Below are positions 1-64,000 of a stretch of DNA of 64,000 bases, piece by piece. Below the pieces are notes generated by a model. That model had not been told where the DNA came from, did no database searches, and saw only the letters and a list, made by a program, of their open reading frames with translations. The stretch lies in NCBI RefSeq assembly GCF_013407925.2, contig NZ_CP060201.1, positions 3,472,001 to 3,536,000 on the forward strand. The letters are read 5' to 3'. The stretch comes from Pseudomonas protegens (lineage in GTDB: Bacteria > Pseudomonadota > Gammaproteobacteria > Pseudomonadales > Pseudomonadaceae). Position numbers and translations under genes: made by a program. Position 1 is the first letter of the stretch. Each line of letters starts with the position of its first letter.

Positions 1-538
1 TGAACGACTGCAATCCATCCGTAAACTGAAAGGTCTTTCCCAGCGTGAGCTCGCCAAGCGTGCGGGCGTCACCAACAGCACCATTTCAATGATCGAAAAG
101 AACAGCGTCAGTCCTTCGATCAGCTCGCTGCGAAAGGTGCTGGGTGGCATTCCCATGTCCATGGTCGAGTTCTTTTCCGAGGAAATCCTCCAGGAAACGC
201 CTTCTCAGATCGTCTACAAGGCTCATGAACTGATCGACATCTCCGATGGCGCGGTCACCATGAAGCTGGTGGGCCGCGCTCATCCGAGCCGCGCCATTGC
301 CTTCCTCAACGAGATCTATCCGCCGGGAGCCGACACGGGCGAAGAGATGCTCACCCATGACGGCGAAGAAACCGGGATTCTTCTCGAAGGCCGCCTGGAG
401 CTGGTGGTGGGGCTGGAAACCTTTGTCCTCGAAGCCGGTGACAGCTACTACTTTGAGAGTACGAAGCCGCATCGTTTCCGTAATCCGTTCGATGTTCCGG
501 CGCGACTAATCAGCGCAGCCACTCCGGCGAACTTCTAG
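1..538 (+). CDS. pauR: XRE-family regulator with cupin domain, PauR-like (5' partial)
   Basis: The gene is open at the left edge; reading from base 2 gives an N-terminal helix-turn-helix (LSQRELAKRAGVTNSTISMIE) followed by a C-terminal cupin barrel (about 75 residues with HDGEETGILLEGRLEL and the later GDSYYFESTKPHRF stretch). This HTH plus cupin layout is that of PuuR/PauR repressors, which sense polyamines and control their catabolism. In P. aeruginosa PauR lies directly upstream of cytochrome c5 cycB, exactly as here, which supports the symbol. Only the first few residues are missing. The stop is TAG at 536-538. The protein family assignment is firm; the polyamine role is inferred from synteny. 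Confidence 0.8.
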   Translation, partial: ERLQSIRKLKGLSQRELAKRAGVTNSTISMIEKNSVSPSISSLRKVLGGIPMSMVEFFSEEILQETPSQIVYKAHELIDISDGAVTMKLVGRAHPSRAIAFLNEIYPPGADTGEEMLTHDGEETGILLEGRLELVVGLETFVLEAGDSYYFESTKPHRFRNPFDVPARLISAATPANF

Positions 539-707
539 CTCAAGAGGCGTCCTGCAAGGCTTGCAGTGCAGCTCCAGCGACATTTTGCCGCGAATAAGAC
601 CCCTTCGACTTTGGGGTTGTTTCAGTGTGGCGGGCTAACCGTTATACTTTCGCCCGCCTGCGAAACCGTGGCCGCAGGCGTGACTAGCCACCATTGAGGG
701 TGTACGC

Positions 708-1136
708 GTGAACCTAATTATGAAAATGCTGGCCGCACCAGCAACCGTATTGGCCCTTTGGGCAGTCAGCGCTCAAGCTGCGACTAATGACGACATTGCC
801 AAGCGCCTTGAGCCTGTCGGCCAGGTCTGCGTCCAGGGGCAGGAATGCAAGGGTATGGAAGTGGCCACCGCTGCCGGCGGTGGTGGTGGCGCGAAGTCCC
901 CGGATGACGTGATTGCCAAGCACTGCAACGCTTGCCACGGCACTGGCCTGTTGGGCGCACCGAAAATCGGTGACACCGCGGCCTGGAAAGAGCGCGCCGA
1001 TCACCAGGGCGGCCTCGACGGCATCCTGGCCAAGGCCATCACCGGGATCAACGCCATGCCGCCTAAGGGCACCTGCGCCGACTGCACCGATGACGAGCTC
1101 AAAGGCGCGATCCAGAAGATGTCCGGTTTGAAATAA
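708..1136 (+). CDS. cycB: Cytochrome c5 family protein
   Basis: A 142-residue periplasmic monoheme cytochrome. It has a cleavable N-terminal signal (hydrophobic run ending ...WAVSAQA), a glycine-rich linker (GGGGGA), the heme motif CNACH in HCNACHGTGLLGAPKIGD, and a C-terminal region with the axial methionine candidate in NAMPPKGTC and a second C-x2-C (CADC) typical of the c5 group. The GTG at 708 is preferred over the ATG at 720 because GAGGG lies seven bases upstream of it. A TATACT box at 643-648 could be its -10 element, with a poor -35. The gene ends just before a strong intrinsic terminator, so it is probably a single transcription unit. Confidence 0.88.
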   Translation: MNLIMKMLAAPATVLALWAVSAQAATNDDIAKRLEPVGQVCVQGQECKGMEVATAAGGGGGAKSPDDVIAKHCNACHGTGLLGAPKIGDTAAWKERADHQGGLDGILAKAITGINAMPPKGTCADCTDDELKGAIQKMSGLK

Positions 1137-1152
1137 GCCGCCATCTGCAGCG

Positions 1153-1179
1153 AAAAAGCCGCTTAAGAGCGGCTTTTTT
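1153..1179 (+). terminator. Intrinsic terminator after cytochrome c5
   Basis: AAAAAGCCGCTTAAGAGCGGCTTTTTT: a GC-rich stem (AGCCGCT/AGCGGCT) with a short loop, flanked by A and T runs. It lies 17 bases after the cytochrome stop codon. Confidence 0.9.
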
Positions 1180-1272
1180 GTGGGCGCAATTCGCCTTGCG
1201 CACTGTTCAATGCAGCAAACTCCCGGCAAGCTCGGTCCAACCTCAATTCATGGACGGTCCCCGGAGGGTCAG

Positions 1273-3204
1273 ATGCTGCAATCCTGTTCTATCGAGCATG
1301 CGGTAGATGAAGTGCTTGCCCGTTTGCCGCAACACATTCATATGGGCATGCCCCTGGGTCTGGGCAAACCCAACCGTTTCGCCAACGCCCTGTACCGGCG
1401 CATTGCCCAGTTGCCGGAGCGCCAGCTGACCATCTACACCGCCTTGAGCCTGGGCCGTCCGGCCCTGGGCGACGGTTTGCAGAAGCGTTTTCTCGAGCCC
1501 TTTGTCGAGCGGGTATTCGGCGATTACCCGGAACTGGACTTTCTCGCCGATCTGCATCGCGACAGCCTGCCGGCGAACATTCGTGTCCAGCAGTTCTTCA
1601 TGCAGCCCGGCAGCCTGTTGCACAGCGACCTGGCGCAGCAGGACTACGTCAGTAGCAACTACAGCCACGCCGCCCGGGACATCAACGCCGCCGGCCTGAA
1701 CCTGGTGGCGCAACTGCTGGCCCGCGACCCGCACCACCCCGAACGCCTGAGCCTGAGCTGTAACCCGGACATCACCCTCGACCTGCTGCCGATGATCGCC
1801 AAGCGCCGTGCGGCGGGGGAGACCATCCTGATCCTCGGCCAGGTCCACAGCGACCTGCCGTACATGCCGGGGGACAGCGAAATCGACGCCGCGGATCTGG
1901 ACCTGCTGATCGACGCCGAAGAACGCAGCACCCTGTTCTCCACGCCGAACATGCCGGTGGGCATTCAGGATCATTGCATCGGCCTGCATGCCAGCACCCT
2001 GGTGCGCGACGGCGGCACCTTGCAGATCGGCATCGGCTCCATGGGCGACGCGCTGACCGCAGCCTTGCTGGCGCGGCAGGCCGACAACCAAGGGTATCGC
2101 GCGCTGCTGGCGGATCTGCAGGTGGACCACTGGCAGGCGCTGATCGACCGCGAGGGCGGCGTCGAGCCCTTTGCCCAGGGGCTCTATGGTTGCAGCGAAA
2201 TGTTCGTCAACGGCCTGCTGGCCCTGGCGGATGCCGGGATTGTGCGGCGCAAGGTCTACCCGACGCTGGAGCTGCAACGGCAAGCCAATGCCGGCACCCT
2301 GGACCCGACGACAGCGTCTGGCGGGGTGTCGATCCACGGTGGATTCTTCCTTGGGCCGCGCAGTTTCTATCAGCGTCTGCGGGAGCTGCCCAAGCCCAAA
2401 CTGGCGGAGTTCAACATGACCGCCATCAGCTTCATCAACGAGCTGTATGGCCATGAAGAGCTCAAGCGCCTGCAACGCCGGGATGCGCGATTTATCAACA
2501 GCGCCTTCACCATGACCCTGATGGGCGCCGCCGTGTCCGATCAGTTGCAGGGCGGGAAGGTGCTCAGCGGTGTCGGCGGGCAGTACAACTTCGTTGCCCA
2601 GGGCCATGCTTTGGCGGATGCCCGCTCGGTGCTGATCCTGCGCAGCTGGCGCGAATCCGCGGGCGAGGTCAGTTCCAATATTGTCTGGGAGTACAGCCAT
2701 TGCACCATCCCGCGCCACCTGCGGGACATCGTGATCACCGAGTACGGCATTGCTGATCTGCGGGGTAAAACGGATGCGAAAGTGATCGAGGCGCTGCTCA
2801 ATATCAGCGATTCACGCTTTCAGCCGGGGTTGATTGAGCAGGCGCAGAAAGCCGGAAAGCTGCCGAAGGACTTTCGTCTGGATCCGCGTTTCACCGACAA
2901 CAGCCCACAGCGTTTACAGAGGATTCAGGCGCGTCACAGCCAGCTGTTTCCGGAGTATCCGCTGGGCAGCGACTTCAGCGCCGAGGAGCGTGATCTGCTG
3001 CGGGCGCTGAACTGGCTCAAGAGCAAGTTCAAGCTCAGCGAGATCCTTGAGCTGGGCAAGGCGGCACTCGATGCGCCGGAGCCTGAGGCATTTGCGGCGC
3101 ACCTTGAACGCATGGGGCTGGAGCAGCCCGATGGCCTGCGCGAGGAGCTGTACCAGCGATTCCTGCTGGCCGGGCTGCAGGCCACTTCGCCAACACTGTC
3201 GTAG
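1273..3204 (+). CDS. Acetyl-CoA hydrolase/transferase family protein
   Basis: Encodes about 643 residues, longer than typical 430-500-residue CoA transferases. The central and C-terminal part carries family hallmarks: the GGSV-like GGVSIHGGFFLGP stretch, an NSAFTMTLMGAAVSDQ block, the GVGGQYNFVAQGHAL block, and HLRDIVITEYGIADLRGKTD near the end, all typical of the acetyl-CoA hydrolase/transferase C-terminal domain. Substrate cannot be read from sequence. The ATG at 1273 follows GGAGGG at a good distance, so I prefer it to the upstream GTG at 1180, which would sit on the terminator. A REP pair begins at the stop codon. Confidence 0.82.
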   Translation: MLQSCSIEHAVDEVLARLPQHIHMGMPLGLGKPNRFANALYRRIAQLPERQLTIYTALSLGRPALGDGLQKRFLEPFVERVFGDYPELDFLADLHRDSLPANIRVQQFFMQPGSLLHSDLAQQDYVSSNYSHAARDINAAGLNLVAQLLARDPHHPERLSLSCNPDITLDLLPMIAKRRAAGETILILGQVHSDLPYMPGDSEIDAADLDLLIDAEERSTLFSTPNMPVGIQDHCIGLHASTLVRDGGTLQIGIGSMGDALTAALLARQADNQGYRALLADLQVDHWQALIDREGGVEPFAQGLYGCSEMFVNGLLALADAGIVRRKVYPTLELQRQANAGTLDPTTASGGVSIHGGFFLGPRSFYQRLRELPKPKLAEFNMTAISFINELYGHEELKRLQRRDARFINSAFTMTLMGAAVSDQLQGGKVLSGVGGQYNFVAQGHALADARSVLILRSWRESAGEVSSNIVWEYSHCTIPRHLRDIVITEYGIADLRGKTDAKVIEALLNISDSRFQPGLIEQAQKAGKLPKDFRLDPRFTDNSPQRLQRIQARHSQLFPEYPLGSDFSAEERDLLRALNWLKSKFKLSEILELGKAALDAPEPEAFAAHLERMGLEQPDGLREELYQRFLLAGLQATSPTLS

Positions 3205-3283
3205 GAGCCGGCTTGCCGGCGAATGGGCCATCAAGTCTTGCATTGCTCTGAAGGGCGCCTTCGCTGGCAAGTCAGCTCCTACA
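3201..3283. repeat. REPIN: inverted pair of REP sequences
   Basis: A forward copy GTAGGAGCCGGCTTGCCGGC starts at 3201 and a diverged inverse copy (TTCGCTGGCAAGTCAGCTCC, then TAC) ends near 3281. This is the common P. fluorescens-group REP family arranged as a head-to-head doublet. The first base pairs overlap the stop codon of the preceding gene. The same family recurs at 17191-17246, 20801-20825 and 58131-58215. Confidence 0.85.
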
Positions 3284-3317
3284 CAAGCCAGCTTCTACGC
3301 AGGGCTGGCGGGCGGGA

Positions 3318-3899
<582 letters not shown>

Positions 3900-3945
3900 T
3901 CAAATAGCGCCAGTTGCGCCAAAGGTCAGTTAAAAATAGTCGATT

Positions 3946-5955
3946 TTAGCGCTTTAACATCGCGCGTATATCCGCCAAAGCGCTATTGCCGCGAACGGCT
4001 TTGACTTCGGTCGGCGTGTCGTCGTTGCCTTCCCAGGCCAGATCGTCCGGGGGCAGTTCATCGAGGAAGCGGCTGGGCGCGCAGTCGATGATTTCACCGT
4101 ATTGCTTGCGCTTGGCGGCGAAGGTGAAGGCCAGGGTCTGGCGGGCGCGGGTAATGCCCACGTAGGCCAGGCGCCGTTCTTCCTCGATGGTGTCGGCTTC
4201 GATACTGGAGCGGTGCGGGAGGATTTCCTCTTCCATGCCCATGATGAACACGTAGGGAAATTCCAGGCCCTTGGACGCATGCAAGGTCATCATCTGGACG
4301 CCCTCGGCGCCTTCTTCCTCTTCCTGCTGACGTTCCAGCATGTCGCGCAGGACCAGCTTGCCGATGGCATCCTCGACGGTCATTTCGCCGTCTTCGTCTT
4401 TTTCCAGGGTGTTCTTCAAGGCCTCGATCAGGAACCAGACGTTACCCATCCGGTAGTCCGCGGCCTTGTCGCTGGAGCTGTTGGTGCGCAGCCAGTTCTC
4501 GTAGTCGATGTCCATGACCATGCTGCGCAGGGCGGAGATCGGGTCTTCGCCGGCGCATTGTTCACGGACCCGGTCCATGAAGCGCTTGAAGCGCGCCAGG
4601 CGATCGGTGAAGCGGCTGTCCAGGTGCTCGCCCAGGCCGATTTCATCGGTGGCGGCGTACATCGAGATCTTGCGTTCGGTGGCGTAGTTGCCGAGTTTTT
4701 CCAGGGTCGTGGAGCCGATTTCCCGGCGCGGCACGTTGATCACCCGGAGGAAGGCGTTGTCGTCGTCCGGGTTCACGATCAGGCGGAAGTAGGCCATCAG
4801 ATCCTTGACTTCCTGGCGTCCGAAGAAGCTGTTACCGCCGGACAGGCGATAGGGCACCTGGTGGTGCTGCAGCTTCAGTTCGATCAGCTTGGCCTGGTAG
4901 TTGCCCCGGTAAAGAATGGCGAAATCGCTGTAGGGCCGGTCGGTGCGCAGGTGCAGGCTGAGGATTTCCATGGCCACTCGCTCGGCCTCGGCCTCTTCGT
5001 TGCGGCAGCGGATCACGCGGATCTCGTCGCCGTGGCCCATCTCGCTCCACAGCTGCTTTTCGAACTCGTGAGGGTTGTTGGAGATCAGCACGTTGGCGCA
5101 GCGCAGGATGCGGCTGGTGGAGCGGTAGTTCTGCTCCAGCATCACCACTTTCAGGGACGGGTAGTCGTCCTTGAGCAGCATCAGGTTTTCCGGGCGCGCG
5201 CCGCGCCAGGCGTAGATCGACTGGTCGTCGTCGCCCACCACGGTGAACTGGTTGCGCTTGCCGATGAGCATTTTCACCAGCAGGTACTGGCTGGCGTTGG
5301 TGTCCTGGTATTCGTCCACCAGCAGGTAGCGGACCTTGTTCTGCCATTTTTCCAGGATGTCGGCGTGTTCTTCGAACAGCTTCACCGGCAGCAGGATCAG
5401 GTCGTCGAAGTCCACCGCGTTGAACGCCTTGAGCGTGCGCTGGTAGTGGGTGTAGACGATGGCTGCGGTCTGTTCCTTGGGGTTGCGCGCGTTTTCCAGG
5501 GCTTGGGCCGGCAGGATCAGGTCGTTCTTCCACGAGCCGATCATGTTCTTGATCTCGTCGACGCCGTCGTCCCCGGAATACTCCTTTTGCATGATGTCGG
5601 TCATCAGCGCCTTGACGTCGGCTTCGTCGAAGATCGAGAAGCCCGGCTTGTAGCCCAGCCGCGCATGCTCCTTGCGGATGATGTTCAGGCCCAGGTTGTG
5701 GAAGGTCGACACGGTCAGGCCGCGGCCTTCGCCGGCGCGCAGCAGGGTGCCGACCCGTTCCTTCATTTCTCGCGCGGCCTTGTTGGTAAAGGTCATGGCG
5801 ACAATGTATTGGGCGCGGATACCGCAGTTCTGGATCAGGTGCGCGATCTTGCGGGTGATCACGCTGGTCTTGCCGGAGCCTGCACCGGCGAGCACCAAAA
5901 GAGGGCCGCCGACATAGTTCACGGCTTCTTGCTGCCGGGGATTGAGTCGGGACAT
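3946..5955 (-). CDS. rep: ATP-dependent DNA helicase Rep
   Basis: A 669-residue superfamily 1A (UvrD/Rep) 3'-5' helicase that helps replication forks pass protein roadblocks. Visible motifs: Walker A LAGAGSGKT (about 22-30), motif II DEYQDTN, motif III VGDDDQSIYAWRGA, motif IV LEQNYRS, motif V MTLHASKGLEF and motif VI YVGITRARQTL. Length matches E. coli Rep (673). The N-terminus MSRLNPRQQEAV is the canonical start of the family, so 5955 is well supported. It is transcribed away from the GGDEF/EAL gene with a 267-bp gap between them that includes the Fur-like box at 6139. Confidence 0.96.
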   Translation of the reverse strand: MSRLNPRQQEAVNYVGGPLLVLAGAGSGKTSVITRKIAHLIQNCGIRAQYIVAMTFTNKAAREMKERVGTLLRAGEGRGLTVSTFHNLGLNIIRKEHARLGYKPGFSIFDEADVKALMTDIMQKEYSGDDGVDEIKNMIGSWKNDLILPAQALENARNPKEQTAAIVYTHYQRTLKAFNAVDFDDLILLPVKLFEEHADILEKWQNKVRYLLVDEYQDTNASQYLLVKMLIGKRNQFTVVGDDDQSIYAWRGARPENLMLLKDDYPSLKVVMLEQNYRSTSRILRCANVLISNNPHEFEKQLWSEMGHGDEIRVIRCRNEEAEAERVAMEILSLHLRTDRPYSDFAILYRGNYQAKLIELKLQHHQVPYRLSGGNSFFGRQEVKDLMAYFRLIVNPDDDNAFLRVINVPRREIGSTTLEKLGNYATERKISMYAATDEIGLGEHLDSRFTDRLARFKRFMDRVREQCAGEDPISALRSMVMDIDYENWLRTNSSSDKAADYRMGNVWFLIEALKNTLEKDEDGEMTVEDAIGKLVLRDMLERQQEEEEGAEGVQMMTLHASKGLEFPYVFIMGMEEEILPHRSSIEADTIEEERRLAYVGITRARQTLAFTFAAKRKQYGEIIDCAPSRFLDELPPDDLAWEGNDDTPTEVKAVRGNSALADIRAMLKR

Positions 5956-6138
5956 GACGGTAGAAGGAGGTCGGTTGCGAAAAGGGCGGGCATTTTAACA
6001 GGCTGGACGGATTCTGCTGCTGTCTCCGACTTGTGACGTACAACGCGATCTAAATTTGCCGGTTTTGATACTTTCCCTCAGGATGCTTGCCGAATATGCG
6101 CCTAATGTTCGAGTTAGAGCGGTACAAGAAATTGCGTA

Positions 6139-6153
6139 TGATAATCAATATCA
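6139..6153. promoter_or_regulatory. Candidate Fur box
   Basis: TGATAATCAATATCA matches the 7-1-7 Fur consensus TGATAATnATTATCA at 13 of the 14 specified bases. An AT-rich extension (ATTGTTATTGC) follows. It is 70 bp upstream of the GGDEF/EAL start and 184 bp from the divergent rep start, so the rightward gene is the likelier target. Not tested; based on the motif alone. Confidence 0.55.
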
Positions 6154-6222
6154 ATTGTTATTGCTTATTCGTGCCCCATAATGCCCGCCGCCAACTTATT
6201 TTGCAGAGTCTAGGGAGCTAGC

Positions 6223-7896
6223 TTGTCTAAGCCTGTCGAACCCTTGCGTTTGCTGCTACTGGCTGAAGAGCCAGTATGGACAGCGTTGTTGCGCGAGTGT
6301 GTCGCTCCGTTGGGAGACTCGGTGGTATTGATCAGCGCTCCCAGCTGGGAGTCGGTCAGCCGTTTGTTTGAAGACGACCGCAATGCGGTCCTGTTGACCC
6401 CTGCGCAACTGCAGCCCGGCCCCGGGCGTTGCAGCCTGCCCACCATTCTGTTGCTGGACCAGGAGCCCGAAGTGGCCCCGGTGGGCGTCAGCGACTGGCT
6501 GGTGGGTTCCTGCCTGAGCACCGATGCCTTGCGCCGCTGCCTGCGCCACGTGCGCGAACGCGGTGTGCTGGAAACGACCCTGCAGCGCCTGGCCGAGCAG
6601 GACCCCCTGACCGGCATCGCCAACCGCCAGGGCTTCCAGACCCTGCTGGCTGCGCGTCTGGCGGAAAACGACGGTCGCGGCCTGGCCCTGGGGCATCTGG
6701 ACCTGGACAACTTCCGCCACGCCAATGACGCCCTCGGTCATCAGGCCGGCGACCGGCTGATCCTGCAGGTGGTCTCGCGGCTCAAGAGCCAATTGGAGGC
6801 CGGAGATCAACTGGCCCGCCTGGGCAGCGACGAATTCGCCTTGCTCATCGACACCCGCCGCGCACCGCAGCGCGCCGAGTGGATGGCCGAGCGCATCATC
6901 GAAGCCATGGCCGAACCCTACTGGGTCGACGGCGAAAGCCTGTTGATCGGCTGCAGCCTGGGGATTGCCCATGCCCGGGCCAATGCCGGCGCCGACCCCT
7001 TGATGTGGCATGCGCACATCGCCATGCAACAGGCCAAGAGCACCCAGGGCTGCACCTTTCATATCTTCAACGAGCGGATCAACCGCAATGCCCGCAGCCT
7101 CGCCGACCTGGAAAGCGAACTGCGCCGGGCCTTGCGCCGTGACGAGCTGGAGCTGCACTACCAGCCGCGGCTGAACCTGCACGACGGCAAGATCGTCGGC
7201 CTCGAGGCCCTGGTGCGCTGGCGCCACGGCGAGCGCGGCTTGCTGCCCCCCAGCGAGTTCGTGCCTCTGGCCGAGCAGAGCGGGCTGATCGTGCCCCTGG
7301 GTTACTGGGTGATTTCCCGCGCGCTGCGGGACATGCAGGCGCTGCGCGAGCGCGGGCTGCCGCCGCTGCACATGGCGGTCAACCTGTCGTTCCGCCAGTT
7401 CCAGGACAGTCAGTTGCTCTCGACCCTGAGCCGGCTGATTGCCGAACGCGGCGTCGAGGCGCAGTGGCTGGAGTTCGAACTGACGGAAACCGCCGTGATG
7501 CGCCGCAGCGACCTGGTGAAGCAGACCATGGATGCCCTCGGGCGCCTGGGGGTGCGTTTTTCCCTGGACGACTTCGGCACCGGTTTCTCTTCCTTTGTCC
7601 ACCTCAACAGCCTGCCGATCACCCTGCTCAAGGTCGACCGGAGCTTTGTCGGCGGCATGGAGCAGCGAGAAGAGAACCGCAAGCTGGTGCACGCGATGAT
7701 CAACCTGGCCCACAACCTCAACCTGGACGTGGTCGCCGAAGGCGTGGAAACCGCGGAGCAACTGGCGCTGCTGCGGGGCTTTGGCTGCGACCAGGTCCAG
7801 GGCTACCTGATCAGCAAGCCGTTGCCCCTGGCGCAACTGATGGAGTACCTGACCTTCGGTAGCAGCCAGCAGTCGCTGCAGGAAGGCTTGCTGTAA
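6223..7896 (+). CDS. GGDEF/EAL protein, probable cyclic-di-GMP phosphodiesterase (ProE-like)
   Basis: A 557-residue soluble protein. Residues 1-115 resemble a degenerate receiver-like module without a clear phospho-acceptor. The GGDEF domain has GSDEF at 201-205 in place of GGDEF, and no RxxD inhibitory site upstream. The EAL domain is intact: EAL at 328-330, LDDFGTGFSS near 448 and DVVAEGVET with the downstream Q. This suggests phosphodiesterase output with a weak or regulatory GGDEF. Its position after rep and length match P. aeruginosa PA5295 (ProE), a phosphodiesterase that affects exopolysaccharide. The start is TTG at 6223 after AGGGAG. A Fur-like box lies 70 bp upstream. Confidence 0.85.
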   Translation: MSKPVEPLRLLLLAEEPVWTALLRECVAPLGDSVVLISAPSWESVSRLFEDDRNAVLLTPAQLQPGPGRCSLPTILLLDQEPEVAPVGVSDWLVGSCLSTDALRRCLRHVRERGVLETTLQRLAEQDPLTGIANRQGFQTLLAARLAENDGRGLALGHLDLDNFRHANDALGHQAGDRLILQVVSRLKSQLEAGDQLARLGSDEFALLIDTRRAPQRAEWMAERIIEAMAEPYWVDGESLLIGCSLGIAHARANAGADPLMWHAHIAMQQAKSTQGCTFHIFNERINRNARSLADLESELRRALRRDELELHYQPRLNLHDGKIVGLEALVRWRHGERGLLPPSEFVPLAEQSGLIVPLGYWVISRALRDMQALRERGLPPLHMAVNLSFRQFQDSQLLSTLSRLIAERGVEAQWLEFELTETAVMRRSDLVKQTMDALGRLGVRFSLDDFGTGFSSFVHLNSLPITLLKVDRSFVGGMEQREENRKLVHAMINLAHNLNLDVVAEGVETAEQLALLRGFGCDQVQGYLISKPLPLAQLMEYLTFGSSQQSLQEGLL

Positions 7897-7949
7897 GCGA
7901 CTGCTAGCGGTGCTGTTCCGCCGCCATGGGCGGCGGGATCAGCTCCCCG

Positions 7950-9356
7950 TCAATCGGCGCCGCTGGCTTGAACGTTCATCGCCGCTGCCACGGGCTCGCG
8001 CTTGATCATGCGACGCATCCGCCACTCGAACGCCAGGGTCAGGCTGATGGCCGCGCAGGCCAGGCCCAGGGCCAGTCCCCACCACACGCCGGTCGGTCCC
8101 CAGCCCAGGGTAAAGGCCATCAGCCAGGCCGCAGGCGCGCCGATCAGCCAATAGCAGCCCAGGCCCACCAGGAAGGTGGTCTTGGCATCCTTGAGGCCGC
8201 GGATCGCGCCCATGGCGATGGTCTGGGTGCCATCGAACAGCTCGAACCAGGCCGCCACCGCCAACAAGCTCACCGCCAGTTGAATCACCTCGGCGAAGGC
8301 CGGGTCGTTGTGATCGAGGAACAGCCCGATCAGCTGGTTGGGCAGCAGCCAGAAAATCATCGCGAACCCCAGCATCGCCACCGCGCCGAAGGCGATGCCG
8401 ACCCGTCCGGCCAGCCTTGCATCCAGCAGTTGTCCGGCACCGTAGTGCTGGCCGATGCGCATGGTGATGGCGTAGGAGATGCCCGCCGGCACCATGAACG
8501 CCACCGAGACGATCTGCAGGGCGATCTGGTGCGCCGCCAACTGGGTGCTGCCCATGGTGCCCATGCACAGCGCGGCGAAGGCGAACAACCCGACTTCCAC
8601 CGCATAGGTGCCGCCGATGGGCAGGCCCAGGCGCCACAGTTCCCGCAGATAGTGGGTGTTCAGCCGGGCCAGGCCCTGGCGCAACGGGTACGCGGCGTAG
8701 GCTGGATGGCGCTTGATGTGCCAGGCCAGGGCCAGGGCCATGCAGTTGGCGACGATGGCGGTCACCAGGCCGATGCCCATCAGGCCGAGTTTCGGCAGGC
8801 CGAACATGCCGGTGATCAATGCATAGTTGAGCAGGAAGTTGGCCACCGTCCCCGCCAGGCTGATGACCATCACCGGCGTCGCCCGGCCGATGGCGCTGGT
8901 AAAGCCGCGCAGGGCCATGAAGCTCAGGTAGCCGGGCAGGGCGAATGGCAGGATCAGCAGGAACTGGCCGGCCGCCTCGACGTTGCTGGGGGTCTGGCCG
9001 AACAGCAACAACAGCGGTTTGAGGTTCCACAGCAGCAGGCCGGCGACCAGGGCCATGATCCAGGCCAGCCACAGCCCGGCCTGGGTCAGACGCGCAGCAC
9101 CTTCGATGTCGCCGGCGCCCTGACGAATCGCCACCAGGGTGCCTACCGCGGCAATCACGCCGATGCAGAAAATCGAGACGAAGGAATAGCTGGCCGCTCC
9201 CAGGCCACCGCCAGCCAGGGCTTGCGGGCTGAGGCGGGCCATCATCAGGGTGTCGGTGAGGACCATCAGCATGTGTGCCAGCTGGGAGGCGATCAGCGGC
9301 CCCGCTAGCCGCAGGATGGCCCAGAGTTCGGTGCGTGCTGGATGCTGCATGGTCAT
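7950..9356 (-). CDS. MATE family multidrug efflux protein (NorM-like)
   Basis: A 468-residue integral membrane protein with about twelve hydrophobic segments in two homologous halves. It starts MTMQHPARTELWAILRLAGPLIASQLAHMLMVLTDTLM, the first MatE repeat, and the second repeat begins near LWRLGLPIGGTYAVEVGLF. MATE proteins export cationic drugs in exchange for sodium or protons across the inner membrane. The ATG at 9356 and the ATG at 9350 are both possible; homology is clear only from the second. It diverges from the LysR gene at 9510, which may control it. Synteny places it with PA5294 of P. aeruginosa. Confidence 0.9.
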   Translation of the reverse strand: MTMQHPARTELWAILRLAGPLIASQLAHMLMVLTDTLMMARLSPQALAGGGLGAASYSFVSIFCIGVIAAVGTLVAIRQGAGDIEGAARLTQAGLWLAWIMALVAGLLLWNLKPLLLLFGQTPSNVEAAGQFLLILPFALPGYLSFMALRGFTSAIGRATPVMVISLAGTVANFLLNYALITGMFGLPKLGLMGIGLVTAIVANCMALALAWHIKRHPAYAAYPLRQGLARLNTHYLRELWRLGLPIGGTYAVEVGLFAFAALCMGTMGSTQLAAHQIALQIVSVAFMVPAGISYAITMRIGQHYGAGQLLDARLAGRVGIAFGAVAMLGFAMIFWLLPNQLIGLFLDHNDPAFAEVIQLAVSLLAVAAWFELFDGTQTIAMGAIRGLKDAKTTFLVGLGCYWLIGAPAAWLMAFTLGWGPTGVWWGLALGLACAAISLTLAFEWRMRRMIKREPVAAAMNVQASGAD

Positions 9357-9509
9357 CAGGCTCGATTCTTCAAAAGTCGGTAAGAGCGCTGATTCTCGGC
9401 GCTCGCAGCGCATAGCACAAAAGGATAAAAATACTCGCTGGCATGATAAAAACTCATGCGAAGCCCTTTCCTGCCCGCGTGGCGCCCTGGTGTTGTCCGG
9501 AGTCCATCC

Positions 9510-10430
9510 ATGTCTCGTCGTCTGCCTCCCCTGTATGCCCTGCGCGCCTTTGAAGCGGCGGCCCGCCACAGCTCGTTCACCCGTGCCGCCGAAGAACTGT
9601 CGATTACCCAGAGCGCCGTCAGCCGGCATATCCGCACCCTGGAGGAACACTTCGCCTGCCGACTGTTCCAGCGCAGCGGGCGCAACCTGCAACTGACCGA
9701 GGCGGCGCGCCTGCTGTTGCCGGGCATTCGCGAAGGTTTCGGCGCGCTGGAGCGGGCCTGCAATACCCTGCGGGCCGAAGACGGCATCCTGCGCATGAAG
9801 GCGCCCTCGACCCTGACCATGCGCTGGTTGCTGGCGCGCCTCAGCCGCTTTCGCCACCTGCAGCCGGGCAATGAGGTACAGCTCACCAGTGCCTGGATGG
9901 ACGTGGATTCGGTGGATTTCAACCAGGAGCCCTTCGACTGCGCGGTGCTGCTGAGCAATGGCCACTTTCCTCCGGACTGGGAAGCCAGCTACCTGTTCCC
10001 CGAGCTGCTGATCCCGGTGGGGGCGCCGAACCTGCTCAACGACCAGCCCTGGGACGTGGCGCGGCTGGCCGCCACCGAACTCTTGCACCCCACCCCGGAC
10101 CGCCGTGACTGGCGCAGCTGGCTGGAGCATATGGGCCTGACCGACCAGGTATCGCTCAAGGGCGGGCAGGTGTTCGACACCCTGGAACTGGGGATGATCG
10201 CGGCGGCGCGGGGGTATGGCGTATCCATGGGCGATTTGCTGATGGTGGCCGAAGATGTGGCCCAGGGCCGCCTGAGCCTGCCCTGGCCGACAGCGGTGGC
10301 CAGTGGCCTGAACTACTACCTGGTCTGGCCCAAGACCCGGCCCGGAGGGGAACGGTTGCGGCGCCTCAGCGATTTTCTCCAGGGCGAGGTCCAGGCCATG
10401 CAACTGCCCGAGGTAGAGCGCTTCGGCTGA
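9510..10430 (+). CDS. LysR-family transcriptional regulator (GcvA-like)
   Basis: A 306-residue regulator. The winged helix-turn-helix is [48 protein letters not shown], with [15 protein letters not shown] typical of the GcvA/AmpR branch; the remainder is a periplasmic-binding-protein-like effector domain. The ATG at 9510 is chosen over the ATG at 9456 because it follows CCGGAG by seven bases and matches the family N-terminus. It diverges from the MATE pump with a 153-bp gap, where LysR regulators often bind. Effector unknown. Confidence 0.88.
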
Positions 10431-10623
10431 AACGATGCAGTGCCCGGCCGGCGGGCGCGCGCGGATATCCTTGCAAGGCGCTCAAGTATTTGCGGGCGCC
10501 GCCGAATCCATGGGTTATGGAACCAGCGTTCAGGAAGGTCCTAAATTACTAAAAATCCTAGAATTATTACCGCCGAGCGTGCTGACCAATCAGGATGATC
10601 CGCCTTCTCGGCAAGGAGCCATC

Positions 10624-12600
10624 ATGTCCCAACCCCGTGCCCGCATAGCCTCCCAGCTAGGGCTTGCCCTCGCCCTGATACTTGCCCTGGTCATCAGTGG
10701 CAGCACCCTGTTTGCCCTGCGCTCCCTGGACTCGGCGAACCTCGATACCCGGGAAGAACACCTGGCCAGCGAGGCGCGGTTGTTGGCGGACCAGCTCAAC
10801 ACCTTCCACGGCAGCCTGCGCGAGAGCACCCAGCGCCTCAGTGGCCTGTTCGAAAACCGTTTCAGCAGCGGCCTGAGTCTGCATCCCGAGCAGCCGGTGA
10901 ATGTGGCCGGAGTGCAGACCCCGGGCCTGCACCTGGGGGACGTGGTGCTGAACAACAACTTCGAGGAAGTGGACGAGTTCAAGCAGATGACCGCCGGGGT
11001 GGCGACCCTGTTCGTGCGCAGCGGCGACGATTTCATCCGGGTCAGCACCTCCTTGAGCAAGCAGGACGGCAGCCGGGCCATCGGCACCTTGCTCGACCAT
11101 GGCCACCCGGCCTACCAGAAGCTCATGGCGGGCCAGGGTTATGTCGGCCGCGCCGTGCTCTTCGAACGCTTCTACATGACCCAGTACACCCCGGTCTTGG
11201 CTCGCGACGGCAAGGTCATCGCCGTGCTGTTCGTCGGTTTCGACTACACCGATGCGCAGAATGCCCAGTTCGCCAATCTCAAGCGTTTCCGCATTGGCCA
11301 GAGCGGCTCCCTGGCCTTGCTTGATGAGCAGAACAAGTGGCTGGTGCCACCGGCCGGCGTGCAGGCGCTGGAGCCGGCGGCGCAGATCATGGCGGCGGCC
11401 GCCAAGGAACCGGGCAAGGGGCGTTTCTGGAGTGACCAGGGCGAGGACTTCTACAGCCTGGCGGTGCCGTTCGAGGGCGGCCCCTGGTCGGTGGTGGCCA
11501 GCATGCCCAAGGCGGAGATCCGCGCGGTGACCTGGAGCGTGGGGATTCGCCTGGTGATCGGCAGCCTGCTGGCGATGCTGCTGGCGGTGGGGGCCACGGT
11601 CTGGCTGCTGCGCAGCAAGCTGGCGCCCTTGGGCGATCTGGTGCGCCAGGCCCAGGCCCTGGGCGGCGGCGACCTGAGCGCGCGGCTGAATGTCTCCAGC
11701 CATGACGAAATCGGCCAGCTGGCCCGCAGTTTCAACCAGATGGGCGAAGCCCTGTCGACCATGGTCGAGCACATTCGCCGTTCCGCCGCCGAGGTCAATG
11801 GCCGCGCCCAGGCCTTGTCAGGCCTGTCCAGCGGCGCCTATGAAGGGATGGAGCAACAGTCCGGCGAGATCACCAGCATGGCCGGGGCGGTGGAGGAGTT
11901 CAGCGCCACTTCGCTGAATATTGCCGACAACATGGGCAGCACCCAGCGTCTGGCCCAGGACAACGCCCAGCAGACCCACATCGGCCGCGAGTCCATGGAA
12001 CAGGCATCGGCGTCCCTGGAGCAGATTGCCGGGGCCCTCAACAGCACGGCCACGGTGATCAATACCCTGGGCCAGCGTTCCCAGGAGATTGGCGGGATTG
12101 TCGGGGTGATCACCGCGATTGCCGATCAGACCAACCTGCTGGCCCTCAACGCCGCCATCGAGGCCGCGCGTGCCGGCGAGCAGGGGCGCGGGTTTGCCGT
12201 GGTCGCCGATGAGGTGCGCAACCTGGCGTCGCGCACCCGCGAGGCCACCGATGAAATCTCGCAGATGATCAACAGCATCCAGCAGGAAACCGGCAACGCC
12301 ATCGAAACCATGGAGCAGGGCAACCGCTTGATGCAGGAAGGCTTGTCGCGCAACGCCAACGTCGCCTCGGCCCTGGCCCTGATCGACGAGCAGAGCCGCA
12401 GCGCCGGCGAGCAGTTCGCCGCCATCACCACCGCGACTCAGGAACAGAGCAGCACCGCCACGGTGCTCAGCAGCAATCTGCAGAGCATTGCCCAGGCCAA
12501 CAGCGAGCAGCGTGAAGTGGTGTCCAACCTGGCACTCACCGCCCGTGAGCTGGAAACCCTGGCCGCGGACTTGCGCCGGGAAGTCGACCGCTTCCGCTGA
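10624..12600 (+). CDS. Methyl-accepting chemotaxis protein with periplasmic Cache domain
   Basis: A 658-residue chemoreceptor. A first membrane helix (about 9-30) precedes a roughly 270-residue periplasmic sensor of the Cache3/Cache2 fusion type (ends [30 protein letters not shown]), then a second helix (about 300-325), a HAMP linker ([27 protein letters not shown]) and a cytoplasmic signalling hairpin with the conserved tip [34 protein letters not shown]. Ligand cannot be predicted; Cache domains of this type often bind small acids. ATG at 10624 follows AAGGAG; an in-frame upstream start at 10435 would add an implausible leader. No che genes are nearby, so it is a stand-alone receptor. Confidence 0.93.
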
Positions 12601-12626
12601 TCCGGCCCAGTCGACGGCCGCGAGGC

Positions 12627-13553
12627 TCAGTGAGGCGCGGTCGACTCAGCCAGGCCCGGATCGACGCGCTTGCCGATATCCCGCAGGCGCGCCAGCTGGT
12701 CGACCATGGTGGGCGCCTCATCGACGCTGCTGACGAAGGTCCACAGGTAAGTCATCACCGCATACACGTGGCCGGCCTTGACCTCGGGCGCCAGCGCCAG
12801 CTGGCTGATGGCGATGACGAACAGCAGCGCCGCCACCGCGCCAAGGAACAGATAGGCTGCCGCTTCCCGGTCCGAGAGGCCGATGCGCAGCCGCGACAGC
12901 AGGCGATAGTGGCGCTGTAGCGAGACGGCGCCGACCTTGGCCACCAGGCCGATTTCCTTTTCCAGCCGGTCGTTCAGGCGTTCGTGCAGTTGCTGGTTAC
13001 GCCGGGCAAAACGCGGCAGCAGGGTCACGCACAGCAACAGCGCCGTGAGGCAGGCGAGGCCGATCCAGGGTTCGATCACCAGCAGCATCACCGCCGCCCC
13101 GACGATCGACACCAGGGCCGTGGCGATGGTCGGCACGTGCTTTTCGAAGAAATCGACGAATTCCCGGGCCAGCACTACCCGCGCCGCGGCGGTGGACGTG
13201 TCTTGTTGTTGCAGGCGCTGGTTGAGGATCACCGGCACCGCAAGGTCGGCGTAGATGCGGGTGAATGTGCGGGTGTCGACCGCCCGCCGTGCCGCCCCTA
13301 CCACCCAGAAACCCAGCACCACCAGGGCGTAGATCAGCGCATGGGCGGCGTCGCCGCGCAGGATCGAGTCCACGGCGAAGCCGGCGAACAGCGGATAGGC
13401 CAGCAGCAGGGCGTTCTCCAGGGCCACCAGGGACAAGGTGCCGAACAGCTTGCCCGGGTAGGCCCTGGCTATGGCCTTGAGGGTCTGGCCGGCGGACTGT
13501 TGGCCGATTTTCTGCGTTGGATCCACGACGGTGAGTGGGCTGACGGCGGGCAT
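12627..13553 (-). CDS. ABC transporter six-transmembrane-domain protein lacking an ATPase domain
   Basis: About 308 residues. It has the fold of the type-1 exporter membrane domain: hydrophobic segments at roughly 37-60, 65-85, 135-160 and 245-275, with LNQRLQQQDTSTAAARV and the intracellular loop LNDRLEKEIGLVAKV. No Walker A, signature or Walker B motif occurs before the stop, and no ATPase gene is adjacent. The start at 13553 (MPAVSPLTVVDPTQK) leaves a short leader after a well-formed promoter at 13600-13629; its ribosome-binding site is weak. It diverges from a TetR gene whose presumed operators cover this promoter. Function unknown. Confidence 0.75.
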   Translation of the reverse strand: MPAVSPLTVVDPTQKIGQQSAGQTLKAIARAYPGKLFGTLSLVALENALLLAYPLFAGFAVDSILRGDAAHALIYALVVLGFWVVGAARRAVDTRTFTRIYADLAVPVILNQRLQQQDTSTAAARVVLAREFVDFFEKHVPTIATALVSIVGAAVMLLVIEPWIGLACLTALLLCVTLLPRFARRNQQLHERLNDRLEKEIGLVAKVGAVSLQRHYRLLSRLRIGLSDREAAAYLFLGAVAALLFVIAISQLALAPEVKAGHVYAVMTYLWTFVSSVDEAPTMVDQLARLRDIGKRVDPGLAESTAPH

Positions 13554-13584
13554 GAGTGCACCACAAGAATGATTGGGGTTAGTA

Positions 13585-13600
13585 TTGAGCGACTGCTCAA
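13585..13600. promoter_or_regulatory. TetR operator candidate 1
   Basis: TTGAGCGACTGCTCAA is a palindrome with 6-bp arms and a 4-bp centre. It is centred 22 bp from a second, longer palindrome and would overlap the predicted start point of the leftward ABC-type gene. Confidence 0.7.
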
Positions 13601-13629
13601 TTATCTTTGAGCGATCGCTCAAAATGCAA
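13600..13629 (-). promoter_or_regulatory. Promoter of the leftward ABC-type gene
   Basis: On the minus strand, -35 TTGCAT (13629-13624) and -10 GATAAT (13605-13600) are separated by exactly 18 bp. The spacer is precisely the palindrome at 13606-13623. Predicted start point is near 13593, about 40 bases before the ATG at 13553. Confidence 0.6.
13606..13623. promoter_or_regulatory. TetR operator candidate 2
   Basis: TTTGAGCGATCGCTCAAA is a perfect 18-bp palindrome sharing the TTGAGCGA half-site with operator candidate 1. It fills the spacer of the leftward promoter and lies 43 bp upstream of the TetR start codon, so binding should block both directions. Confidence 0.75.
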
Positions 13630-13666
13630 GCGCCGTCCATCCCGGCGCCAAGAGGCCCGATTGCCC

Positions 13667-14245
13667 ATGTCGCGTAACGACCGTAAAGACCAGATCATCC
13701 AGGCCGCCCTGGAATTATTTCGCAGCAAGGGTTTCGCCGAGGTTTCCACCCGGGACCTGGCCGAGCATGCCGGCCTGTCCCGCAGCCACGTCTATCACTA
13801 CTTCAGTGATTGGAAAGAGTTGCGCCGCGAAGCCTTCGTGCATTTCGCCAATGAGCAATTGGAGGCGGTGGGCGGGCCCCTGCGCGGTGCCGCGCCGATG
13901 GACGCCTTGCAAGGCTTTATCCGTGACTGCCTGCCCGATTGTGCCGAAGACGGCTGGGCGTTATGGCTCGATGCCTGGGACGAAGCCATGCACGACGCCG
14001 AACTGGCCGAAACCTACCTGAGGATCAACGGCCAGTGGCAGGCAATGCTGGCAAGCATCATTGCCGATGGCGTCGAGGCCGGGGTGTTTCGCTGCGCCAG
14101 CCCCCAGCGCGCGGCCCGGCAGTTGTTTGCTCAGACCATGGGTTACGCCGATGACCTGCTGCTGCGAGCGTCCCCCGAGTCGGCCCGGGCAGCGTTGCAG
14201 GAAGTCATGGAAGTGGCGGGCCTGCTGCTGGGGTTCGAGGGCTGA
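13667..14245 (+). CDS. TetR-family transcriptional regulator
   Basis: A 192-residue repressor. The N-terminal HTH is DQIIQAALELFRSKGFAEVSTRDLAEHAGLSRSHVYHYFSDWKEL, with the family signature ending in YHYF. The C-terminal half is a helical ligand and dimerisation domain of the YcdC/TetR_C type (WALWLDAWDEAMHD... and AARQLFAQTMGYADDLLLR). ATG at 13667 follows AGAGG and agrees with the usual N-terminus; the in-frame ATG at 13607 lies inside the operator and is unlikely. It probably represses itself and the divergent membrane protein through the two palindromes at 13585-13623. Confidence 0.9.
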   Translation: MSRNDRKDQIIQAALELFRSKGFAEVSTRDLAEHAGLSRSHVYHYFSDWKELRREAFVHFANEQLEAVGGPLRGAAPMDALQGFIRDCLPDCAEDGWALWLDAWDEAMHDAELAETYLRINGQWQAMLASIIADGVEAGVFRCASPQRAARQLFAQTMGYADDLLLRASPESARAALQEVMEVAGLLLGFEG

Positions 14246-14356
14246 AGGGGAAAACCGAGGGGATGGATTTGTGCGCGCAATCGGGTATTTGCAGCTTGCT
14301 GAAACGATTCTTCAGCGCTATAAAAACCGCACAACTCCAATAAAGGCATCCCTTCC

Positions 14357-15571
14357 ATGACATCCCTCAAACTGCTGGTCACCCTCGGCGCGCTGACCGC
14401 CGCCTCCCACGCCATGGCCTGGGACTATGTACTGCTCGACACCGACAAGGCCGCTGAAAACCTGCACATCACCAGCGAGCAGCTGGGGCTGAAGACCGCG
14501 CAACCCTTTTCCGTGACCTTGCGCACCTTGCATGGCGGTCGTCAGGAAGGGGTCAGCATCGTCGATATCGACAATGGCCAGATGAAGCTTTCGCTGGTGC
14601 CGACCCGAGGCATGAATGTGCTGCAGGCCTCGGTGGGCGACGTGCGCCTGGGGTGGGATTCGCCGGTCAAGGAAGTGGTCAATCCAGCGTTTATCGAACT
14701 CAACGGCCGCGGTGGCCTGGGCTGGCTGGAGGGCTTCAACGAGCTGGTGACGCGCTGCGGTTACGAGTGGGTCGGGCACCCGGGCATGGACAACGGCGAG
14801 TTGCTGACCCTGCACGGCCGCGCCGCGAACATTCCGGCCAGCAAGGTCACCCTGCACATCGACGAACAGCCGCCCTATGCGATTCATCTGCGGGGCGAGC
14901 TCAAGGAGCAGGCGTTCAAGAAGGTCGACTTCAGCGTGGCCACCGAGCTGGTCACCGAGCCGGGCAGCACCAGCTTTACCCTCAACGATCGCCTGACCAA
15001 CAACGGCGATTATGCGAAGGAATACCAGGCGCTGTACCACAGCAACTTCAGCACGCCATTCCTTGAGCAGGGGGCAAAATTTGCCGCGCCAGTGAAGCAG
15101 GTGTCGCCGTTCAACGACAAGGCCAAGGCCGATCTGGGGGATTGGCAGACCTATCGCGGCCCGACCCGAGACTATGACGAAACCGTGTACAACGTGGTGC
15201 CTTATGCCGATGCCCAGGGCCAGACCCTGGCGGTGCTGCACAACAAGGCGGGTAGCCTCGGGGTGTCCCTGGGCTTCAACACCCGGCAGTTGCCGGTGTT
15301 CTCGCTGTGGAAAAACACCGACACCCAGGGTCAGGGCTATGTGACCGGCTTGGAGCCGGGCACCAGTTTTTCCTACAACCGTCGTTATCAACGTCCGCTG
15401 AATCTGGTGCCGACGATTGGTCCCAAGGAGCAGCGGGAGTTTCAGATCCGCTACAGCCTGTTGGCGGACAAGGTCGCGGTGGACAACGCCTTGAATCGTG
15501 TCAGTCAGATCCAGCAAGGGCGTCAGACCGAAGTGCGGCCAACGCCGCTGGTGGATCTGTCCAAGGAGTAA
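14357..15571 (+). CDS. DUF4432 / aldose 1-epimerase-like secreted protein
   Basis: A 404-residue protein with a Sec signal peptide (MTSLKLLVTLGALTAASHAMA). The mature part fits the galactose-mutarotase-like superfamily, DUF4432 type: LVPTRGMNVLQASVGDVRLGWDSP, a GGLGWLEGFNELVTRCG block and later RNRRYQRPLN-like residues FSYNRRYQRPLN. A carbohydrate-binding or sugar-epimerising role in the periplasm is inferred from fold only; no substrate is evident and no sugar genes adjoin. Start ATG at 14357 has a modest upstream purine stretch (AAAGGCAT). Convergent with comM, with only four bases between stop codons. Confidence 0.75.
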   Translation: MTSLKLLVTLGALTAASHAMAWDYVLLDTDKAAENLHITSEQLGLKTAQPFSVTLRTLHGGRQEGVSIVDIDNGQMKLSLVPTRGMNVLQASVGDVRLGWDSPVKEVVNPAFIELNGRGGLGWLEGFNELVTRCGYEWVGHPGMDNGELLTLHGRAANIPASKVTLHIDEQPPYAIHLRGELKEQAFKKVDFSVATELVTEPGSTSFTLNDRLTNNGDYAKEYQALYHSNFSTPFLEQGAKFAAPVKQVSPFNDKAKADLGDWQTYRGPTRDYDETVYNVVPYADAQGQTLAVLHNKAGSLGVSLGFNTRQLPVFSLWKNTDTQGQGYVTGLEPGTSFSYNRRYQRPLNLVPTIGPKEQREFQIRYSLLADKVAVDNALNRVSQIQQGRQTEVRPTPLVDLSKE

Positions 15572-15575
15572 GCCT

Positions 15576-17069
15576 TCAATCGGCGCCGGGACGATAGTGC
15601 AGCGCCTCGGCCAGGTGGTCGCGGCTGATGCTCGCGGCCTGCTCCAGATCGGCCAGGGTCCTGGCCACCTTGAGCAGGCGGTGAGCGGCGCGCAACGACA
15701 GGTTCAAGCGTTCGCAGGCCGCTTCCAGCCAGTGCGCATCGGCGGTGGATAACTGGCAATGGCGGCGCAGGCCGGGCAGGTCGAGAAAGGCATTGGCGCA
15801 GCCCTGGCGCTGGCCTTGCAGCTGGCGCGCCCGAGCGACTTTGGCGGTGGCTGCGGCGCTGTTGTCGCCTGGTTGTGGCTCGGGGTTGAGGGCGGTGGCT
15901 TCGCGGGCCACGGTCAGGTGCAGGTCGATGCGATCGAGCAGCGGGCCGGACAGCTTGTTGCGATAGCGCTGGATCTGTTCCGGCGTGCACCGGCAGCGTC
16001 CGCTGGGGTCGCCAAGATAGCCACAGGGGCACGGGTTCATCGCCGCGACCAGTTGGAAGCGGGCCGGGAACTGCACCCGGTCGCGGGCCCGGGAGATGAC
16101 GATCTGCCCGGATTCCATGGGCTCGCGCAGGACCTCCAGAACCTTGCGATCGAATTCCGGCAGCTCATCGAGAAACAGCACGCCGTGATGGGCCAGGGTG
16201 ATTTCCCCGGGTTGGGGTTTGGAGCCACCGCCGACCAGCGCCGCCCCCGAAGCCGAATGGTGAGGCTGGCGAAATGGTCGTTGCGGCCAGTGGCGCAGCG
16301 GCGTGTGGCTGGTCACCGATTGAATCGCCGCCACTTCCAGGGCCTCGTCTTCCTGCAAGGGGGGCAGCAGGCCGGGCAGGCGGCTGGCCAGCAGGGTCTT
16401 GCCGGTGCCTGGCGGGCCGCTGAACAGTAGGTTGTGGGCGCCGGCCGCGGCAATCAGCAAGGCGCGCTTGGCGGCGAGCTGGCCCTGCACTTCGCGAAGA
16501 TCGGGGTAGGCGGCGTGGCTTTGTGTCAGGCCGTCGCTGACATAAGGCGCTATCGGCGCGTGGCCGTTGAAATGGGCCACGGCTTCCAGCAGATGCTCGA
16601 TGGCGATCACCTCCAGGCCGCTGGCCAGGCAGGCTTCTTCGGCATTGGCGCGGGGCACCAGCAGGGTGCGCCCGGCGTCGCGTGCCGCCAGTGCGGCAGG
16701 GAGCACGCCGCGCACCGCGCGTACAGCCCCGGACAGCGCCAGTTCCCCCAGGCATTCGATGTTGTCCAGGGCCAGCGCCGGCACCTGCACACTGGCGGCG
16801 AGGATGCCCAGGGCGATGGCCAGGTCGAAGCGCCCGCCGTCCTTGGGCAGGTCCGCCGGGGCCAGGTTGAGGGTGATGCGTCGCGCTGGGAAATTGAACC
16901 CTGCATTGAGAATGGCGCTGCGCACCCGGTCCTTGCTTTCCTTGACCGCGGCTTCCGGCAGGCCCACCAGGGTCAGGCTTGGCAGGCCATTGGCCAGGTG
17001 CACTTCAACACTGACCGCCGGTGCCTGCACGCCGACCTGGGCGCGGCTGTGGATGATCGCCAGGGACAT
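15576..17069 (-). CDS. comM: ComM/YifB family AAA+ ATPase (Mg-chelatase-like)
   Basis: A 497-residue protein. The N-terminal Lon-like/ChlI domain (MSLAIIHSRAQVGVQAPAVSVEVHLANGLPSLTLVGLP, with the conserved LNLAPADLPKDGGRFDLAIALGIL) is followed by an AAA+ core: Walker A FSGPPGTGKT, Walker B VLFLDELPEF, and a C-terminal region with a Cys cluster (CPCGYLGDPSGRCRC). ComM acts as a branch-migration helicase during natural transformation in Vibrio and Acinetobacter and is widespread even in non-competent bacteria. Start at 17069 follows AAGGAAGA on the minus strand; a longer upstream extension is unsupported. Confidence 0.93.
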   Translation of the reverse strand: MSLAIIHSRAQVGVQAPAVSVEVHLANGLPSLTLVGLPEAAVKESKDRVRSAILNAGFNFPARRITLNLAPADLPKDGGRFDLAIALGILAASVQVPALALDNIECLGELALSGAVRAVRGVLPAALAARDAGRTLLVPRANAEEACLASGLEVIAIEHLLEAVAHFNGHAPIAPYVSDGLTQSHAAYPDLREVQGQLAAKRALLIAAAGAHNLLFSGPPGTGKTLLASRLPGLLPPLQEDEALEVAAIQSVTSHTPLRHWPQRPFRQPHHSASGAALVGGGSKPQPGEITLAHHGVLFLDELPEFDRKVLEVLREPMESGQIVISRARDRVQFPARFQLVAAMNPCPCGYLGDPSGRCRCTPEQIQRYRNKLSGPLLDRIDLHLTVAREATALNPEPQPGDNSAAATAKVARARQLQGQRQGCANAFLDLPGLRRHCQLSTADAHWLEAACERLNLSLRAAHRLLKVARTLADLEQAASISRDHLAEALHYRPGAD

Positions 17070-17190
17070 GGGGAGTTCTTCCTTGAGACGGCGCAACCGC
17101 TTCCTGCGGCGCTGCTGCAAGGATAGATGAGGGGGGTGACGGGAGAGGCGCCGCAATGGGCACAGGATATGTCGCCGAAGCTGCGGCCTT

Positions 17191-17246
17191 GGCTGGCCGG
17201 TCGGCTCCTGCGGCACGGGGCTTCAGGAGCCGGCTTGCCGGCGAAT
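17191..17246. repeat. REP doublet, one half degenerate
   Basis: CAGGAGCCGGCTTGCCGGCG at about 17224-17243 is a good REP copy. An inverse, decayed copy (GGCTGGCCGGTCGGCTCCTG) lies just before it. Located between comM and ubiK. Confidence 0.7.
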
Positions 17247-17258
17247 CAGTTGTTCAGC

Positions 17259-17519
17259 TCAGTCTTGCGCCGGATTCAGCCGCGCTTCCAGCTCCGCCAC
17301 TTTGGCTTCGAGGCTTTCCAGGCGTGCGCGGGTGCGGGCCAGGACCACCATCTGGCTGTCGAATTCTTCCCGGCTGACCAGGTCGAGCTTGCTGAAGCCG
17401 CTTTGCAGCAGGGCCTTGAACTGGCTTTCGATTTCGTTGCGGGGCAGGGGCGTGTCACCGCTGAGCAAACGCGAAGCGTGGCCGCTCAGGGCATCGAGAA
17501 GGTCTTTGGGCGCGAGCAT
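17259..17519 (-). CDS. ubiK: Ubiquinone biosynthesis accessory factor UbiK (YqiC/BMFP family)
   Basis: An 86-residue protein starting MLAPKDLLDALSGHASRLL, with an amphipathic N-terminal part and a C-terminal coiled coil (DSQMVVLARTRARLESLEAKVAELEARL), the standard BMFP/UbiK architecture. UbiK binds UbiJ and lipids and supports aerobic ubiquinone assembly in Enterobacteria. Start at 17519 follows GGACTCTCCC on the minus strand. It diverges from the glnK control region. Confidence 0.9.
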   Translation of the reverse strand: MLAPKDLLDALSGHASRLLSGDTPLPRNEIESQFKALLQSGFSKLDLVSREEFDSQMVVLARTRARLESLEAKVAELEARLNPAQD

Positions 17520-17588
17520 GGGAGAGTCCTGAATTGCAGTCGGCCCGCAGTGTATCACGCAGCAGCAACGCTCCAGGCGAGCCTGGGT

Positions 17589-17605
17589 TGCACGTTTTTT
17601 GCGCA
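17589..17605. promoter_or_regulatory. NtrC-binding site candidate, distal
   Basis: TGCACGTTTTTTGCGCA fits TGCAC-N7-GTGCA with one mismatch. Its centre is 33 bp (about three helical turns) from the proximal site. Confidence 0.6.
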
Positions 17606-17621
17606 TCCGGCCGGGCGCCGA

Positions 17622-17638
17622 CGCACTGTTTTTGTGCG
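17622..17638. promoter_or_regulatory. NtrC-binding site candidate, proximal
   Basis: CGCACTGTTTTTGTGCG contains a perfect GCAC-N7-GTGC core of the NtrC consensus, flanked by a matching C/G pair. Its centre is about 109 bp upstream of the predicted sigma54 start point. Confidence 0.65.
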
Positions 17639-17712
17639 TATCCCGGGCCTGGTTTTCAGCCATTCGCCGTCAGCGTCGGGCAAAGGACTGAAATCACTGA
17701 TTTTTCCCGAGC

Positions 17713-17728
17713 TGGCAAGCTTTCTGCT
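17713..17728 (+). promoter_or_regulatory. Sigma54 (RpoN) promoter of glnK-amtB
   Basis: TGGCAAGCTTTCTGCT keeps the invariant GG and GC dinucleotides with correct spacing and matches TGGCAcrNNNNtTGCw at all but two positions. The expected start point is near 17739. Confidence 0.7.
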
Positions 17729-17767
17729 TAGACCCTAGTGACCCATGCACTGAAGCAGTCGCTGTGA

Positions 17768-18274
<507 letters not shown>

Positions 18275-18307
18275 GCCGCCAAACCCAACGCCCCAGGAGA
18301 AAACAAT

Positions 18308-19645
18308 ATGACTCTGCGTAAATTCGCGGGGCTAGGAGCCCTGTTGTCCCTCGTAATGCCTGGCCTGGCCTTGGCGGCAGATCCAGTGCCCCCTCCAGTG
18401 CTCAATTCCGGCGACACCGCGTGGATGCTGACCTCCACGGCCCTGGTGCTGTTCATGACCATTCCCGGGCTGGCGCTGTTCTACGGCGGCATGGTGCGTT
18501 CGAAAAACATTCTTTCCGTGATGATGCAGTGCTTCGCCATCACCGGTCTGGTCACTGTCCTGTGGTTCATCTATGGCTACAGCATGGCGTTCGATACCAC
18601 CGGGATGGAAGCTGGCGTCGTCAATCTCAATTCCTTCGTGGGCGGCTTGTCCAAGGCCTTCCTGGCGGGTATCACTCCGGCCAGCCTGACCGGCCCGACG
18701 GCGTTGTTCCCTGAGGCGGTGTTCGTCACCTTCCAGATGACCTTCGCCATCATCACGCCGGCGCTGATCGTCGGTGCCTTCGCCGAGCGGATGAAGTTCT
18801 CCGCGATGCTGATCTTCATGGGCGTCTGGTTCACCCTGGTGTACGCACCAATCGCGCACATGGTCTGGAGCGGTCCGGGTTCTTTGCTGGGCGACTGGGG
18901 CGTGCTGGACTTCGCCGGCGGCACCGTGGTCCACATCAACGCCGGTATCGCGGGCCTGGTGGCCTGTCTGGTGCTGGGCAAGCGTAAAGGCTTCCCCACC
19001 ACGCCGATGGCGCCGCACAACCTGGGCTACACCCTGATGGGCGCGGCCATGCTGTGGGTCGGTTGGTTCGGTTTCAACGCCGGTTCCGCGGCTGCCGCCA
19101 ACGGCACCGCCGGCATGGCCATGCTGGTCACGCAGATCGCCACCGCTGCCGCCGCCCTGGGCTGGATGTTTGCCGAGTGGATGACCCACGGCAAGCCAAG
19201 CGCGCTGGGCATCGCTTCGGGCGTGGTGGCCGGCCTGGTCGCCATCACTCCGGCTGCCGGCACCGTGGGCCCGATGGGCGCCCTGATCATTGGCCTGGCG
19301 GCCGGTGTGGTGTGCTTCTTCTGCGCCACCAGCCTCAAGCGCAAGCTGGGTTATGACGACTCCCTGGATGCCTTCGGCGTTCACGGCATCGGCGGTATTC
19401 TCGGAGCGATCCTCACTGGCGTGTTCGCCGCACCGTCCCTGGGCGGCTTCGGCACCGTCACCGATATCGCGGCACAGGTCTGGATCCAGGCCAAGGGCGT
19501 CGGCTTCACGGTGATCTACACCGCGATCGTGACCTTCATCATCCTCAAGGTCCTGGATGCGGTCATGGGGCTGCGTGTCACCGAGGAAGAAGAGGCGGTC
19601 GGCCTCGACCTGGCACAACACAACGAGCGTGGTTACAACCTGTAA
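18308..19645 (+). CDS. amtB: Ammonium transporter AmtB
   Basis: A 445-residue inner-membrane channel. A signal-like N-terminus (ending GLALAADP) precedes about eleven transmembrane helices. Family landmarks include DTAWMLTSTALVLFMTIPGLALFYGGMVRSKN, the pore histidine in APIAHMVWSGPGSL and the second twin histidine in DAFGVHGIGGILGAI. It conducts ammonia/ammonium for growth at low nitrogen. The cytoplasmic C-terminal tail ends GLDLAQHNERGYNL, the GlnK-contact region. Ends 10 bp before a strong terminator. Confidence 0.97.
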   Translation: MTLRKFAGLGALLSLVMPGLALAADPVPPPVLNSGDTAWMLTSTALVLFMTIPGLALFYGGMVRSKNILSVMMQCFAITGLVTVLWFIYGYSMAFDTTGMEAGVVNLNSFVGGLSKAFLAGITPASLTGPTALFPEAVFVTFQMTFAIITPALIVGAFAERMKFSAMLIFMGVWFTLVYAPIAHMVWSGPGSLLGDWGVLDFAGGTVVHINAGIAGLVACLVLGKRKGFPTTPMAPHNLGYTLMGAAMLWVGWFGFNAGSAAAANGTAGMAMLVTQIATAAAALGWMFAEWMTHGKPSALGIASGVVAGLVAITPAAGTVGPMGALIIGLAAGVVCFFCATSLKRKLGYDDSLDAFGVHGIGGILGAILTGVFAAPSLGGFGTVTDIAAQVWIQAKGVGFTVIYTAIVTFIILKVLDAVMGLRVTEEEEAVGLDLAQHNERGYNL

Positions 19646-19654
19646 TCGCGTGGG

Positions 19655-19687
19655 GAAAAAAGCCCGGCTCCGGCCGGGCATTTTTTT
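19655..19687 (+). terminator. Intrinsic terminator after amtB
   Basis: GCCCGGCTCCGGCCGGGC stem-loop preceded by an A run and followed by seven T residues. Confidence 0.92.
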
Positions 19688-19854
19688 GCCTGACGTTTGT
19701 CATTGAAAAAGGCTGAAAGGATTTTCTGACAAGCATTGGCGTGTTTGCCGTGGCGATTTCCAGCAGGACAAATGCTTACACTAAAGCAGGATTATTCGGC
19801 GCTTTGTTTTTTCACTGAGCGCGCTAGAATGCGCGCCGAAGCGTGGAGATCGGT

Positions 19855-20280
19855 ATGTGGCAGCAGACCCTGATTACCCTGCGGGCCAGGCCCCGGGGCT
19901 TTCACCTGGTGACGGACGAGTTGCTCGCCGGCCTGCCCGAGTTGAGGGCGTGTCGGGTTGGTCTGCTGCATTTGTGGCTGCAACATACCTCGGCCTCGTT
20001 GACCATCAACGAGAACGCCGATCCGGCGGTCCGGCGTGACTTCGAGCGTTTCTTCAACACCCTGGTGCCTCAAGGCATGGCCGGGTACGAACATAACGAC
20101 GAAGGCGAAGACGACCTTCCGGCGCACTTCAAGGCCAGTTTGCTAGGCTGTCAGCTGACTTTGCCGGTAGCGGCGGGGCGCTTGGCGCTAGGCACCTGGC
20201 AAGGTGTTTATCTGGGCGAGCATCGCGATCATGGCGGTGCTCGCAAAGTCCTTGCCACCCTGCAGGGTGATGGGGCATAA
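19855..20280 (+). CDS. YjbQ family protein (UPF0047)
   Basis: A 141-residue cytosolic protein. The diagnostic [19 protein letters not shown] and the later [17 protein letters not shown] stretch ([20 protein letters not shown]), then [25 protein letters not shown], identify UPF0047. Members show weak thiamine-phosphate synthase activity in E. coli, which is why databases call it a secondary thiamine-phosphate synthase; the physiological role is unclear. ATG at 19855 follows GTGGAGAT; an in-frame GTG at 19843 is less likely. Confidence 0.88.
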
Positions 20281-20382
20281 GCCGCTGAGTATCAGTGGAC
20301 GTTGATTTTTTTCCGGCGGCCTTCGACAGTCGGCGCAGCTGGGCTATAACTAATCTGCTTTTCGCAAGTCATGAGGTAGAAC

Positions 20383-20706
20383 ATGAGCGACGATGATCTG
20401 GAAAACGACGACCTCGAAGTAGGTGACGAAGACGATACCGAAGAAGGTCTTGAAGCGGCCGCCGACGATGTGGTGGAAGACGATGGCAGTGATGTTCCTG
20501 CCCCGACCGCCAAAGGCAAGGCCAAGGCTGCCGTCTCGGTAGACGAGCTGCCAAGCGTCGAAGCCAAGAACAAGGAGCGTGATGCACTGGCGCGTGCCAT
20601 GGAAGAGTTCCTGGCCCGTGGCGGTAAAGTGCAGGAAGTCGAGGCCAATGTGGTCGCCGATCCGCCCAAGAAGCCTGATAACAAGTACGGCAGCCGGCCT
20701 ATCTGA
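20383..20706 (+). CDS. sutA: SutA, RNA polymerase-associated slow-growth transcription factor
   Basis: A 107-residue protein with a very acidic, apparently disordered first third (MSDDDLENDDLEVGDEDDTEE), an Ala/Lys linker, then a conserved helix ELPSVEAKNKERDALARAMEEFLARGGKVQE and a basic/proline tail VVADPPKKPDNKYGSRPI. This matches SutA, described in P. aeruginosa as binding RNA polymerase and raising ribosomal and housekeeping transcription during slow growth. Its place beside amtB agrees with that organism. The ATG at 20383 has upstream purines (TGAGGTAGAAC). A terminator follows. Confidence 0.88.
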   Translation: MSDDDLENDDLEVGDEDDTEEGLEAAADDVVEDDGSDVPAPTAKGKAKAAVSVDELPSVEAKNKERDALARAMEEFLARGGKVQEVEANVVADPPKKPDNKYGSRPI

Positions 20707-20726
20707 GCCTCGCTACTTGCTTGCTG

Positions 20727-20755
20727 AAAAAGCCCGCCGTCGCTGCGGGCTTTTT
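20727..20755 (+). terminator. Intrinsic terminator after sutA
   Basis: AAAAGCCCGCCGTCGCTGCGGGCTTTTT-type stem-loop with A and T tracts, 20 bp after the sutA stop. Confidence 0.88.
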
Positions 20756-20800
20756 CATGGGCGCTCGTCTCGGAAACGGCCCCCGAGCGCCGGCGCTTGC

Positions 20801-20825
20801 TGGAGGAGCGAGCTTGCTCGCGAAA
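20801..20825. repeat. Single REP-like element
   Basis: TGGAGGAGCGAGCTTGCTCG and the following CGAA form the GAGCGAGCTTGCTCGCGA variant of the Pseudomonas REP hairpin. It lies just beyond the stop codon of the HAD gene, on the sutA side. Confidence 0.65.
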
Positions 20826-20833
20826 GCGCCGGT

Positions 20834-21538
20834 TCAGGCGCCGCGATGCCAGCGGGCAAGCAGCCCGGGCAGTTCAATCAGGCTGCGGATCTCGGCGTCT
20901 GGCGCGCGCTCGGCTTCCCAGGTCTTGCCGTTGGGATTGAACCAGATCGCCCGCAGGCCCGCCTGCTGGGCGCCGGCGATGTCGTCGCCGGGATGATCGC
21001 CGATATGCACGGCGGTATCGGCCGTTGCGCCACCGCGTTGCAGGGCTTCATGGAACAGCCTGGCATCCGGCTTGGCCACCCCGATGTCCTCGGCGCACAG
21101 GGCGAACTTGAAATAGTCCGCCAGGCCCAGGCGGCGCACGTCGGCATTGCCGTTGGTGACCACCCCCAGGGCGAAGTGATTGGCCAGGGCTTCCAGGGTC
21201 GGCAGTACCTCGGGAAAGATTTCCAGCTGATGCCGCGCATGGAGGAATACTTCGAAGCTCTGATCGGCCAGCTGGCTGGCTTGGCTGTGCTCGTACCCGG
21301 CCTCTTGCAGGGCATGGAACAGCACCTGGCGGCGCAGGGCGCTGATTCGGTACTTGAGGTGCGGTTGTTCGAGCAGCACGCGTTCGCGAATGCTCCACAG
21401 ATGCTCCACCGGCACGCCGCCGAGATTCGGTGCATGCTCGGTCAGCCACTGGCGCAGGGTGGCCTCGGCGCTGACGATCACCGGGGCGGTGTCCCAGAGG
21501 GTGTCGTCAAGGTCGAAGGTGATCAGTTTGATGGTCAT
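20834..21538 (-). CDS. HAD-superfamily hydrolase (YigB-like)
   Basis: A 234-residue phosphatase. Motif I is FDLDDTLWDT (nucleophile Asp9 and acid/base Asp11), motif II is VVTNGN, the Lys of motif III is in GVAKPDARLF, and motif IV is HIGDHPGDDIAGA. E. coli YigB at the same location (after xerC) dephosphorylates a flavin precursor and pyrimidine/FMN substrates, so riboflavin synthesis is a reasonable inference. Its ATG shares one base with the xerC stop codon (TAATG), showing translational coupling. Last gene of the lppL-to-HAD operon. Confidence 0.9.
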   Translation of the reverse strand: MTIKLITFDLDDTLWDTAPVIVSAEATLRQWLTEHAPNLGGVPVEHLWSIRERVLLEQPHLKYRISALRRQVLFHALQEAGYEHSQASQLADQSFEVFLHARHQLEIFPEVLPTLEALANHFALGVVTNGNADVRRLGLADYFKFALCAEDIGVAKPDARLFHEALQRGGATADTAVHIGDHPGDDIAGAQQAGLRAIWFNPNGKTWEAERAPDAEIRSLIELPGLLARWHRGA

Positions 21539-22434
21539 TACTCACCGCCTTTGTTGCGTTTGGCCCGAGGGTGGGCGCTGTCGTAGACCGCTGCCAGGTG
21601 CTGGAAGTCCAGGTGGGTGTAGATCTGTGTGGTCTTGATGTCCGAGTGCCCCAGCAGCTCCTGCACGGCGCGCAGGTCCTGGGACGATTCCAGCAGGTGG
21701 CTGGCAAAGGAATGACGCAGCATGTGCGGATGCAGGTTTTGCCCCAGCTCGCGCTCGCCGGCGGCCTTGACCCGTAGCTGGATGGCGCGCGGCCCCAGGC
21801 GCCGGCCCTTTTGGCTGACGAACAGGGCGCCGTCCGGCGGGTTGCTCAAGGCGCGCAGCGGCAGCCACAGGGCCAGGGCTTCCCGGGCCTTTTTGCCCAC
21901 GGGCAGCACGCGGGTCTTGCTGCCCTTGCCCAGGACCTGCACCAGCCCGTCCGCCAGATCCAGTTGCTCGAGGTTCAGGCTGGTCAGTTCGGAGAGACGC
22001 AGCCCGCAGGAGTAGAACAGCTCCAGGATGGCCTGGTCGCGATGGGCCAGGAAGTCATCTTCCACTGCGCCATCGAGCAATTGCAGGGCGCGATCGGTGT
22101 CCAGGGTCTTGGGCAGGCGGCGTTCGCCCTTGGGCGGCGCCAGGCCGTTGGCCGGGTCGTGATCGCACAGCCCTTCGCGGTTCAGATAGTGATAGAGCCC
22201 GCGCACCGCGGACAGCAGGCGTGCCAGGCTGCGGGACGACTGACCCTGCTGGTGCAGGCGGGCGATCATGCTGCGCAGTCCCTGGACATCCAGGTCGGTC
22301 CAGCTGCGGACCTGCTGTTTCTCGCAGAACCCCAGCACTTTGTCGAGATCGCGTCGATAGGCCTGCAGGGTATGCGGCGACACCTGGCGCTCACTGCGCA
22401 GGTGCGCGCAGTAGGCATCCAGTTGCTGCTGCAT
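21538..22434 (-). CDS. xerC: Tyrosine recombinase XerC
   Basis: A 298-residue recombinase that, with XerD, resolves chromosome dimers at dif. The N-terminal SAM-like DNA-binding domain spans about 1-95; the catalytic domain shows the first Arg in [13 protein letters not shown], the Lys in [24 protein letters not shown] (His and Arg), [16 protein letters not shown] (His and the nucleophilic Tyr). Length equals E. coli XerC. Known as sss in fluorescent pseudomonads, where it affects root colonisation and phase variation. Two bases separate its ATG from the DUF484 stop. Confidence 0.96.
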
Positions 22435-22436
22435 GC

Positions 22437-23162
22437 TCAGCGTACCGAGCGCAGCGAGTGGGTGAAGCGCGGCAGGACCCGGCCGGTGACTTCGGCGATG
22501 TAGTTGAGGAACAGGGTGCCGACCGAGCTCTTGTAGTGCTGCGGGTCACGGCTGGCGATGGCCAGGACCCCGTGCATGCCCTGGTGCGCCAGAGCGACCA
22601 CCGCGGTGGAGCCGATCTGCTTGCGCTGTTCTTCGCCGAAGAGGAAGTCCAGCTCATGTTCGCGCAGGCTGCCGCTGACGCTCTTGCCTTCCGACAGCAG
22701 GCCGCCGATGGCGCCCTGGGCTTCGGCCGCCGAGACCCAGCGACCCACCGGCATGGCGTTGTCGCTGAACAGGATCAGGCTGACGAAGGGCACCTGGAAG
22801 TCCTGGCGCAGGCTGTCCTCGACACTCATCACCACTTCTTCCAGGCTGCTGGCGTCCATCAGCGCCAGAATCAGGCGGCGGGTCTTGTCGAACAGGCGGT
22901 CGTTGTCCCGAGCCACGTCCATCAACTGCGACAGGCGATGGCGCATCTCGATGTTGCGCTCGCGCAGGATCTTCATCTGTCGCTCCACCAGCGACACGGT
23001 ATCGCCGCGCTGGTGGGGAATGCGCAAGGCTGGAAGCAGCTCGTCGTGGTCGACGAAGAAGTCCGGATGGGCCTCCAGGTACGCAGCGACGGCGGCTGCG
23101 TCCAGGTCGGCAGAAGGTGCTGAGTCGGGCTTTGCGGCGGGAGCCTGGGGCTGATCAGTCAT
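22437..23162 (-). CDS. DUF484 family protein
   Basis: A 241-residue soluble protein. The N-terminal motif [39 protein letters not shown] is the DUF484 signature, followed by a heptad region and a GAF-like domain ([26 protein letters not shown]... and [27 protein letters not shown]). Always found between dapF and xerC in gamma-proteobacteria (E. coli yigA is a short version). Function not established; a link to XerC or cell-wall precursor supply is only positional. Confidence 0.88.
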
Positions 23163-23175
23163 GGGTTTCGCTCAC

Positions 23176-24006
23176 TTAAAGACGCACCTGTCCTTCGTAT
23201 ACGCGTACTGCCGGGCCGGTCATCATCACCGGTTGGCCTGGACCTGCCCATTCGATGGACAGGCGCCCGCCTGGCAGGTCGATCAATAGTGGCGAATCCA
23301 TCCACCCCTGGCTGATCGCGGCCACTGCAGCTGCGCAGGCCCCGGTGCCGCAGGCCTGGGTTTCCCCGGCGCCGCGTTCCCAGACCCGCAATTGCGCGCG
23401 CTGGCGGTCCAGCACCTGGAGAAAACCGACATTGACCCGCGCCGGGAAGCGCGGGTGATGCTCGATCTTCGGCCCCAGCTCGTGCACCGGCGCGCTGTTG
23501 ATGTCATCCACCCGCAGCACGGCGTGGGGGTTGCCCATGGACACGGCGGCCAGCTCGACCTGGAGGCCATCGACGTCCAGTGTATAGCTGTTGGCCTGGG
23601 CCGGGGCCTGGAACGGGATATCCGCCGGCACCAGGCGTGGCGCCCCCATGTTGACGCTGATCTGACCGTCGTTGCGCACGTCCAGTTCGATCACGCCGCT
23701 CTTGGTTTCGACGCGGATCTGGCGCTTGGTGGTCAGGCGCTTGTCCAGCACGAAGCGCGCGAAGCAGCGGGCACCGTTGCCGCACTGTTCCACTTCGGAG
23801 CCATCGGAGTTGAAGATCCGATAGCGGAAATCCACGTCCGGGTTGCTCGGGGCCTCGACGATCAGCAACTGATCGAAGCCGATCCCGGTGTTGCGATCAC
23901 CCCATTGTTTGGCGTGCTTGGGCAGAATATGCGCGTGCTGGCTGACCAGGTCGAGAACCATGAAGTCATTGCCCAGGCCGTGCATCTTGGTAAAACGCAG
24001 CAGCAT
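23176..24006 (-). CDS. dapF: Diaminopimelate epimerase
   Basis: A 276-residue enzyme interconverting LL- and meso-diaminopimelate for peptidoglycan and lysine. The two catalytic cysteines are visible: Cys75 in [11 protein letters not shown] and the second in [13 protein letters not shown] near residue 218. Start [19 protein letters not shown] is canonical. Sits four bases downstream of lysA, so the last two steps to lysine are co-transcribed. Confidence 0.97.
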
Positions 24007-24010
24007 GGTC

Positions 24011-25258
24011 TTACTCCGGCAGCAGGCTTTCGCCAGCGAATAACTCGGCTACCGTCTCGCGGCGACGCACTTCAACAGCCTGGTCGCCATCGACCAGCAC
24101 TTCGGCGGCACGGCCGCGGGTGTTGTAGTTCGAGCTCATGACGAAACCATAGGCGCCAGCGGAATGCACCGCCAGCAGGTCGCCCTCGGCCAGGGCCAGG
24201 GCGCGTTCCTTGGCGAGGAAGTCGCCGGTTTCACAGATCGGGCCGACGATGTCGTAGGTACGGGGTTCGGCCTCTCGCGGCTGTACGGCGCTGACGTCCA
24301 TCCAGGCCTGGTACAGCGCCGGGCGGATCAGGTCGTTCATGGCGCCGTCGACGATGGCGAAATCCTTGTGTTCGGTGTGCTTGAGGTACTCGACCCGGGT
24401 CAGCAGTACACCAGCGTTGGCCACGATGAAGCGGCCCGGTTCGAACACCAGGGCCAGGTCGCGGCCATCCAGGCGTTCACGCACGGCCTTGACGTAGTCG
24501 GCGGCCAGCGGCGGCTCTTCGTCGCGATAGCGCACGCCCAGGCCACCACCCAGATCGATGTGGCGCAGGTAGATACCGCATTCACCGAGGCGGTCCACCA
24601 GTTCCAGCAACCGGTCGAGGGCGTCGATGAAGGGCTCCAGGGTGGTCAGTTGCGAGCCGATATGGCAGTCGACCCCGACGATTTCCAGGTTCGGCAGCTG
24701 CGCGGCGCGGATGTACACATCCTCGGCCGTGGCAATGTCGATGCCGAACTTGTTTTCCTTGAGTCCGGTGGAGATGTAGGGGTGGGTGCCGGCGTCGACG
24801 TCGGGGTTGACCCGCAGCGAGATCGGTGCGCGAACCCCCAGCTCGGCGGCCACCTGTTGCAGGCGCTCCAGCTCTTCGGCGGACTCGACGTTGAAGCAGT
24901 GGACGCCCACTTCCAGGGCGCGACGCATGTCGTCACGGGTCTTGCCGACACCGGAAAAGACGATCTTGTCGGCCTGGCCGCCGGCGGCCAGGACCCGCTC
25001 CAGCTCGCCCTGGGAGACGATGTCGAAACCGGCGCCCAAGCGGGCCAGGACATTCAGCACACCCAGGTTGGAGTTGGCCTTTACCGCGAAGCAGACCAGG
25101 TGCGGCATGCCGGCAAGCGCCTCGGCATAGGCCAGGTACTGGGCCTCGATATGCGCTCGGGAATAGACGTAGGTCGGCGTGCCGAAACGCTCGGCAATGG
25201 CGGACAGGGCTACGCCTTCCGCGAACAGCTCACCGTCGCGGTAGTTGAAAGCGTCCAT
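24011..25258 (-). CDS. lysA: Diaminopimelate decarboxylase
   Basis: A 415-residue PLP-dependent fold-III decarboxylase converting meso-diaminopimelate to lysine. PLP lysine is Lys60 in [13 protein letters not shown]; the phosphate-binding glycines are in [12 protein letters not shown]; the active-site Cys-x-Glu-x-Gly-Asp motif is [12 protein letters not shown]; and the C-terminal [16 protein letters not shown] is typical. Length is normal. Nine bases separate its start from the lppL stop, and four its stop from dapF. Confidence 0.97.
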
Positions 25259-25267
25259 GGTGAGCCC

Positions 25268-25420
25268 TTAGTAGGTGTCGTGCTTGTGCGACTGCGACTT
25301 GGCCTGCTCTTCAGGGGATTTGCTGTCATCAGGCAGATACAGCGGGCCTTTCTGGCCACAGGCAGTAACAAGGCAGGCAACCGCGACGAGCGCAGCAAGG
25401 GAAGAGATCAGGCGCTTCAT
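25268..25420 (-). CDS. lppL: Small lipoprotein LppL, LptM-like
   Basis: A 50-residue lipoprotein. Signal peptide MKRLISSLAALVAVACLVTAC with lipobox VTAC gives lipidated Cys21; immediately after comes the conserved GQKGPLYLP motif of the LptM (YifL) family, then a charged tail with KSQSHKHD. In E. coli LptM stabilises LptD oxidation and assembly in the lipopolysaccharide translocon; the same operon position upstream of dapF is conserved. First gene of the operon. The ATG at 25420 follows AAGGA at a good distance. Confidence 0.88.
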   Translation of the reverse strand: MKRLISSLAALVAVACLVTACGQKGPLYLPDDSKSPEEQAKSQSHKHDTY

Positions 25421-25659
25421 GGCGAAATCCTTGAGAATGCGTAAATTGCGCCCGAGTATACCGGCCACCCGGCAGCTTGCCTATGCAGCGTAACTCCCGT
25501 CCAGCGGGCCTTTGCCAGGCCCGGTTCAGGGACTTTGGATGGCTTGCGGCGCAATGGGCATCGCATTTGTCCACCTGTTCGGTATCCTTTGCATTCGCCG
25601 GGGAGCGCCCGTATCTTGCGGCGCTTGAGCGTGAGTAGACACTATCCGAGGTTCCCGCA

Positions 25660-25992
25660 ATGAGTTTGACCGAAGCCCGTTTTCATGACCTGGTGGACGC
25701 TACCCAGCAGACGCTGGAGGATATTTTCGAAGAGAGCGACCTGGACATCGACCTGGAAAACTCGGCCGGTGTGCTCACCGTCAAGTTCGACAACGGCAGC
25801 CAGGTGATCTTCAGTCGCCAGGAGCCTCTGCGCCAACTGTGGCTGGCGGCCCGATCCGGTGGTTTCCACTTCGACTACGACGAGGAAAGCGAGCGCTGGA
25901 TGTGCGACAAGAGCGAGGAGCAGTTGGGCGAGATGCTGGAACGCATCGTCTTCGAACAGGCAGACATCAAGCTTGAGTTCGAAGGGCTCTGA
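25660..25992 (+). CDS. cyaY: Iron donor protein CyaY (bacterial frataxin)
   Basis: A 110-residue frataxin that binds iron and modulates Fe-S cluster assembly at IscS. The acidic first helix (EARFHDLVDATQQTLEDIFEESDLDIDLE) is the iron-binding ridge, followed by the beta sheet with VLTVKFDNGSQVIFSRQEPLRQLWLAARSGGFHFDY. Length is usual. It diverges from lppL over 239 bp. The DUF1289 gene begins a few bases after its stop. Confidence 0.95.
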   Translation: MSLTEARFHDLVDATQQTLEDIFEESDLDIDLENSAGVLTVKFDNGSQVIFSRQEPLRQLWLAARSGGFHFDYDEESERWMCDKSEEQLGEMLERIVFEQADIKLEFEGL

Positions 25993-25996
25993 GGTC

Positions 25997-26230
25997 GTGA
26001 CCGAGCCCGCTGCGGTGCGCCCGCCCAAGCCCCTCTACAGCAACGTCAGTCCGGCGGTGAGTTCGCCGTGCATCAGCCTGTGCCGTCTCGATGAGCAGAA
26101 GGTCTGTCGCGGCTGCTTTCGTCATGTTGAGGACATTCGCGAGTGGCGCTCGGCCGATGATCAGCGCCGGCGAGTGATCTGCGCCCAGGCGTTGCTGCGC
26201 AAGCAGAGCGTGGCCGCGGAGGGACTTTAG
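25997..26230 (+). CDS. DUF1289 domain small cysteine-rich protein
   Basis: A 77-residue protein starting at GTG 25997, four bases past the cyaY stop and preceded by GAGG inside that stop region. The DUF1289 core is SPCISLCRLDEQKVCRGCFRHVEDIREW, a C-x3-C...C-x2-C set likely to bind a metal, followed by a helix with R-rich AQALLRKQ. Function unknown; the coupling to cyaY hints at iron or Fe-S chemistry, an inference. A terminator lies 80 bp downstream. Confidence 0.85.
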   Translation: MTEPAAVRPPKPLYSNVSPAVSSPCISLCRLDEQKVCRGCFRHVEDIREWRSADDQRRRVICAQALLRKQSVAAEGL

Positions 26231-26307
26231 GTTCGTACTCGTACGGTTTGTTTATTCAGTGTGCTGTGATAGTGTCCGGCTTCGCCTCGCTACATCGAGG
26301 CCGGTGA

Positions 26308-26342
26308 GAACCCCGTCTTATTTGGCGGGGTTTTGCTTTTTT
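26308..26342 (+). terminator. Terminator after cyaY-DUF1289
   Basis: AACCCCG ... CGGGGTT stem with a roughly 10-base loop, followed by TTTGCTTTTTT. Confidence 0.75.
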
Positions 26343-26372
26343 GTGCAGAAAAAATAGGAGTCAGCCAGGATC

Positions 26373-26786
26373 ATGAGTACTGCACCATCCATCATCCTTA
26401 CCCGCCTTGACGTGCAACGTCTTGAGCGCCTGATCGACAGCCTGGACGACTCGCTGCCAGGCGTCATTGCACTGCAGACCGAGTTGGATCGTGCCGAAAC
26501 GCTGGTGGGTCACGATGAAGTTCCGGCCGGTGTCGTCACCATGAATTCGCGTGTGCATTGCCGTGAAGAAAGCAGCGGCAAGGACTATCACCTGACTCTG
26601 GTCTATCCACAGGACGCCAACGCCGACGAGGGCAAGATTTCGATCCTCGCGCCAGTGGGCAGTGCCTTGCTGGGCCTGCAGGTCGGTCAATACATCGACT
26701 GGCCGGCTCCGGGCGGCAAGACCCTGAAGCTGACGCTGCTGGAAGTGGAATACCAGCCGGAAGCCGCCGGCGACTACCACCTCTGA
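26373..26786 (+). CDS. rnk: Nucleoside diphosphate kinase regulator Rnk
   Basis: A 137-residue member of the GreA/GreB C-terminal family. An N-terminal helical hairpin (TRLDVQRLERLIDSLDD...) is followed by the FKBP-like domain (VTMNSRVHCREESSGKDYHLTLVYPQDAN and ISILAPVGSALLGLQVGQYIDWPAPGGK). Rnk binds RNA polymerase without stimulating cleavage and in P. aeruginosa affects Ndk and alginate formation. Faces cyaA tail to tail. Confidence 0.93.
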   Translation: MSTAPSIILTRLDVQRLERLIDSLDDSLPGVIALQTELDRAETLVGHDEVPAGVVTMNSRVHCREESSGKDYHLTLVYPQDANADEGKISILAPVGSALLGLQVGQYIDWPAPGGKTLKLTLLEVEYQPEAAGDYHL

Positions 26787-26792
26787 TAGCGG

Positions 26793-29639
26793 CTAGACCT
26801 GCTCGAGCGCGTCATTCAGCGCGCGCTCCAGGCTGGCCTTGTAACGCAGGTAGAGAATGCTCGGACTTTGTCCATCACCGAGCAGGCCGGACAGGTCCAG
26901 GTCGGTGATGTAGCAGCGATAGCGCTGTGGTTCGCGGCGTTGGGCGACGATGTCCTGGGCCACTGCGGCAAACAGCTGATCGCCATATTCCAGCTCGGAA
27001 AACTCCCGTTGATTGCAGTACAGCGAGACTTGCACCTGACCCGGTGCGGCCTTGCCGATGATCGCCTGCACGTCATAAAAGGCCTTGTCGACCGGCGTCG
27101 GCGGTGCCGGCCGTGGCTCTACCCGGCGTGCCCGGCCGCTGCCCGAAGGCAATACCTGAAAGTAGAGTGTGTCCAAAGGTTTCTCGCCCGGGTTGCTGCT
27201 TATCGGCAACAGCGCATCGCGACGGTAGAGAATCGACTGCAGGAAACGCTGCAATGGCACCAGCAGGCTTTGCTCGTCGTGATAGGGCAAGGTCTGCTGC
27301 CACAGGGCATTGTGCTCATCGAGCAGGTACAGCTCGGCCTGCTCGTCGATGATCCGGTAGAACACCTGGATGCAGTCCGGCCGGCCCATGGGCAGGATCA
27401 GCGCCAGGTCGTGCTCCTCAAGGGCCATGGGGTCCAGGTGCAGGGGGCTGTAGCTGGCCTGCTCCTGGCCCAGGTACTCCAGCAGCGCGGCGGGATGGGC
27501 CATGGCCTTGTGCCGGACCTGGCCGGCCACCAGTTCCAGGACGTGATAGTGCTGCTGCACCTGGATCAGGTAGCGGTAGTTGAGCTGGCTGAGCAACAAA
27601 TGCTGCGCCGTTTCGAACAGCTCCTCCACTCGGCGGGCGATGAATTGCGCGCGGTTGTGGCAGAAGCAGCGGACCCTCAGGCGTGGCTGGGGCCCGGCAG
27701 GCAGGCTGTTCAGGTAATCGCGCAGGCAATCGAGCAGCGCATGCTCGGCGTCGTAGCGCTCGACCATGACCTCGTTCCAGCTATTGAGGGTGACCTGATC
27801 CAGGGTCAGCACCAGATTTTCCCGGACCCCGGCGTAGCTCAGTGAGTCGGTGCGTTCGGTGGTCATGAGGATGTTCAGGTCGCGGTGATGCTTGAGGGGA
27901 TCGACGCCGACGTTCACCAGGATCAAGACCTCGCTGGGGACGCTGGCGTGCAGTAGCTGGTCTTCGTCCACCGTGGCCAGTGGCAGGGCCACGGTCTGCT
28001 GCAGGCTGCCCAGCAGGTTGAACAGCTCGAACTCGCTCAGGTCGCTGCTGCCAGGGTGCAGGGCCAGGCGCGTACTGCTGTCGATCACCCCGTTGCGATG
28101 GCACCAGGTGAGCAGTTCCAGCAGTTGCCGGCTGCGCTTGATCGGGGCGAAATGCTCTGATTCCAAGGCGGTCAGGTTGCCGTTGTACAGGCCCCAATAG
28201 GTCTGTCCCGGTTCTTTCTTGTTCGGCGACTGCACCAGGGTCAGGGTGTCTTCCGCGAGGTCCGGAGCGATGCCGGGGTTGATGAATTCGATCTTCCCGG
28301 CCTTGCGTTCGAAGGCGGCGTACAGGCGCCTGCCCAGCACGTTCAAGTCGCGCTTGTTGATCAGGCTGGCGGCTTGCTCGGTACGGGCGAACTGGGTCAG
28401 GAAGCGATAGCTGTAGTTGAGTTCGTTGACCAGGGCCCGGCGCTCGCTGCTGACCTGGCGCACTTTCCATTGGCTGCGGCTGTCCAGCAGGGCCAGCTGG
28501 CGCTGATCCCAGCCCCACTCGCTGGCCAGGCGCTCCAGCAGCGAGCGCTGCCAGCTCGGGCTGCGGGCGCCATTGCCTTGGGTGAGCTTGCGATTGACCT
28601 TGAGGTACAGGCTGCGTCGTACCAGCTCCAGTCGTTCCGGTTCTCCGCGGGCCTTGAGGTACTCCTCGATGCGCCGGTAGACCACGACATAGGGGTCGAG
28701 CTCGTCCAGGTCCAGGCGGTTGGCGAACACCGCCTGCTTGAAGCGCAGGCTCAGGCACTGGACCTTGGGATGCTCACTGGCGTAGACCTCGATCAGCAGC
28801 AGCTTGAGTACCGATTTGTAGGGGGACTCGATGCCCTTGAACAGCTGCCAGAGTCCGGCCCCGATGAACTCGCCGGGCGGAATGCGCGCCATGTGGCCCA
28901 GGTCCAGATTCTCCTCGGCGGGTACGAAGCGCTTGGAGAGCAGGGTATGGATATAGCGCTCGTAGCGGGGCTCCTCGTACACCGGCACCAGCCACCACAG
29001 CGGCGTGCGTCCGGCCAGCCAGATGGCGGTGCGGTAGAACTCGTCCAGTAGCAGGTAATGCTGGGTGGTGCCGCAATCATCCGAACTGAGCTGGGTGTCG
29101 CGTTCGCCGCGGACAAAGCGGCTGGCATCGATCAGGAAGAAATGAGCTTCGGCGCCCTGGCTGGCGGCCCAGGCTTCCAGTAGCTGGCATTTCTTCTGCA
29201 GTTCGGTCAGCTCGGTTTCGCTCAAATCTGCAGCGTGGCAAACCCAGACGTCCATATCGCTCTGGTCGGCCTGTGCCAGGGTGCCCAGGCTGCCCATGAG
29301 AAACAGCCCGTGAATCGGCCGCGGCGGGTTGCCATGGCGCGGCTTGTAGGAAAAGGATCGGGTCAGGCGCTGGGCTTCGGCCAGGGCCTGGGGATCGGGT
29401 TCATAGTTGGACAGCCCCGCCGGGGTAGCGCCGGAGACATAGCCGGGCAGCAGCGGGTGATTGACGTGAAAGAACAGCGGCAGCAGGTTGAGGACCAGTT
29501 GCTGGCGTGCCGACAACCCCTCCATTGCCCGAGCCAGGCGCCCTTGATTGACCTTAAGAAAGCGCGTGCGCAATTGGCTGAGAACCTTGCGATCGATTCC
29601 TTCATCCAGAACAGGGCGGATTTCATGGGTATGGGGCAT
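26793..29639 (-). CDS. cyaA: Class I adenylate cyclase
   Basis: A 948-residue class I cyclase making cAMP for Vfr/CRP. The N-terminal catalytic nucleotidyl-transferase domain shows GLFLMGSLGTLAQADQSDMDVWVCH (the GS...DxDxW metal-binding pattern) and FLIDASRFVRGERD; the C-terminal half is the large regulatory domain ending YLRYKASLERALNDALEQV. Longer than E. coli CyaA (848). ATG at 29639 heads MPHTHEIRPVLDEGIDRKVLSQLRTRFLKVNQGR, the conserved N-terminal block. Confidence 0.95.
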   Translation of the reverse strand: MPHTHEIRPVLDEGIDRKVLSQLRTRFLKVNQGRLARAMEGLSARQQLVLNLLPLFFHVNHPLLPGYVSGATPAGLSNYEPDPQALAEAQRLTRSFSYKPRHGNPPRPIHGLFLMGSLGTLAQADQSDMDVWVCHAADLSETELTELQKKCQLLEAWAASQGAEAHFFLIDASRFVRGERDTQLSSDDCGTTQHYLLLDEFYRTAIWLAGRTPLWWLVPVYEEPRYERYIHTLLSKRFVPAEENLDLGHMARIPPGEFIGAGLWQLFKGIESPYKSVLKLLLIEVYASEHPKVQCLSLRFKQAVFANRLDLDELDPYVVVYRRIEEYLKARGEPERLELVRRSLYLKVNRKLTQGNGARSPSWQRSLLERLASEWGWDQRQLALLDSRSQWKVRQVSSERRALVNELNYSYRFLTQFARTEQAASLINKRDLNVLGRRLYAAFERKAGKIEFINPGIAPDLAEDTLTLVQSPNKKEPGQTYWGLYNGNLTALESEHFAPIKRSRQLLELLTWCHRNGVIDSSTRLALHPGSSDLSEFELFNLLGSLQQTVALPLATVDEDQLLHASVPSEVLILVNVGVDPLKHHRDLNILMTTERTDSLSYAGVRENLVLTLDQVTLNSWNEVMVERYDAEHALLDCLRDYLNSLPAGPQPRLRVRCFCHNRAQFIARRVEELFETAQHLLLSQLNYRYLIQVQQHYHVLELVAGQVRHKAMAHPAALLEYLGQEQASYSPLHLDPMALEEHDLALILPMGRPDCIQVFYRIIDEQAELYLLDEHNALWQQTLPYHDEQSLLVPLQRFLQSILYRRDALLPISSNPGEKPLDTLYFQVLPSGSGRARRVEPRPAPPTPVDKAFYDVQAIIGKAAPGQVQVSLYCNQREFSELEYGDQLFAAVAQDIVAQRREPQRYRCYITDLDLSGLLGDGQSPSILYLRYKASLERALNDALEQV

Positions 29640-29807
29640 TTCAAGCGGAGCTCGAAGGTGACGGGGTTTGGAACGGCAGCAGTTTAGCGTCAGACAAGGC
29701 CGAGTCTTTAGCTCAATTTATTTTTTGACGCCAGATTTCTAACGTATTGGCGGGAGGGTGCCTACGGAATCCGACAGACGGGAACCCCGCAGGCCGAGGA
29801 GCGATGT

Positions 29808-30053
29808 TCAGGCGGTTTCTTTGACGCTCAGGATGGTCAGCAGACCTTGGGCGTGTTCGGCGGCGTCGCGGCCAAGACTGGTCAGGTAGCCTCCATCGGC
29901 TTGGGTAATCAGTTCTTTGTCAAACAGGCGTTGGGCAGCGGCAATGGCGGAAGGGGCAGCGGTCTGATGGATTTTCAGGCCTTCCTGGGAGTTGTCCAGA
30001 TTGAAGAGTGCAAGGATTTCCAGTTCGGCAACCAACTCAGGGGTATACGACAT
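29808..30053 (-). CDS. TIGR02647 family small protein
   Basis: An 81-residue protein, MSYTPELVAELEILALFNLDNSQEGLKIHQ..., recognised as the TIGR02647 family found in Pseudomonas and relatives. It looks like a small winged-helix or helical DNA-binding protein (AAAQRLFDKELITQADGGYLTSLGRDAAEHA resembles a wHTH wing region). Function not known. Stand-alone, with GAGTCC upstream on the minus strand. Confidence 0.8.
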   Translation of the reverse strand: MSYTPELVAELEILALFNLDNSQEGLKIHQTAAPSAIAAAQRLFDKELITQADGGYLTSLGRDAAEHAQGLLTILSVKETA

Positions 30054-30246
30054 AAGGACTCCAGACTTTCTAGGAATGAGAGGTCAGCGTTCTTAAGGTG
30101 ACCGCAGAACGGCGGCGTGTCCAGCGTTCGCTGAGGACTTTTGTACCTGGGGATGGCGGCGTTTGGCCGCAGGGAGTTTGCAGTGTAGTCAGGGCGGGAG
30201 CGTGCTGCAGGAGCGTTGCCCTAGGCAGCGCTCCGGTGCTGCGGGC

Positions 30247-30531
30247 TTAGGACTTCTCGGGAGGCAGTTGCGGCAGGGCGCGCAAGGCGGCTTCGTACCA
30301 TTGGGTATCGAAAGCGCGGTCTTCCTCGAGAATTGCATCGATCTCGATGGCCAGGACGTGAGCCATCAGATTGAGGATTTCTTCCCGTTCGTAACCCACC
30401 AGGGTCAGTTTGTTGAACGTGGCTTTGGCCGCCGGCGGGTTGTCACTTTCGATCTGGTTTTCGATGGCTTCGATCAGGGTGTTTTCGGCGAACTCTTCTT
30501 CGTCGGTGTCGATATCGGTTGGCTCGCTCAT
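30247..30531 (-). CDS. Conserved hypothetical acidic protein
   Basis: A 94-residue cytosolic protein, very acidic at its N-terminus (MSEPTDIDTDEEEFAEN) with predicted helices at 18-30, 40-70 and 75-90. No motif recognised. The ATG at 30531 is preceded by GAGGAGCCTGCC on the minus strand, a strong ribosome-binding site, and codon use resembles its neighbours, so it is likely real. Confidence 0.72.
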   Translation of the reverse strand: MSEPTDIDTDEEEFAENTLIEAIENQIESDNPPAAKATFNKLTLVGYEREEILNLMAHVLAIEIDAILEEDRAFDTQWYEAALRALPQLPPEKS

Positions 30532-30655
30532 GGCAGGCTCCTCAAGGAAAGGTCGCCAGTTTACTCGTATTCAGGGCGGTGATGCTGCTGGCCAGAATTG
30601 CATTGGGCTTCTATAAAAAATGCTGCCAACCCCTGCACGGCCTGGAGGCTATGTG

Positions 30656-31315
30656 ATGCTCAAGCTTTACGGTTTCTCTGTCAGTAACTACTACAACATG
30701 GTCAAGCTGGCGTTGCTGGAGAAAGGCCTGCCTTTCGAAGAGGTGGTTTTTTCTGGTGGTCAAAGTCCGGAGGCATTGGCCATCAGTCCACGGGGCAAGG
30801 TGCCGGTGCTTGAGGTCGAGCAGGGGTACCTGAACGAAACCAGCGTGATTCTCGAGTACCTGGAGCACACCCAGCCAGGTCGGGCGTTGTTGCCCAGCGA
30901 TCCATTCCAGCGTGCCCAGGTACTGGCGCTGGCCAGGGAGATCGAACTTTACATCGAACTGCCGGCGCGGGCCTGCTATCCCGAGGCGTTCTTCGGTCTG
31001 TCGGTGGCCCCGGCGATCCAGGAAAAGTCCAAGGCTGAGTTGCTGCTAGGGTTTGCCTCCCTGGCGCGGCATGGCAAATTTGCACCTTATGTGGCCGGCG
31101 ACAGCCTGAGTGTGGCGGATCTGTATTTTCTCTACAGCGTGACCCTGGCCCGGGCGGTCGGGCACAAGCTGTTCGGGGTGGACTTTCTGGAGGGGATGCC
31201 CGCGGCAAAAGCCTTGCTGGAGCGCCTGGAGCAGCTGCCCAATGCCCAGCGAGTAGCGGCGGATAGAGAAGCGGCGATGCCGCAGTTCCTGGCGATGGTG
31301 GCGGCGAGGAAGTAG
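30656..31315 (+). CDS. Glutathione S-transferase family protein
   Basis: A 219-residue two-domain GST. The thioredoxin-like N-terminal domain (MLKLYGFSVSNYYNMVKLALLEKGLPFEEV) has SPRGKVPVLEVEQGYLNETSVILEYLE, the cis-Pro glutathione site and the ES/TS-type GSH-binding segment. The helical C-terminal domain ends with YVAGDSLSVADLYFLYSVTLARAVG. The ATG at 30656 follows CTGGAGG. Substrate unknown. Convergent with argH through a perfect 12-bp hairpin. Confidence 0.9.
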   Translation: MLKLYGFSVSNYYNMVKLALLEKGLPFEEVVFSGGQSPEALAISPRGKVPVLEVEQGYLNETSVILEYLEHTQPGRALLPSDPFQRAQVLALAREIELYIELPARACYPEAFFGLSVAPAIQEKSKAELLLGFASLARHGKFAPYVAGDSLSVADLYFLYSVTLARAVGHKLFGVDFLEGMPAAKALLERLEQLPNAQRVAADREAAMPQFLAMVAARK

Positions 31316-31340
31316 CGCGGTCACTGGTACACGGGTGACG

Positions 31341-31369
31341 GGTCAGCCTGCTGGTGCAGCAGGCTGACC
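31341..31369. terminator. Strong hairpin between converging GST and argH genes
   Basis: GGTCAGCCTGCT and AGCAGGCTGACC form a perfect 12-bp stem around a 5-base loop. There is no T run on either strand, so it may act as a transcript end stabiliser rather than a classic intrinsic terminator. Confidence 0.5.
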
Positions 31370-31378
31370 TGCGATGGC

Positions 31379-32773
31379 CTAGCGGTTGGCCAGCAAGGCC
31401 TGGCCGCGAACCACGGCAGCCCGGACCTGGGCCGGTGCGGTGCCGCCGATGTGGTTGCGGGCATTCACCGAACCTTCCAGGGTCAGCACGGCGAACACGT
31501 CCTGCTCGATCTGGTCGCTGAACTGGCGCAGTTCTTCCAGGCTCATTTCTGCCAGGTCCTTGCCGGTTTCCACGCCGTACTTCACCGCGTGGCCGACGAT
31601 TTCGTGGCAATCGCGAAACGGCAGGCCGCGGCGCACCAGGTAATCCGCCAGGTCGGTGGCGGTGGAGAAACCGCGCAGCGCCGCTTCACGCATGATGGCG
31701 TGCTTGGGCTTGATCGCCGGGATCATGTCGGCGAAGGCCCGCAGCGAGTCGCGCAGGGTGTCGGCGGCGTCGAACAGCGGTTCCTTGTCTTCCTGGTTGT
31801 CCTTGTTGTACGCCAGGGGCTGGCCCTTCATCAGGGTCAGCAGGCCCATCAGCGCGCCGAATACCCGGCCGCTCTTGCCCCGCACCAGCTCCGGCACGTC
31901 GGGGTTTTTCTTTTGCGGCATGATCGAGCTGCCGGTGCAGAAGCGGTCCGGCAGATCGATGAACTGGAATTGCGCGCTGGTCCACAGCACCAGTTCTTCG
32001 GAGAAACGCGACAGGTGCATCATCGCCACGCTGGCGGCGGCGCAGAATTCGATGGCGAAGTCACGGTCCGAAACGCTGTCCAGGGAGTTGCCGCCCACGG
32101 CTTCGAAGCCCAGCAGCTGGCAGGTCAGCTCGCGATCGATCGGGTAGGTGGTGCCGGCCAGCGCGGCGCTGCCCAGGGGCATGCGGTTGGTGCGCTTGCG
32201 GCAGTCCACCAGGCGCTCGTAGTCACGGCTGAGCATTTCGAACCAGGCCAGCATGTGGTGGCCGAAGGTCACGGGCTGGGCGGTCTGCAGGTGGGTGAAG
32301 CCCGGCATGATGCTTTCGGCTTCGCGCTCGGCCAGCTCCAGCAGGCCTTTTTGCAGGCGGGTGATCTCGGCCAGGATCAGGTCGATCTCGTCCCGCAGCC
32401 ACAGGCGGATGTCGGTGGCCACCTGATCGTTGCGGCTGCGGCCGGTGTGCAGCTTCTTGCCGGTGATGCCGATGCGGTCGGTCAGGCGCGCCTCGATGTT
32501 CATGTGCACGTCTTCAAGATCCACGCGCCAGTCGAAGCTGCCGGCCTCGATCTCGCCCTGGATGGTCTTCAGGCCGTCAATGATGCTGTCGCGTTCGGCG
32601 TCGGTGAGCACGCCGACCTTGGCCAGCATCGTGGCGTGGGCAATGGAGCCCATGATGTCGTGGCGATACAGGCGCTGGTCGAAAGTGACAGAGGCGGTGA
32701 AGCGGGCGACGAAGGCGTCGACGGGTTCACTGAAGCGGCCGCCCCAGGACTGATTGGTCTTGTCAGTGCTCAT
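31379..32773 (-). CDS. argH: Argininosuccinate lyase
   Basis: A 464-residue enzyme of the fumarase/aspartase superfamily producing arginine and fumarate. The signature is [16 protein letters not shown] with the catalytic Ser; [13 protein letters not shown] and the catalytic His region [14 protein letters not shown] are also intact. Length matches the family exactly with the start [17 protein letters not shown] at 32773. Upstream ATG options would extend into non-coding sequence. Divergent from algR across a 625-bp gap. Confidence 0.97.
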
Positions 32774-32988
32774 GAATTCGCTCGTGATCTGCTGAAGGAA
32801 GATGGCGTAAAAAACAGGAGCCGATGATAACAGGGTTGCCTCGGCTGTCGCTGGCACTGGTCGGCAGCTTTTTTCGTCGGGCCGCCTGTGCATGGCTTGT
32901 CGCCGGCCATGAGGGCGCAGAGACTGGCGTCGGAACAATCCGCGGTGCATCAGGGGGAGGGGGCCTTGAGTGCGGAAGGTGATATCGA

Positions 32989-33020
32989 TCAAACGATATT
33001 TGTCGATTGAGCAATATCGT
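32989..33020. promoter_or_regulatory. Overlapping dyads upstream of algR and argH
   Basis: Two nested symmetries: TCAAACGA-N6-TCGATTGA (one mismatched pair) at 32989-33010, and ACGATATT...AATATCGT (perfect 8-bp arms, 12-bp spacer) at 32993-33020. Such nesting suggests a cooperative protein-binding site. The binder is unknown. Confidence 0.5.
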
Positions 33021-33331
33021 CTTGGCAACCGTCTACAGTTGGACAAGAGGACCGGCACAATTGCGTAACACCCCCTCGCGTGTTCGCAGTGGGTCTGTCC
33101 ATCGAGTTCACACCGCGCAGGTCCTGGCAATCCGCCCATGAAACGAGGCGGGTGCGGACAGGGTGGACGCCGACCACAGTAACGAGGGGGGCTTTGTGTT
33201 GAATACCAGCGTTCCCTGCGGCACCGTCGCGCAGCCACCGACCTTGGGCGGTATCGGGCAGGTACGGGTAAATATTGGTGCCCGACTTGCGGCACTTTTT
33301 GGCCTTCGCACTAGTCTTAGCGTGGATCGCG

Positions 33332-33345
33332 GTGACGGACGTCAC
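33332..33345. promoter_or_regulatory. Candidate CRP/Vfr site upstream of algR
   Basis: GTGACGGACGTCAC has the perfect GTGA-N6-TCAC core of the CRP/Vfr consensus. It is 54 bp upstream of the algR start. Confidence 0.45.
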
Positions 33346-33398
33346 TCCACCTGTCTACGCTATCCATGTGCGAGACTCACGCAGGAATCCAGCGCAAT

Positions 33399-34145
33399 AT
33401 GAATGTCCTGATCGTTGATGACGAACCCCTAGCCCGCGAGCGCCTGAGCCGGATGGTCAGTGAGCTCGAGGGATACAGTGTCCTGGAGCCCAGCGCCACC
33501 AACGGCGAAGAGGCATTGAGCCTGATCGACAGCCTGAAGCCGGATATCGTCTTGCTCGATGTGCACATGCCGGGTCTGGATGGTCTGCAGGTTGCCGGCA
33601 AATTGTGCGAGCGCGAGACGCCTCCGGCGCTGGTGTTTTGTGCGGCTCCGGATGAATTCGCCCTTGAGGCCTTCAATGCCAGTGGCGTCTGCCACCTGGT
33701 CAAGCCCGTGCGCCCCGAGCTGTTGCTCGAAGCCTTGAAAGCCGCCGAGAAACCCAATCGTGTGCAACTGGCGGCCCTGACGCGGCCGGCGGCGGAAAGC
33801 GGCAATGGGCCGCGTAGCCACATCAGCGCGCGAACCCGTAAAGGCATCGAACTGATTCCCCTGGCTCAGGTGGTGTACTTCATTGCCGACCACAAGTACG
33901 TGACCTTGCGTCACGAAAGCGGCGAAGTGCTTCTGGACGAACCCCTGAAGGCCCTGGAAGACGAATTCGGCGATCGCTTTGTGCGTATTCATCGCAATGC
34001 GCTGGTGGCCCGCGAGCGAATCGAGCGCTTGCAGCGCACGCCGCTGGGGCATTTCCAGCTGTACCTCAAGGGTCTCAATGGCGATGCCCTGATCGTCAGT
34101 CGGCGCCACGTTGCGGGTGTGCGCAAGATGATGCAACAGCTCTAG
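33399..34145 (+). CDS. algR: LytTR-type response regulator AlgR
   Basis: A 248-residue regulator, identical in length to P. aeruginosa AlgR. Receiver domain at 1-120: acidic pair in VDDEP, phospho-acceptor Asp54 in LLDVHMPG, and conserved Lys in HLVKPVRPE. LytTR DNA-binding domain at about 140-245 (GIELIPLAQVVYFIADHKYVTLRHESGEVLLDEPLKALE... RIHRNALVARERI). AlgR controls alginate, twitching motility and other surface traits. The ATG at 33399 fits the family; no close purine-rich site is obvious. Its partner kinase gene is missing here. hemC follows after 126 bp. Confidence 0.95.
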   Translation: MNVLIVDDEPLARERLSRMVSELEGYSVLEPSATNGEEALSLIDSLKPDIVLLDVHMPGLDGLQVAGKLCERETPPALVFCAAPDEFALEAFNASGVCHLVKPVRPELLLEALKAAEKPNRVQLAALTRPAAESGNGPRSHISARTRKGIELIPLAQVVYFIADHKYVTLRHESGEVLLDEPLKALEDEFGDRFVRIHRNALVARERIERLQRTPLGHFQLYLKGLNGDALIVSRRHVAGVRKMMQQL

Positions 34146-34271
34146 CGCGCTCGTTTGCTCGCATACCAAGGCAGGCCCGGCGTCGGCGGGACGCTGCGTT
34201 TCTGATACAAGTCAAAGCTGCTTTGGCTGAGCTGTTATTATCTGCCGTATCTATTCAGTACGGATTGATCC

Positions 34272-35213
34272 ATGTCCTCTCGCGAAATCCGCATCGCTAC
34301 CCGCAAAAGTGCTCTGGCCTTGTGGCAGGCCGAATACGTCAAAGCCCGTCTGCAAGAGGCCCATCCGGGCCTTGTGGTGACCCTGGTGCCCATGGTCAGC
34401 CGTGGCGACAAACTGCTGGACTCGCCCCTGTCGAAAATCGGCGGCAAGGGGCTGTTCGTCAAGGAGCTGGAAACCGCGCTGCTGGAAAACCAGGCCGACA
34501 TCGCCGTGCATTCGATGAAAGACGTGCCCATGGACTTCCCCGAAGGCCTGGGCCTGTTCTGCATCTGCGAGCGCGAAGACCCGCGCGACGCCTTTGTTTC
34601 CAATACCTACCAAAGCCTTGAACAGTTGCCGCAAGGCAGCGTCGTGGGCACTTCCAGCCTGCGCCGCCAGGCCCAGTTGCTGACTCGTCGCCCCGACCTG
34701 CAGATCCGTTTTCTGCGGGGCAACGTCAATACCCGGCTGGCCAAGCTGGATGCCGGCGAGTACGACGCCATCATCCTGGCCGCGGCTGGCCTGATCCGTC
34801 TGGGATTCGAAGATCGCATCAGCTCCTTCATCAGCGTCGACGACAGCCTGCCTGCCGGTGGCCAGGGCGCGGTCGGCATCGAATGTCGCAGTGCCGATAC
34901 TGAAATCCACGCCTTGCTGGCCCCTCTGCATCACGCCGACACCGCCAGCCGGGTCACGGCCGAGCGGGCGCTGAACAAGCACCTCAACGGCGGCTGTCAG
35001 GTGCCGATCGCCTGTTATGCGGTGCTCGAAGGCGAACAGATCTGGCTGCGCGGCCTGGTGGGTGAGCCCAGCGGCGGCCGGCTGCTCAGCGCCGAAGCCC
35101 GTGGCCCCAGAACGTCTGCCAGCGAACTGGGGGTGCAAGTGGCGGATGCCCTGCTGGCCCAGGGTGCCGATGACATCCTGCGCGCGGTCTATGGCGAGGC
35201 GGAGCAAGAGTGA
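34272..35213 (+). CDS. hemC: Porphobilinogen deaminase (hydroxymethylbilane synthase)
   Basis: A 313-residue enzyme assembling four porphobilinogens into hydroxymethylbilane. Conserved parts: [65 protein letters not shown] and the dipyrromethane-cofactor cysteine in [13 protein letters not shown]. The hemD start overlaps its stop by four bases (GTGA). First gene of the hemCDXY operon. Confidence 0.97.
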
Positions 35214-35977
35214 CCGGCTGGCGCCTGCTGCTGACCCGGCCGAGCGAGGATTGCGCTGCACTGGCAGCGATCCTGGCCGACGCCAAGGTGTTCAGTAGCA
35301 GCCTGCCGTTGCTGGAGATTCAGGCCTTGCCCGTCACTGACGCGCAACGCGCGACCCTGCTTGAACTGGATCGATACTGCGCGCTGATCGTGGTCAGCAA
35401 GCCTGCGGCCCATCTGGGTCTGAAACTGCTGCGCGCCTATTGGCCAGAGCCCCCGTGCCAGAGCTGGTTTAGCGTGGGCGCCGGAACCGGGCAGATCCTC
35501 GCGGATGCTGGTTTGCAGGTGTTCTACCCACAAACGGGGGATGACAGCGAAGCCTTGCTTGCGCTTCCCCAATTGCGCGAGGCTATCTGCCGGCCCGATC
35601 CCCGGGTGTTGATCGTGCGTGGCGAGGGCGGTCGCGAGCTGCTCTCTGAGCGTTTGCGCGACCTTGGTGCTAGTGTCGATTATCTGGAACTCTACCGCCG
35701 CTGCCTCCCGCATTACGCCGAGGATGCACTGCTGCGCAAGATTGCGGGGGAACGCTTGAACGGGCTGGTGGTCAGCAGTGGACAGGGCTTCAGCCATTTG
35801 CTGCAGCTGGCCGGAGCGGACTGGCCGCAGTTGGCGCAGATGCCGTTGTTTGTTCCAAGCCCCCGGGTCGCCGACATGGCGCGTGCCGCCGGGGCGGAAA
35901 AAGTTGTGGATTGTCGCGGCGCCAGTGCCGCGGCTTTGCTAACGGCGTTACGGGAGCAACCCGTGCCCGTTCTCTAA
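35210..35977 (+). CDS. hemD: Uroporphyrinogen-III synthase
   Basis: A 255-residue enzyme closing hydroxymethylbilane with inversion of ring D. The family is poorly conserved, but [18 protein letters not shown], the conserved [27 protein letters not shown] and [16 protein letters not shown] regions fit. GTG start at 35210 within GTGA overlapping hemC indicates translational coupling. Sixteen bases precede hemX. Confidence 0.94.
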
Positions 35978-35993
35978 CGCAAAGGATGGATAC

Positions 35994-37133
35994 GTGAGCG
36001 AAACAGCCTTGCCTAAAGATGAAGTCCAGCCGGTGTCCGGAACACCTGCTGAGCCCACGACCCCAACCGTTGAGCGTCGTGGCAACGGGTTGGCGATACT
36101 GGCCCTGCTGCTGGGGGCGGCGGGTGTCGCGGCCGGTGGCTGGGGGATCTGGCAGGTGCGTAGCCTGCAAGCCAATCACCAGCAGCAACTGAGTCAGTTG
36201 CAGGCCCTGGGTGATCAGGCCCAGAGCTTCAAGCTCAGTGAGCAGCGCCTGAGTGCGCGCCTGGAGCAATTGCCGCCCGCCGACGAGCTGGAAGACCGGC
36301 GGCGTCTCGTGGCCCAGTTGCAAGGTGATCAGCAGCGTCTGAGTCAGCGCCTGGAAACCGTGCTGGGTGCCAGCCGCAAGGACTGGCGCCTGGCGGAAGC
36401 CGAACACCTGTTGCGCCTGGCCAGTCTGCGTCTGTCCGCTCTGCAGGACATCAGCAGCGCCCAGGCCCTGGTCCAGGGCGCCGACGATATCCTGCGTGAG
36501 CAGAACGACCCGGGCTCCTTCGCTGCCCGCGAACAGTTGGCCAAGAGCCTGGCGGCCTTGCGCAGCACCGAACAACCGGATCGCACCGGTCTGTTCCTGC
36601 AATTGGGGGCCCTGCGTGATCAGGTCCTGGAGCTGAGTGCGGTGGCGCCGGAATACAAGGACCGCGGCGACTCGTTGCTGGGGCTGACCGCCGACGGCGA
36701 TGGCGCAAGCCGCTGGGCCCAGTGGTGGGAGCAGATCTCCCGCTACTTCCGTATCGACTTCAATGCCGACAAGAACATCCGTCCGCTGCTGGCGGGGCAG
36801 GGCCTGACCCAGGTGCGCCTGGCCCTGAGCCTGGCGCTGGAGCAGGCGCAGTGGGCGGCCCTGAATGGCCAGGCGCCGGTGTACACCCAGGCGCTGACCG
36901 AAGCCCGGGATGTACTGGTCAGCAACTTCAATCAGGACAATCCGCAGAGCAAGATCATGCTCGAGCGCCTGTCCGAACTGAGCAAGCAGCCGGTGACCGT
37001 AGTCACTCCAGACCTGGCCAAGACCCTGAGCGCGGTGCAGGCCTATCTTGAGCGGCGCAACCTCAACGCTGAGGACTCCATCAAGCCTCTGGCCAAACCT
37101 GCCGCGAACGCCGCCCAGGAGACCAGCCCATGA
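35994..37133 (+). CDS. hemX: HemX, inner-membrane protein of the heme operon
   Basis: A 379-residue protein often labelled uroporphyrinogen-III C-methyltransferase, though it lacks methylase motifs. A proline/threonine-rich cytoplasmic N-terminus precedes one membrane helix (GLAILALLLGAAGVAAGGWGIW, about 24-46), a long coiled coil (about 50-130) and a helical periplasmic domain with DWRLAEAEHLLRLASLRL and DNPQSKIMLERL. GTG at 35994 is used. Its last bases overlap the hemY start (ATGA). Role is likely structural. Confidence 0.92.
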   Translation: MSETALPKDEVQPVSGTPAEPTTPTVERRGNGLAILALLLGAAGVAAGGWGIWQVRSLQANHQQQLSQLQALGDQAQSFKLSEQRLSARLEQLPPADELEDRRRLVAQLQGDQQRLSQRLETVLGASRKDWRLAEAEHLLRLASLRLSALQDISSAQALVQGADDILREQNDPGSFAAREQLAKSLAALRSTEQPDRTGLFLQLGALRDQVLELSAVAPEYKDRGDSLLGLTADGDGASRWAQWWEQISRYFRIDFNADKNIRPLLAGQGLTQVRLALSLALEQAQWAALNGQAPVYTQALTEARDVLVSNFNQDNPQSKIMLERLSELSKQPVTVVTPDLAKTLSAVQAYLERRNLNAEDSIKPLAKPAANAAQETSP

Positions 37134-38368
37134 AACGCGTCTACGTGATTGTGCTGTTGGTCATCGCCGCTATCGGCTTGCTGGGGCTGGCCATCGCCGA
37201 GCATGCGGGCTACGTGCTGATCGCCTACAGCAATTTCCGTTACGAATCGAGTCTGTGGGCGACCCTGGCCCTGGTGGCGCTGATCTGGCTGGTGATCTGG
37301 GGCATCAAGCTGCTGGTCGAGCTGGTGATGGTTTCCGGTGGCGTGGTCAATCCCTGGTCGCGCCGCAATCGCAGTCGCCGGGTGCAGATTGCTATCGAAC
37401 AGGGCCAGATGGACCTGGCCGAAGGTCGCTGGGCCAGCGCGCAAAAGCACCTGTACCGTGCCGCCGAGGCCGAGCGCCAGCCGCTGCTGTACTACCTCGG
37501 TGCGGCCCGTGCCGCCAACGAGCAAGGCCATTACGAAGAATGCGACCGGCTGCTGGAGCGGGCGCTGACCCGGCAGCCCCAGGCGGAGTTGGCGGTGGCC
37601 TTGAGTCATGCCCAGTTGCAGACCGATCGCGGCGATACCGAAGGCGCCCTGAGCACCCTGCAAGCCATGCACGAGCGTCATCCGCATAGCGTTCAGGTGC
37701 TGCGTCAGTTGCAGCGTTTGCATCAGCAGCGTGGCGACTGGTCGGCGCTGATCCGCCTGCTGCCCGAGTTGCGCAAGGACAAAGTGCTGCCGGCCAGCGA
37801 GTTGCAGGAGCTGGAGCGTCGGGCCTGGGGCGAGAACCTGAGCCTGGCGGCGCGTCGTGAAGAGGACCAGGTGGCGGGCTTGCAGTCCCTCAATCGCGCC
37901 TGGCAGCAACTGACCTCGGCGCAACGCCAGGAGCCGCAACTGGTGCTGGCCTACGCTGAGCAGTTGCGTCAGCTGGGGGCCGGTGCCGAAGCCGAAGAGG
38001 CGCTGCGCACCGCCATCAAGCGCAAGTACGAGAGTCATCTGGCGCGGCTTTACGGCCTGGTGCGTGGCAGTGACCCCTCCCGGCAGTTGCAGACCGCCGA
38101 GCACTGGTTGAAGGAGCACGCCGACGATCCCGGTCTGTTGCTGACCCTGGGGCGCCTATGCCTGCAGAACAGCCTGTGGGGCAAGGCCCGGGACTACCTG
38201 GAAAGCAGCCTGCGTCTGCAGCGCAATCCTGAAACCTGTGCTGAGTTGGCCCGGTTGTTGGCGCAGTTGGGCGATACCGATCGCAGCAACCAACTGTTCC
38301 AGGAGGGCCTGGGCATGCTCGACGAGCGTCTGCTGGCGTCACCGTTGCCGGTTCCGGCGCGGGCCTGA
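37130..38368 (+). CDS. hemY: HemY, TPR inner-membrane protein of the heme operon
   Basis: A 412-residue protein with two N-terminal membrane helices (about 4-25 and 40-65; EHAGYVLIAYSNFRYESSLWATLALVALIW) followed by a TPR domain (ASAQKHLYRAAEAERQPLLYYLGAARAANEQGHYEECDRLL and later SLWGKARDYLESSLRLQRNPETCAELARLLAQLGD). Not the protoporphyrinogen oxidase of the same name. Ends the operon 11 bp before a hairpin terminator. Confidence 0.94.
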   Translation: MKRVYVIVLLVIAAIGLLGLAIAEHAGYVLIAYSNFRYESSLWATLALVALIWLVIWGIKLLVELVMVSGGVVNPWSRRNRSRRVQIAIEQGQMDLAEGRWASAQKHLYRAAEAERQPLLYYLGAARAANEQGHYEECDRLLERALTRQPQAELAVALSHAQLQTDRGDTEGALSTLQAMHERHPHSVQVLRQLQRLHQQRGDWSALIRLLPELRKDKVLPASELQELERRAWGENLSLAARREEDQVAGLQSLNRAWQQLTSAQRQEPQLVLAYAEQLRQLGAGAEAEEALRTAIKRKYESHLARLYGLVRGSDPSRQLQTAEHWLKEHADDPGLLLTLGRLCLQNSLWGKARDYLESSLRLQRNPETCAELARLLAQLGDTDRSNQLFQEGLGMLDERLLASPLPVPARA

Positions 38369-38379
38369 AGCGCTGTCAG

Positions 38380-38415
38380 GGCCGGTTGCCTGTTGCGGGC
38401 AACCGGCCTTTCCTT
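38380..38415 (+). terminator. Terminator of the hemCDXY operon
   Basis: GGCCGGTTGCC / GGCAACCGGCC stem with a short loop, followed by TTTCCTT, just past the hemY stop. Confidence 0.78.
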
Positions 38416-38534
38416 GCCCGGGTTGCACCACTGGCTCGCTGTCTATCGTCGCTCGACTGCGGCATAGCGCTTCTTGAAAGCAGCGAGCGCTTTCTCTACC
38501 GTGGCTGCCTGTTTCTTTGTGTTACGGATATCTC

Positions 38535-39056
38535 ATGTCGCTGGCCGGCTCCCGCGTGCTGTTCTCCCTGGTGTTCCTGGTGGGGGCCTTGGCCTCGTGG
38601 GCAGCATTCAACCTGCAAACCGGTGGCGGCCTCGAGTCTTGCCCGTTGTGGGGCGTGCAGCGCTTGTTGCTGCTGATGTTCGGCGGCGTCAACCTGCTGG
38701 CGGTGGTGCAGGGACCGGGGCGTGTGGGGCGAGCGCTCTACTGGGGGCTGAACCTGGTGCTGGGCCTGCTCGGGGTGATCACCGCCGGGCGTCATGTATT
38801 GCTGCAGAACATTCCTTCCGAGCAACTCCTGGCTTGCCTGCCGGACATGTCTTTCATGCTGCGCCAGCTGTCCTGGTGGCAGGCGCTGCAACTGACCTTC
38901 ATGGGCACCTCGGACTGCGCCGAGGTCACCTGGACGCTGCTGGACATGAGCCTGCCCGAGTGGAGCCTGCTGTTTTTCGTGATCATGCTGATCTTCAGCG
39001 GTTACCGTCTGCTGCGCATGACGCGGGCTACACACAGGGCCGAGGCGTTGCCCTGA
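38535..39056 (+). CDS. DsbB-family protein with one catalytic Cys replaced
   Basis: A 173-residue, four-helix inner-membrane protein of the DsbB family (dsbH position in P. aeruginosa, after hemY). The first periplasmic loop normally has C-x2-C; here it reads ESCPLWGVQR, so Cys36 is kept and the second position is Trp39 (TGG, one base from Cys TGC). The second loop keeps Cys101 (LLACLPD) and Cys128 (TSDCAEV). Arg after the motif (VQR) is present. The usual DsbB relay from the first disulfide to quinone should be impaired. ATG at 38535; a longer reading begins at 38517. Confidence 0.82.
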   Translation: MSLAGSRVLFSLVFLVGALASWAAFNLQTGGGLESCPLWGVQRLLLLMFGGVNLLAVVQGPGRVGRALYWGLNLVLGLLGVITAGRHVLLQNIPSEQLLACLPDMSFMLRQLSWWQALQLTFMGTSDCAEVTWTLLDMSLPEWSLLFFVIMLIFSGYRLLRMTRATHRAEALP

Positions 39057-39265
39057 GTCAGCGTTTGGTGGCAAGGCGCGGATTAAACGCTTGTATGAAC
39101 TTTATCTCCTGCGTACCTTGATGCTGTTGTCGAGCGGGCATAATCTGGCCCGCACCTGTCACCGGAATTATGTTGCTCGATGCTGTTGTGTCCGACCGGA
39201 TCCAGAGTCTCCAACAAGGGGGGCGGCGGGCAGACGGCATGACCCATAAGGGAAGAGAGATCACC

Positions 39266-39724
39266 ATGCTCGAAAGTTGTCAGAATGCTCAGGAACGCTG
39301 GGGTGGAGTGCATCTGCTGATCGATCGCTGGTTGCAGGAGCGTCACGAACTGGTTCGAGCCTATGATGCGCTGGGCGCCGAGCCCGAGGCGTTGAGCAAG
39401 AGCAAGAAGCCGCTTCAGGAATTCTGCGGGATTCTGGTGGATTATGTGTCCGCCGGACATTTTGAAATCTACGAACAGCTGACCAGCGAAGCCAAGGCCT
39501 TTGGCGACAAGCGCGGTCTTGAACTGGCCGATACCCTCTATCCGCGTATCGACGTGATCACCGAAAAACTCCTGGCGTTCAACGATCTGTGCGATGCGGG
39601 TCAGTGTGTGGCGCAGAAGTTCAAGGAGCTGGGCGGCCTGTTGCACGAACGCTTCGAGCTGGAAGATTGCCTGATCGAAGTGCTGCACAACGCCCATAAG
39701 CAGGACGCGGTGGCTCAGGCCTGA
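39266..39724 (+). CDS. algQ: Rsd/AlgQ anti-sigma70 factor
   Basis: A 152-residue helical protein binding RpoD region 4. It starts [30 protein letters not shown]; the central EICYEQL-like helix [34 protein letters not shown] is characteristic. In P. aeruginosa AlgQ modulates alginate, polyphosphate and nucleotide metabolism. The ATG at 39266 follows GGGAAGAGAGA; an in-frame ATG at 39170 would add a spurious leader. A terminator follows within 25 bp. Confidence 0.92.
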
Positions 39725-39744
39725 ATACAGGTTCGAGCATCAGC

Positions 39745-39772
39745 AAACGGCACGCCCAGGCGTGCCGTTTTT
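39745..39772. terminator. Terminator between algQ and the FKBP gene
   Basis: AAACGGCACGCCCAGGCGTG, then CCGTTTTT, gives an 8-bp stem (CGGCACGC/GCGTGCCG) with T run on the plus strand and A run on the other, so it can serve both convergent genes. Confidence 0.85.
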
Positions 39773-39783
39773 GTTTCTGCGAC

Positions 39784-40449
39784 TCAGCCGGCAACGCCCA
39801 GCAATTCAATATCGAACACCAGCGGCGTGTAGGGAGCGATCAGATCGCCCGCGCCTTCGGTGCCATAGGCCTGGTCCGAAGGAATCACCAACCGCCATCT
39901 GGCACCGGTGGGCATCTGCGCCAGGGCGATGCGCCAGCCGGCAATCACGCTGTCCAGGCGAAACCATTGAGGCTGTTGTGTCTGATCGAACACGGTGCCG
40001 TCAGGCAGGCGCCCGGTGTAGCGCACCTGGACCGAGCCGTTAGGGCTGGCCTTGTTGCCGCTGCCCGGCGCCAGCTCGGTCAGCAGGATGCCGTCAGCCA
40101 GCTGGCGCACGCCGGGCTTGGCTTTTTCCTGATCGAGAAACCGTCGTTCGTTTTCCAGCGCCGTCTCGATCTGCGAGCGAGCCGACTGTTCGCTGATCTG
40201 CGCTTCGTGCTGGGCCAGGAGCTGTTCGATGCGCTCGCTCTTGAGGGCCAGCGGCTTGCCTTGGTAGGCGGCTTTCAATCCCTCCACCAACGCCTGGATC
40301 TGCAGGTCGGGGACTTCGTCGCGCAGCCGTTCGCCGAGGCTCGCGCCCAGGCTGTAGGCAAGATCATGAGCGTCGTTGGGCGGTGCTTGCGCAGCAGCCT
40401 GCGCCAGGGGCAAGAACAGGCTCAAGGATAAAAACAGGTAACGCGACAT
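39784..40449 (-). CDS. FKBP-type peptidyl-prolyl cis-trans isomerase
   Basis: A 221-residue periplasmic foldase. Signal peptide MSRYLFLSLSLFLPLAQAAAQA, an N-terminal dimerising helical domain (LAYSLGASLGERLRDEVPDLQIQALVEGLKAAYQGK, FkpA/Mip-like), a long helix, then the FKBP domain (VQVRYTGRLPDGTVFDQT... WRLVIPSDQAYGTEGAGDLIAPYTPLVFDIELL). Note that VIPSDQAYG deviates little from the family. Start at 40449 fits the signal peptide. Confidence 0.92.
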   Translation of the reverse strand: MSRYLFLSLSLFLPLAQAAAQAPPNDAHDLAYSLGASLGERLRDEVPDLQIQALVEGLKAAYQGKPLALKSERIEQLLAQHEAQISEQSARSQIETALENERRFLDQEKAKPGVRQLADGILLTELAPGSGNKASPNGSVQVRYTGRLPDGTVFDQTQQPQWFRLDSVIAGWRIALAQMPTGARWRLVIPSDQAYGTEGAGDLIAPYTPLVFDIELLGVAG

Positions 40450-40642
40450 GGGCACTCTCCGGCCTGAGTAGCGGTGGATTATGCCAGCGACAAAGGGCGG
40501 GTTGGTGAGCAACTTCGATGGCGGCGAAGAACATTTTCCGTCGCTTGCAACGCCAGGCTTTCGATACTGTCAACATGCCCTAGCGGCGGTAACAGCAGAG
40601 GTCTAGTATGAGCCGCAACTCACGTCAGCCAGGAGGTCAACC

Positions 40643-41698
40643 ATGTCGGCCAGTAAGAAGCCTGTAAATACTCCGTTGCATTTGCTCCAACAGTTGTCGG
40701 GCAGCCTGCTCGAACATTTGGAAAACGCTTGTTCCCAAGCCTTGGCTGATGCTGAAAAACTGCTCGCCAAGCTGGAAAAACAACGAGGCAAGGCGCAGGA
40801 AAAACTGCACAAATCGCGCACCAAATTGCAGGATGCCGCGGCGGCCGGCAAAGCCAAGGCACAAGCCAAGGCCAAGACCGCGGTGAGTGAACTCGAAGAC
40901 CTGCTGGACGCATTGAAAGAACGTCAGGCCCAAACCCGCAGCTACATCCTGCAACTCAAGCGCGATGCCCAGGAAAGCCTGAAGTTGGCTCAAGGCGTTG
41001 GCCGTGTGAAGGAAGCGGTGGCCAAGGCATTGAGCACTCGTGATGCCCAGTCGGACGCAGTGGCGGCGAAGAAGCCGGCAGCCAAGCCTGCTGCCAAAGC
41101 GCCAGCCAAATCCGCTGCCAAGCCAGCGGCCAAACCTGCTGCGAAAAAACCGGCCGCCGCCAGCGCCGCCAAACCTGCGGCGAGCAAGTCCGCAACGGCT
41201 AAGCCTGCCGCTGCCAAACCTGTTGCCGCCAAGACCGCTGCCGCCAAGCCAGCAGCCAAAACCACCGCCAAGCCTGCTGCCAAACCGGTAGCCGCTAAAG
41301 CTGCCGCCAAGCCTGCGGCCAAACCCGCAGCCGCGAAACCCGCTGCCACCAAACCCGCCGCCAAACCTGCAGTAGCCAAAGCCCCGGCAAAAGCTGCGGC
41401 CAAGCCTGCCAGCAAACCGGCAGTGGCGGCCAAGCCTGCCGCCGCGGCAGCGAAACCTGCGGCCAAGCCAGCAGCGGCCAAGGCTGCAGCGAAGCCTGCG
41501 GCAAAACCTGCTGTGAAAAAACCGGCGGCCGCCAAGCCTGCCGCTGCCAAAACCGCGACTCCAGCGGCCAAGCCGGCTGCACCTGCTGCGGCCAAACCTG
41601 CTGCTCCAGCGCCAACAGCTTCTCCAGCTGCTGCGACGAGCACGCCTGCCGCCACGCCTGCACCGGCTGCCGCCGGCACTCCCTCCAGCGCTTCCTAA
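40643..41698 (+). CDS. algP: AlgP, histone H1-like repeat protein
   Basis: A 351-residue basic protein. Residues 1-130 form a phasin-like helical region (LLQQLSGSLLEHLENACSQALADAEKLLAKLEKQRG...). From about 135 to the end it is an Ala/Lys/Pro-rich tail built on KPAA, AAKPA and APAKAA units, like eukaryotic histone H1 tails; AlgP (Hp1) of P. aeruginosa binds DNA and modulates alginate genes. The ATG at 40643 follows AGGAGG. Its stop overlaps the stop of the convergent TIGR02444 gene. Confidence 0.93.
   Translation: MSASKKPVNTPLHLLQQLSGSLLEHLENACSQALADAEKLLAKLEKQRGKAQEKLHKSRTKLQDAAAAGKAKAQAKAKTAVSELEDLLDALKERQAQTRSYILQLKRDAQESLKLAQGVGRVKEAVAKALSTRDAQSDAVAAKKPAAKPAAKAPAKSAAKPAAKPAAKKPAAASAAKPAASKSATAKPAAAKPVAAKTAAAKPAAKTTAKPAAKPVAAKAAAKPAAKPAAAKPAATKPAAKPAVAKAPAKAAAKPASKPAVAAKPAAAAAKPAAKPAAAKAAAKPAAKPAVKKPAAAKPAAAKTATPAAKPAAPAAAKPAAPAPTASPAAATSTPAATPAPAAAGTPSSAS
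41070..41690 (+). repeat. Degenerate KPAA-coding tandem repeats in algP
   Basis: Roughly 600 bp of short GC-rich units (about 12 bp, AAGCCTGCC/GCCAAACC variants) encode the KPAA tail. Codons vary between units, so it is a purified protein repeat rather than a fresh DNA duplication, but the array should be length-variable. Confidence 0.8.
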
Positions 41699-42159
41699 GC
41701 GCCGGTCACCGCGACGCGCAGCACCTGCAGCGCGTCGCGGTTGCGTTCGGCGGCTCCGGCCGCCAATCCCTCAAGCCAGTCTTCCAGGTTCGCTGCCTGA
41801 GCGTCGGGCCATGGCCTGGCCTGTTCCTGCAAGCGCAGCAGCAATTGCCGTTCGGCTTCCAGCTCCAGGGTCTTGACCTGTTCGCGCAAGGCGCTCAACT
41901 CACTGTCCTCGCGGGCCGCCTGGCGCCAGCGGGTGCGCAAGTCGCGCAAGGGCTGGACCACGTCCCGATCCCAGGGCGCCGCCAGCGCCTGCAACTGCTG
42001 CAAACGCTGAGCGTCGCAACTGACACCTCGCTGGCCAAGCCACGCGCCACAGAGCAGCAGGCAGACATTGGCCCCGCTGTCCTGCAGTTGCAGACAGGCC
42101 TCCTGCACGCCCGGAAGGGCATAGGTGCCAAGGGAAAAACTCCACAGGTCAGAGGACAT
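41695..42159 (-). CDS. TIGR02444 family protein
   Basis: A 154-residue protein beginning MSSDLWSFSLGTYALPGVQEACLQLQDSGANVCLLLCGAWL, which is the TIGR02444 signature; the middle is coiled (LRTRWRQAAREDSELSALREQVKTLELEAERQLLLRL). Function unknown. It converges with algP, the two stop codons overlapping by two bases (41696-41697), and diverges from the ABC-F gene with 50 bp between starts. Confidence 0.85.
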   Translation of the reverse strand: MSSDLWSFSLGTYALPGVQEACLQLQDSGANVCLLLCGAWLGQRGVSCDAQRLQQLQALAAPWDRDVVQPLRDLRTRWRQAAREDSELSALREQVKTLELEAERQLLLRLQEQARPWPDAQAANLEDWLEGLAAGAAERNRDALQVLRVAVTGA

Positions 42160-42209
42160 AGTGCTACTCGCGCCAGTTGCGAACGAAGCTGGTAGACTCC
42201 GCCGCCATT

Positions 42210-44120
42210 ATGATTCGACTTCAGAACCTGACTTTACAGCGTGGTCCGCAACGTCTGCTAGAAGACGCCGAGCTGACCCTGCACGCCGGCCAGAAAGCCG
42301 GCCTGATCGGTGCCAACGGCGCCGGCAAATCCAGCCTGTTCGCCCTGCTGCGCGGGGAGCTGCACCCGGATTCGGGTGACTGCTTCCTGCCCGCCGATTG
42401 GCGCATTGCCCACATGCGCCAGGAGGTCGATACCCTCGAGCGCCTGGCGGTGGACTATGTGCTCGATGGCGACCTGCGCCTGCGCCAGGTGCAGCGTGAC
42501 CTGGCGGCTGCCGAAGCGGCCCAGGATGGCGCTGCTCAGGCGCGCTTGCATGCCGAACTGGACAGCGCCGACGGTTATACCGCCGATGCCCGGGCGCGCA
42601 AGCTGCTGGCCGGACTGGGCTTCACCAACGAACAGATGGACCGTCAGGTCGGCGACTTCTCCGGGGGCTGGCGGATGCGCCTGAACCTGGCCCAGGCCCT
42701 GATGTGCCCGTCGGACCTGTTGCTGCTTGACGAGCCGACCAACCACTTGGACCTCGACGCCATCATCTGGCTGGAAGACTGGCTCAAGGGTTATCCCGGC
42801 ACTTTGCTGCTGATCTCCCACGATCGGGATTTCCTCGACGCCGTGGTCGATCACGTCGCTCATGTCGATCAGCGCAAGATCACCCTCTATCGCGGTGGCT
42901 ACAGCGCCTTCGAGCGCGCCCGTGCCGAGCGCCTGGCCCAGCAACAGCAGGCCTACGAGAAGCAGCAGGCGCAGCGCGCGCACATGGAAAGCTACATCGC
43001 CCGCTTCAAGGCCCAGGCCACCAAGGCCCGTCAGGCCCAGAGCCGGATCAAGGCCCTGGAGCGCATGGAGGAGCTGTCGGCGGCCCACGTCGATTCGCCC
43101 TTCGACTTCACCTTCCGTGAGTCGACGAAGATTTCCAGCCCGCTGATCGACCTCTCCGATGCGCGCCTGGGGTATGGCGAGCGCACGATCCTGGAGAAGG
43201 TCAAGCTGCAGCTGACCCCGGGTGCGCGGATCGGTCTGCTGGGCCCTAACGGCGCCGGCAAGTCGACCCTGATCAAGAACCTCTCCGGTGAGCTGCAGCC
43301 GCTCTCCGGACGCCTGACCCGGGGCGAGAACACCGTTGTCGGCTACTTCGCCCAGCACCAACTCGACTCCCTGGATTCCAAGGCCAGCCCTTTGCTGCAC
43401 CTGCAGCGTCTGGCGCCCACCGAGCGCGAGCAGACCCTGCGCGACTTCCTCGGCGGCTTCGACTTCCGTGGCGCGCGCATCGACGAGCCGGTGCTGAATT
43501 TCTCCGGCGGCGAAAAAGCCCGTCTGGCCCTGGCGCTGATCGCCTGGGAGCGGCCGAACCTGTTGCTGCTCGACGAACCCACCAACCACCTGGACCTGGA
43601 GATGCGCCTGGCCCTGACCATGGCCCTGCAAGAGTTCAGTGGCGCGGTGCTGGTGGTTTCCCACGATCGCCATCTGCTCAAGAGCACCACGGACAATTTC
43701 TTCCTGGTGGCCGACGGCAAGGTCGAGGAGTTCGACGGCGACCTGGACGACTACACCCGTTGGCTGGTGGATTACCGCCAGCGCAATGCGCCGGTCAGCA
43801 ACACGCCGGTCAATCCGGACAAGACCGACAAGAAGGCCCAGCGTCAGGCCGCTGCCGCCCTGCGTCAGCAATTGGCGCCGCACAAGCGCGAGGCCGACAA
43901 GCTGGAAGCCGAGCTGGGCAAGGTGCATGAGCGCCTGGCCAAGATCGAGGCCAGCCTCGGCGACAGCGGTCTGTACGAGGCGGCGCGCAAGGATGAGCTG
44001 CGCGACTTGCTGGCCGAGCAGGCCAGGCTCAAGACCCGTGAGTCCGAGCTGGAAGAGGCCTGGATGGAGGCCCTGGAGCTGCTGGAAAGCATGCAGGCCG
44101 AGCTGGAGGCGCTGTCCTGA
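42210..44120 (+). CDS. ABC-F family ATPase (YheS-like)
   Basis: A 636-residue soluble tandem ATPase acting on ribosomes. Two nucleotide-binding domains: Walker A GANGAGKSS (about 34-42) and GPNGAGKST; signatures FSGGWRMRLNLA and FSGGEKARLALA; Walker B LLLLDEPTNHLDL in both. The inter-domain linker is AYEKQQAQRAHMESYIARFKAQATKARQAQSRIK. A C-terminal coiled coil follows. YheS rescues ribosomes stalled on certain nascent peptides. ATG at 42210 is the conserved start MIRLQNLTLQRG. The next gene's ATG shares one base with its stop. Confidence 0.93.
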   Translation: MIRLQNLTLQRGPQRLLEDAELTLHAGQKAGLIGANGAGKSSLFALLRGELHPDSGDCFLPADWRIAHMRQEVDTLERLAVDYVLDGDLRLRQVQRDLAAAEAAQDGAAQARLHAELDSADGYTADARARKLLAGLGFTNEQMDRQVGDFSGGWRMRLNLAQALMCPSDLLLLDEPTNHLDLDAIIWLEDWLKGYPGTLLLISHDRDFLDAVVDHVAHVDQRKITLYRGGYSAFERARAERLAQQQQAYEKQQAQRAHMESYIARFKAQATKARQAQSRIKALERMEELSAAHVDSPFDFTFRESTKISSPLIDLSDARLGYGERTILEKVKLQLTPGARIGLLGPNGAGKSTLIKNLSGELQPLSGRLTRGENTVVGYFAQHQLDSLDSKASPLLHLQRLAPTEREQTLRDFLGGFDFRGARIDEPVLNFSGGEKARLALALIAWERPNLLLLDEPTNHLDLEMRLALTMALQEFSGAVLVVSHDRHLLKSTTDNFFLVADGKVEEFDGDLDDYTRWLVDYRQRNAPVSNTPVNPDKTDKKAQRQAAAALRQQLAPHKREADKLEAELGKVHERLAKIEASLGDSGLYEAARKDELRDLLAEQARLKTRESELEEAWMEALELLESMQAELEALS

Positions 44121-44701
44121 TGGAAGCGCTGCAGCTGCCGTTGCCGGCGCAGTGGATCGGTCCGTTGTGGATCGGTGTGCAGATCCTGCTGATTCTGCTG
44201 GCGGGCTATCTGGCCCAGCGTTTCGTCGCCCGTGGCCTGACCCGCCTGGGTGAGCGTTACCCGTTCCCGCCGCAATTGCTGATGCCCCTGCGCGGCGGCC
44301 TGCGCTGGCTGATCATGGGCAGCGCGGTGATCTTCGTCCTGGAGCGCCTGGGGGTTTCCGCCACGGTGCTGTGGACCGCCCTGTCCGGCTTTGTCGCCGT
44401 GGCGGCGGTGGCGTTCTTCGCCATGTGGAGCGTGCTCTCCAACCTGCTGTGCGCGATCCTGATCTTCACCGTTGGCCCGTTCCGCCTGGGTGATGTGGTG
44501 GAGCTGGTGGACACCGTCGACAAGCCCGGGGTCAAGGGCCGGGTGGTGGCGATCAACCTGCTGTACACCACCCTCATCGAAGCCGAAGAGGCCGGCACCG
44601 GCAGCGCCATGGTCCAGGTGCCCAACAGCCTGTTCTTCCAGCGCTCGGTGCGCCGTTGGCGTGGCACCGATGCGCTGCCAGTAGGCGGCGGCGAGAAGTA
44701 A
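44120..44701 (+). CDS. Small MscS-like mechanosensitive channel
   Basis: A 193-residue protein with three N-terminal helices, then the MscS pore-and-beta segment (WTALSGFVAVAAVAFFAMWSVLSNLLCAILIFTVGPFRLGDVVELV and the beta-domain VKGRVVAINLLYTTL... VQVPNSLFFQRSVRRWRG). The C-terminal alpha/beta domain of full-length MscS (286 residues) is missing, as in other compact family members. Coupled to the ABC-F gene by TGATG. Confidence 0.88.
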   Translation: MEALQLPLPAQWIGPLWIGVQILLILLAGYLAQRFVARGLTRLGERYPFPPQLLMPLRGGLRWLIMGSAVIFVLERLGVSATVLWTALSGFVAVAAVAFFAMWSVLSNLLCAILIFTVGPFRLGDVVELVDTVDKPGVKGRVVAINLLYTTLIEAEEAGTGSAMVQVPNSLFFQRSVRRWRGTDALPVGGGEK

Positions 44702-44716
44702 CGCCTTGCTCTGTGG

Positions 44717-44808
44717 TTGCTGCCGCAGGCTGCGATGAGGTCCGCAGGACCTTCGGTGCCGCCAGCGCGGTGCCTGCTGCGCAGTCGTTCGCAGCCTGCG
44801 GCAGCGGC
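44717..44808. repeat. REPIN of a second family
   Basis: GCTGCCGCAGGCTGCGA at the left and its inverse TCGCAGCCTGCGGCAGC at the right enclose about 50 bp that contains GGTCCGCAGGACC. This is a different REP family from the GTAGGAGC type elsewhere in the window. Located between the MscS and LysE genes. Confidence 0.8.
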
Positions 44809-44907
44809 TAGAGGGGCGTGCGTGACCTTTGGGCGAAAAAAATATGGTCAGCCGCCAAGCAGAGGATTAGCTTAGGCAGTCACGACCAATTCGATCCGAG
44901 GTGTGCA

Positions 44908-45540
44908 ATGGTGCTTGAGACATGGCTGGCGTTCTTTGCCGCCAGTTGGGTAATCAGTCTTTCCCCGGGCGCCGGCGCCATTGCGTCGATGTCCTGCGGC
45001 CTGCAATACGGTTTCTGGCGCGGTTACTGGAACGCCCTGGGCCTGCAACTGGGCCTGGCCATGCAGATTGCCATTGTCGCCGCCGGTGTCGGCGCCATCC
45101 TCGCCGCCTCGGCCACTGCCTTCTATGCCATCAAGTGGTTCGGTGTGGCCTACCTGGTGTACCTGGCGGTCAAGCAATGGCGCGCGCTGCCCAGCGACCT
45201 CAGCGATGACGCCGCCATTCGCCCCATCGGCAAGCCCCTGGCCCTGGTGTTTCGCGGCTTCCTGGTGAACATCAGCAACCCCAAGGCCCTGGTGTTCATG
45301 CTCGCGGTGCTGCCGCAGTTCATCGATCCGCACGCACCCCTGGTCAAGCAGTACCTGATCCTCGGCGCCACCATGATCGTGGTCGATCTGATCGTCATGG
45401 CCGGCTACACCGGGCTGGCGTCCAAGGTCCTGCGCCTGCTGCGCACCCCGGTCCAGCAGCGGCGCATGAACCGCACCTTTGCCGGCCTGTTCCTCGGTGC
45501 GGCGGGCTTTCTGGCGACTATCCGCAAAGCGGCGGCCTAG
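44908..45540 (+). CDS. LysE/RhtB family amino-acid exporter
   Basis: A 210-residue inner-membrane exporter with six hydrophobic segments. The conserved N-terminus WLAFFAASWVISLSPGAGAIASMSCGLQYGFWRG contains the SPG-type signature; later GFLVNISNPKALVFMLAVLPQF is typical of RhtB. Substrate is probably a small amino acid such as homoserine or threonine, not determined. The ATG at 44908 follows GAGG; an upstream GTG at 44818 is unlikely. A bidirectional terminator follows. Confidence 0.9.
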   Translation: MVLETWLAFFAASWVISLSPGAGAIASMSCGLQYGFWRGYWNALGLQLGLAMQIAIVAAGVGAILAASATAFYAIKWFGVAYLVYLAVKQWRALPSDLSDDAAIRPIGKPLALVFRGFLVNISNPKALVFMLAVLPQFIDPHAPLVKQYLILGATMIVVDLIVMAGYTGLASKVLRLLRTPVQQRRMNRTFAGLFLGAAGFLATIRKAAA

Positions 45541-45553
45541 GTTTTCCAGAGAC

Positions 45554-45583
45554 AAAAAAAGGCGACCCACGGGTCGCCTTTTT
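45554..45583. terminator. Bidirectional terminator between LysE and the envelope lipoprotein cluster
   Basis: AAAAAAAGGCGACCCACGGG, then TCGCCTTTTT: an 8-bp stem flanked by A and T runs, serving both converging units. Confidence 0.9.
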
Positions 45584-45597
45584 CATTGGTGCACGGC

Positions 45598-46341
45598 TTA
45601 GCGCAGGATCACCGGCGCGGTGTCCGGCGGCAGGTTGTTGCGCATCGGCGCTTGCCCCGGTTGCTCGTAGCCACCGCGGCCCAGCTGCTCGGCCATCTGC
45701 CGGGTGACGTCTTCGCCCAGGGCCTTGGAGACTTCGCGCACCACCCGTGGGCGGTTCAGCGAGACACGGATGTCGCGGCTGTTCACCAGCTTGGTGTCCT
45801 GGCCTTCGCCCATGGCGGTGAACGCCGAGGTGATCTCGAAGGTGCGAGTGTTGATCAGGCTGAAGTCCGCCACCAGGGTCAGGCCCAGCACCGCCGAGTA
45901 GCTGTTGGTATTGGCCAGCTCGTTGATGTCCTGGGTGAAGTCGATGTCCGACACGGTGCCGAACAGCACGTAGTCGGCACCCTTGAAGTTGCCGGCCTTG
46001 ATGCGCTTGATGATGTCGTAGACGTTGGTCCTGGACGCGTCGGTGTGGGGCGAACCCTGCACCAGCTGGAACATCCCGGACTTGAGGATCCCGCCCTTGA
46101 TATCACCGGTGAACTTGCGCAGTTCGCCTTCCTCGATGTAGCTGGTGCTGGCTTCCAGTTCGTTGTAGCTGGCCGAGCCGCTGGAGCTGTAGTAGCCCTC
46201 GCGGTAGTTCTGCTGGGCCGAAACCACGTGGATGTATTCCTGCACACGTTCCTGGTAGGCCAGGTCCATGACTGCGACTTTCGGGGCCGCCTGCGCACTG
46301 AATGCGCAGGCCAGGGCCAGAATGCCAATCCATGCACGCAT
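45598..46341 (-). CDS. CsgG-like periplasmic protein of the lipoprotein cluster
   Basis: A 247-residue protein with a Sec signal peptide (MRAWIGILALACAFSAQA) and no lipobox. The mature part begins PKVAVMDLAYQERVQEY, a CsgG/LpoB-like opening, has a Ser/Tyr-rich insertion (YYSSSGSASYNELEASTSYIEEG) and continues with ADYVLFGTVSDIDFTQDINEL and LTLVADFSLINTRTFEITSAF, the repeated strand-helix pattern of the CsgG fold. The LpoB-like gene ends three bases upstream, so they form an operon. CsgG proper is a lipidated outer-membrane pore; absence of a lipobox makes a pore role unlikely. Function unknown. Confidence 0.75.
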   Translation of the reverse strand: MRAWIGILALACAFSAQAAPKVAVMDLAYQERVQEYIHVVSAQQNYREGYYSSSGSASYNELEASTSYIEEGELRKFTGDIKGGILKSGMFQLVQGSPHTDASRTNVYDIIKRIKAGNFKGADYVLFGTVSDIDFTQDINELANTNSYSAVLGLTLVADFSLINTRTFEITSAFTAMGEGQDTKLVNSRDIRVSLNRPRVVREVSKALGEDVTRQMAEQLGRGGYEQPGQAPMRNNLPPDTAPVILR

Positions 46342-46344
46342 TGC

Positions 46345-46932
46345 TTAGCGCTCCGTGGTCTTGCGGATCTCTTTCTCGTCCATCCACTCGGCCAGACCGC
46401 TCTCGACGTCGATCAGTTGCAGGCTGAATTTGTAGAAGACGTCCTTGTAGTCGCTGCTGCGCTTGACGATGGAGCTGATGGAGCCTTCAAGACGGTATTT
46501 GGCGGCAATCATGTTGCCAGTCTTGGCCACCGTGGATTTCTTGTACAGGCCGCTCTGGTTCTGCAGCTTGAGCTGGTCGACCTGGCTCTGCATGGCGGTG
46601 TTGTCGCTGGCGAAGCGAGCAGTGCCGGACTTCATCAGCTGGGTCTTGATCGAGGTGGTGATCTCGCGGGTGTCGATGTACTCGCTGGTCTTGTTCTTCA
46701 CGTCGTAGACCTGCACCACCGGGCGACCCTGGAGGATGCCGGACTGGGCCAGGGAGCGGGTCATGGATTCGGCGATCATCTGCAGGTCGGTGGAGCCGAA
46801 CTCGTTGGTCACCAGTTCCACGGCCTTGCTGTCGCCGTAGCTGATGTTCTTGCCGCCCAGTACCGGGGAGGTGTTGGCGCAACCGCTGGCCAGCAGGGCG
46901 ACCACGGCGAGGAAGGAAAAGCGTGCAAACAT
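46345..46932 (-). CDS. lpoB: LpoB-like lipoprotein (penicillin-binding-protein activator family)
   Basis: A 195-residue lipoprotein with lipobox LASGC, lipidated Cys18. The mature protein shows GGKNISYGDSKAVELVTNEFGSTDLQMIAESMTRSL, PVVQVYDVKNKTSEYIDTREITTSIKTQLMKSGTARF and YRLEGSISSIVKRSSDYKDVFYKFSLQLIDVESGLAEWMDEKEIRK, all typical of the LpoB family. In E. coli LpoB crosses the periplasm to activate PBP1B. The long disordered linker of E. coli LpoB is absent here, so direct reach to PBP1B is uncertain. YcfL-like gene precedes it by 33 bp. Confidence 0.83.
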   Translation of the reverse strand: MFARFSFLAVVALLASGCANTSPVLGGKNISYGDSKAVELVTNEFGSTDLQMIAESMTRSLAQSGILQGRPVVQVYDVKNKTSEYIDTREITTSIKTQLMKSGTARFASDNTAMQSQVDQLKLQNQSGLYKKSTVAKTGNMIAAKYRLEGSISSIVKRSSDYKDVFYKFSLQLIDVESGLAEWMDEKEIRKTTER

Positions 46933-46965
46933 GGAAGTGCTCTCTTGATCGGGTTCAGGGACGGC

Positions 46966-47337
46966 TTATTGGGTTTTGACTTCCAGGCGGAAGTCGGTGG
47001 CCTTGGGCACCGGCGCGATGGCCGGCAGGAAGGTGGCCTGGGCCGCGTACAGGTTGAAGACTTTCCAGCTTTCTTCATCGGCCACCGGGAAGCCGTCGTC
47101 GCCCAGCCAGACGAAGCGGTAGTACAGGGTCATGTTGGTGTGGCTGGTGTTGTTCAGCGCCACCTTGACCGTCAGGAAGCCGTTTTCACGGGCGACCCGC
47201 ATCGCGCCGATGGCGATGTTGTTGAACTTGTTCATCACCACCACCTTGCTCGCGGCGCTGCCGGGAGCAGGAGGTGGCGGGGTGGCGCAACCGGCCAATA
47301 GGGCCAGTGCGGCGACAGCGAGAAGCTTCAAGCGCAT
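46966..47337 (-). CDS. YcfL-like small lipoprotein
   Basis: A 123-residue lipoprotein, Cys17 in LLAGCATPPPP. The mature domain is a beta sandwich-like YcfL family segment (SKVVVMNKFNNIAIGAMRVARENGFLTVKVALNNTSHTNMTLYYRFVWLGDDGFPV). In E. coli ycfL lies next to lpoB (ycfM), the same pairing as here. Its stop is 33 bp from the LpoB start and its ATG is 13 bp from the COG3014 stop. Function not established. Confidence 0.82.
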   Translation of the reverse strand: MRLKLLAVAALALLAGCATPPPPAPGSAASKVVVMNKFNNIAIGAMRVARENGFLTVKVALNNTSHTNMTLYYRFVWLGDDGFPVADEESWKVFNLYAAQATFLPAIAPVPKATDFRLEVKTQ

Positions 47338-47350
47338 GAGGGGGCTCCGC

Positions 47351-48844
47351 TCAAGGACGTTGGTTGCTGGCCATGTTCTGGCCGGCGTTGTTCGGGATGA
47401 CATGGGCGGCTAGGCCGCTGCTGAACACCTGGTTGCCGACCACCCGCAGGGCGACCACTTGGTAGCGCTGGTCAATCTTGACCTGCACCTGGGTGCCGCC
47501 CAGGGCGTTGGGCAGGCTCAGGCTGTGTTCGCCCTGCTTGAGGCGCAGGCGCGTCACCTGGGTGTTGTCCGGCAGGGTGCGCCAGGTACGGGTATCGGCG
47601 CCTTCGGTCACCGCCGAAGCCAGGCCCACGGCCAGACCGGCCAGCGGGTTGACTTCGTTGAGGTTCTTTTGCGCCACGCCACGGGTCACGGCGCGCACCG
47701 TGGTGCGCAGGATGATCCCCGGCATGTCGTCGCGCAGGGCGCGGCGCGACATGGCGGTGGTGCTGTTGAGCAGGGTCAGGTTGTGTTGCTGGCCGTCGAT
47801 GCCGATCTGGGCAAAGGTCTGGGTCGAGGTGTCGGCCTTGATCACCGGGAACGACAGCGGGGTGATCACCAGATGGTCGTTGATCGGCAGCGGCAGGGGA
47901 ATGCGCACCGAGTCGCGGGCCGGGGCCAGGCCGCTCTGTACCACGATCAGCACGTCGCTTTCATCCGCCGCCAGGGCTGGTACCACCGGCGCCTTGGCGG
48001 GGGCCTTGGCCGCAGCCTTGCGCTTGGACTTGGCCGAAGACTTGCCCGGGGCTTCGATTTTCACCGGTTCCACGGGGGCGTCCAGGTTCAGCAGGGCCTG
48101 TTCCAGCAGCGGGGTGTTGGGGCGCAGTTCGGCAGCCTTGCGGTAGCCGGGGGCGGCCAGGTCCTTCTCGCCCAGGGCTTCGTAGACGAAGCCGGCCAGG
48201 TAGTGGCTGAAGGCGCTCTGGTAGCTGTTTTTCAGGTTGACCACGTCCGGGGCGTCAAGGGCTTCCACCGGGTAGCCCTTGAGGTCCTTGTACTCGGTCT
48301 TGATCCCTTGCTTCTCGGCTTCGTCCTCGCGCTTGAGGTATTCCTTGTCGCGCAGTTCGGCGATCACCGCTTCGCGCTCGTGGGTCTTCTTGATCGCCAT
48401 GCGGGCGCCGTCGAAGTCATTGCCGGCCAGCAGGTTCATGGCCATCTGGGTGGTCAGCATGACCTTTTCGTAGTCGTAGCCTTCGTAGCGGCGGACCTTG
48501 TCGTTGACCAGGAAGCTGCCGAACTGGGCCAGGTACTTGTCGGTGTCGAGCTTGACCGAATCTTCCCAGCTGGCCACCACCTGATCGGCATGGCCCCAGG
48601 CGGCCTGGCTGCCATTGAGGTCACCCTTGGCCCGCAGCAACTCGCCCTTTTCGAAGTAGTAGAGCAGGTCCTTGTCTTCACCCTGGTTGTTCTTTTCCAG
48701 CAGGGTCAGGGCGGCATCGAGGTTGCCGGTGCGCAGTTGCTGGTTGGTTTCCTGCAGTTCGCTGTCGTAGCTGCGCAAGGCCGAACAGCCTGCAAGCAAA
48801 GTGACTGCGCCGAGGGCAATCGTGGTGAGGGCGCGGGATGCCAT
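47351..48844 (-). CDS. COG3014-type lipoprotein, paralogue 1
   Basis: A 497-residue lipoprotein, Cys20 in LLAGCSAL. The N-terminal half is TPR-like (NQQLRTGNLDAALTLLEKNNQ, YFEKGELLRAKGDLNGSQ, EGYDYEKVMLTTQMAMNLL, SHYLAGFVYEALGEKDLAAPGYRKAAELRPNTP), an Ala/Lys-rich linker follows (SSAKSKRKAAAKAPAKAP), then a beta-rich domain with VIVQSGLAPARDSVRIPLPL, SRRALRDDMPGIILRTTVRAVTR and DTRTWRTLPDNTQVTRLRL. The second paralogue lies 223 bp upstream. First gene of the four-gene operon to the CsgG-like gene. Start at 48844 follows GGAAGAAGAAG. Confidence 0.85.
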   Translation of the reverse strand: MASRALTTIALGAVTLLAGCSALRSYDSELQETNQQLRTGNLDAALTLLEKNNQGEDKDLLYYFEKGELLRAKGDLNGSQAAWGHADQVVASWEDSVKLDTDKYLAQFGSFLVNDKVRRYEGYDYEKVMLTTQMAMNLLAGNDFDGARMAIKKTHEREAVIAELRDKEYLKREDEAEKQGIKTEYKDLKGYPVEALDAPDVVNLKNSYQSAFSHYLAGFVYEALGEKDLAAPGYRKAAELRPNTPLLEQALLNLDAPVEPVKIEAPGKSSAKSKRKAAAKAPAKAPVVPALAADESDVLIVVQSGLAPARDSVRIPLPLPINDHLVITPLSFPVIKADTSTQTFAQIGIDGQQHNLTLLNSTTAMSRRALRDDMPGIILRTTVRAVTRGVAQKNLNEVNPLAGLAVGLASAVTEGADTRTWRTLPDNTQVTRLRLKQGEHSLSLPNALGGTQVQVKIDQRYQVVALRVVGNQVFSSGLAAHVIPNNAGQNMASNQRP

Positions 48845-49067
48845 GGGTACTTCTTCTTCCCTGAATGAGACAGCCGGGCGTGCGGGTCGGGCTGGACGAA
48901 CCCACTGGCAGGAGCGCTGGCGATCCTGCCAATTCCTCATAAAAAGAGGAGCTTAAATGCCATTTCGCGATAACGAGGGCGCGGCATTATAGACGTGGTT
49001 TTGGGTGGTGTAATGGCTTTTTAGGGTCAGATTGATAGTTGTTAGCCACTATGTGAGCCGCTGCGCA

Positions 49068-50435
49068 TTAACCACCGAACAGGGCGGCCAGCGGCGATCG
49101 TTCCTCCGGCGCGGGGGCGATGACGAACAACTGGTCGCCCACTCTGCGCAGGCTGATGACCTGGAAGCGCTGGTCCAGCCTGAAGGGCAATTGCGCGCTC
49201 TTGCCCAGGGCCAGCCGGTGCTGGCCTTTCTTCAGGCGCAGACGGGCTACCAGGGTGGTGTCCGGCAGGGTGCGCCAGGTGCGGGTGTCGGCGTCCTCGA
49301 TCAGCACGTTGAGCCGCTGTTTCTCCTTGGCCCGCTGCGGGTCCTTCTTCAATTGCTGGGCCTGGAAGGCGGCGTAGGACTGGGCGCGGTAGGTGGTGCG
49401 CAGGATGATCCCGGGCATGTCGTCGCGCAGGGCCCGGCGCGACATGGCGCTGACGCTGTTGAGGGCGGTCAGCGGCTGTTTGCGACCATTCACGCTGAGC
49501 TGCTCCACGGGGCGGGTCGAGGTGTCGGCGAGCATGATCGGGAACGACACCAGGGTCGGGATCGGCTGGCCCTCGATCTCCACGGTGACCGGCAACTGCA
49601 CCGAGCCTCGGGCCGGCGCCAGGCCGTTCTGCACGATGATCAGCACGTCGCTTTCATCGGCCTTGGCAGTGGGGCGATCGAGGCTGCGCAGGGCTTGTTC
49701 CAGCAACGGCGTATGGGGGCGCAGCTCGATTGCCTGGCGATAACCGGCGGCGGCCAGGCCCCGTTCGCCCAGGGCTTCGTAGAGGTAGCCGGCCAGGTAA
49801 TGGCTGAAGGCGCTCTGGTAGCTGTTCTTCAGCTCCAGCACTTCGGGGGCGTCCAGGGTCGCCACCGGATAACCGTGCAAATCCTGGTAGCGCACGTTGA
49901 TGCCCTGGCTGTGGGCCTGTTCTTCGAGCTGCAGGTACTGCTTGTCCCGCAACTCGGCGATCAGCGCCTCGCGCTCGTGGGTCTTCTTGATCTCGATGCG
50001 CGCGCCGTCGAAGTCCTGCAGGGCCAGGTGGTTGATCGCCATCTGGGTGGTCAGCATGACCTTTTCGTAGTCGTAGCCCTCGTAGCGTCGGACCTTGTCG
50101 TTGATCAGGTAGCTGCCGAACTGGGCCAGGTACTTGGCGCTGTCGAACTTCACCGACTCTTCCCAGGTGAACAGCACCCGGTCGGCCCGGCGCCAGGCCA
50201 GCTGGCTGCCGATCAGGTCGCCCTTGGCCCGCAGCAGTTCGCCTTTCTCGAAGTAATAGAGCAGGTCCTTGTCTTGCCAGGGATTGTGCTGTTCCAGCAG
50301 GGCCAGGGCGCCGTCGACGTTGCCAGCCTGCAGTTGCTGGTTGGTCTGTTGCAGTTCCAGGTCGTAGTTGCGAAAGATCGAACAGCCGCTCAGCAGCAGG
50401 ATCGACAGCAGCAAGGAGATAAGGCAGCGGGTCAT
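49068..50435 (-). CDS. COG3014-type lipoprotein, paralogue 2
   Basis: A 455-residue lipoprotein, Cys18 in LLSGCSIF. Collinear with paralogue 1 over its length: YYFEKGELLRAKGDLIGSQLAWRRAD, RRYEGYDYEKVMLTTQMAINHL, AFSHYLAGYLYEALGERGLAAAGYR, VIIVQNGLAPARGSVQLPV, SRRALRDDMPGIILRTTYRA and DTRTWRTLPDTTLVARLRLKKGQ. It lacks the Ala/Lys linker (goes LRSLDRPTAKADESDV) and instead has a Lys/Arg-rich insert in the C-terminal domain (QLKKDPQRAKEKQR). The two genes are thus a tandem duplication that has diverged. Separated by 223 bp from its copy, it may have its own promoter. Confidence 0.85.
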   Translation of the reverse strand: MTRCLISLLLSILLLSGCSIFRNYDLELQQTNQQLQAGNVDGALALLEQHNPWQDKDLLYYFEKGELLRAKGDLIGSQLAWRRADRVLFTWEESVKFDSAKYLAQFGSYLINDKVRRYEGYDYEKVMLTTQMAINHLALQDFDGARIEIKKTHEREALIAELRDKQYLQLEEQAHSQGINVRYQDLHGYPVATLDAPEVLELKNSYQSAFSHYLAGYLYEALGERGLAAAGYRQAIELRPHTPLLEQALRSLDRPTAKADESDVLIIVQNGLAPARGSVQLPVTVEIEGQPIPTLVSFPIMLADTSTRPVEQLSVNGRKQPLTALNSVSAMSRRALRDDMPGIILRTTYRAQSYAAFQAQQLKKDPQRAKEKQRLNVLIEDADTRTWRTLPDTTLVARLRLKKGQHRLALGKSAQLPFRLDQRFQVISLRRVGDQLFVIAPAPEERSPLAALFGG

Positions 50436-50678
50436 AGATGGTGGTTCTTCCCTGAACGTGACCTGCAAGAGGTGGCGCATTATCAGGGGCAGACAGTGGG
50501 CAGGGAAGGGCTATCGGGTCCTGGTGGCGGATGCGGGGCGCCTGTCGCGTGGCCGGCAGCTGGGCGCCGTTGGGCAGGCGCTGGTCAGCGGAAATGTTTC
50601 AACAGACGGATAAGCCTTGAGTGAAACTCATTGGGAGTGAACAATATGTTACTTCGTATTTCCATTTGAGATTCGTTC

Positions 50679-52577
50679 ATGACTGGCCCTTCCCGTTTAC
50701 TGGCATTGCTGGTGCTGCCGGTACTCGCGCTCTGCAGCTTCAACCTGCTGGCCGATACCGTCGATGGCGCGCCCAAGGCCTTGCATCTGCTGGATTACAT
50801 CGGCGCCGATTACCCGCCCACGGTTGAAGCCGGCAAGGTCGTCGACGAGTCCGAATACCGCGAACAGGTGGAGTTTCTCGGGGTCTTGCAAGGGCTGATC
50901 GCCGAGCTGCCGGCCAAACCGGAGAAGGCCGAGCTGGAGCAGGGCATCGCCGCTTTGCGCAAGGCGGTGGAGGATCGGCTCGAGGGGGCTCAGGTGGCCC
51001 GTCTGGCGCGGCAGATGGGAGCCAAGCTGGCGGTGGCCTATGAGGTCAGCCAGGCGCCGGTCATTACCCCGGACCCGAGCCGCGGTGCGCCGCTGTATGC
51101 CCAGCACTGCTCGGTGTGCCACGGCGAAAAAGGCGCCGGCGATGGTCCGGCCGGCGTTGGCATGACTCCGCCACCGGCCAATCTGCGGGATGCCGAGCGT
51201 CTTGATCGCCTGAGCCTGTACGCGGTCTACAACACCCTGGGGCTGGGTGTTGAAGGCACGGACATGCCGGCCTTTGCCGATCAGCTGGATGACCGCCAAC
51301 GTTGGGACCTGGCCACTTACATCGCCGGGTTCAGCGCCGATCCGGCGGCGGCCAAGGGCGAGCAAGGCTTCAACCTGGCCGACCTGGCCCGGCAGACGCC
51401 CGCCGAAGTCCTGGCCGCCCAAGGCCCGCAGGCCGCCGCCACCTTCCGCGCCCAGCGGGCGCAGCCGCCTCAGGTCAAGCGGGGTCCGGGGCAGTTGCTG
51501 GACTACACCGCCTCGACCCTGGACAAGAGTCTTGCGGCCTATCGCAACGGCGATCATGAACAGGCCTATGACCTGTCGGTAGCGGCGTACCTGGAAGGTT
51601 TCGAGCTGGTGGAAAGCTCCCTGGACAACGTCGATGCCACGGTGCGCAAGGACACGGAAAAGGCCCTGATGGCCTACCGTCAGTCGTTGCAGGACGGCTT
51701 GCCGGTGGCTCAGGCCGAGCAGCGCCTGGACGCGGCCAAGGCCAAGCTCAAGGAGTCTGCCGGGCTTCTGGGCGGCGACAGCCTGAGCTGGTCGCTGAGC
51801 TTTATCTCCGGCTTGCTGATCCTGCTGCGCGAGGGGCTGGAAGCGATCCTGGTGCTGGCGGCCATCCTCGCCTTCCTGCGTAACACCGGCCAGCAATCGG
51901 CGGTGCGCAGCGTCAACGTCGGCTGGGGCCTGGCGTTGCTGGCGGGCCTGGGCACCTGGGCTCTGGCGGCTTACGTGATCGACGTCAGCGGTTCCCAGCG
52001 CGAGCTGCTGGAAGGTGCTACCGCGCTGTTCGCCAGCGTCATGGTGCTGTGGCTCGGGGTGTGGATGCATGATCGCCGGCATGCGGCGGCCTGGCAGGAC
52101 TACATCAAAAGCAGCCTGGTGGGCGGCGGCGGGCGTTTCGGCTTTGCCGTGCTGGCGTTCTTCTCGGTGTATCGCGAGCTGTTCGAAGTGATCCTGTTCT
52201 ACGAAACCCTGTGGCTGCAGGCCGGCCCCGCCGGACACAACGCGGTGCTGGCCGGTGGCGCCACCGCCCTGGTGCTGCTGGTGGGCCTGGCCTGGGTGAT
52301 CCTGCGGGGTTCGGCCAAGCTGCCGCTGGCGCTGTTCTTCGGCATCAACGCGGCGTTGCTCTGCGCCTTGTCGGTGGTGTTTGCCGGGCACGGGGTCAAG
52401 GCCCTGCAGGAAGCCGGTATCTTCGGCACCCGGCCAGTGCCGTTCTTCGACTTCGACTGGCTGGGGATTCACGCCGACGCTTACTCGCTGGGTGCCCAGG
52501 CGGTGGCCATCCTGGCGATCGTGGTGCTTTATAGTCGCAGTCGCCTGAGTGAGAAGCGGCGCTTGCAGGCTTCTTGA
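50679..52577 (+). CDS. FTR1-family iron permease with fused cytochrome c domain
   Basis: A 632-residue membrane protein. Signal peptide (1-25), helical periplasmic region, a cytochrome c domain with C144-S-V-C147-H148 and Met ligand candidate in GTDMPAF, another helical region (DYTASTLDKSLAAYRNGDHEQAYDLSVAAYLEGFE), then the FTR1 permease of seven helices with the iron-transfer motifs REGLE at 384-388 and RELFE at 499-503. FTR1 permeases import iron after oxidation by a copper oxidase or, in this fused form, possibly use the heme to handle the electron. ATG at 50679; no clear Fur box was found upstream. A terminator lies 17 bp downstream. Confidence 0.92.
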   Translation: MTGPSRLLALLVLPVLALCSFNLLADTVDGAPKALHLLDYIGADYPPTVEAGKVVDESEYREQVEFLGVLQGLIAELPAKPEKAELEQGIAALRKAVEDRLEGAQVARLARQMGAKLAVAYEVSQAPVITPDPSRGAPLYAQHCSVCHGEKGAGDGPAGVGMTPPPANLRDAERLDRLSLYAVYNTLGLGVEGTDMPAFADQLDDRQRWDLATYIAGFSADPAAAKGEQGFNLADLARQTPAEVLAAQGPQAAATFRAQRAQPPQVKRGPGQLLDYTASTLDKSLAAYRNGDHEQAYDLSVAAYLEGFELVESSLDNVDATVRKDTEKALMAYRQSLQDGLPVAQAEQRLDAAKAKLKESAGLLGGDSLSWSLSFISGLLILLREGLEAILVLAAILAFLRNTGQQSAVRSVNVGWGLALLAGLGTWALAAYVIDVSGSQRELLEGATALFASVMVLWLGVWMHDRRHAAAWQDYIKSSLVGGGGRFGFAVLAFFSVYRELFEVILFYETLWLQAGPAGHNAVLAGGATALVLLVGLAWVILRGSAKLPLALFFGINAALLCALSVVFAGHGVKALQEAGIFGTRPVPFFDFDWLGIHADAYSLGAQAVAILAIVVLYSRSRLSEKRRLQAS

Positions 52578-52594
52578 CGCTGCGCGGTTGATCG

Positions 52595-52633
52595 CGGGCA
52601 AGCCACTCCTGCACGGGGTGGCTTGCCCGTTTT
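52595..52633 (+). terminator. Terminator of the FTR1 gene
   Basis: CGGGCAAGCCAC and GTGGCTTGCCCG form a 12-bp stem around CTCCTGCACGGG, followed by TTTT. It ends 23 bp before the DUF188 ATG. Confidence 0.85.
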
Positions 52634-52656
52634 GCATTCTGGAAGGAGAACACTCG

Positions 52657-53112
52657 ATGCGTGTGTGGATCGATGCCGACGCTTGCCCTAAGGCGGCCAA
52701 GGAGCAGGTGGTGCGCTTTGCCTTGAAGCGTCAGTTCGAGGTGGTGCTGGTGGCCGGGCAGGCGCAGATCAAGCCGGCGTTTGCCTGCGTCCGGTTGATC
52801 GTGGTGCCCAGCGGCCCGGATGCCGCCGACGATTACCTGGTGGAGCACGCGGTGCCGGGCGAATTGGTGATCTGCAGCGATGTGCCGCTGGCCGACCGCC
52901 TGGTGAAGAAGGGCGTGGCCGCTCTGGACCCGCGGGGCAAGGAGTTCGACGCGCAGAACATGGGCGAGCGCCTGGCGGTGCGTAATCTGTTTACCGATCT
53001 GCGGGAGCAGGGGCAGGTCAGCGGCGGGCAGGCGCCCTATGGCGATCGGGAGAAGCAGGCATTTGCCAATGCGCTGGATCGGATTCTGACCCGGCTGTCG
53101 CGTCAGGCCTGA
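52657..53112 (+). CDS. YaiI/YqxD family DUF188 protein
   Basis: A 151-residue cytosolic protein, MRVWIDADACPKAAKEQVVRFALKRQFEVVLVAGQ, which is the DUF188/UPF0178 N-terminus with the paired acidic residues DADA; VVPSGPDAADDYLVEHAVPGELVICSDVPLADRLVKKGVAALDPRG completes a PIN-like core with conserved Asp residues, so a nuclease activity is plausible but undemonstrated. The ATG follows AAGGAGAA. Confidence 0.88.
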   Translation: MRVWIDADACPKAAKEQVVRFALKRQFEVVLVAGQAQIKPAFACVRLIVVPSGPDAADDYLVEHAVPGELVICSDVPLADRLVKKGVAALDPRGKEFDAQNMGERLAVRNLFTDLREQGQVSGGQAPYGDREKQAFANALDRILTRLSRQA

Positions 53113-53256
53113 AGGGCCTGATGTGCCGAGCAATCCTTTGGCTGTGTGCAGCCGGCGGGGAGCCGGCTGCAGTGGGGTATTCCGGTGTGCGGCCGTTTTG
53201 CGGCCCGGCTTGAGCCCCTGTCCTCGCCACAGGAGGTTGTCCTTGTGGCGGGGCGG
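53113..53256. other. 144-bp convergent gap with two hairpins
   Basis: A CAGCCGG...CCGGCTG hairpin at about 53148-53170 and a CCTCGCCACA...TGTGGCGGGG hairpin at about 53222-53256. Neither is followed by a clean T run, so their termination role is only possible. No gene. Confidence 0.5.
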
Positions 53257-53922
53257 TTATTCGCCTTCGTGGGTCAGTTCCAGCACCCGGTCCACCAGCT
53301 TGTTGATGCCCGAGGCGGCTTCGCTGATCGATTGCGCCAGCATGTAGGCCGGTGTGCTTACCAGTTTGCGCGCGGTGTCTTCGACGATGTCGCCCACCGC
53401 GCATTCGGCGTGGCTGGCGCCCATCTTGCCCAGGGCCGCGGCGGTGTCGGCATCGTTGCCGATGGTGCAGGTCACGCCCGGACCGTAGATCTTCGCCGCC
53501 AGGGCCGGGGCGATGCACATCAGGCCCACCGGCTTGCCGGCTTCGGCAAAGGCCTCGGCCAGGGCCAGGACGTCGGCCTGGACCGTGCAGGCCGCACCTT
53601 CGGTGGCGAAGCTGGACAGATTCTTGGCGGCGCCGAAGCCGCCGGGAATGATCAGCGCGTCGAAATCCTCGACGTTGGCTTCAGCCAGGTCCTTGACCTG
53701 GCCACGGGCAATGCGCGCCGATTCCACCAGCACGTTGCGGGTTTCGGCCATGGTTTCACCGGTCAGGTGGTTGAGCACATGCATCTGCGGGATGTTCGGG
53801 GCAAAGCACTGCACCTGGGCACCACGCTGGTCGAGGCGCAGCAGGGTGATCACGCTCTCGTGGATCTCGGCACCGTCGAACACGCCGCAACCGGAAAGGA
53901 TCACTGCAACTTTTTTGCTCAT
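53257..53922 (-). CDS. elbB: ElbB, glyoxalase-like class I glutamine-amidotransferase-fold protein
   Basis: A 221-residue member of the DJ-1/PfpI superfamily. It starts MSKKVAVILSGCGVFDGAEIHESVITLLRLDQRGA, with the family-specific GVFDGAEIHE, and has the nucleophile elbow in GLMCIAPALAAKIYGPGVTCTIGND and the ALIIPGGFGAAKNLSSFA loop. E. coli ElbB has weak glyoxalase activity and was linked to isoprenoid production. Start at 53922 follows GGAGAAAC. Confidence 0.92.
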   Translation of the reverse strand: MSKKVAVILSGCGVFDGAEIHESVITLLRLDQRGAQVQCFAPNIPQMHVLNHLTGETMAETRNVLVESARIARGQVKDLAEANVEDFDALIIPGGFGAAKNLSSFATEGAACTVQADVLALAEAFAEAGKPVGLMCIAPALAAKIYGPGVTCTIGNDADTAAALGKMGASHAECAVGDIVEDTARKLVSTPAYMLAQSISEAASGINKLVDRVLELTHEGE

Positions 53923-53973
53923 GGTTGTTTCTCCAGGTTAAGGGTGCCGACAGCATGCCAAAGGACGGGCGTG

Positions 53974-54600
53974 TCACTCCACCGGTGTGGTCGAAGCCTT
54001 GGTCTTGTCCTGCGCGGCGGCTTGTTCGGCCTCGTAGACCTGCTTGGCCAGGCGGGCGTTCTTGAAACGCCGGCGCAACCACAGGCCGAAGCCCAGCACC
54101 AGCAGGGCGCCCAGGACCCACAGCTCGTACTTCTTGATACTGCCGAGCATGCCTTCCATGACCGCGCCGAAATGGTAGGCGGCCTGGGCCAGGGCCACGG
54201 CCCAGACGGCCGCGCCAATACCGTTGAGCAGCAGATAGCGGCCCGGCGGATAGCCGGACAGGCCTATGGCCACCGGCATCACGGTGCGCAGGCCATAGAC
54301 GAAGCGGAAGCTCAGCACCCAGATATCCGGATGCTTGCGGATATGCTCCAGCGCCCGATCGCCCATCATTTGCCAGCGCGGCTTGCGCGCCAGCAGCTTG
54401 CGGCCATGCTTGCGCCCCAGGAAGTACCACAGCTGGTCACCGGCGTAGCTGCCGAGGAAGGCGACGATCATCACCAGCTTGATATCCATGTACTCGCGGA
54501 ACGCAAGAAACCCGGCAAGAACCAGAATGGTTTCACCTTCGAAAAACGTGCCGAGAAAGAGGGCGAAGTAGCCGAAATCCTGAAGAAATTGTTGGAGCAT
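53974..54600 (-). CDS. DedA family inner-membrane protein
   Basis: A 208-residue membrane protein with the DedA motif FLGTFFEGETILVLAGFLAF, FLGSYAGDQLWYFLGRKHGRKL, the conserved FRFVYGLRTVMPVAIGLSGYPPGRYLLLNGIGAAVWA, and a hydrophobic C-terminus (WVLGALLVLGFGLWL) with a charged tail. DedA/UPF0043 proteins flip lipid carriers such as undecaprenyl phosphate. Start MLQQFLQDFGYFALF at 54600 is chosen by family alignment; the ribosome-binding site is weak. A longer in-frame reading continues through the hemB region on the opposite strand and is a shadow. Confidence 0.88.
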   Translation of the reverse strand: MLQQFLQDFGYFALFLGTFFEGETILVLAGFLAFREYMDIKLVMIVAFLGSYAGDQLWYFLGRKHGRKLLARKPRWQMMGDRALEHIRKHPDIWVLSFRFVYGLRTVMPVAIGLSGYPPGRYLLLNGIGAAVWAVALAQAAYHFGAVMEGMLGSIKKYELWVLGALLVLGFGLWLRRRFKNARLAKQVYEAEQAAAQDKTKASTTPVE

Positions 54601-54681
54601 TGTCTGGATGCTGGCGAAATGAACGCGCAGCCTACCCCTTCGACGACGTTCGGGAAAGTATCGAAATGTGTCTCGACGTGA

Positions 54682-55821
<1,140 letters not shown>

Positions 55822-55839
55822 CCCTCCCAGGAACACGCG

Positions 55840-58053
55840 ATGAATACTGAAGGACTCTCAGAAGTTGCCGTAAAAGACGCTCAGCCGGTGGTCGAGCCAG
55901 TGGTTGAAACCCCGCCGGAGCTGGAACCCGCGCCCGCGGTGGCCGAGGCGCCGCCGGCGCCGGCCATTGTCATCCCCAACCTGGATGACAGTAGCCTGTA
56001 CATTCACCGCGAGCTGTCGCAGTTGCAGTTCAACATCCGCGTGCTGGAACAGGCGCTGGACGAGTCCTACCCGCTGCTGGAGCGTCTGAAGTTCCTGCTG
56101 ATCTTCTCCAGCAACCTGGACGAGTTCTTCGAGATCCGCGTCGCCGGTCTGAAGAAGCAGATCACCTTCGCCCGTGAGCAGGCGGGCGCCGACGGCTTGC
56201 AGCCGCATCAGGCGCTGGCGCGGATCAGCGAGCTGGTGCACGGTCACGTCGACCGCCAGTACGCGATCCTCAATGACATCCTGTTGCCGGAACTGGAGAA
56301 GCACCAGATTCGCTTCATCCGTCGCCGCTACTGGACCACCAAGCTCAAGACCTGGGTCCGCCGCTACTTCCGCGACGAGATCGCGCCGATCATCACCCCG
56401 ATCGGCCTGGACCCGACGCACCCGTTCCCCTTGCTGGTGAACAAGAGCCTGAACTTCATCGTCGAGCTGGAAGGCATCGATGCCTTCGGTCGCGATTCGG
56501 GTCTTGCGATCATCCCGGCGCCGCGCCTGCTGCCGCGGATCATCAAGGTGCCGGAAGAAGTCGGCGGCCCTGGCGACAACTATGTGTTCCTCTCGTCGAT
56601 GATCCACGCCCACGCCGATGACCTGTTCCAGGGCATGAAGGTGAAAGGCTGCTATCAATTCCGCCTGACCCGTAACGCCGACCTGGCGGTGGACACCGAG
56701 GACGTCGAAGACCTGGCCCGCGCCCTGCGCGGCGAGCTGTTCTCCCGTCGCTACGGTGACGCGGTGCGTCTGGAAGTGGCCGACACCTGCCCCAAACACC
56801 TGTCGGACTACCTGCTCAAGCAGTTCAACCTGCACGAGACCGAGCTGTATCAGGTCAATGGCCCGGTGAACCTGACGCGGCTGTTCAGCATCACCGGCCT
56901 GGACAGCCACCCGGAACTGCAATACACCCCGTTCACCCCGCAGATCCCCAAGCTGCTGCAGAACAGCGAGAACATCTTCAGCGTCATCAGCAAGCAGGAC
57001 ATCCTGCTGCTGCACCCGTTCGAATCCTTCACCCCGGTGGTCGACCTGCTGCGCCAGGCCGCCAAGGACCCGCACGTGCTGGCGGTACGCCAGACCCTGT
57101 ACCGCAGTGGCGCCAACTCGGAGATCGTCGACGCCCTGGTGGATGCGGCGCGCAACGGCAAGGAAGTCACCGCGGTGATCGAACTGCGTGCGCGGTTTGA
57201 CGAAGAGTCCAACCTGCAGATGGCCAGCCGCCTGCAAGCGGCCGGCGCGGTGGTGATCTACGGCGTGGTGGGCTTCAAGACCCACGCCAAGATGATGCTG
57301 ATCCTGCGTCGCGAGGCCGGCGAGATCGTGCGTTATGCGCACCTGGGCACCGGCAACTACCACGCGGCCAACGCCCGTCTGTACACCGACTACAGCCTGC
57401 TGACCTCCGACGACGCCTTGTGCGAAGACGTCGGCAAGCTGTTCAGCCAGCTGATCGGCATGGGCAAGACCCTGCGCATGAAGAAGCTGCTGCACGCACC
57501 CTTCACCCTGAAGAAGGGCATGCTCGACATGATCGCCCGGGAGACTCAGTTCGCCCTGGACGGCAAGCCGGCGCACATCATTGCCAAGTTCAACTCGCTG
57601 ACCGATCCGAAGATCATCCGCGCCTTGTACAAGGCCAGCCAGTCCGGCGTGCGCATCGATCTGGTGGTGCGTGGCATGTGCTGCCTGCGTCCGGGGATTG
57701 CCGGGGTCTCGCACAACATCCATGTGCGTTCGATCATCGGCCGCTTCCTGGAGCACACCCGGGTGTTCTACTTCCTCAACGGCGGCGAGGAGCAGATGTT
57801 CCTTTCCAGCGCCGACTGGATGGAGCGCAACCTCGACAAGCGGGTCGAGACCTGCTTCCCGGTGGAAGGCAAGAAGCTGATCCTGCGGGTCAAGAAAGAG
57901 CTGGAAAGCTATCTCACCGATAACACCCACAGCTGGAGCCTGCAGTCCGACGGCCGTTACATCCGCAACACGCCGACCGGCAACCAGAACCCGCGCAGCG
58001 CCCAGGCGACCTTGCTGGAGCGTCTTGGCAGCCCGGTGTTGCCGGTGCGCTAA
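55840..58053 (+). CDS. ppk: Polyphosphate kinase 1
   Basis: A 737-residue enzyme making polyphosphate from ATP. The Ala/Pro-rich extension (1-45) is unlike E. coli PPK and precedes the N domain ([23 protein letters not shown]). The two catalytic His sites are [40 protein letters not shown] and [43 protein letters not shown]. Ends 23 bp before a strong terminator; ppx is convergent beyond a REPIN. Confidence 0.96.
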
Positions 58054-58076
58054 GCGCCTCAAGCGTCGTAGCTAAT

Positions 58077-58112
58077 AAAAAGGCCAGCCCGATCATCGGG
58101 CTGGCCTTTTTA
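58077..58112. terminator. Terminator of ppk
   Basis: AAAAAGGCCAGCCCGA...TCGGGCTGGCCTTTTT: a perfect 11-bp stem with a 3-base loop and T run. Confidence 0.92.
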
Positions 58113-58130
58113 TTGTGGCTTGCAAGAGGC

Positions 58131-58215
58131 TGTAGGAGCTGGCTTGCCAGCGAAGACGTCCCTGCGAGTGATGCAAGGTTTCGCGGCCTGTTCGCCGGCA
58201 AGCCGGCTCCTACAG
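58131..58215. repeat. REPIN between ppk and ppx
   Basis: TGTAGGAGCTGGCTTGCCAG and GCCGGCAAGCCGGCTCCTAC form an inverted REP doublet with about 40 bp between, the same family and layout as at 3201-3283. Confidence 0.9.
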
Positions 58216-58228
58216 GTCCGTGGCAGGG

Positions 58229-59731
58229 TCAGCGGACGTTGAGCACGATGCCGACCCGGGTCAGCCATTCGGCTTCCAGGGCGAAATCGGCCTGGGTCAG
58301 CTGGTTTTCATCCAGCCAGTGTTCCGGGAACTCCACGTCCAACTGATCGCCGCTGGCGCGCAGGCTCACCTGGGGCATCTGCTGGGTGCCGCGGATGTGG
58401 TGGAACAGGATGGCAAAGCGCAGCAGCACGCACAGACGGATCAGCTTGATGCCGTCGTCGCCGAACTCGGCGAATTTTTCCTTGGGAATGTTGCGGCGGT
58501 GGCCACGCACCAGCAGCGCCAGCATCTGCTGGTCTTCCCGGGAGAAGCCGGCCAGGTCCGAGTGCTCGATCAGGTAGGCGCCGTGCTTGTGGTAGTGGTA
58601 GTGGGCGATATCCAGGCCCACTTCGTGGACCTTGGCGGCCCAGCCCAGCAGTTCGCGCCAGACGCCGTCTTCCAGGTCCCAGTCCGCGGCGACCTGGTCG
58701 AAGGCGCGCAGGGCCTTGCCCTCGACGCGCGAGGCCTGTTCCAGGTCGACGTGGTAGCGCTCCATCAGCGAGCTGAGGGTGCGTTCGCGGACGTCTTCGT
58801 GGTGGTGACGACCCAGCAGGTCGTAGAGCACGCCTTCACGCAGGGCGCCTTCGCAGTGGTCCATGCGTTGCAGTTCCAGGGCGTCGAAGATGGCTTCGAG
58901 AATCGCCAGGCCCGCCGGGAAGATCGCCCGGCGGTCGGGCTTGATGCCTTCGAAGTCGATCTTCTCGGCATCCCCCAGCTTGAACAGCTTTCGCTTGAGC
59001 CAGGCCAGGCCCTCGGCGTTGACCTCGCCACTGCCCTGGCCGCCGGCCTTGAGGGCCAGGCCGATGGCGCGGATGGTTCCGGACGAGCCGATGGCTTCGT
59101 CCCAGGTCAGGCGATGCAGGGCATGTTCGATGCTCATGATCTCCAGGCGCGCGGCGGTGTAGGCCTGGGCGTAGCGGGCCGGGGTGATCTTGCCGTCGCG
59201 GAAGTAGCGCTGGGTAAAGCTCACGCAACCCATCTGCAGGCTCTCGCGCAGCAGGGGCTCGAAGCGCTGGCCGATGATGAATTCGGTACTGCCGCCGCCG
59301 ATGTCGGCCACCAGGCGCTTGCCCGGGGTATCGGCGAGGGTGTGGGACACCCCGAGGTAGATCAGGCGGGCCTCTTCACGGCCGGAGATGACCTCCACCG
59401 GGTGGCCGAGGATCTCTTCGGCGCGGCGAATGAACTCGCCACGGTTGCGCGCCTCGCGCAGGGCGTTGGTGCCGACGATACGCACGGTGCCCGGCGGCAT
59501 GCCGTTGATCAGTTGGGCGAAGCGCTTGAGGCAGTCGAGCCCGCGCTGCATGGATTCTTCGTTGAGCTGGCGTTCTTCGTCGATGCCGGCGGCCAGTTGA
59601 ACCTTTTCTCCGAGCCGCTCGAGAATGCGGATTTCACCGTTCCGGGCCTTGGCCACGACCATGTGAAAGCTGTTGGAGCCCAGATCGATCGCGGCGATCA
59701 GGGACAGATTCTTGGCTTGGGATTGGGGCAT
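58229..59731 (-). CDS. ppx: Exopolyphosphatase
   Basis: A 500-residue Ppx/GppA phosphatase degrading polyphosphate made by Ppk. The actin-like N-terminus [38 protein letters not shown], the second phosphate loop [15 protein letters not shown] and the HD-like C-terminal part ([33 protein letters not shown]) are complete. Start [10 protein letters not shown] at 59731 matches the family. Convergent with ppk. Confidence 0.95.
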
Positions 59732-59885
59732 GGTTGGGGGTCTCGGTCGATAACCTCGCCATCCTGCCACGATCAACGGCCTGCGCCAACGCGCAGTGTC
59801 CAATGCGTTGATTCAACGCACAAAACCCGTGGCAGGCGATGCTCTCGCTGTTTGCCGGCCAGCCGGCTGTTGCGAACGAGCCGCC

Positions 59886-60620
59886 TCAAGCCGGCTCGGT
59901 GCTGCCGATGAAGTTCGCCAGTTCGGCGGTCTGCGGGTTGGCGAACAGTAGTTTCGGATCGCCCACTTCGTGGACCTTGCCCTGGTGCATGAACACCAGT
60001 TTGTCGCCGACCTCCCGGGCAAAGCGCATTTCATGGGTGACCATGATCAGGGTCATGCCGTCCCGGGCCAGCTGGCGCACCACGCTGAGCACTTCATTGA
60101 CCAGCTCCGGATCCAGGGCCGAGGTGATCTCGTCGCACAGCAGCACCTTGGGCGACATCGCCAGGGCCCGGGCAATGGCGACCCGTTGCTGCTGGCCGCC
60201 GGACAGCCGATCTGGAAACGCATCGAACTTCTCCGCCAGGCCGACCCGGGCCAGCATCTGCCGCGCCAGCTCGGCAGCCCGGGCCTTGGGCACCTTTTGC
60301 ACCACTTGCGGGGCGAGCATCACGTTCTCGCCCACGCTCAGGTGAGGGAACAGGTTGAACTGCTGGAACACCATGCCGACCTTCTGACGCAGGCTGCGCA
60401 GATCGGCGCGGGCGGCGTCCAGGTATTCGCCGTCGACCTCGATCACCCCGTCGTTGATCGACTCCAGGCCGTTGAGGGTGCGCAGCAGGGTGCTCTTGCC
60501 CGAGCCGCTGCGCCCGATGATCGCCACCACCTGGCCTTCCTCGATGCTCAGGTCGATGCCTTTGAGCACATGGTGGTCGCCGTAGTATTTATGCAGGGCG
60601 GAAATTCTAAGCAGAGGCAT
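59886..60620 (-). CDS. Polar amino-acid ABC transporter, ATP-binding protein
   Basis: A 244-residue ATPase of the HisP/GlnQ group. Walker A IIGRSGSGKSTLL, Q-loop FQQFNLFPHLS, signature LSGGQQQRVAIARAL, Walker B VLLCDEITSALDPEL and the H-loop VTHEMRFA are intact. Last gene of a four-gene operon; its ATG lies 14 bases inside the preceding permease, with GGAGACTGC upstream. Substrate is a polar amino acid, not identified. Confidence 0.95.
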   Translation of the reverse strand: MPLLRISALHKYYGDHHVLKGIDLSIEEGQVVAIIGRSGSGKSTLLRTLNGLESINDGVIEVDGEYLDAARADLRSLRQKVGMVFQQFNLFPHLSVGENVMLAPQVVQKVPKARAAELARQMLARVGLAEKFDAFPDRLSGGQQQRVAIARALAMSPKVLLCDEITSALDPELVNEVLSVVRQLARDGMTLIMVTHEMRFAREVGDKLVFMHQGKVHEVGDPKLLFANPQTAELANFIGSTEPA

Positions 60621-61257
60621 GCAGTCTCCTTTCCAGGTAGCGGGCACTGAGGGACAGGGGGTAGCAGAGCAGGAAGTAACCGAGGGCCACCAGGCCGTAG
60701 ACCATGAAGGGCTCGAAGGTGGCGTTGGCCAGCATGCTGCCGGTCTTGGTCAGCTCGGTGAAACCGATGATCGAGGTCACCGCGGTGCCTTTGACCACTT
60801 GCACCGAGAAGCCCACGGTGGGCGCCACGGCGATACGCAGCGCTTGCGGCAGGATTACGTAGCGCAGTTGCTCATAGGAATTGAGCGCCAGGCTCGACGA
60901 GGCTTCCCACTGCCCATGGGGAATCGACTCGACGCAACCGCGCCAGATCTCCGCCAGGTAGGCGCTGGTGAACAGGGTCAGGGCGATGGCGGCGGCCAGC
61001 CAGGGCGAGATATCCACACCCAGCAGGGCGATGCCGAAGAACACCAGGAACAGCTGCATCAGCAGCGGTGTGCCCTGGAACAGTTCTATATAGAGGCGGG
61101 CGCAGGAGCGGGCCCAGCCCTTGTCGGAGATTCGCAGGGTCATGACCAGCAGGCCGATCAGGCCGCCGCCGACAAAGGCCACCAGGGACAGCAGCAGCGT
61201 CCATTGCAGGCCGCTGAGCAGGTTGCGCAGGATGTCCCAGAAACTGAAGTCGCTCAT
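60607..61257 (-). CDS. Polar amino-acid ABC transporter, permease 2
   Basis: A 216-residue inner-membrane subunit with five helices. The HisM-type EAA loop ESIPHGQWEASSSLALNSYEQLRYVILPQALRIAVAP is present. Start MSDFSFWDILRNLLSGLQWTLLLS at 61257 overlaps the stop of permease 1 (ATGA), so the two are translationally coupled. Both permeases differ, suggesting a heterodimeric pore. Confidence 0.92.
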   Translation of the reverse strand: MSDFSFWDILRNLLSGLQWTLLLSLVAFVGGGLIGLLVMTLRISDKGWARSCARLYIELFQGTPLLMQLFLVFFGIALLGVDISPWLAAAIALTLFTSAYLAEIWRGCVESIPHGQWEASSSLALNSYEQLRYVILPQALRIAVAPTVGFSVQVVKGTAVTSIIGFTELTKTGSMLANATFEPFMVYGLVALGYFLLCYPLSLSARYLERRLHASA

Positions 61258-61922
61258 CGGCTGTTCCTCAGGATGTAGCGCTGGCCGATCCAGTTCAGCC
61301 ACTGGCGGATCAGCAGGGCCATGCACAGGTAGATCAGGGTGGTCAGGGCGTAGGTTTCAAAGGCGCGGAAGTTGCGCGACTGGATGAAGTTGGCGGCGAA
61401 GCTCAGCTCTTCGGTGGCGATCTGCGAGCACACCGCAGAACCCAGCATGACGATGATGATCTGGCTGCACAGGGCCGGCCAGACCTTGCCCAGGGCCGGT
61501 AGCAGTACTACGTGGCGAAACGCCTCGAAGCGGCTCATGGCCAGGGCCGCGGCGGCTTCCAGCTGGCCCTTGGGAATCGCCTGGATGCCGGCGCGGATGA
61601 TTTCCGTGGAATAGGCGCCGAGGTTGATCACCATGGCCAGCACCGCCGCCTGCCACTCGGAAATCTGCAGGCCCAGGGACGGCAGGCCGAAGAAGATGAA
61701 AAACAACTGCACCAGGAACGGGGTGTTGCGGATCAGCTCGACGTAGACGCCGAAGATCGTCGCCAGGGGCTGAATCCGCCAGGCCCGCACCAGGGCGCCA
61801 ATGATCCCCAGGCTGACCCCGAGCAAGGTGCCGATGGCGGTCAGCTCCAGGGTGAACAGCGCGCCGCGCAGCAGCAGGCCGGTGTTTTCCAGCACCGGCA
61901 GGAAGTCGAACTGATAAGCCAT
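61254..61922 (-). CDS. Polar amino-acid ABC transporter, permease 1
   Basis: A 222-residue inner-membrane subunit. The EAA loop is QAIPKGQLEAAAALAMSRFEAFRHVVLLPALGKVWPAL. The ATG at 61922 is preferred over an in-frame TTG at 61928 because CGGAG lies seven bases before the ATG. The substrate-binding protein gene ends 21 bp upstream. Confidence 0.92.
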   Translation of the reverse strand: MAYQFDFLPVLENTGLLLRGALFTLELTAIGTLLGVSLGIIGALVRAWRIQPLATIFGVYVELIRNTPFLVQLFFIFFGLPSLGLQISEWQAAVLAMVINLGAYSTEIIRAGIQAIPKGQLEAAAALAMSRFEAFRHVVLLPALGKVWPALCSQIIIVMLGSAVCSQIATEELSFAANFIQSRNFRAFETYALTTLIYLCMALLIRQWLNWIGQRYILRNSR

Positions 61923-61943
61923 GCTCAAGCTCCGGGCGGGCGG

Positions 61944-62729
61944 TCAAAGGTCGGCCGGCAGCGGCTCCTTGAGCCACTGCTGGGAGTTCTTCTCCAGGGC
62001 GCCGTCGGCCTTGGCGGCCGTGAGGATCTGGTTGACCTTGTCCAGCAGCTCCGGCTGGTTCTTGTTCACCCCGACGTAGACCGGCGAGTCCTTGAGCTTG
62101 ATCTTCATCGCCGGGATGCGTTTCGGATTGCGCTGGCTGATGGCGACCATCACCACGTTGCCGCTGGCGATCAGGTCGACCTGGCCGGCGAGGTAGGCGG
62201 CGATGGTCGAGTTGTTGTCCTCGAAGCGCTTGATGGTCGCGCCCTGGGGCGCCACGGCGGTCAGTTCGATGTCCTCGATGGCGCCGCGGGTGACGCTGAT
62301 GGTCTTGCCCTTGAGGTCGCCGAGGCTGGCGATGGCCGCGTCGGGCGGGCCGAACACCGCGAGGTAGAAGGGCGCGTAGGCTTTCGAGAAGTCGATGACC
62401 TTTTCCCGCTCGGGGTTCTTGCCGAGGCTGGAAATCACCAGGTCGACCTTGCCGGTGGTGAGGAACGGGATGCGGTTGGTGCTGTTGACCGGGGTCAGCT
62501 CCAGCTTGACCTTGAGTTGCTCGGCCAGCAGGCGTGCGGTGTCGATGTCCAGGCCGCGGGGCTGCATGTCCGGGCCCACCGAGCCGAACGGCGGGAAATC
62601 CTGGGGCACGGCCACCTTGAGGGTGCCGCGGGCGATCACCTCGTCCAGGGCGCTGGCCTGGGCCGGGGCCTGGCTCAGCAGCAGGCTGGCGAACAGGGCA
62701 GAGAGCAGGGCGCAACAGCGTTTGGTCAT
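61944..62729 (-). CDS. Polar amino-acid ABC transporter, substrate-binding protein
   Basis: A 261-residue periplasmic protein of SBP family 3. Signal peptide MTKRCCALLSALFASLLLSQAPAQASA; mature opening ARGTLKVAVPQDFPPFGSVGPDMQPRGLDIDTARLLAEQL is typical of amino-acid binders, with the carboxylate-binding Arg in NPEREKVIDFS. No cysteine lipobox. First gene of the operon; start at 62729 has GGAGATTC upstream. Diverges from the FadR-type gene 253 bp away, with a 15-bp dyad between them. Confidence 0.92.
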   Translation of the reverse strand: MTKRCCALLSALFASLLLSQAPAQASALDEVIARGTLKVAVPQDFPPFGSVGPDMQPRGLDIDTARLLAEQLKVKLELTPVNSTNRIPFLTTGKVDLVISSLGKNPEREKVIDFSKAYAPFYLAVFGPPDAAIASLGDLKGKTISVTRGAIEDIELTAVAPQGATIKRFEDNNSTIAAYLAGQVDLIASGNVVMVAISQRNPKRIPAMKIKLKDSPVYVGVNKNQPELLDKVNQILTAAKADGALEKNSQQWLKEPLPADL

Positions 62730-62841
62730 GGCGAATCTCCGCAAGTCTTGGGAAGTGAATGCTGTGTGGCGACAGAGCACAGGCCATGCCAAGACCCGGA
62801 AAAGGCCGTGGAACTGCGGTTTGCAGTGGCTTTTCGGTCTT

Positions 62842-62856
62842 ACTGGTCTGAACAGT
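62842..62856. promoter_or_regulatory. Candidate GntR-type operator
   Basis: ACTGGTCTGAACAGT is a near-perfect 15-bp dyad (12 of 14 symmetric positions) lying midway between the binding-protein gene (113 bp) and the regulator gene (127 bp), as expected for a FadR-type operator. Confidence 0.55.
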
Positions 62857-62982
62857 TGGAGGCCTTTTCGCACCTGGATCGAGCATCGCGGGGCCGCGCC
62901 GAACCCCCGTGGGGCACGACTTGCCGGGTTCGGCGAATAGCTTTACAAGGGAGCTTTTCCCGCACCGGTCAGCCGCCAATCC

Positions 62983-63687
62983 ATGAACTCGATCACCCGT
63001 GCCGTACCCGAAGTGGCCCTGCAAGCCATTCGCCAATTGATCACCGAACGGGGCTTCGGTCCGGGGGATGCGCTGCCCTCGCAGCGGGAGCTGGCGGTGC
63101 AACTGGGGGTCAGCCGGGCGTCGCTGCGCGAGGCCTTGTCATCCTTGAGCGCCCTGGGGCTGATCAGTGTGCAGCCGGGCAAGGGGGTGTTCGTCCAGGC
63201 GCCGGAAACCCTGCCTGCCGGTGCCGGATTGAGCTGGCCGTTCGCCGCCCAGGCTTCGCCTGTGGATATCTTTCAGTTGCGTTATGCCCTGGAGGGGTTC
63301 GCTGCGGGCCTGGCGGCGGTGACCCTGACCGCCGATGAGCTGGATGTGCTGGAAGACAATGTGCAGGCCATGCGCCGTGAGTTGCGGGCCGGGGATTTCG
63401 AGGCGGCGGCGCGGCTGGACTTCGAGTTTCACCAGAAGATCCTCCTGGCCAGCGGCAATCAGGCGATGCTGAGCATCCTCAGCGCCAGTGCCGAGATCTT
63501 TCTGGAGAGTCAGAAGCTACCGTTCATCCGCCCCGAGCGGGCCATGGAAACCTGGCAAGAGCATCGCAAGATCCTCCGGGCCCTGGTCCGGCACGCTTGC
63601 GGAGCGGCGCAAAAGGCCATGCAGGAGCATGTGCGCAATGCGGCCCTGCGCACTGGAATCGCCTTCGTCACCCCCGCATCTTCCTGA
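62983..63687 (+). CDS. GntR/FadR-family transcriptional regulator
   Basis: A 234-residue regulator. The winged HTH is VALQAIRQLITERGFGPGDALPSQRELAVQLGVSRASLREALSSLSALGLISVQPGKGVFVQ, the FadR subgroup. The C-terminal FCD domain has the metal-binding pattern: DFEFHQKILLASGNQAML, later EHRKILRALVRHACGAAQKAMQEHV with two His. FCD regulators often sense carboxylic or amino acids. Divergent from the amino-acid importer, which it probably controls. ATG at 62983; ribosome-binding site poor. Confidence 0.92.
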   Translation: MNSITRAVPEVALQAIRQLITERGFGPGDALPSQRELAVQLGVSRASLREALSSLSALGLISVQPGKGVFVQAPETLPAGAGLSWPFAAQASPVDIFQLRYALEGFAAGLAAVTLTADELDVLEDNVQAMRRELRAGDFEAAARLDFEFHQKILLASGNQAMLSILSASAEIFLESQKLPFIRPERAMETWQEHRKILRALVRHACGAAQKAMQEHVRNAALRTGIAFVTPASS

Positions 63688-63807
63688 GCTGAGCTATACC
63701 CAAACTCATGGGTCACCATAGTGAGAGTCAATCATCTCCGGCTTCCTGAACGCGGGAAGGGCAGATATGATGGGCCACGTTTTTTTGCTTACAACCTGGA
63801 GAATTCC

Positions 63808-64000
63808 ATGAGCAGCGATCTTATCAAACACGTCAGCGACGCCAGCTTCGAGGCCGACGTACTCAAAGCCGAAGGCGCTGTACTGGTCGACTACTGGGCT
63901 GAGTGGTGCGGCCCATGCAAAATGATCGCTCCGGTTCTGGACGAAATTGCTGAAACCTACAAAGGCAAACTGACCGTCGCCAAGCTGAACATCGACGAAA
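63808..64000 (+). CDS. trxA: Thioredoxin 1 (3' partial)
   Basis: The window ends 64 codons into the gene: [64 protein letters not shown]. The catalytic WCGPCK is intact at about residues 33-38. GGAG lies ten bases before the ATG at 63808. Rho probably follows outside the window, as in P. aeruginosa. Confidence 0.96.

Follow-up and report, generated by a model that had tools for sequence, protein, structure and literature searches.

Five genes read leftward on the reverse strand lie at positions 45598-50435 of the window, the whole 64,000-nucleotide stretch of Pseudomonas protegens DNA that was analysed. In the direction of transcription these are gene E (49068-50435, 455 aa), a second, variable paralogue of the COG3014-type lipoprotein encoded by gene D (47351-48844, 497 aa), followed by gene C (46966-47337, 123 aa) for a YcfL/DUF1425 lipoprotein, gene B (46345-46932, 195 aa) for an LpoB-family lipoprotein, and gene A (45598-46341, 247 aa) for a Sec-secreted protein with a predicted fold of the CsgG/FlgT-middle-domain type. 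Successive genes are separated by 223, 13, 33 and 3 bp, and lipoboxes can be read in E (LSGC), D (LAGC), C (LAGC) and B (ASGC), while A carries a Sec-type signal from which the lipobox cysteine is absent, all as the preliminary description had it. Both flanking genes are on the forward strand: a LysE-family gene at the A end (44908-45540) and an FTR1-type iron permease gene at the E end (50679-52577). The bidirectional terminator proposed at the end of the block and common to it and the LysE gene (about 45555-45585, not assigned to either strand) is borne out by folding of both strands, at -22.0 and -20.5 kcal/mol (z of -5.0 and -4.1), with none of 200 shuffles equally stable on either strand; it is absent from the output of a simple terminator scan. 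A likely sigma-70-type promoter for D-C-B-A (48986-49014, reverse strand) reads ATTACA-17-TATAAT and then a GC-rich stretch; its TATAAT is conserved in seven of seven aligned loci and its ATTACA in six, and the promoter scan alone proves nothing because its one site in the scanned stretch compares with 0.6 expected by chance. An AlgU-type consensus had no match within the window, nor did any Rfam family match positions 44500-52000.

Profile searches place B firmly within the LpoB family, with 140.6 bits against the LpoB equivalog TIGR02722 (cut-off 110.55) and 146.3 against PF13036 (cut-off 22.3), and its lipobox predicts the lipidated N-terminal cysteine typical of LpoB. Of all the genes in the block, B has the lowest median dN/dS (0.033, from 7 pairs of near relatives). 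C matches PF07233 at 69.6 bits (cut-off 28.3). D and E give TPR matches only, all below the Pfam cut-offs, and their assignment to COG3014 is by likeness to proteins that NCBI names 'COG3014 family protein' (95% identical to D and 91% identical to E) rather than by a COG profile. Among the 120 matches listed in a third protein search, run with a mixed profile, the only genus named was Pseudomonas. The structural model of D features a helical, TPR-like part at about residues 24-258, in line with the TPR character previously ascribed to COG3014, and a predicted beta part at about 295-482 that is interrupted by a helical hairpin (362-413). Against PDB sequences the D family finds TPR proteins and designed proteins at the TPR positions, and the match lists of Foldseek and VIA consist of TPR or helical proteins, so that the beta half is hardly probed by these fold searches. 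The earlier label 'CsgG-like' for A needs qualifying: a PDB fold search with its model (mean pLDDT only 60.8) returns FlgT as the best match, with PelC and CsgG also among the top matches, but no match to the CsgG profile PF03783 was found at E up to 1, and the label therefore rests on fold. By profile, A barely passes PF13036 (22.9 against 22.3) and matches none of FlgT_N, FlgT_M and FlgT_C at E up to 1. A text search found no papers on COG3014 and no function for it, and we recognised no published description of the five-gene operon in literature whose coverage of subscription journals is poor.

The association between COG3014 and LpoB reaches well beyond this genome. In a class sample of 229 genomes, 45 match COG3014, and in 40 of these a same-strand LpoB match scoring more than 55 bits lies no further than 4 kb away (G116, at 55.0 bits, falls just below this line). 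Local profiles find an LpoB match within 3 kb at 46 of 50 D loci, whereas a gene placed at random in 3 Mb would be that close about 0.2% of the time. The linkage is far beyond chance, and the scattered, unlinked distribution that would have spoken against a functional system was not seen. Outside the gammaproteobacterial class, LpoB matches accompany D at 17 of the 18 loci fetched, and six genomes of another class carry the complete D-C-B-A order; in four of these, identity to the window genes is 41-44% for A, 62-63% for B, 38-41% for C and 45-49% for D. Together with the joint inheritance of D and B described below, these loci uphold the earlier reading of the block as a linked, poorly described lipoprotein system. 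Across the 50 D loci (G114 among them), YcfL occurs in 17, LPP20 in 22 and neither in 11, and the two are never found together where about 7.5 joint loci would be expected (hypergeometric probability 2e-6, kinship ignored). A scan of the genome studied here gave no LPP20 match, and neither did its controls.

Within Pseudomonas, 77 of 149 genomes carry D, and the same 77 carry B. In all named loci compared (the best 80 of 249, two of which end before LysE), D-C-B-A lies between FTR1 and LysE. E is more variable: among these best 80 a long match stands between FTR1 and D in 39, short remnants in 2 and none in 39. One further genome of the 149 (G274) has only a decayed scar, in which fragments of A, of B and of the sequence upstream of D are left between LysE and FTR1, and this collapsed remnant indicates that some absences are losses. 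LysE and FTR1 directly adjoin without the block in 15 of 21 Pseudomonas genomes viewed, one of the 15 being the genome with the deletion scar. The block had been called an accessory insertion in a conserved P. aeruginosa gene order. It is indeed accessory in the genus, but the single site in the 80 loci kept and the losses mark it as an old resident, and we reject the plain 'accessory island' to that extent. What the comparison covers of the proposed P. aeruginosa order is LysE beside FTR1 in Pseudomonas genomes.

LpoB serves as the standard case of cell wall growth controlled from the outer membrane, and published work describes a long disordered tether by which it reaches PBP1B through the wall (PMC6220978, PMC7554673) and a distribution limited to enterobacteria when matches are cut off at 100 bits (PMC3060616) or confined to a subset of gammaproteobacteria (PMC7554673). 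E. coli LpoB and YcfL belong to the same families as B and C, and the E. coli locus reads hinT-ycfL-lpoB-thiK. In Aeromonas caviae the COG3014 operon sits in the same place, between hinT (78% identical to that of E. coli) and an APH-family kinase gene, in the order hinT-COG3014-ycfL-lpoB-APH kinase; in E. coli, by contrast, hinT and ycfL have no COG3014 gene between them. The matching order suggests that E. coli lpoB is a reduced descendant with an extended linker, and the conserved COG3014 gene set seems to represent the older and more complete version of the locus, from which E. coli would have retained just YcfL and LpoB. The E. coli tether spans 58 residues with 16 prolines, against 21-36 residues (median 23) in 62 other LpoBs (62 of 67 were measurable and five were left out), and B does not share the long tether, with 30 residues and one proline between its lipid cysteine and the domain.

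One alternative is that the operon does control a peptidoglycan synthase, the TPR half of COG3014 acting as an arm that carries a short-tethered LpoB through the wall and that E. coli swapped for a proline-rich tether. We consider this explanation possible though rather improbable. The equivalog score of B and the locus common with E. coli lpoB speak for it, as do the TPR-like half of COG3014, given that LpoP, CpoB and LpoA use TPRs (PMC7267771), and a weak positive association between COG3014 and UB2H (48 COG3014 genomes in the 229-genome sample; for this set G114, a 65-residue TPR match, was dropped and the profile-only finds G038, G051, G052 and G053 were added). Against it, 13 of the 48 COG3014 genomes have no strong UB2H match, and the A and LPP20 partners would go unexplained. 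The genome studied here moreover encodes a UB2H-bearing PBP1B with the gene for LpoP directly behind it, elsewhere than the block; LpoP, the P. aeruginosa PBP1B activator (6w5q), is a further outer-membrane lipoprotein that this cell encodes; like COG3014 it contains TPRs, and its fold is of the TPR rather than the LpoB kind (PMC7267771). Because of the short tethers, LpoP behind PBP1B and the genomes lacking strong UB2H matches, PBP1B activation is unlikely as the common role of COG3014-linked LpoBs; the role through PBP1B put forward in the preliminary description is thus disfavoured, and the weak UB2H association keeps the idea alive.

The reading we prefer, to which we give an even chance, is that D, C, B and A, with E as a dispensable paralogue, form one periplasmic complex on the inner leaflet of the outer membrane whose main task is something other than PBP1B activation, E. 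coli LpoB being a reduced descendant. In such a complex COG3014 would serve as a lipid-held scaffold combining a TPR-like arm with a beta part, onto which YcfL and the short-tethered LpoB domain would dock near the membrane; soluble A, with its predicted CsgG/FlgT-type fold, would join or cap the assembly, possibly as a ring. In many other bacteria LPP20-type lipoproteins are found at the place of YcfL. Such a physical assembly would likely link outer membrane and cell wall or else hold an outer-membrane assembly, and E. coli LpoB would have lost COG3014 and gained the long tether to reach PBP1B.

A curli-like secretion pore, in which A would be a CsgG-type channel in the outer membrane and the lipoproteins its accessories, seems improbable to us: the outer-membrane ring proteins CsgG and PelC are among the best fold matches of the low-confidence A model, and CsgG-domain proteins adjoin COG3014 in some other genomes, but A itself has neither lipobox nor CsgG profile match, its model does not resolve transmembrane hairpins (residues 34-66 are of low confidence), and the five genes include no candidate substrate. 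We hold it slightly less credible again that these are co-transcribed but independent envelope lipoproteins with regulation alone in common, a reading favoured by the frequent absence of E where D-C-B-A is kept; D and B are nevertheless present or absent together, and although gene order varies (D-C-B-A, CsgG-type-D-C-B, LPP20-B-D-LPP20) the set stays together across classes. A variant of the flagellar H-ring (FlgO, FlgP, FlgT) is very improbable despite FlgT as best fold match of A and the LPP20-cluster proteins at 22 of 50 loci (neighbours were clustered and few run against Pfam), since none of the five genes is of a flagellar family by Pfam, A lacks FlgT_N and FlgT_C, and FlgH, found in 33 of 48 COG3014 genomes and 90 of 181 others (P 0.023, uncorrected), is absent from 15 of the 48. 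Two published leads were set aside: the P. fluorescens mreB-rescue deletion (PMC11957537) comprises oprD, cspC and hypothetical genes that do not match the block, and the LolCDE-inhibitor expression study (PMC7685553) offers no usable link to it.

Extending the preferred complex to the origin of LpoB, we tentatively suggest, as a doubtful but testable idea, that LpoB began not as a peptidoglycan-synthase activator but as a short-tethered subunit of a widespread outer-membrane machine, built with COG3014 and YcfL or LPP20 and at times a CsgG/FlgT-fold ring protein, and that E. coli LpoB is a remnant without scaffold whose long tether serves a new client; the machine would then be a ring or collar class apart from the flagellar H-ring and the curli pore. 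If so, the first job of LpoB would come into question and its original role become testable, COG3014 and YcfL would gain a context, and PBP1B activation may be absent from many of the proteins that carry the label 'penicillin-binding protein activator LpoB'. Here, short-tethered LpoB stands beside COG3014 in many gammaproteobacterial genomes, and some genomes of another class share this arrangement; the wider reach of its Pfam family is not new in itself, as PF13036 also matches the Bacteroides control genome.

The five leftward genes at 45598..50435 of the window, transcribed in the order E, D, C, B, A, constitute a real, conserved and poorly described system. Re-reading bore out the strands, signals and gaps (223, 13, 33 and 3 bp) given for them in the preliminary description, as well as its partner set, in which COG3014-type lipoproteins (D, E) accompany YcfL-like (C), LpoB-like (B) and CsgG-like (A) proteins. 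The proposed terminator between A and the LysE-family gene holds too, with folding on either strand far exceeding that of shuffled sequences. E is placed 223 bp upstream of D, and D-C-B-A likely has its own predicted promoter, whose TATAAT is conserved in 7/7 and ATTACA in 6/7 aligned loci; the promoter scan by itself was no better than chance (1 site versus 0.6 expected). Among near relatives, median dN/dS is lowest in the block for B (0.033, 7 pairs), with 0.060 for C, 0.084 for A, 0.132 for D and, from 3 pairs only, 0.125 for E.

Using D as the genome-search query, we took the best 80 of 249 relatives, all titled Pseudomonas. D, C, B and A are all present in these 80 named loci, as is the FTR1-type permease gene (80/80), and LysE is found in 78/80, the remaining two (L075, L083) stopping short of it. 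E is the exception, present variably: 39 of these loci have a long match, 2 remnants and 39 none. Both remnants, between FTR1 and D, belong to P. protegens strains (FD6, L005; 14B2, L009) that are close kin of the window strain. At 11353-12761 of L078 (Pseudomonas sp. TH43), the A gene is followed by three extra 339-bp A pieces, 82-85% identical and with a period of 535 bp, and then LysE. In a genus sample of 149 genomes B was matched in 78 and D in 77, the D set lying wholly inside the B set, and the single surplus B match (G274) is a degraded fragment containing a stop. Among the 21 genomes without intact B, LysE and FTR1 are adjacent (<400 bp between) in 12, spaced by about 0.8-0.9 kb in 3 and on separate contigs in 1, while 5 gave no full-length FTR1 match. 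The LysE-FTR1 gap of G274 (L200) retains, in their original order, fragments of A, of B and of the region upstream of D, a scar of the deleted D-C-B-A, so that absence there is a secondary loss. The earlier term "accessory" is half right: LysE and FTR1 adjoin without the block in 15 of these 21 genomes, but the 80 named loci have it at one site, and in G274 it was lost.

Linkage of D and B extends well beyond the genus. D was matched in 45 genomes of a 229-genome class sample, 40 of which carry an LpoB match >55 bits on the same strand within 4 kb of D; conversely, 42 of the 48 class genomes with such an LpoB score also match D, and local profiles placed D beside B in four of the other six but did not find this in G075 and G136. 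Across 50 D loci, comprising that of the window and 49 retrieved from 48 genomes, an LpoB-profile match lies close by in 46/50 and YcfL in 17/50. LPP20-cluster proteins, a label based on Pfam scans of four proteins only (two of about 335 residues above cut-off, two of about 190 below), lie near D in 22/50; YcfL and LPP20 occur jointly in 0/50, and neither in 11/50. Some loci have a CsgG-domain protein beside D, at times also with FlgT_C (Pfam). Bigger clusters with CsgG-domain proteins adjoin COG3014-LpoB in L171, L173, L175, L178 and L179; one such protein in L178, 931 aa long, contains two stretches each of CsgG and FlgT_C, and L173, L175 and L179 encode proteins that all fall in one cluster, the one from L175 being DUF6844. 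Across 249 genomes sampled over the phylum, 21 D matches below E 1e-30 are from outside the class; among 20 loci fetched from this sample, B stands beside D in 17/18 outside and 2/2 within the class, and six from another class have the whole D-C-B-A order. BLAST identity to the window in four of these six is 41-44% (A), 62-63% (B), 38-41% (C) and 45-49% (D), versus 17-32% for 14 other D proteins from class genomes, the latter over the whole alignment, a different measure; this points to transfer between classes, in one direction or the other.

The E. coli K-12 order hinT-ycfL-lpoB-thiK has a counterpart in A. caviae, where hinT is followed by COG3014, YcfL, LpoB and an APH-family kinase. The A. 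caviae hinT is 78% identical to that of E. coli (115 residues), its stop coincides with the COG3014 start (positioned by hand), and its LpoB scores 218.6 bits with TIGR02722; the kinase matches ThiK modestly (29% over 129 residues) and YcfL aligns with E. coli YcfL only over a short stretch. The record concerned, NZ_AP026896.1 (L242), is deposited as a 4.94 Mb plasmid; replicon size and the hinT locus suggest that it is the chromosome. The most economical interpretation is a loss of COG3014 at this site in E. coli. Between lipid cysteine and domain start lie 21-36 residues (median 23) in the 62/67 other LpoBs that were measurable, a few of them without adjacent D (e.g. L177, L184, L191), versus 58 in E. 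coli LpoB; a hand count gives 23 for A. caviae. The E. coli tether is described in passages of PMC6220978, PMC9593243 and PMC7554673 as the protein's route through the wall to PBP1B. In the tree E. coli LpoB sits beside a COG3014-linked LpoB (90/89), but its branch length of 9 gives this position little weight.

A peptidoglycan role, raised in the preliminary description, may apply but is not favoured in its PBP1B form. The window's genome encodes a PBP1B bearing the UB2H domain, with the gene for LpoP, the P. aeruginosa PBP1B activator, immediately behind (match to LpoP 6w5q, E 1.2e-54). UB2H, at a threshold of 55 bits, occurs in 35/48 COG3014 genomes, leaving 13 without, versus 96/181 lacking COG3014 (P 0.014, kinship ignored), and FlgH in 33/48 versus 90/181 (P 0.023); COG3014 may be weakly linked to either, and neither partner is necessary for it. 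Beyond the observed gene content, linkage and lipid signals, we infer the assembly, ring and task of a single complex anchored in the outer membrane: COG3014 would serve as scaffold, with YcfL or LPP20 as a further component, the short-tether LpoB domain would be kept close to the membrane, and A would be a CsgG/FlgT-type component, perhaps forming the ring. A gene called lpoB in A. hydrophila is, by analogy with A. caviae, probably situated in a COG3014 operon; according to passages of PMC5861188, a mutant deleted for this gene forms less biofilm, adheres less well and is less resistant to predation and to peroxide.
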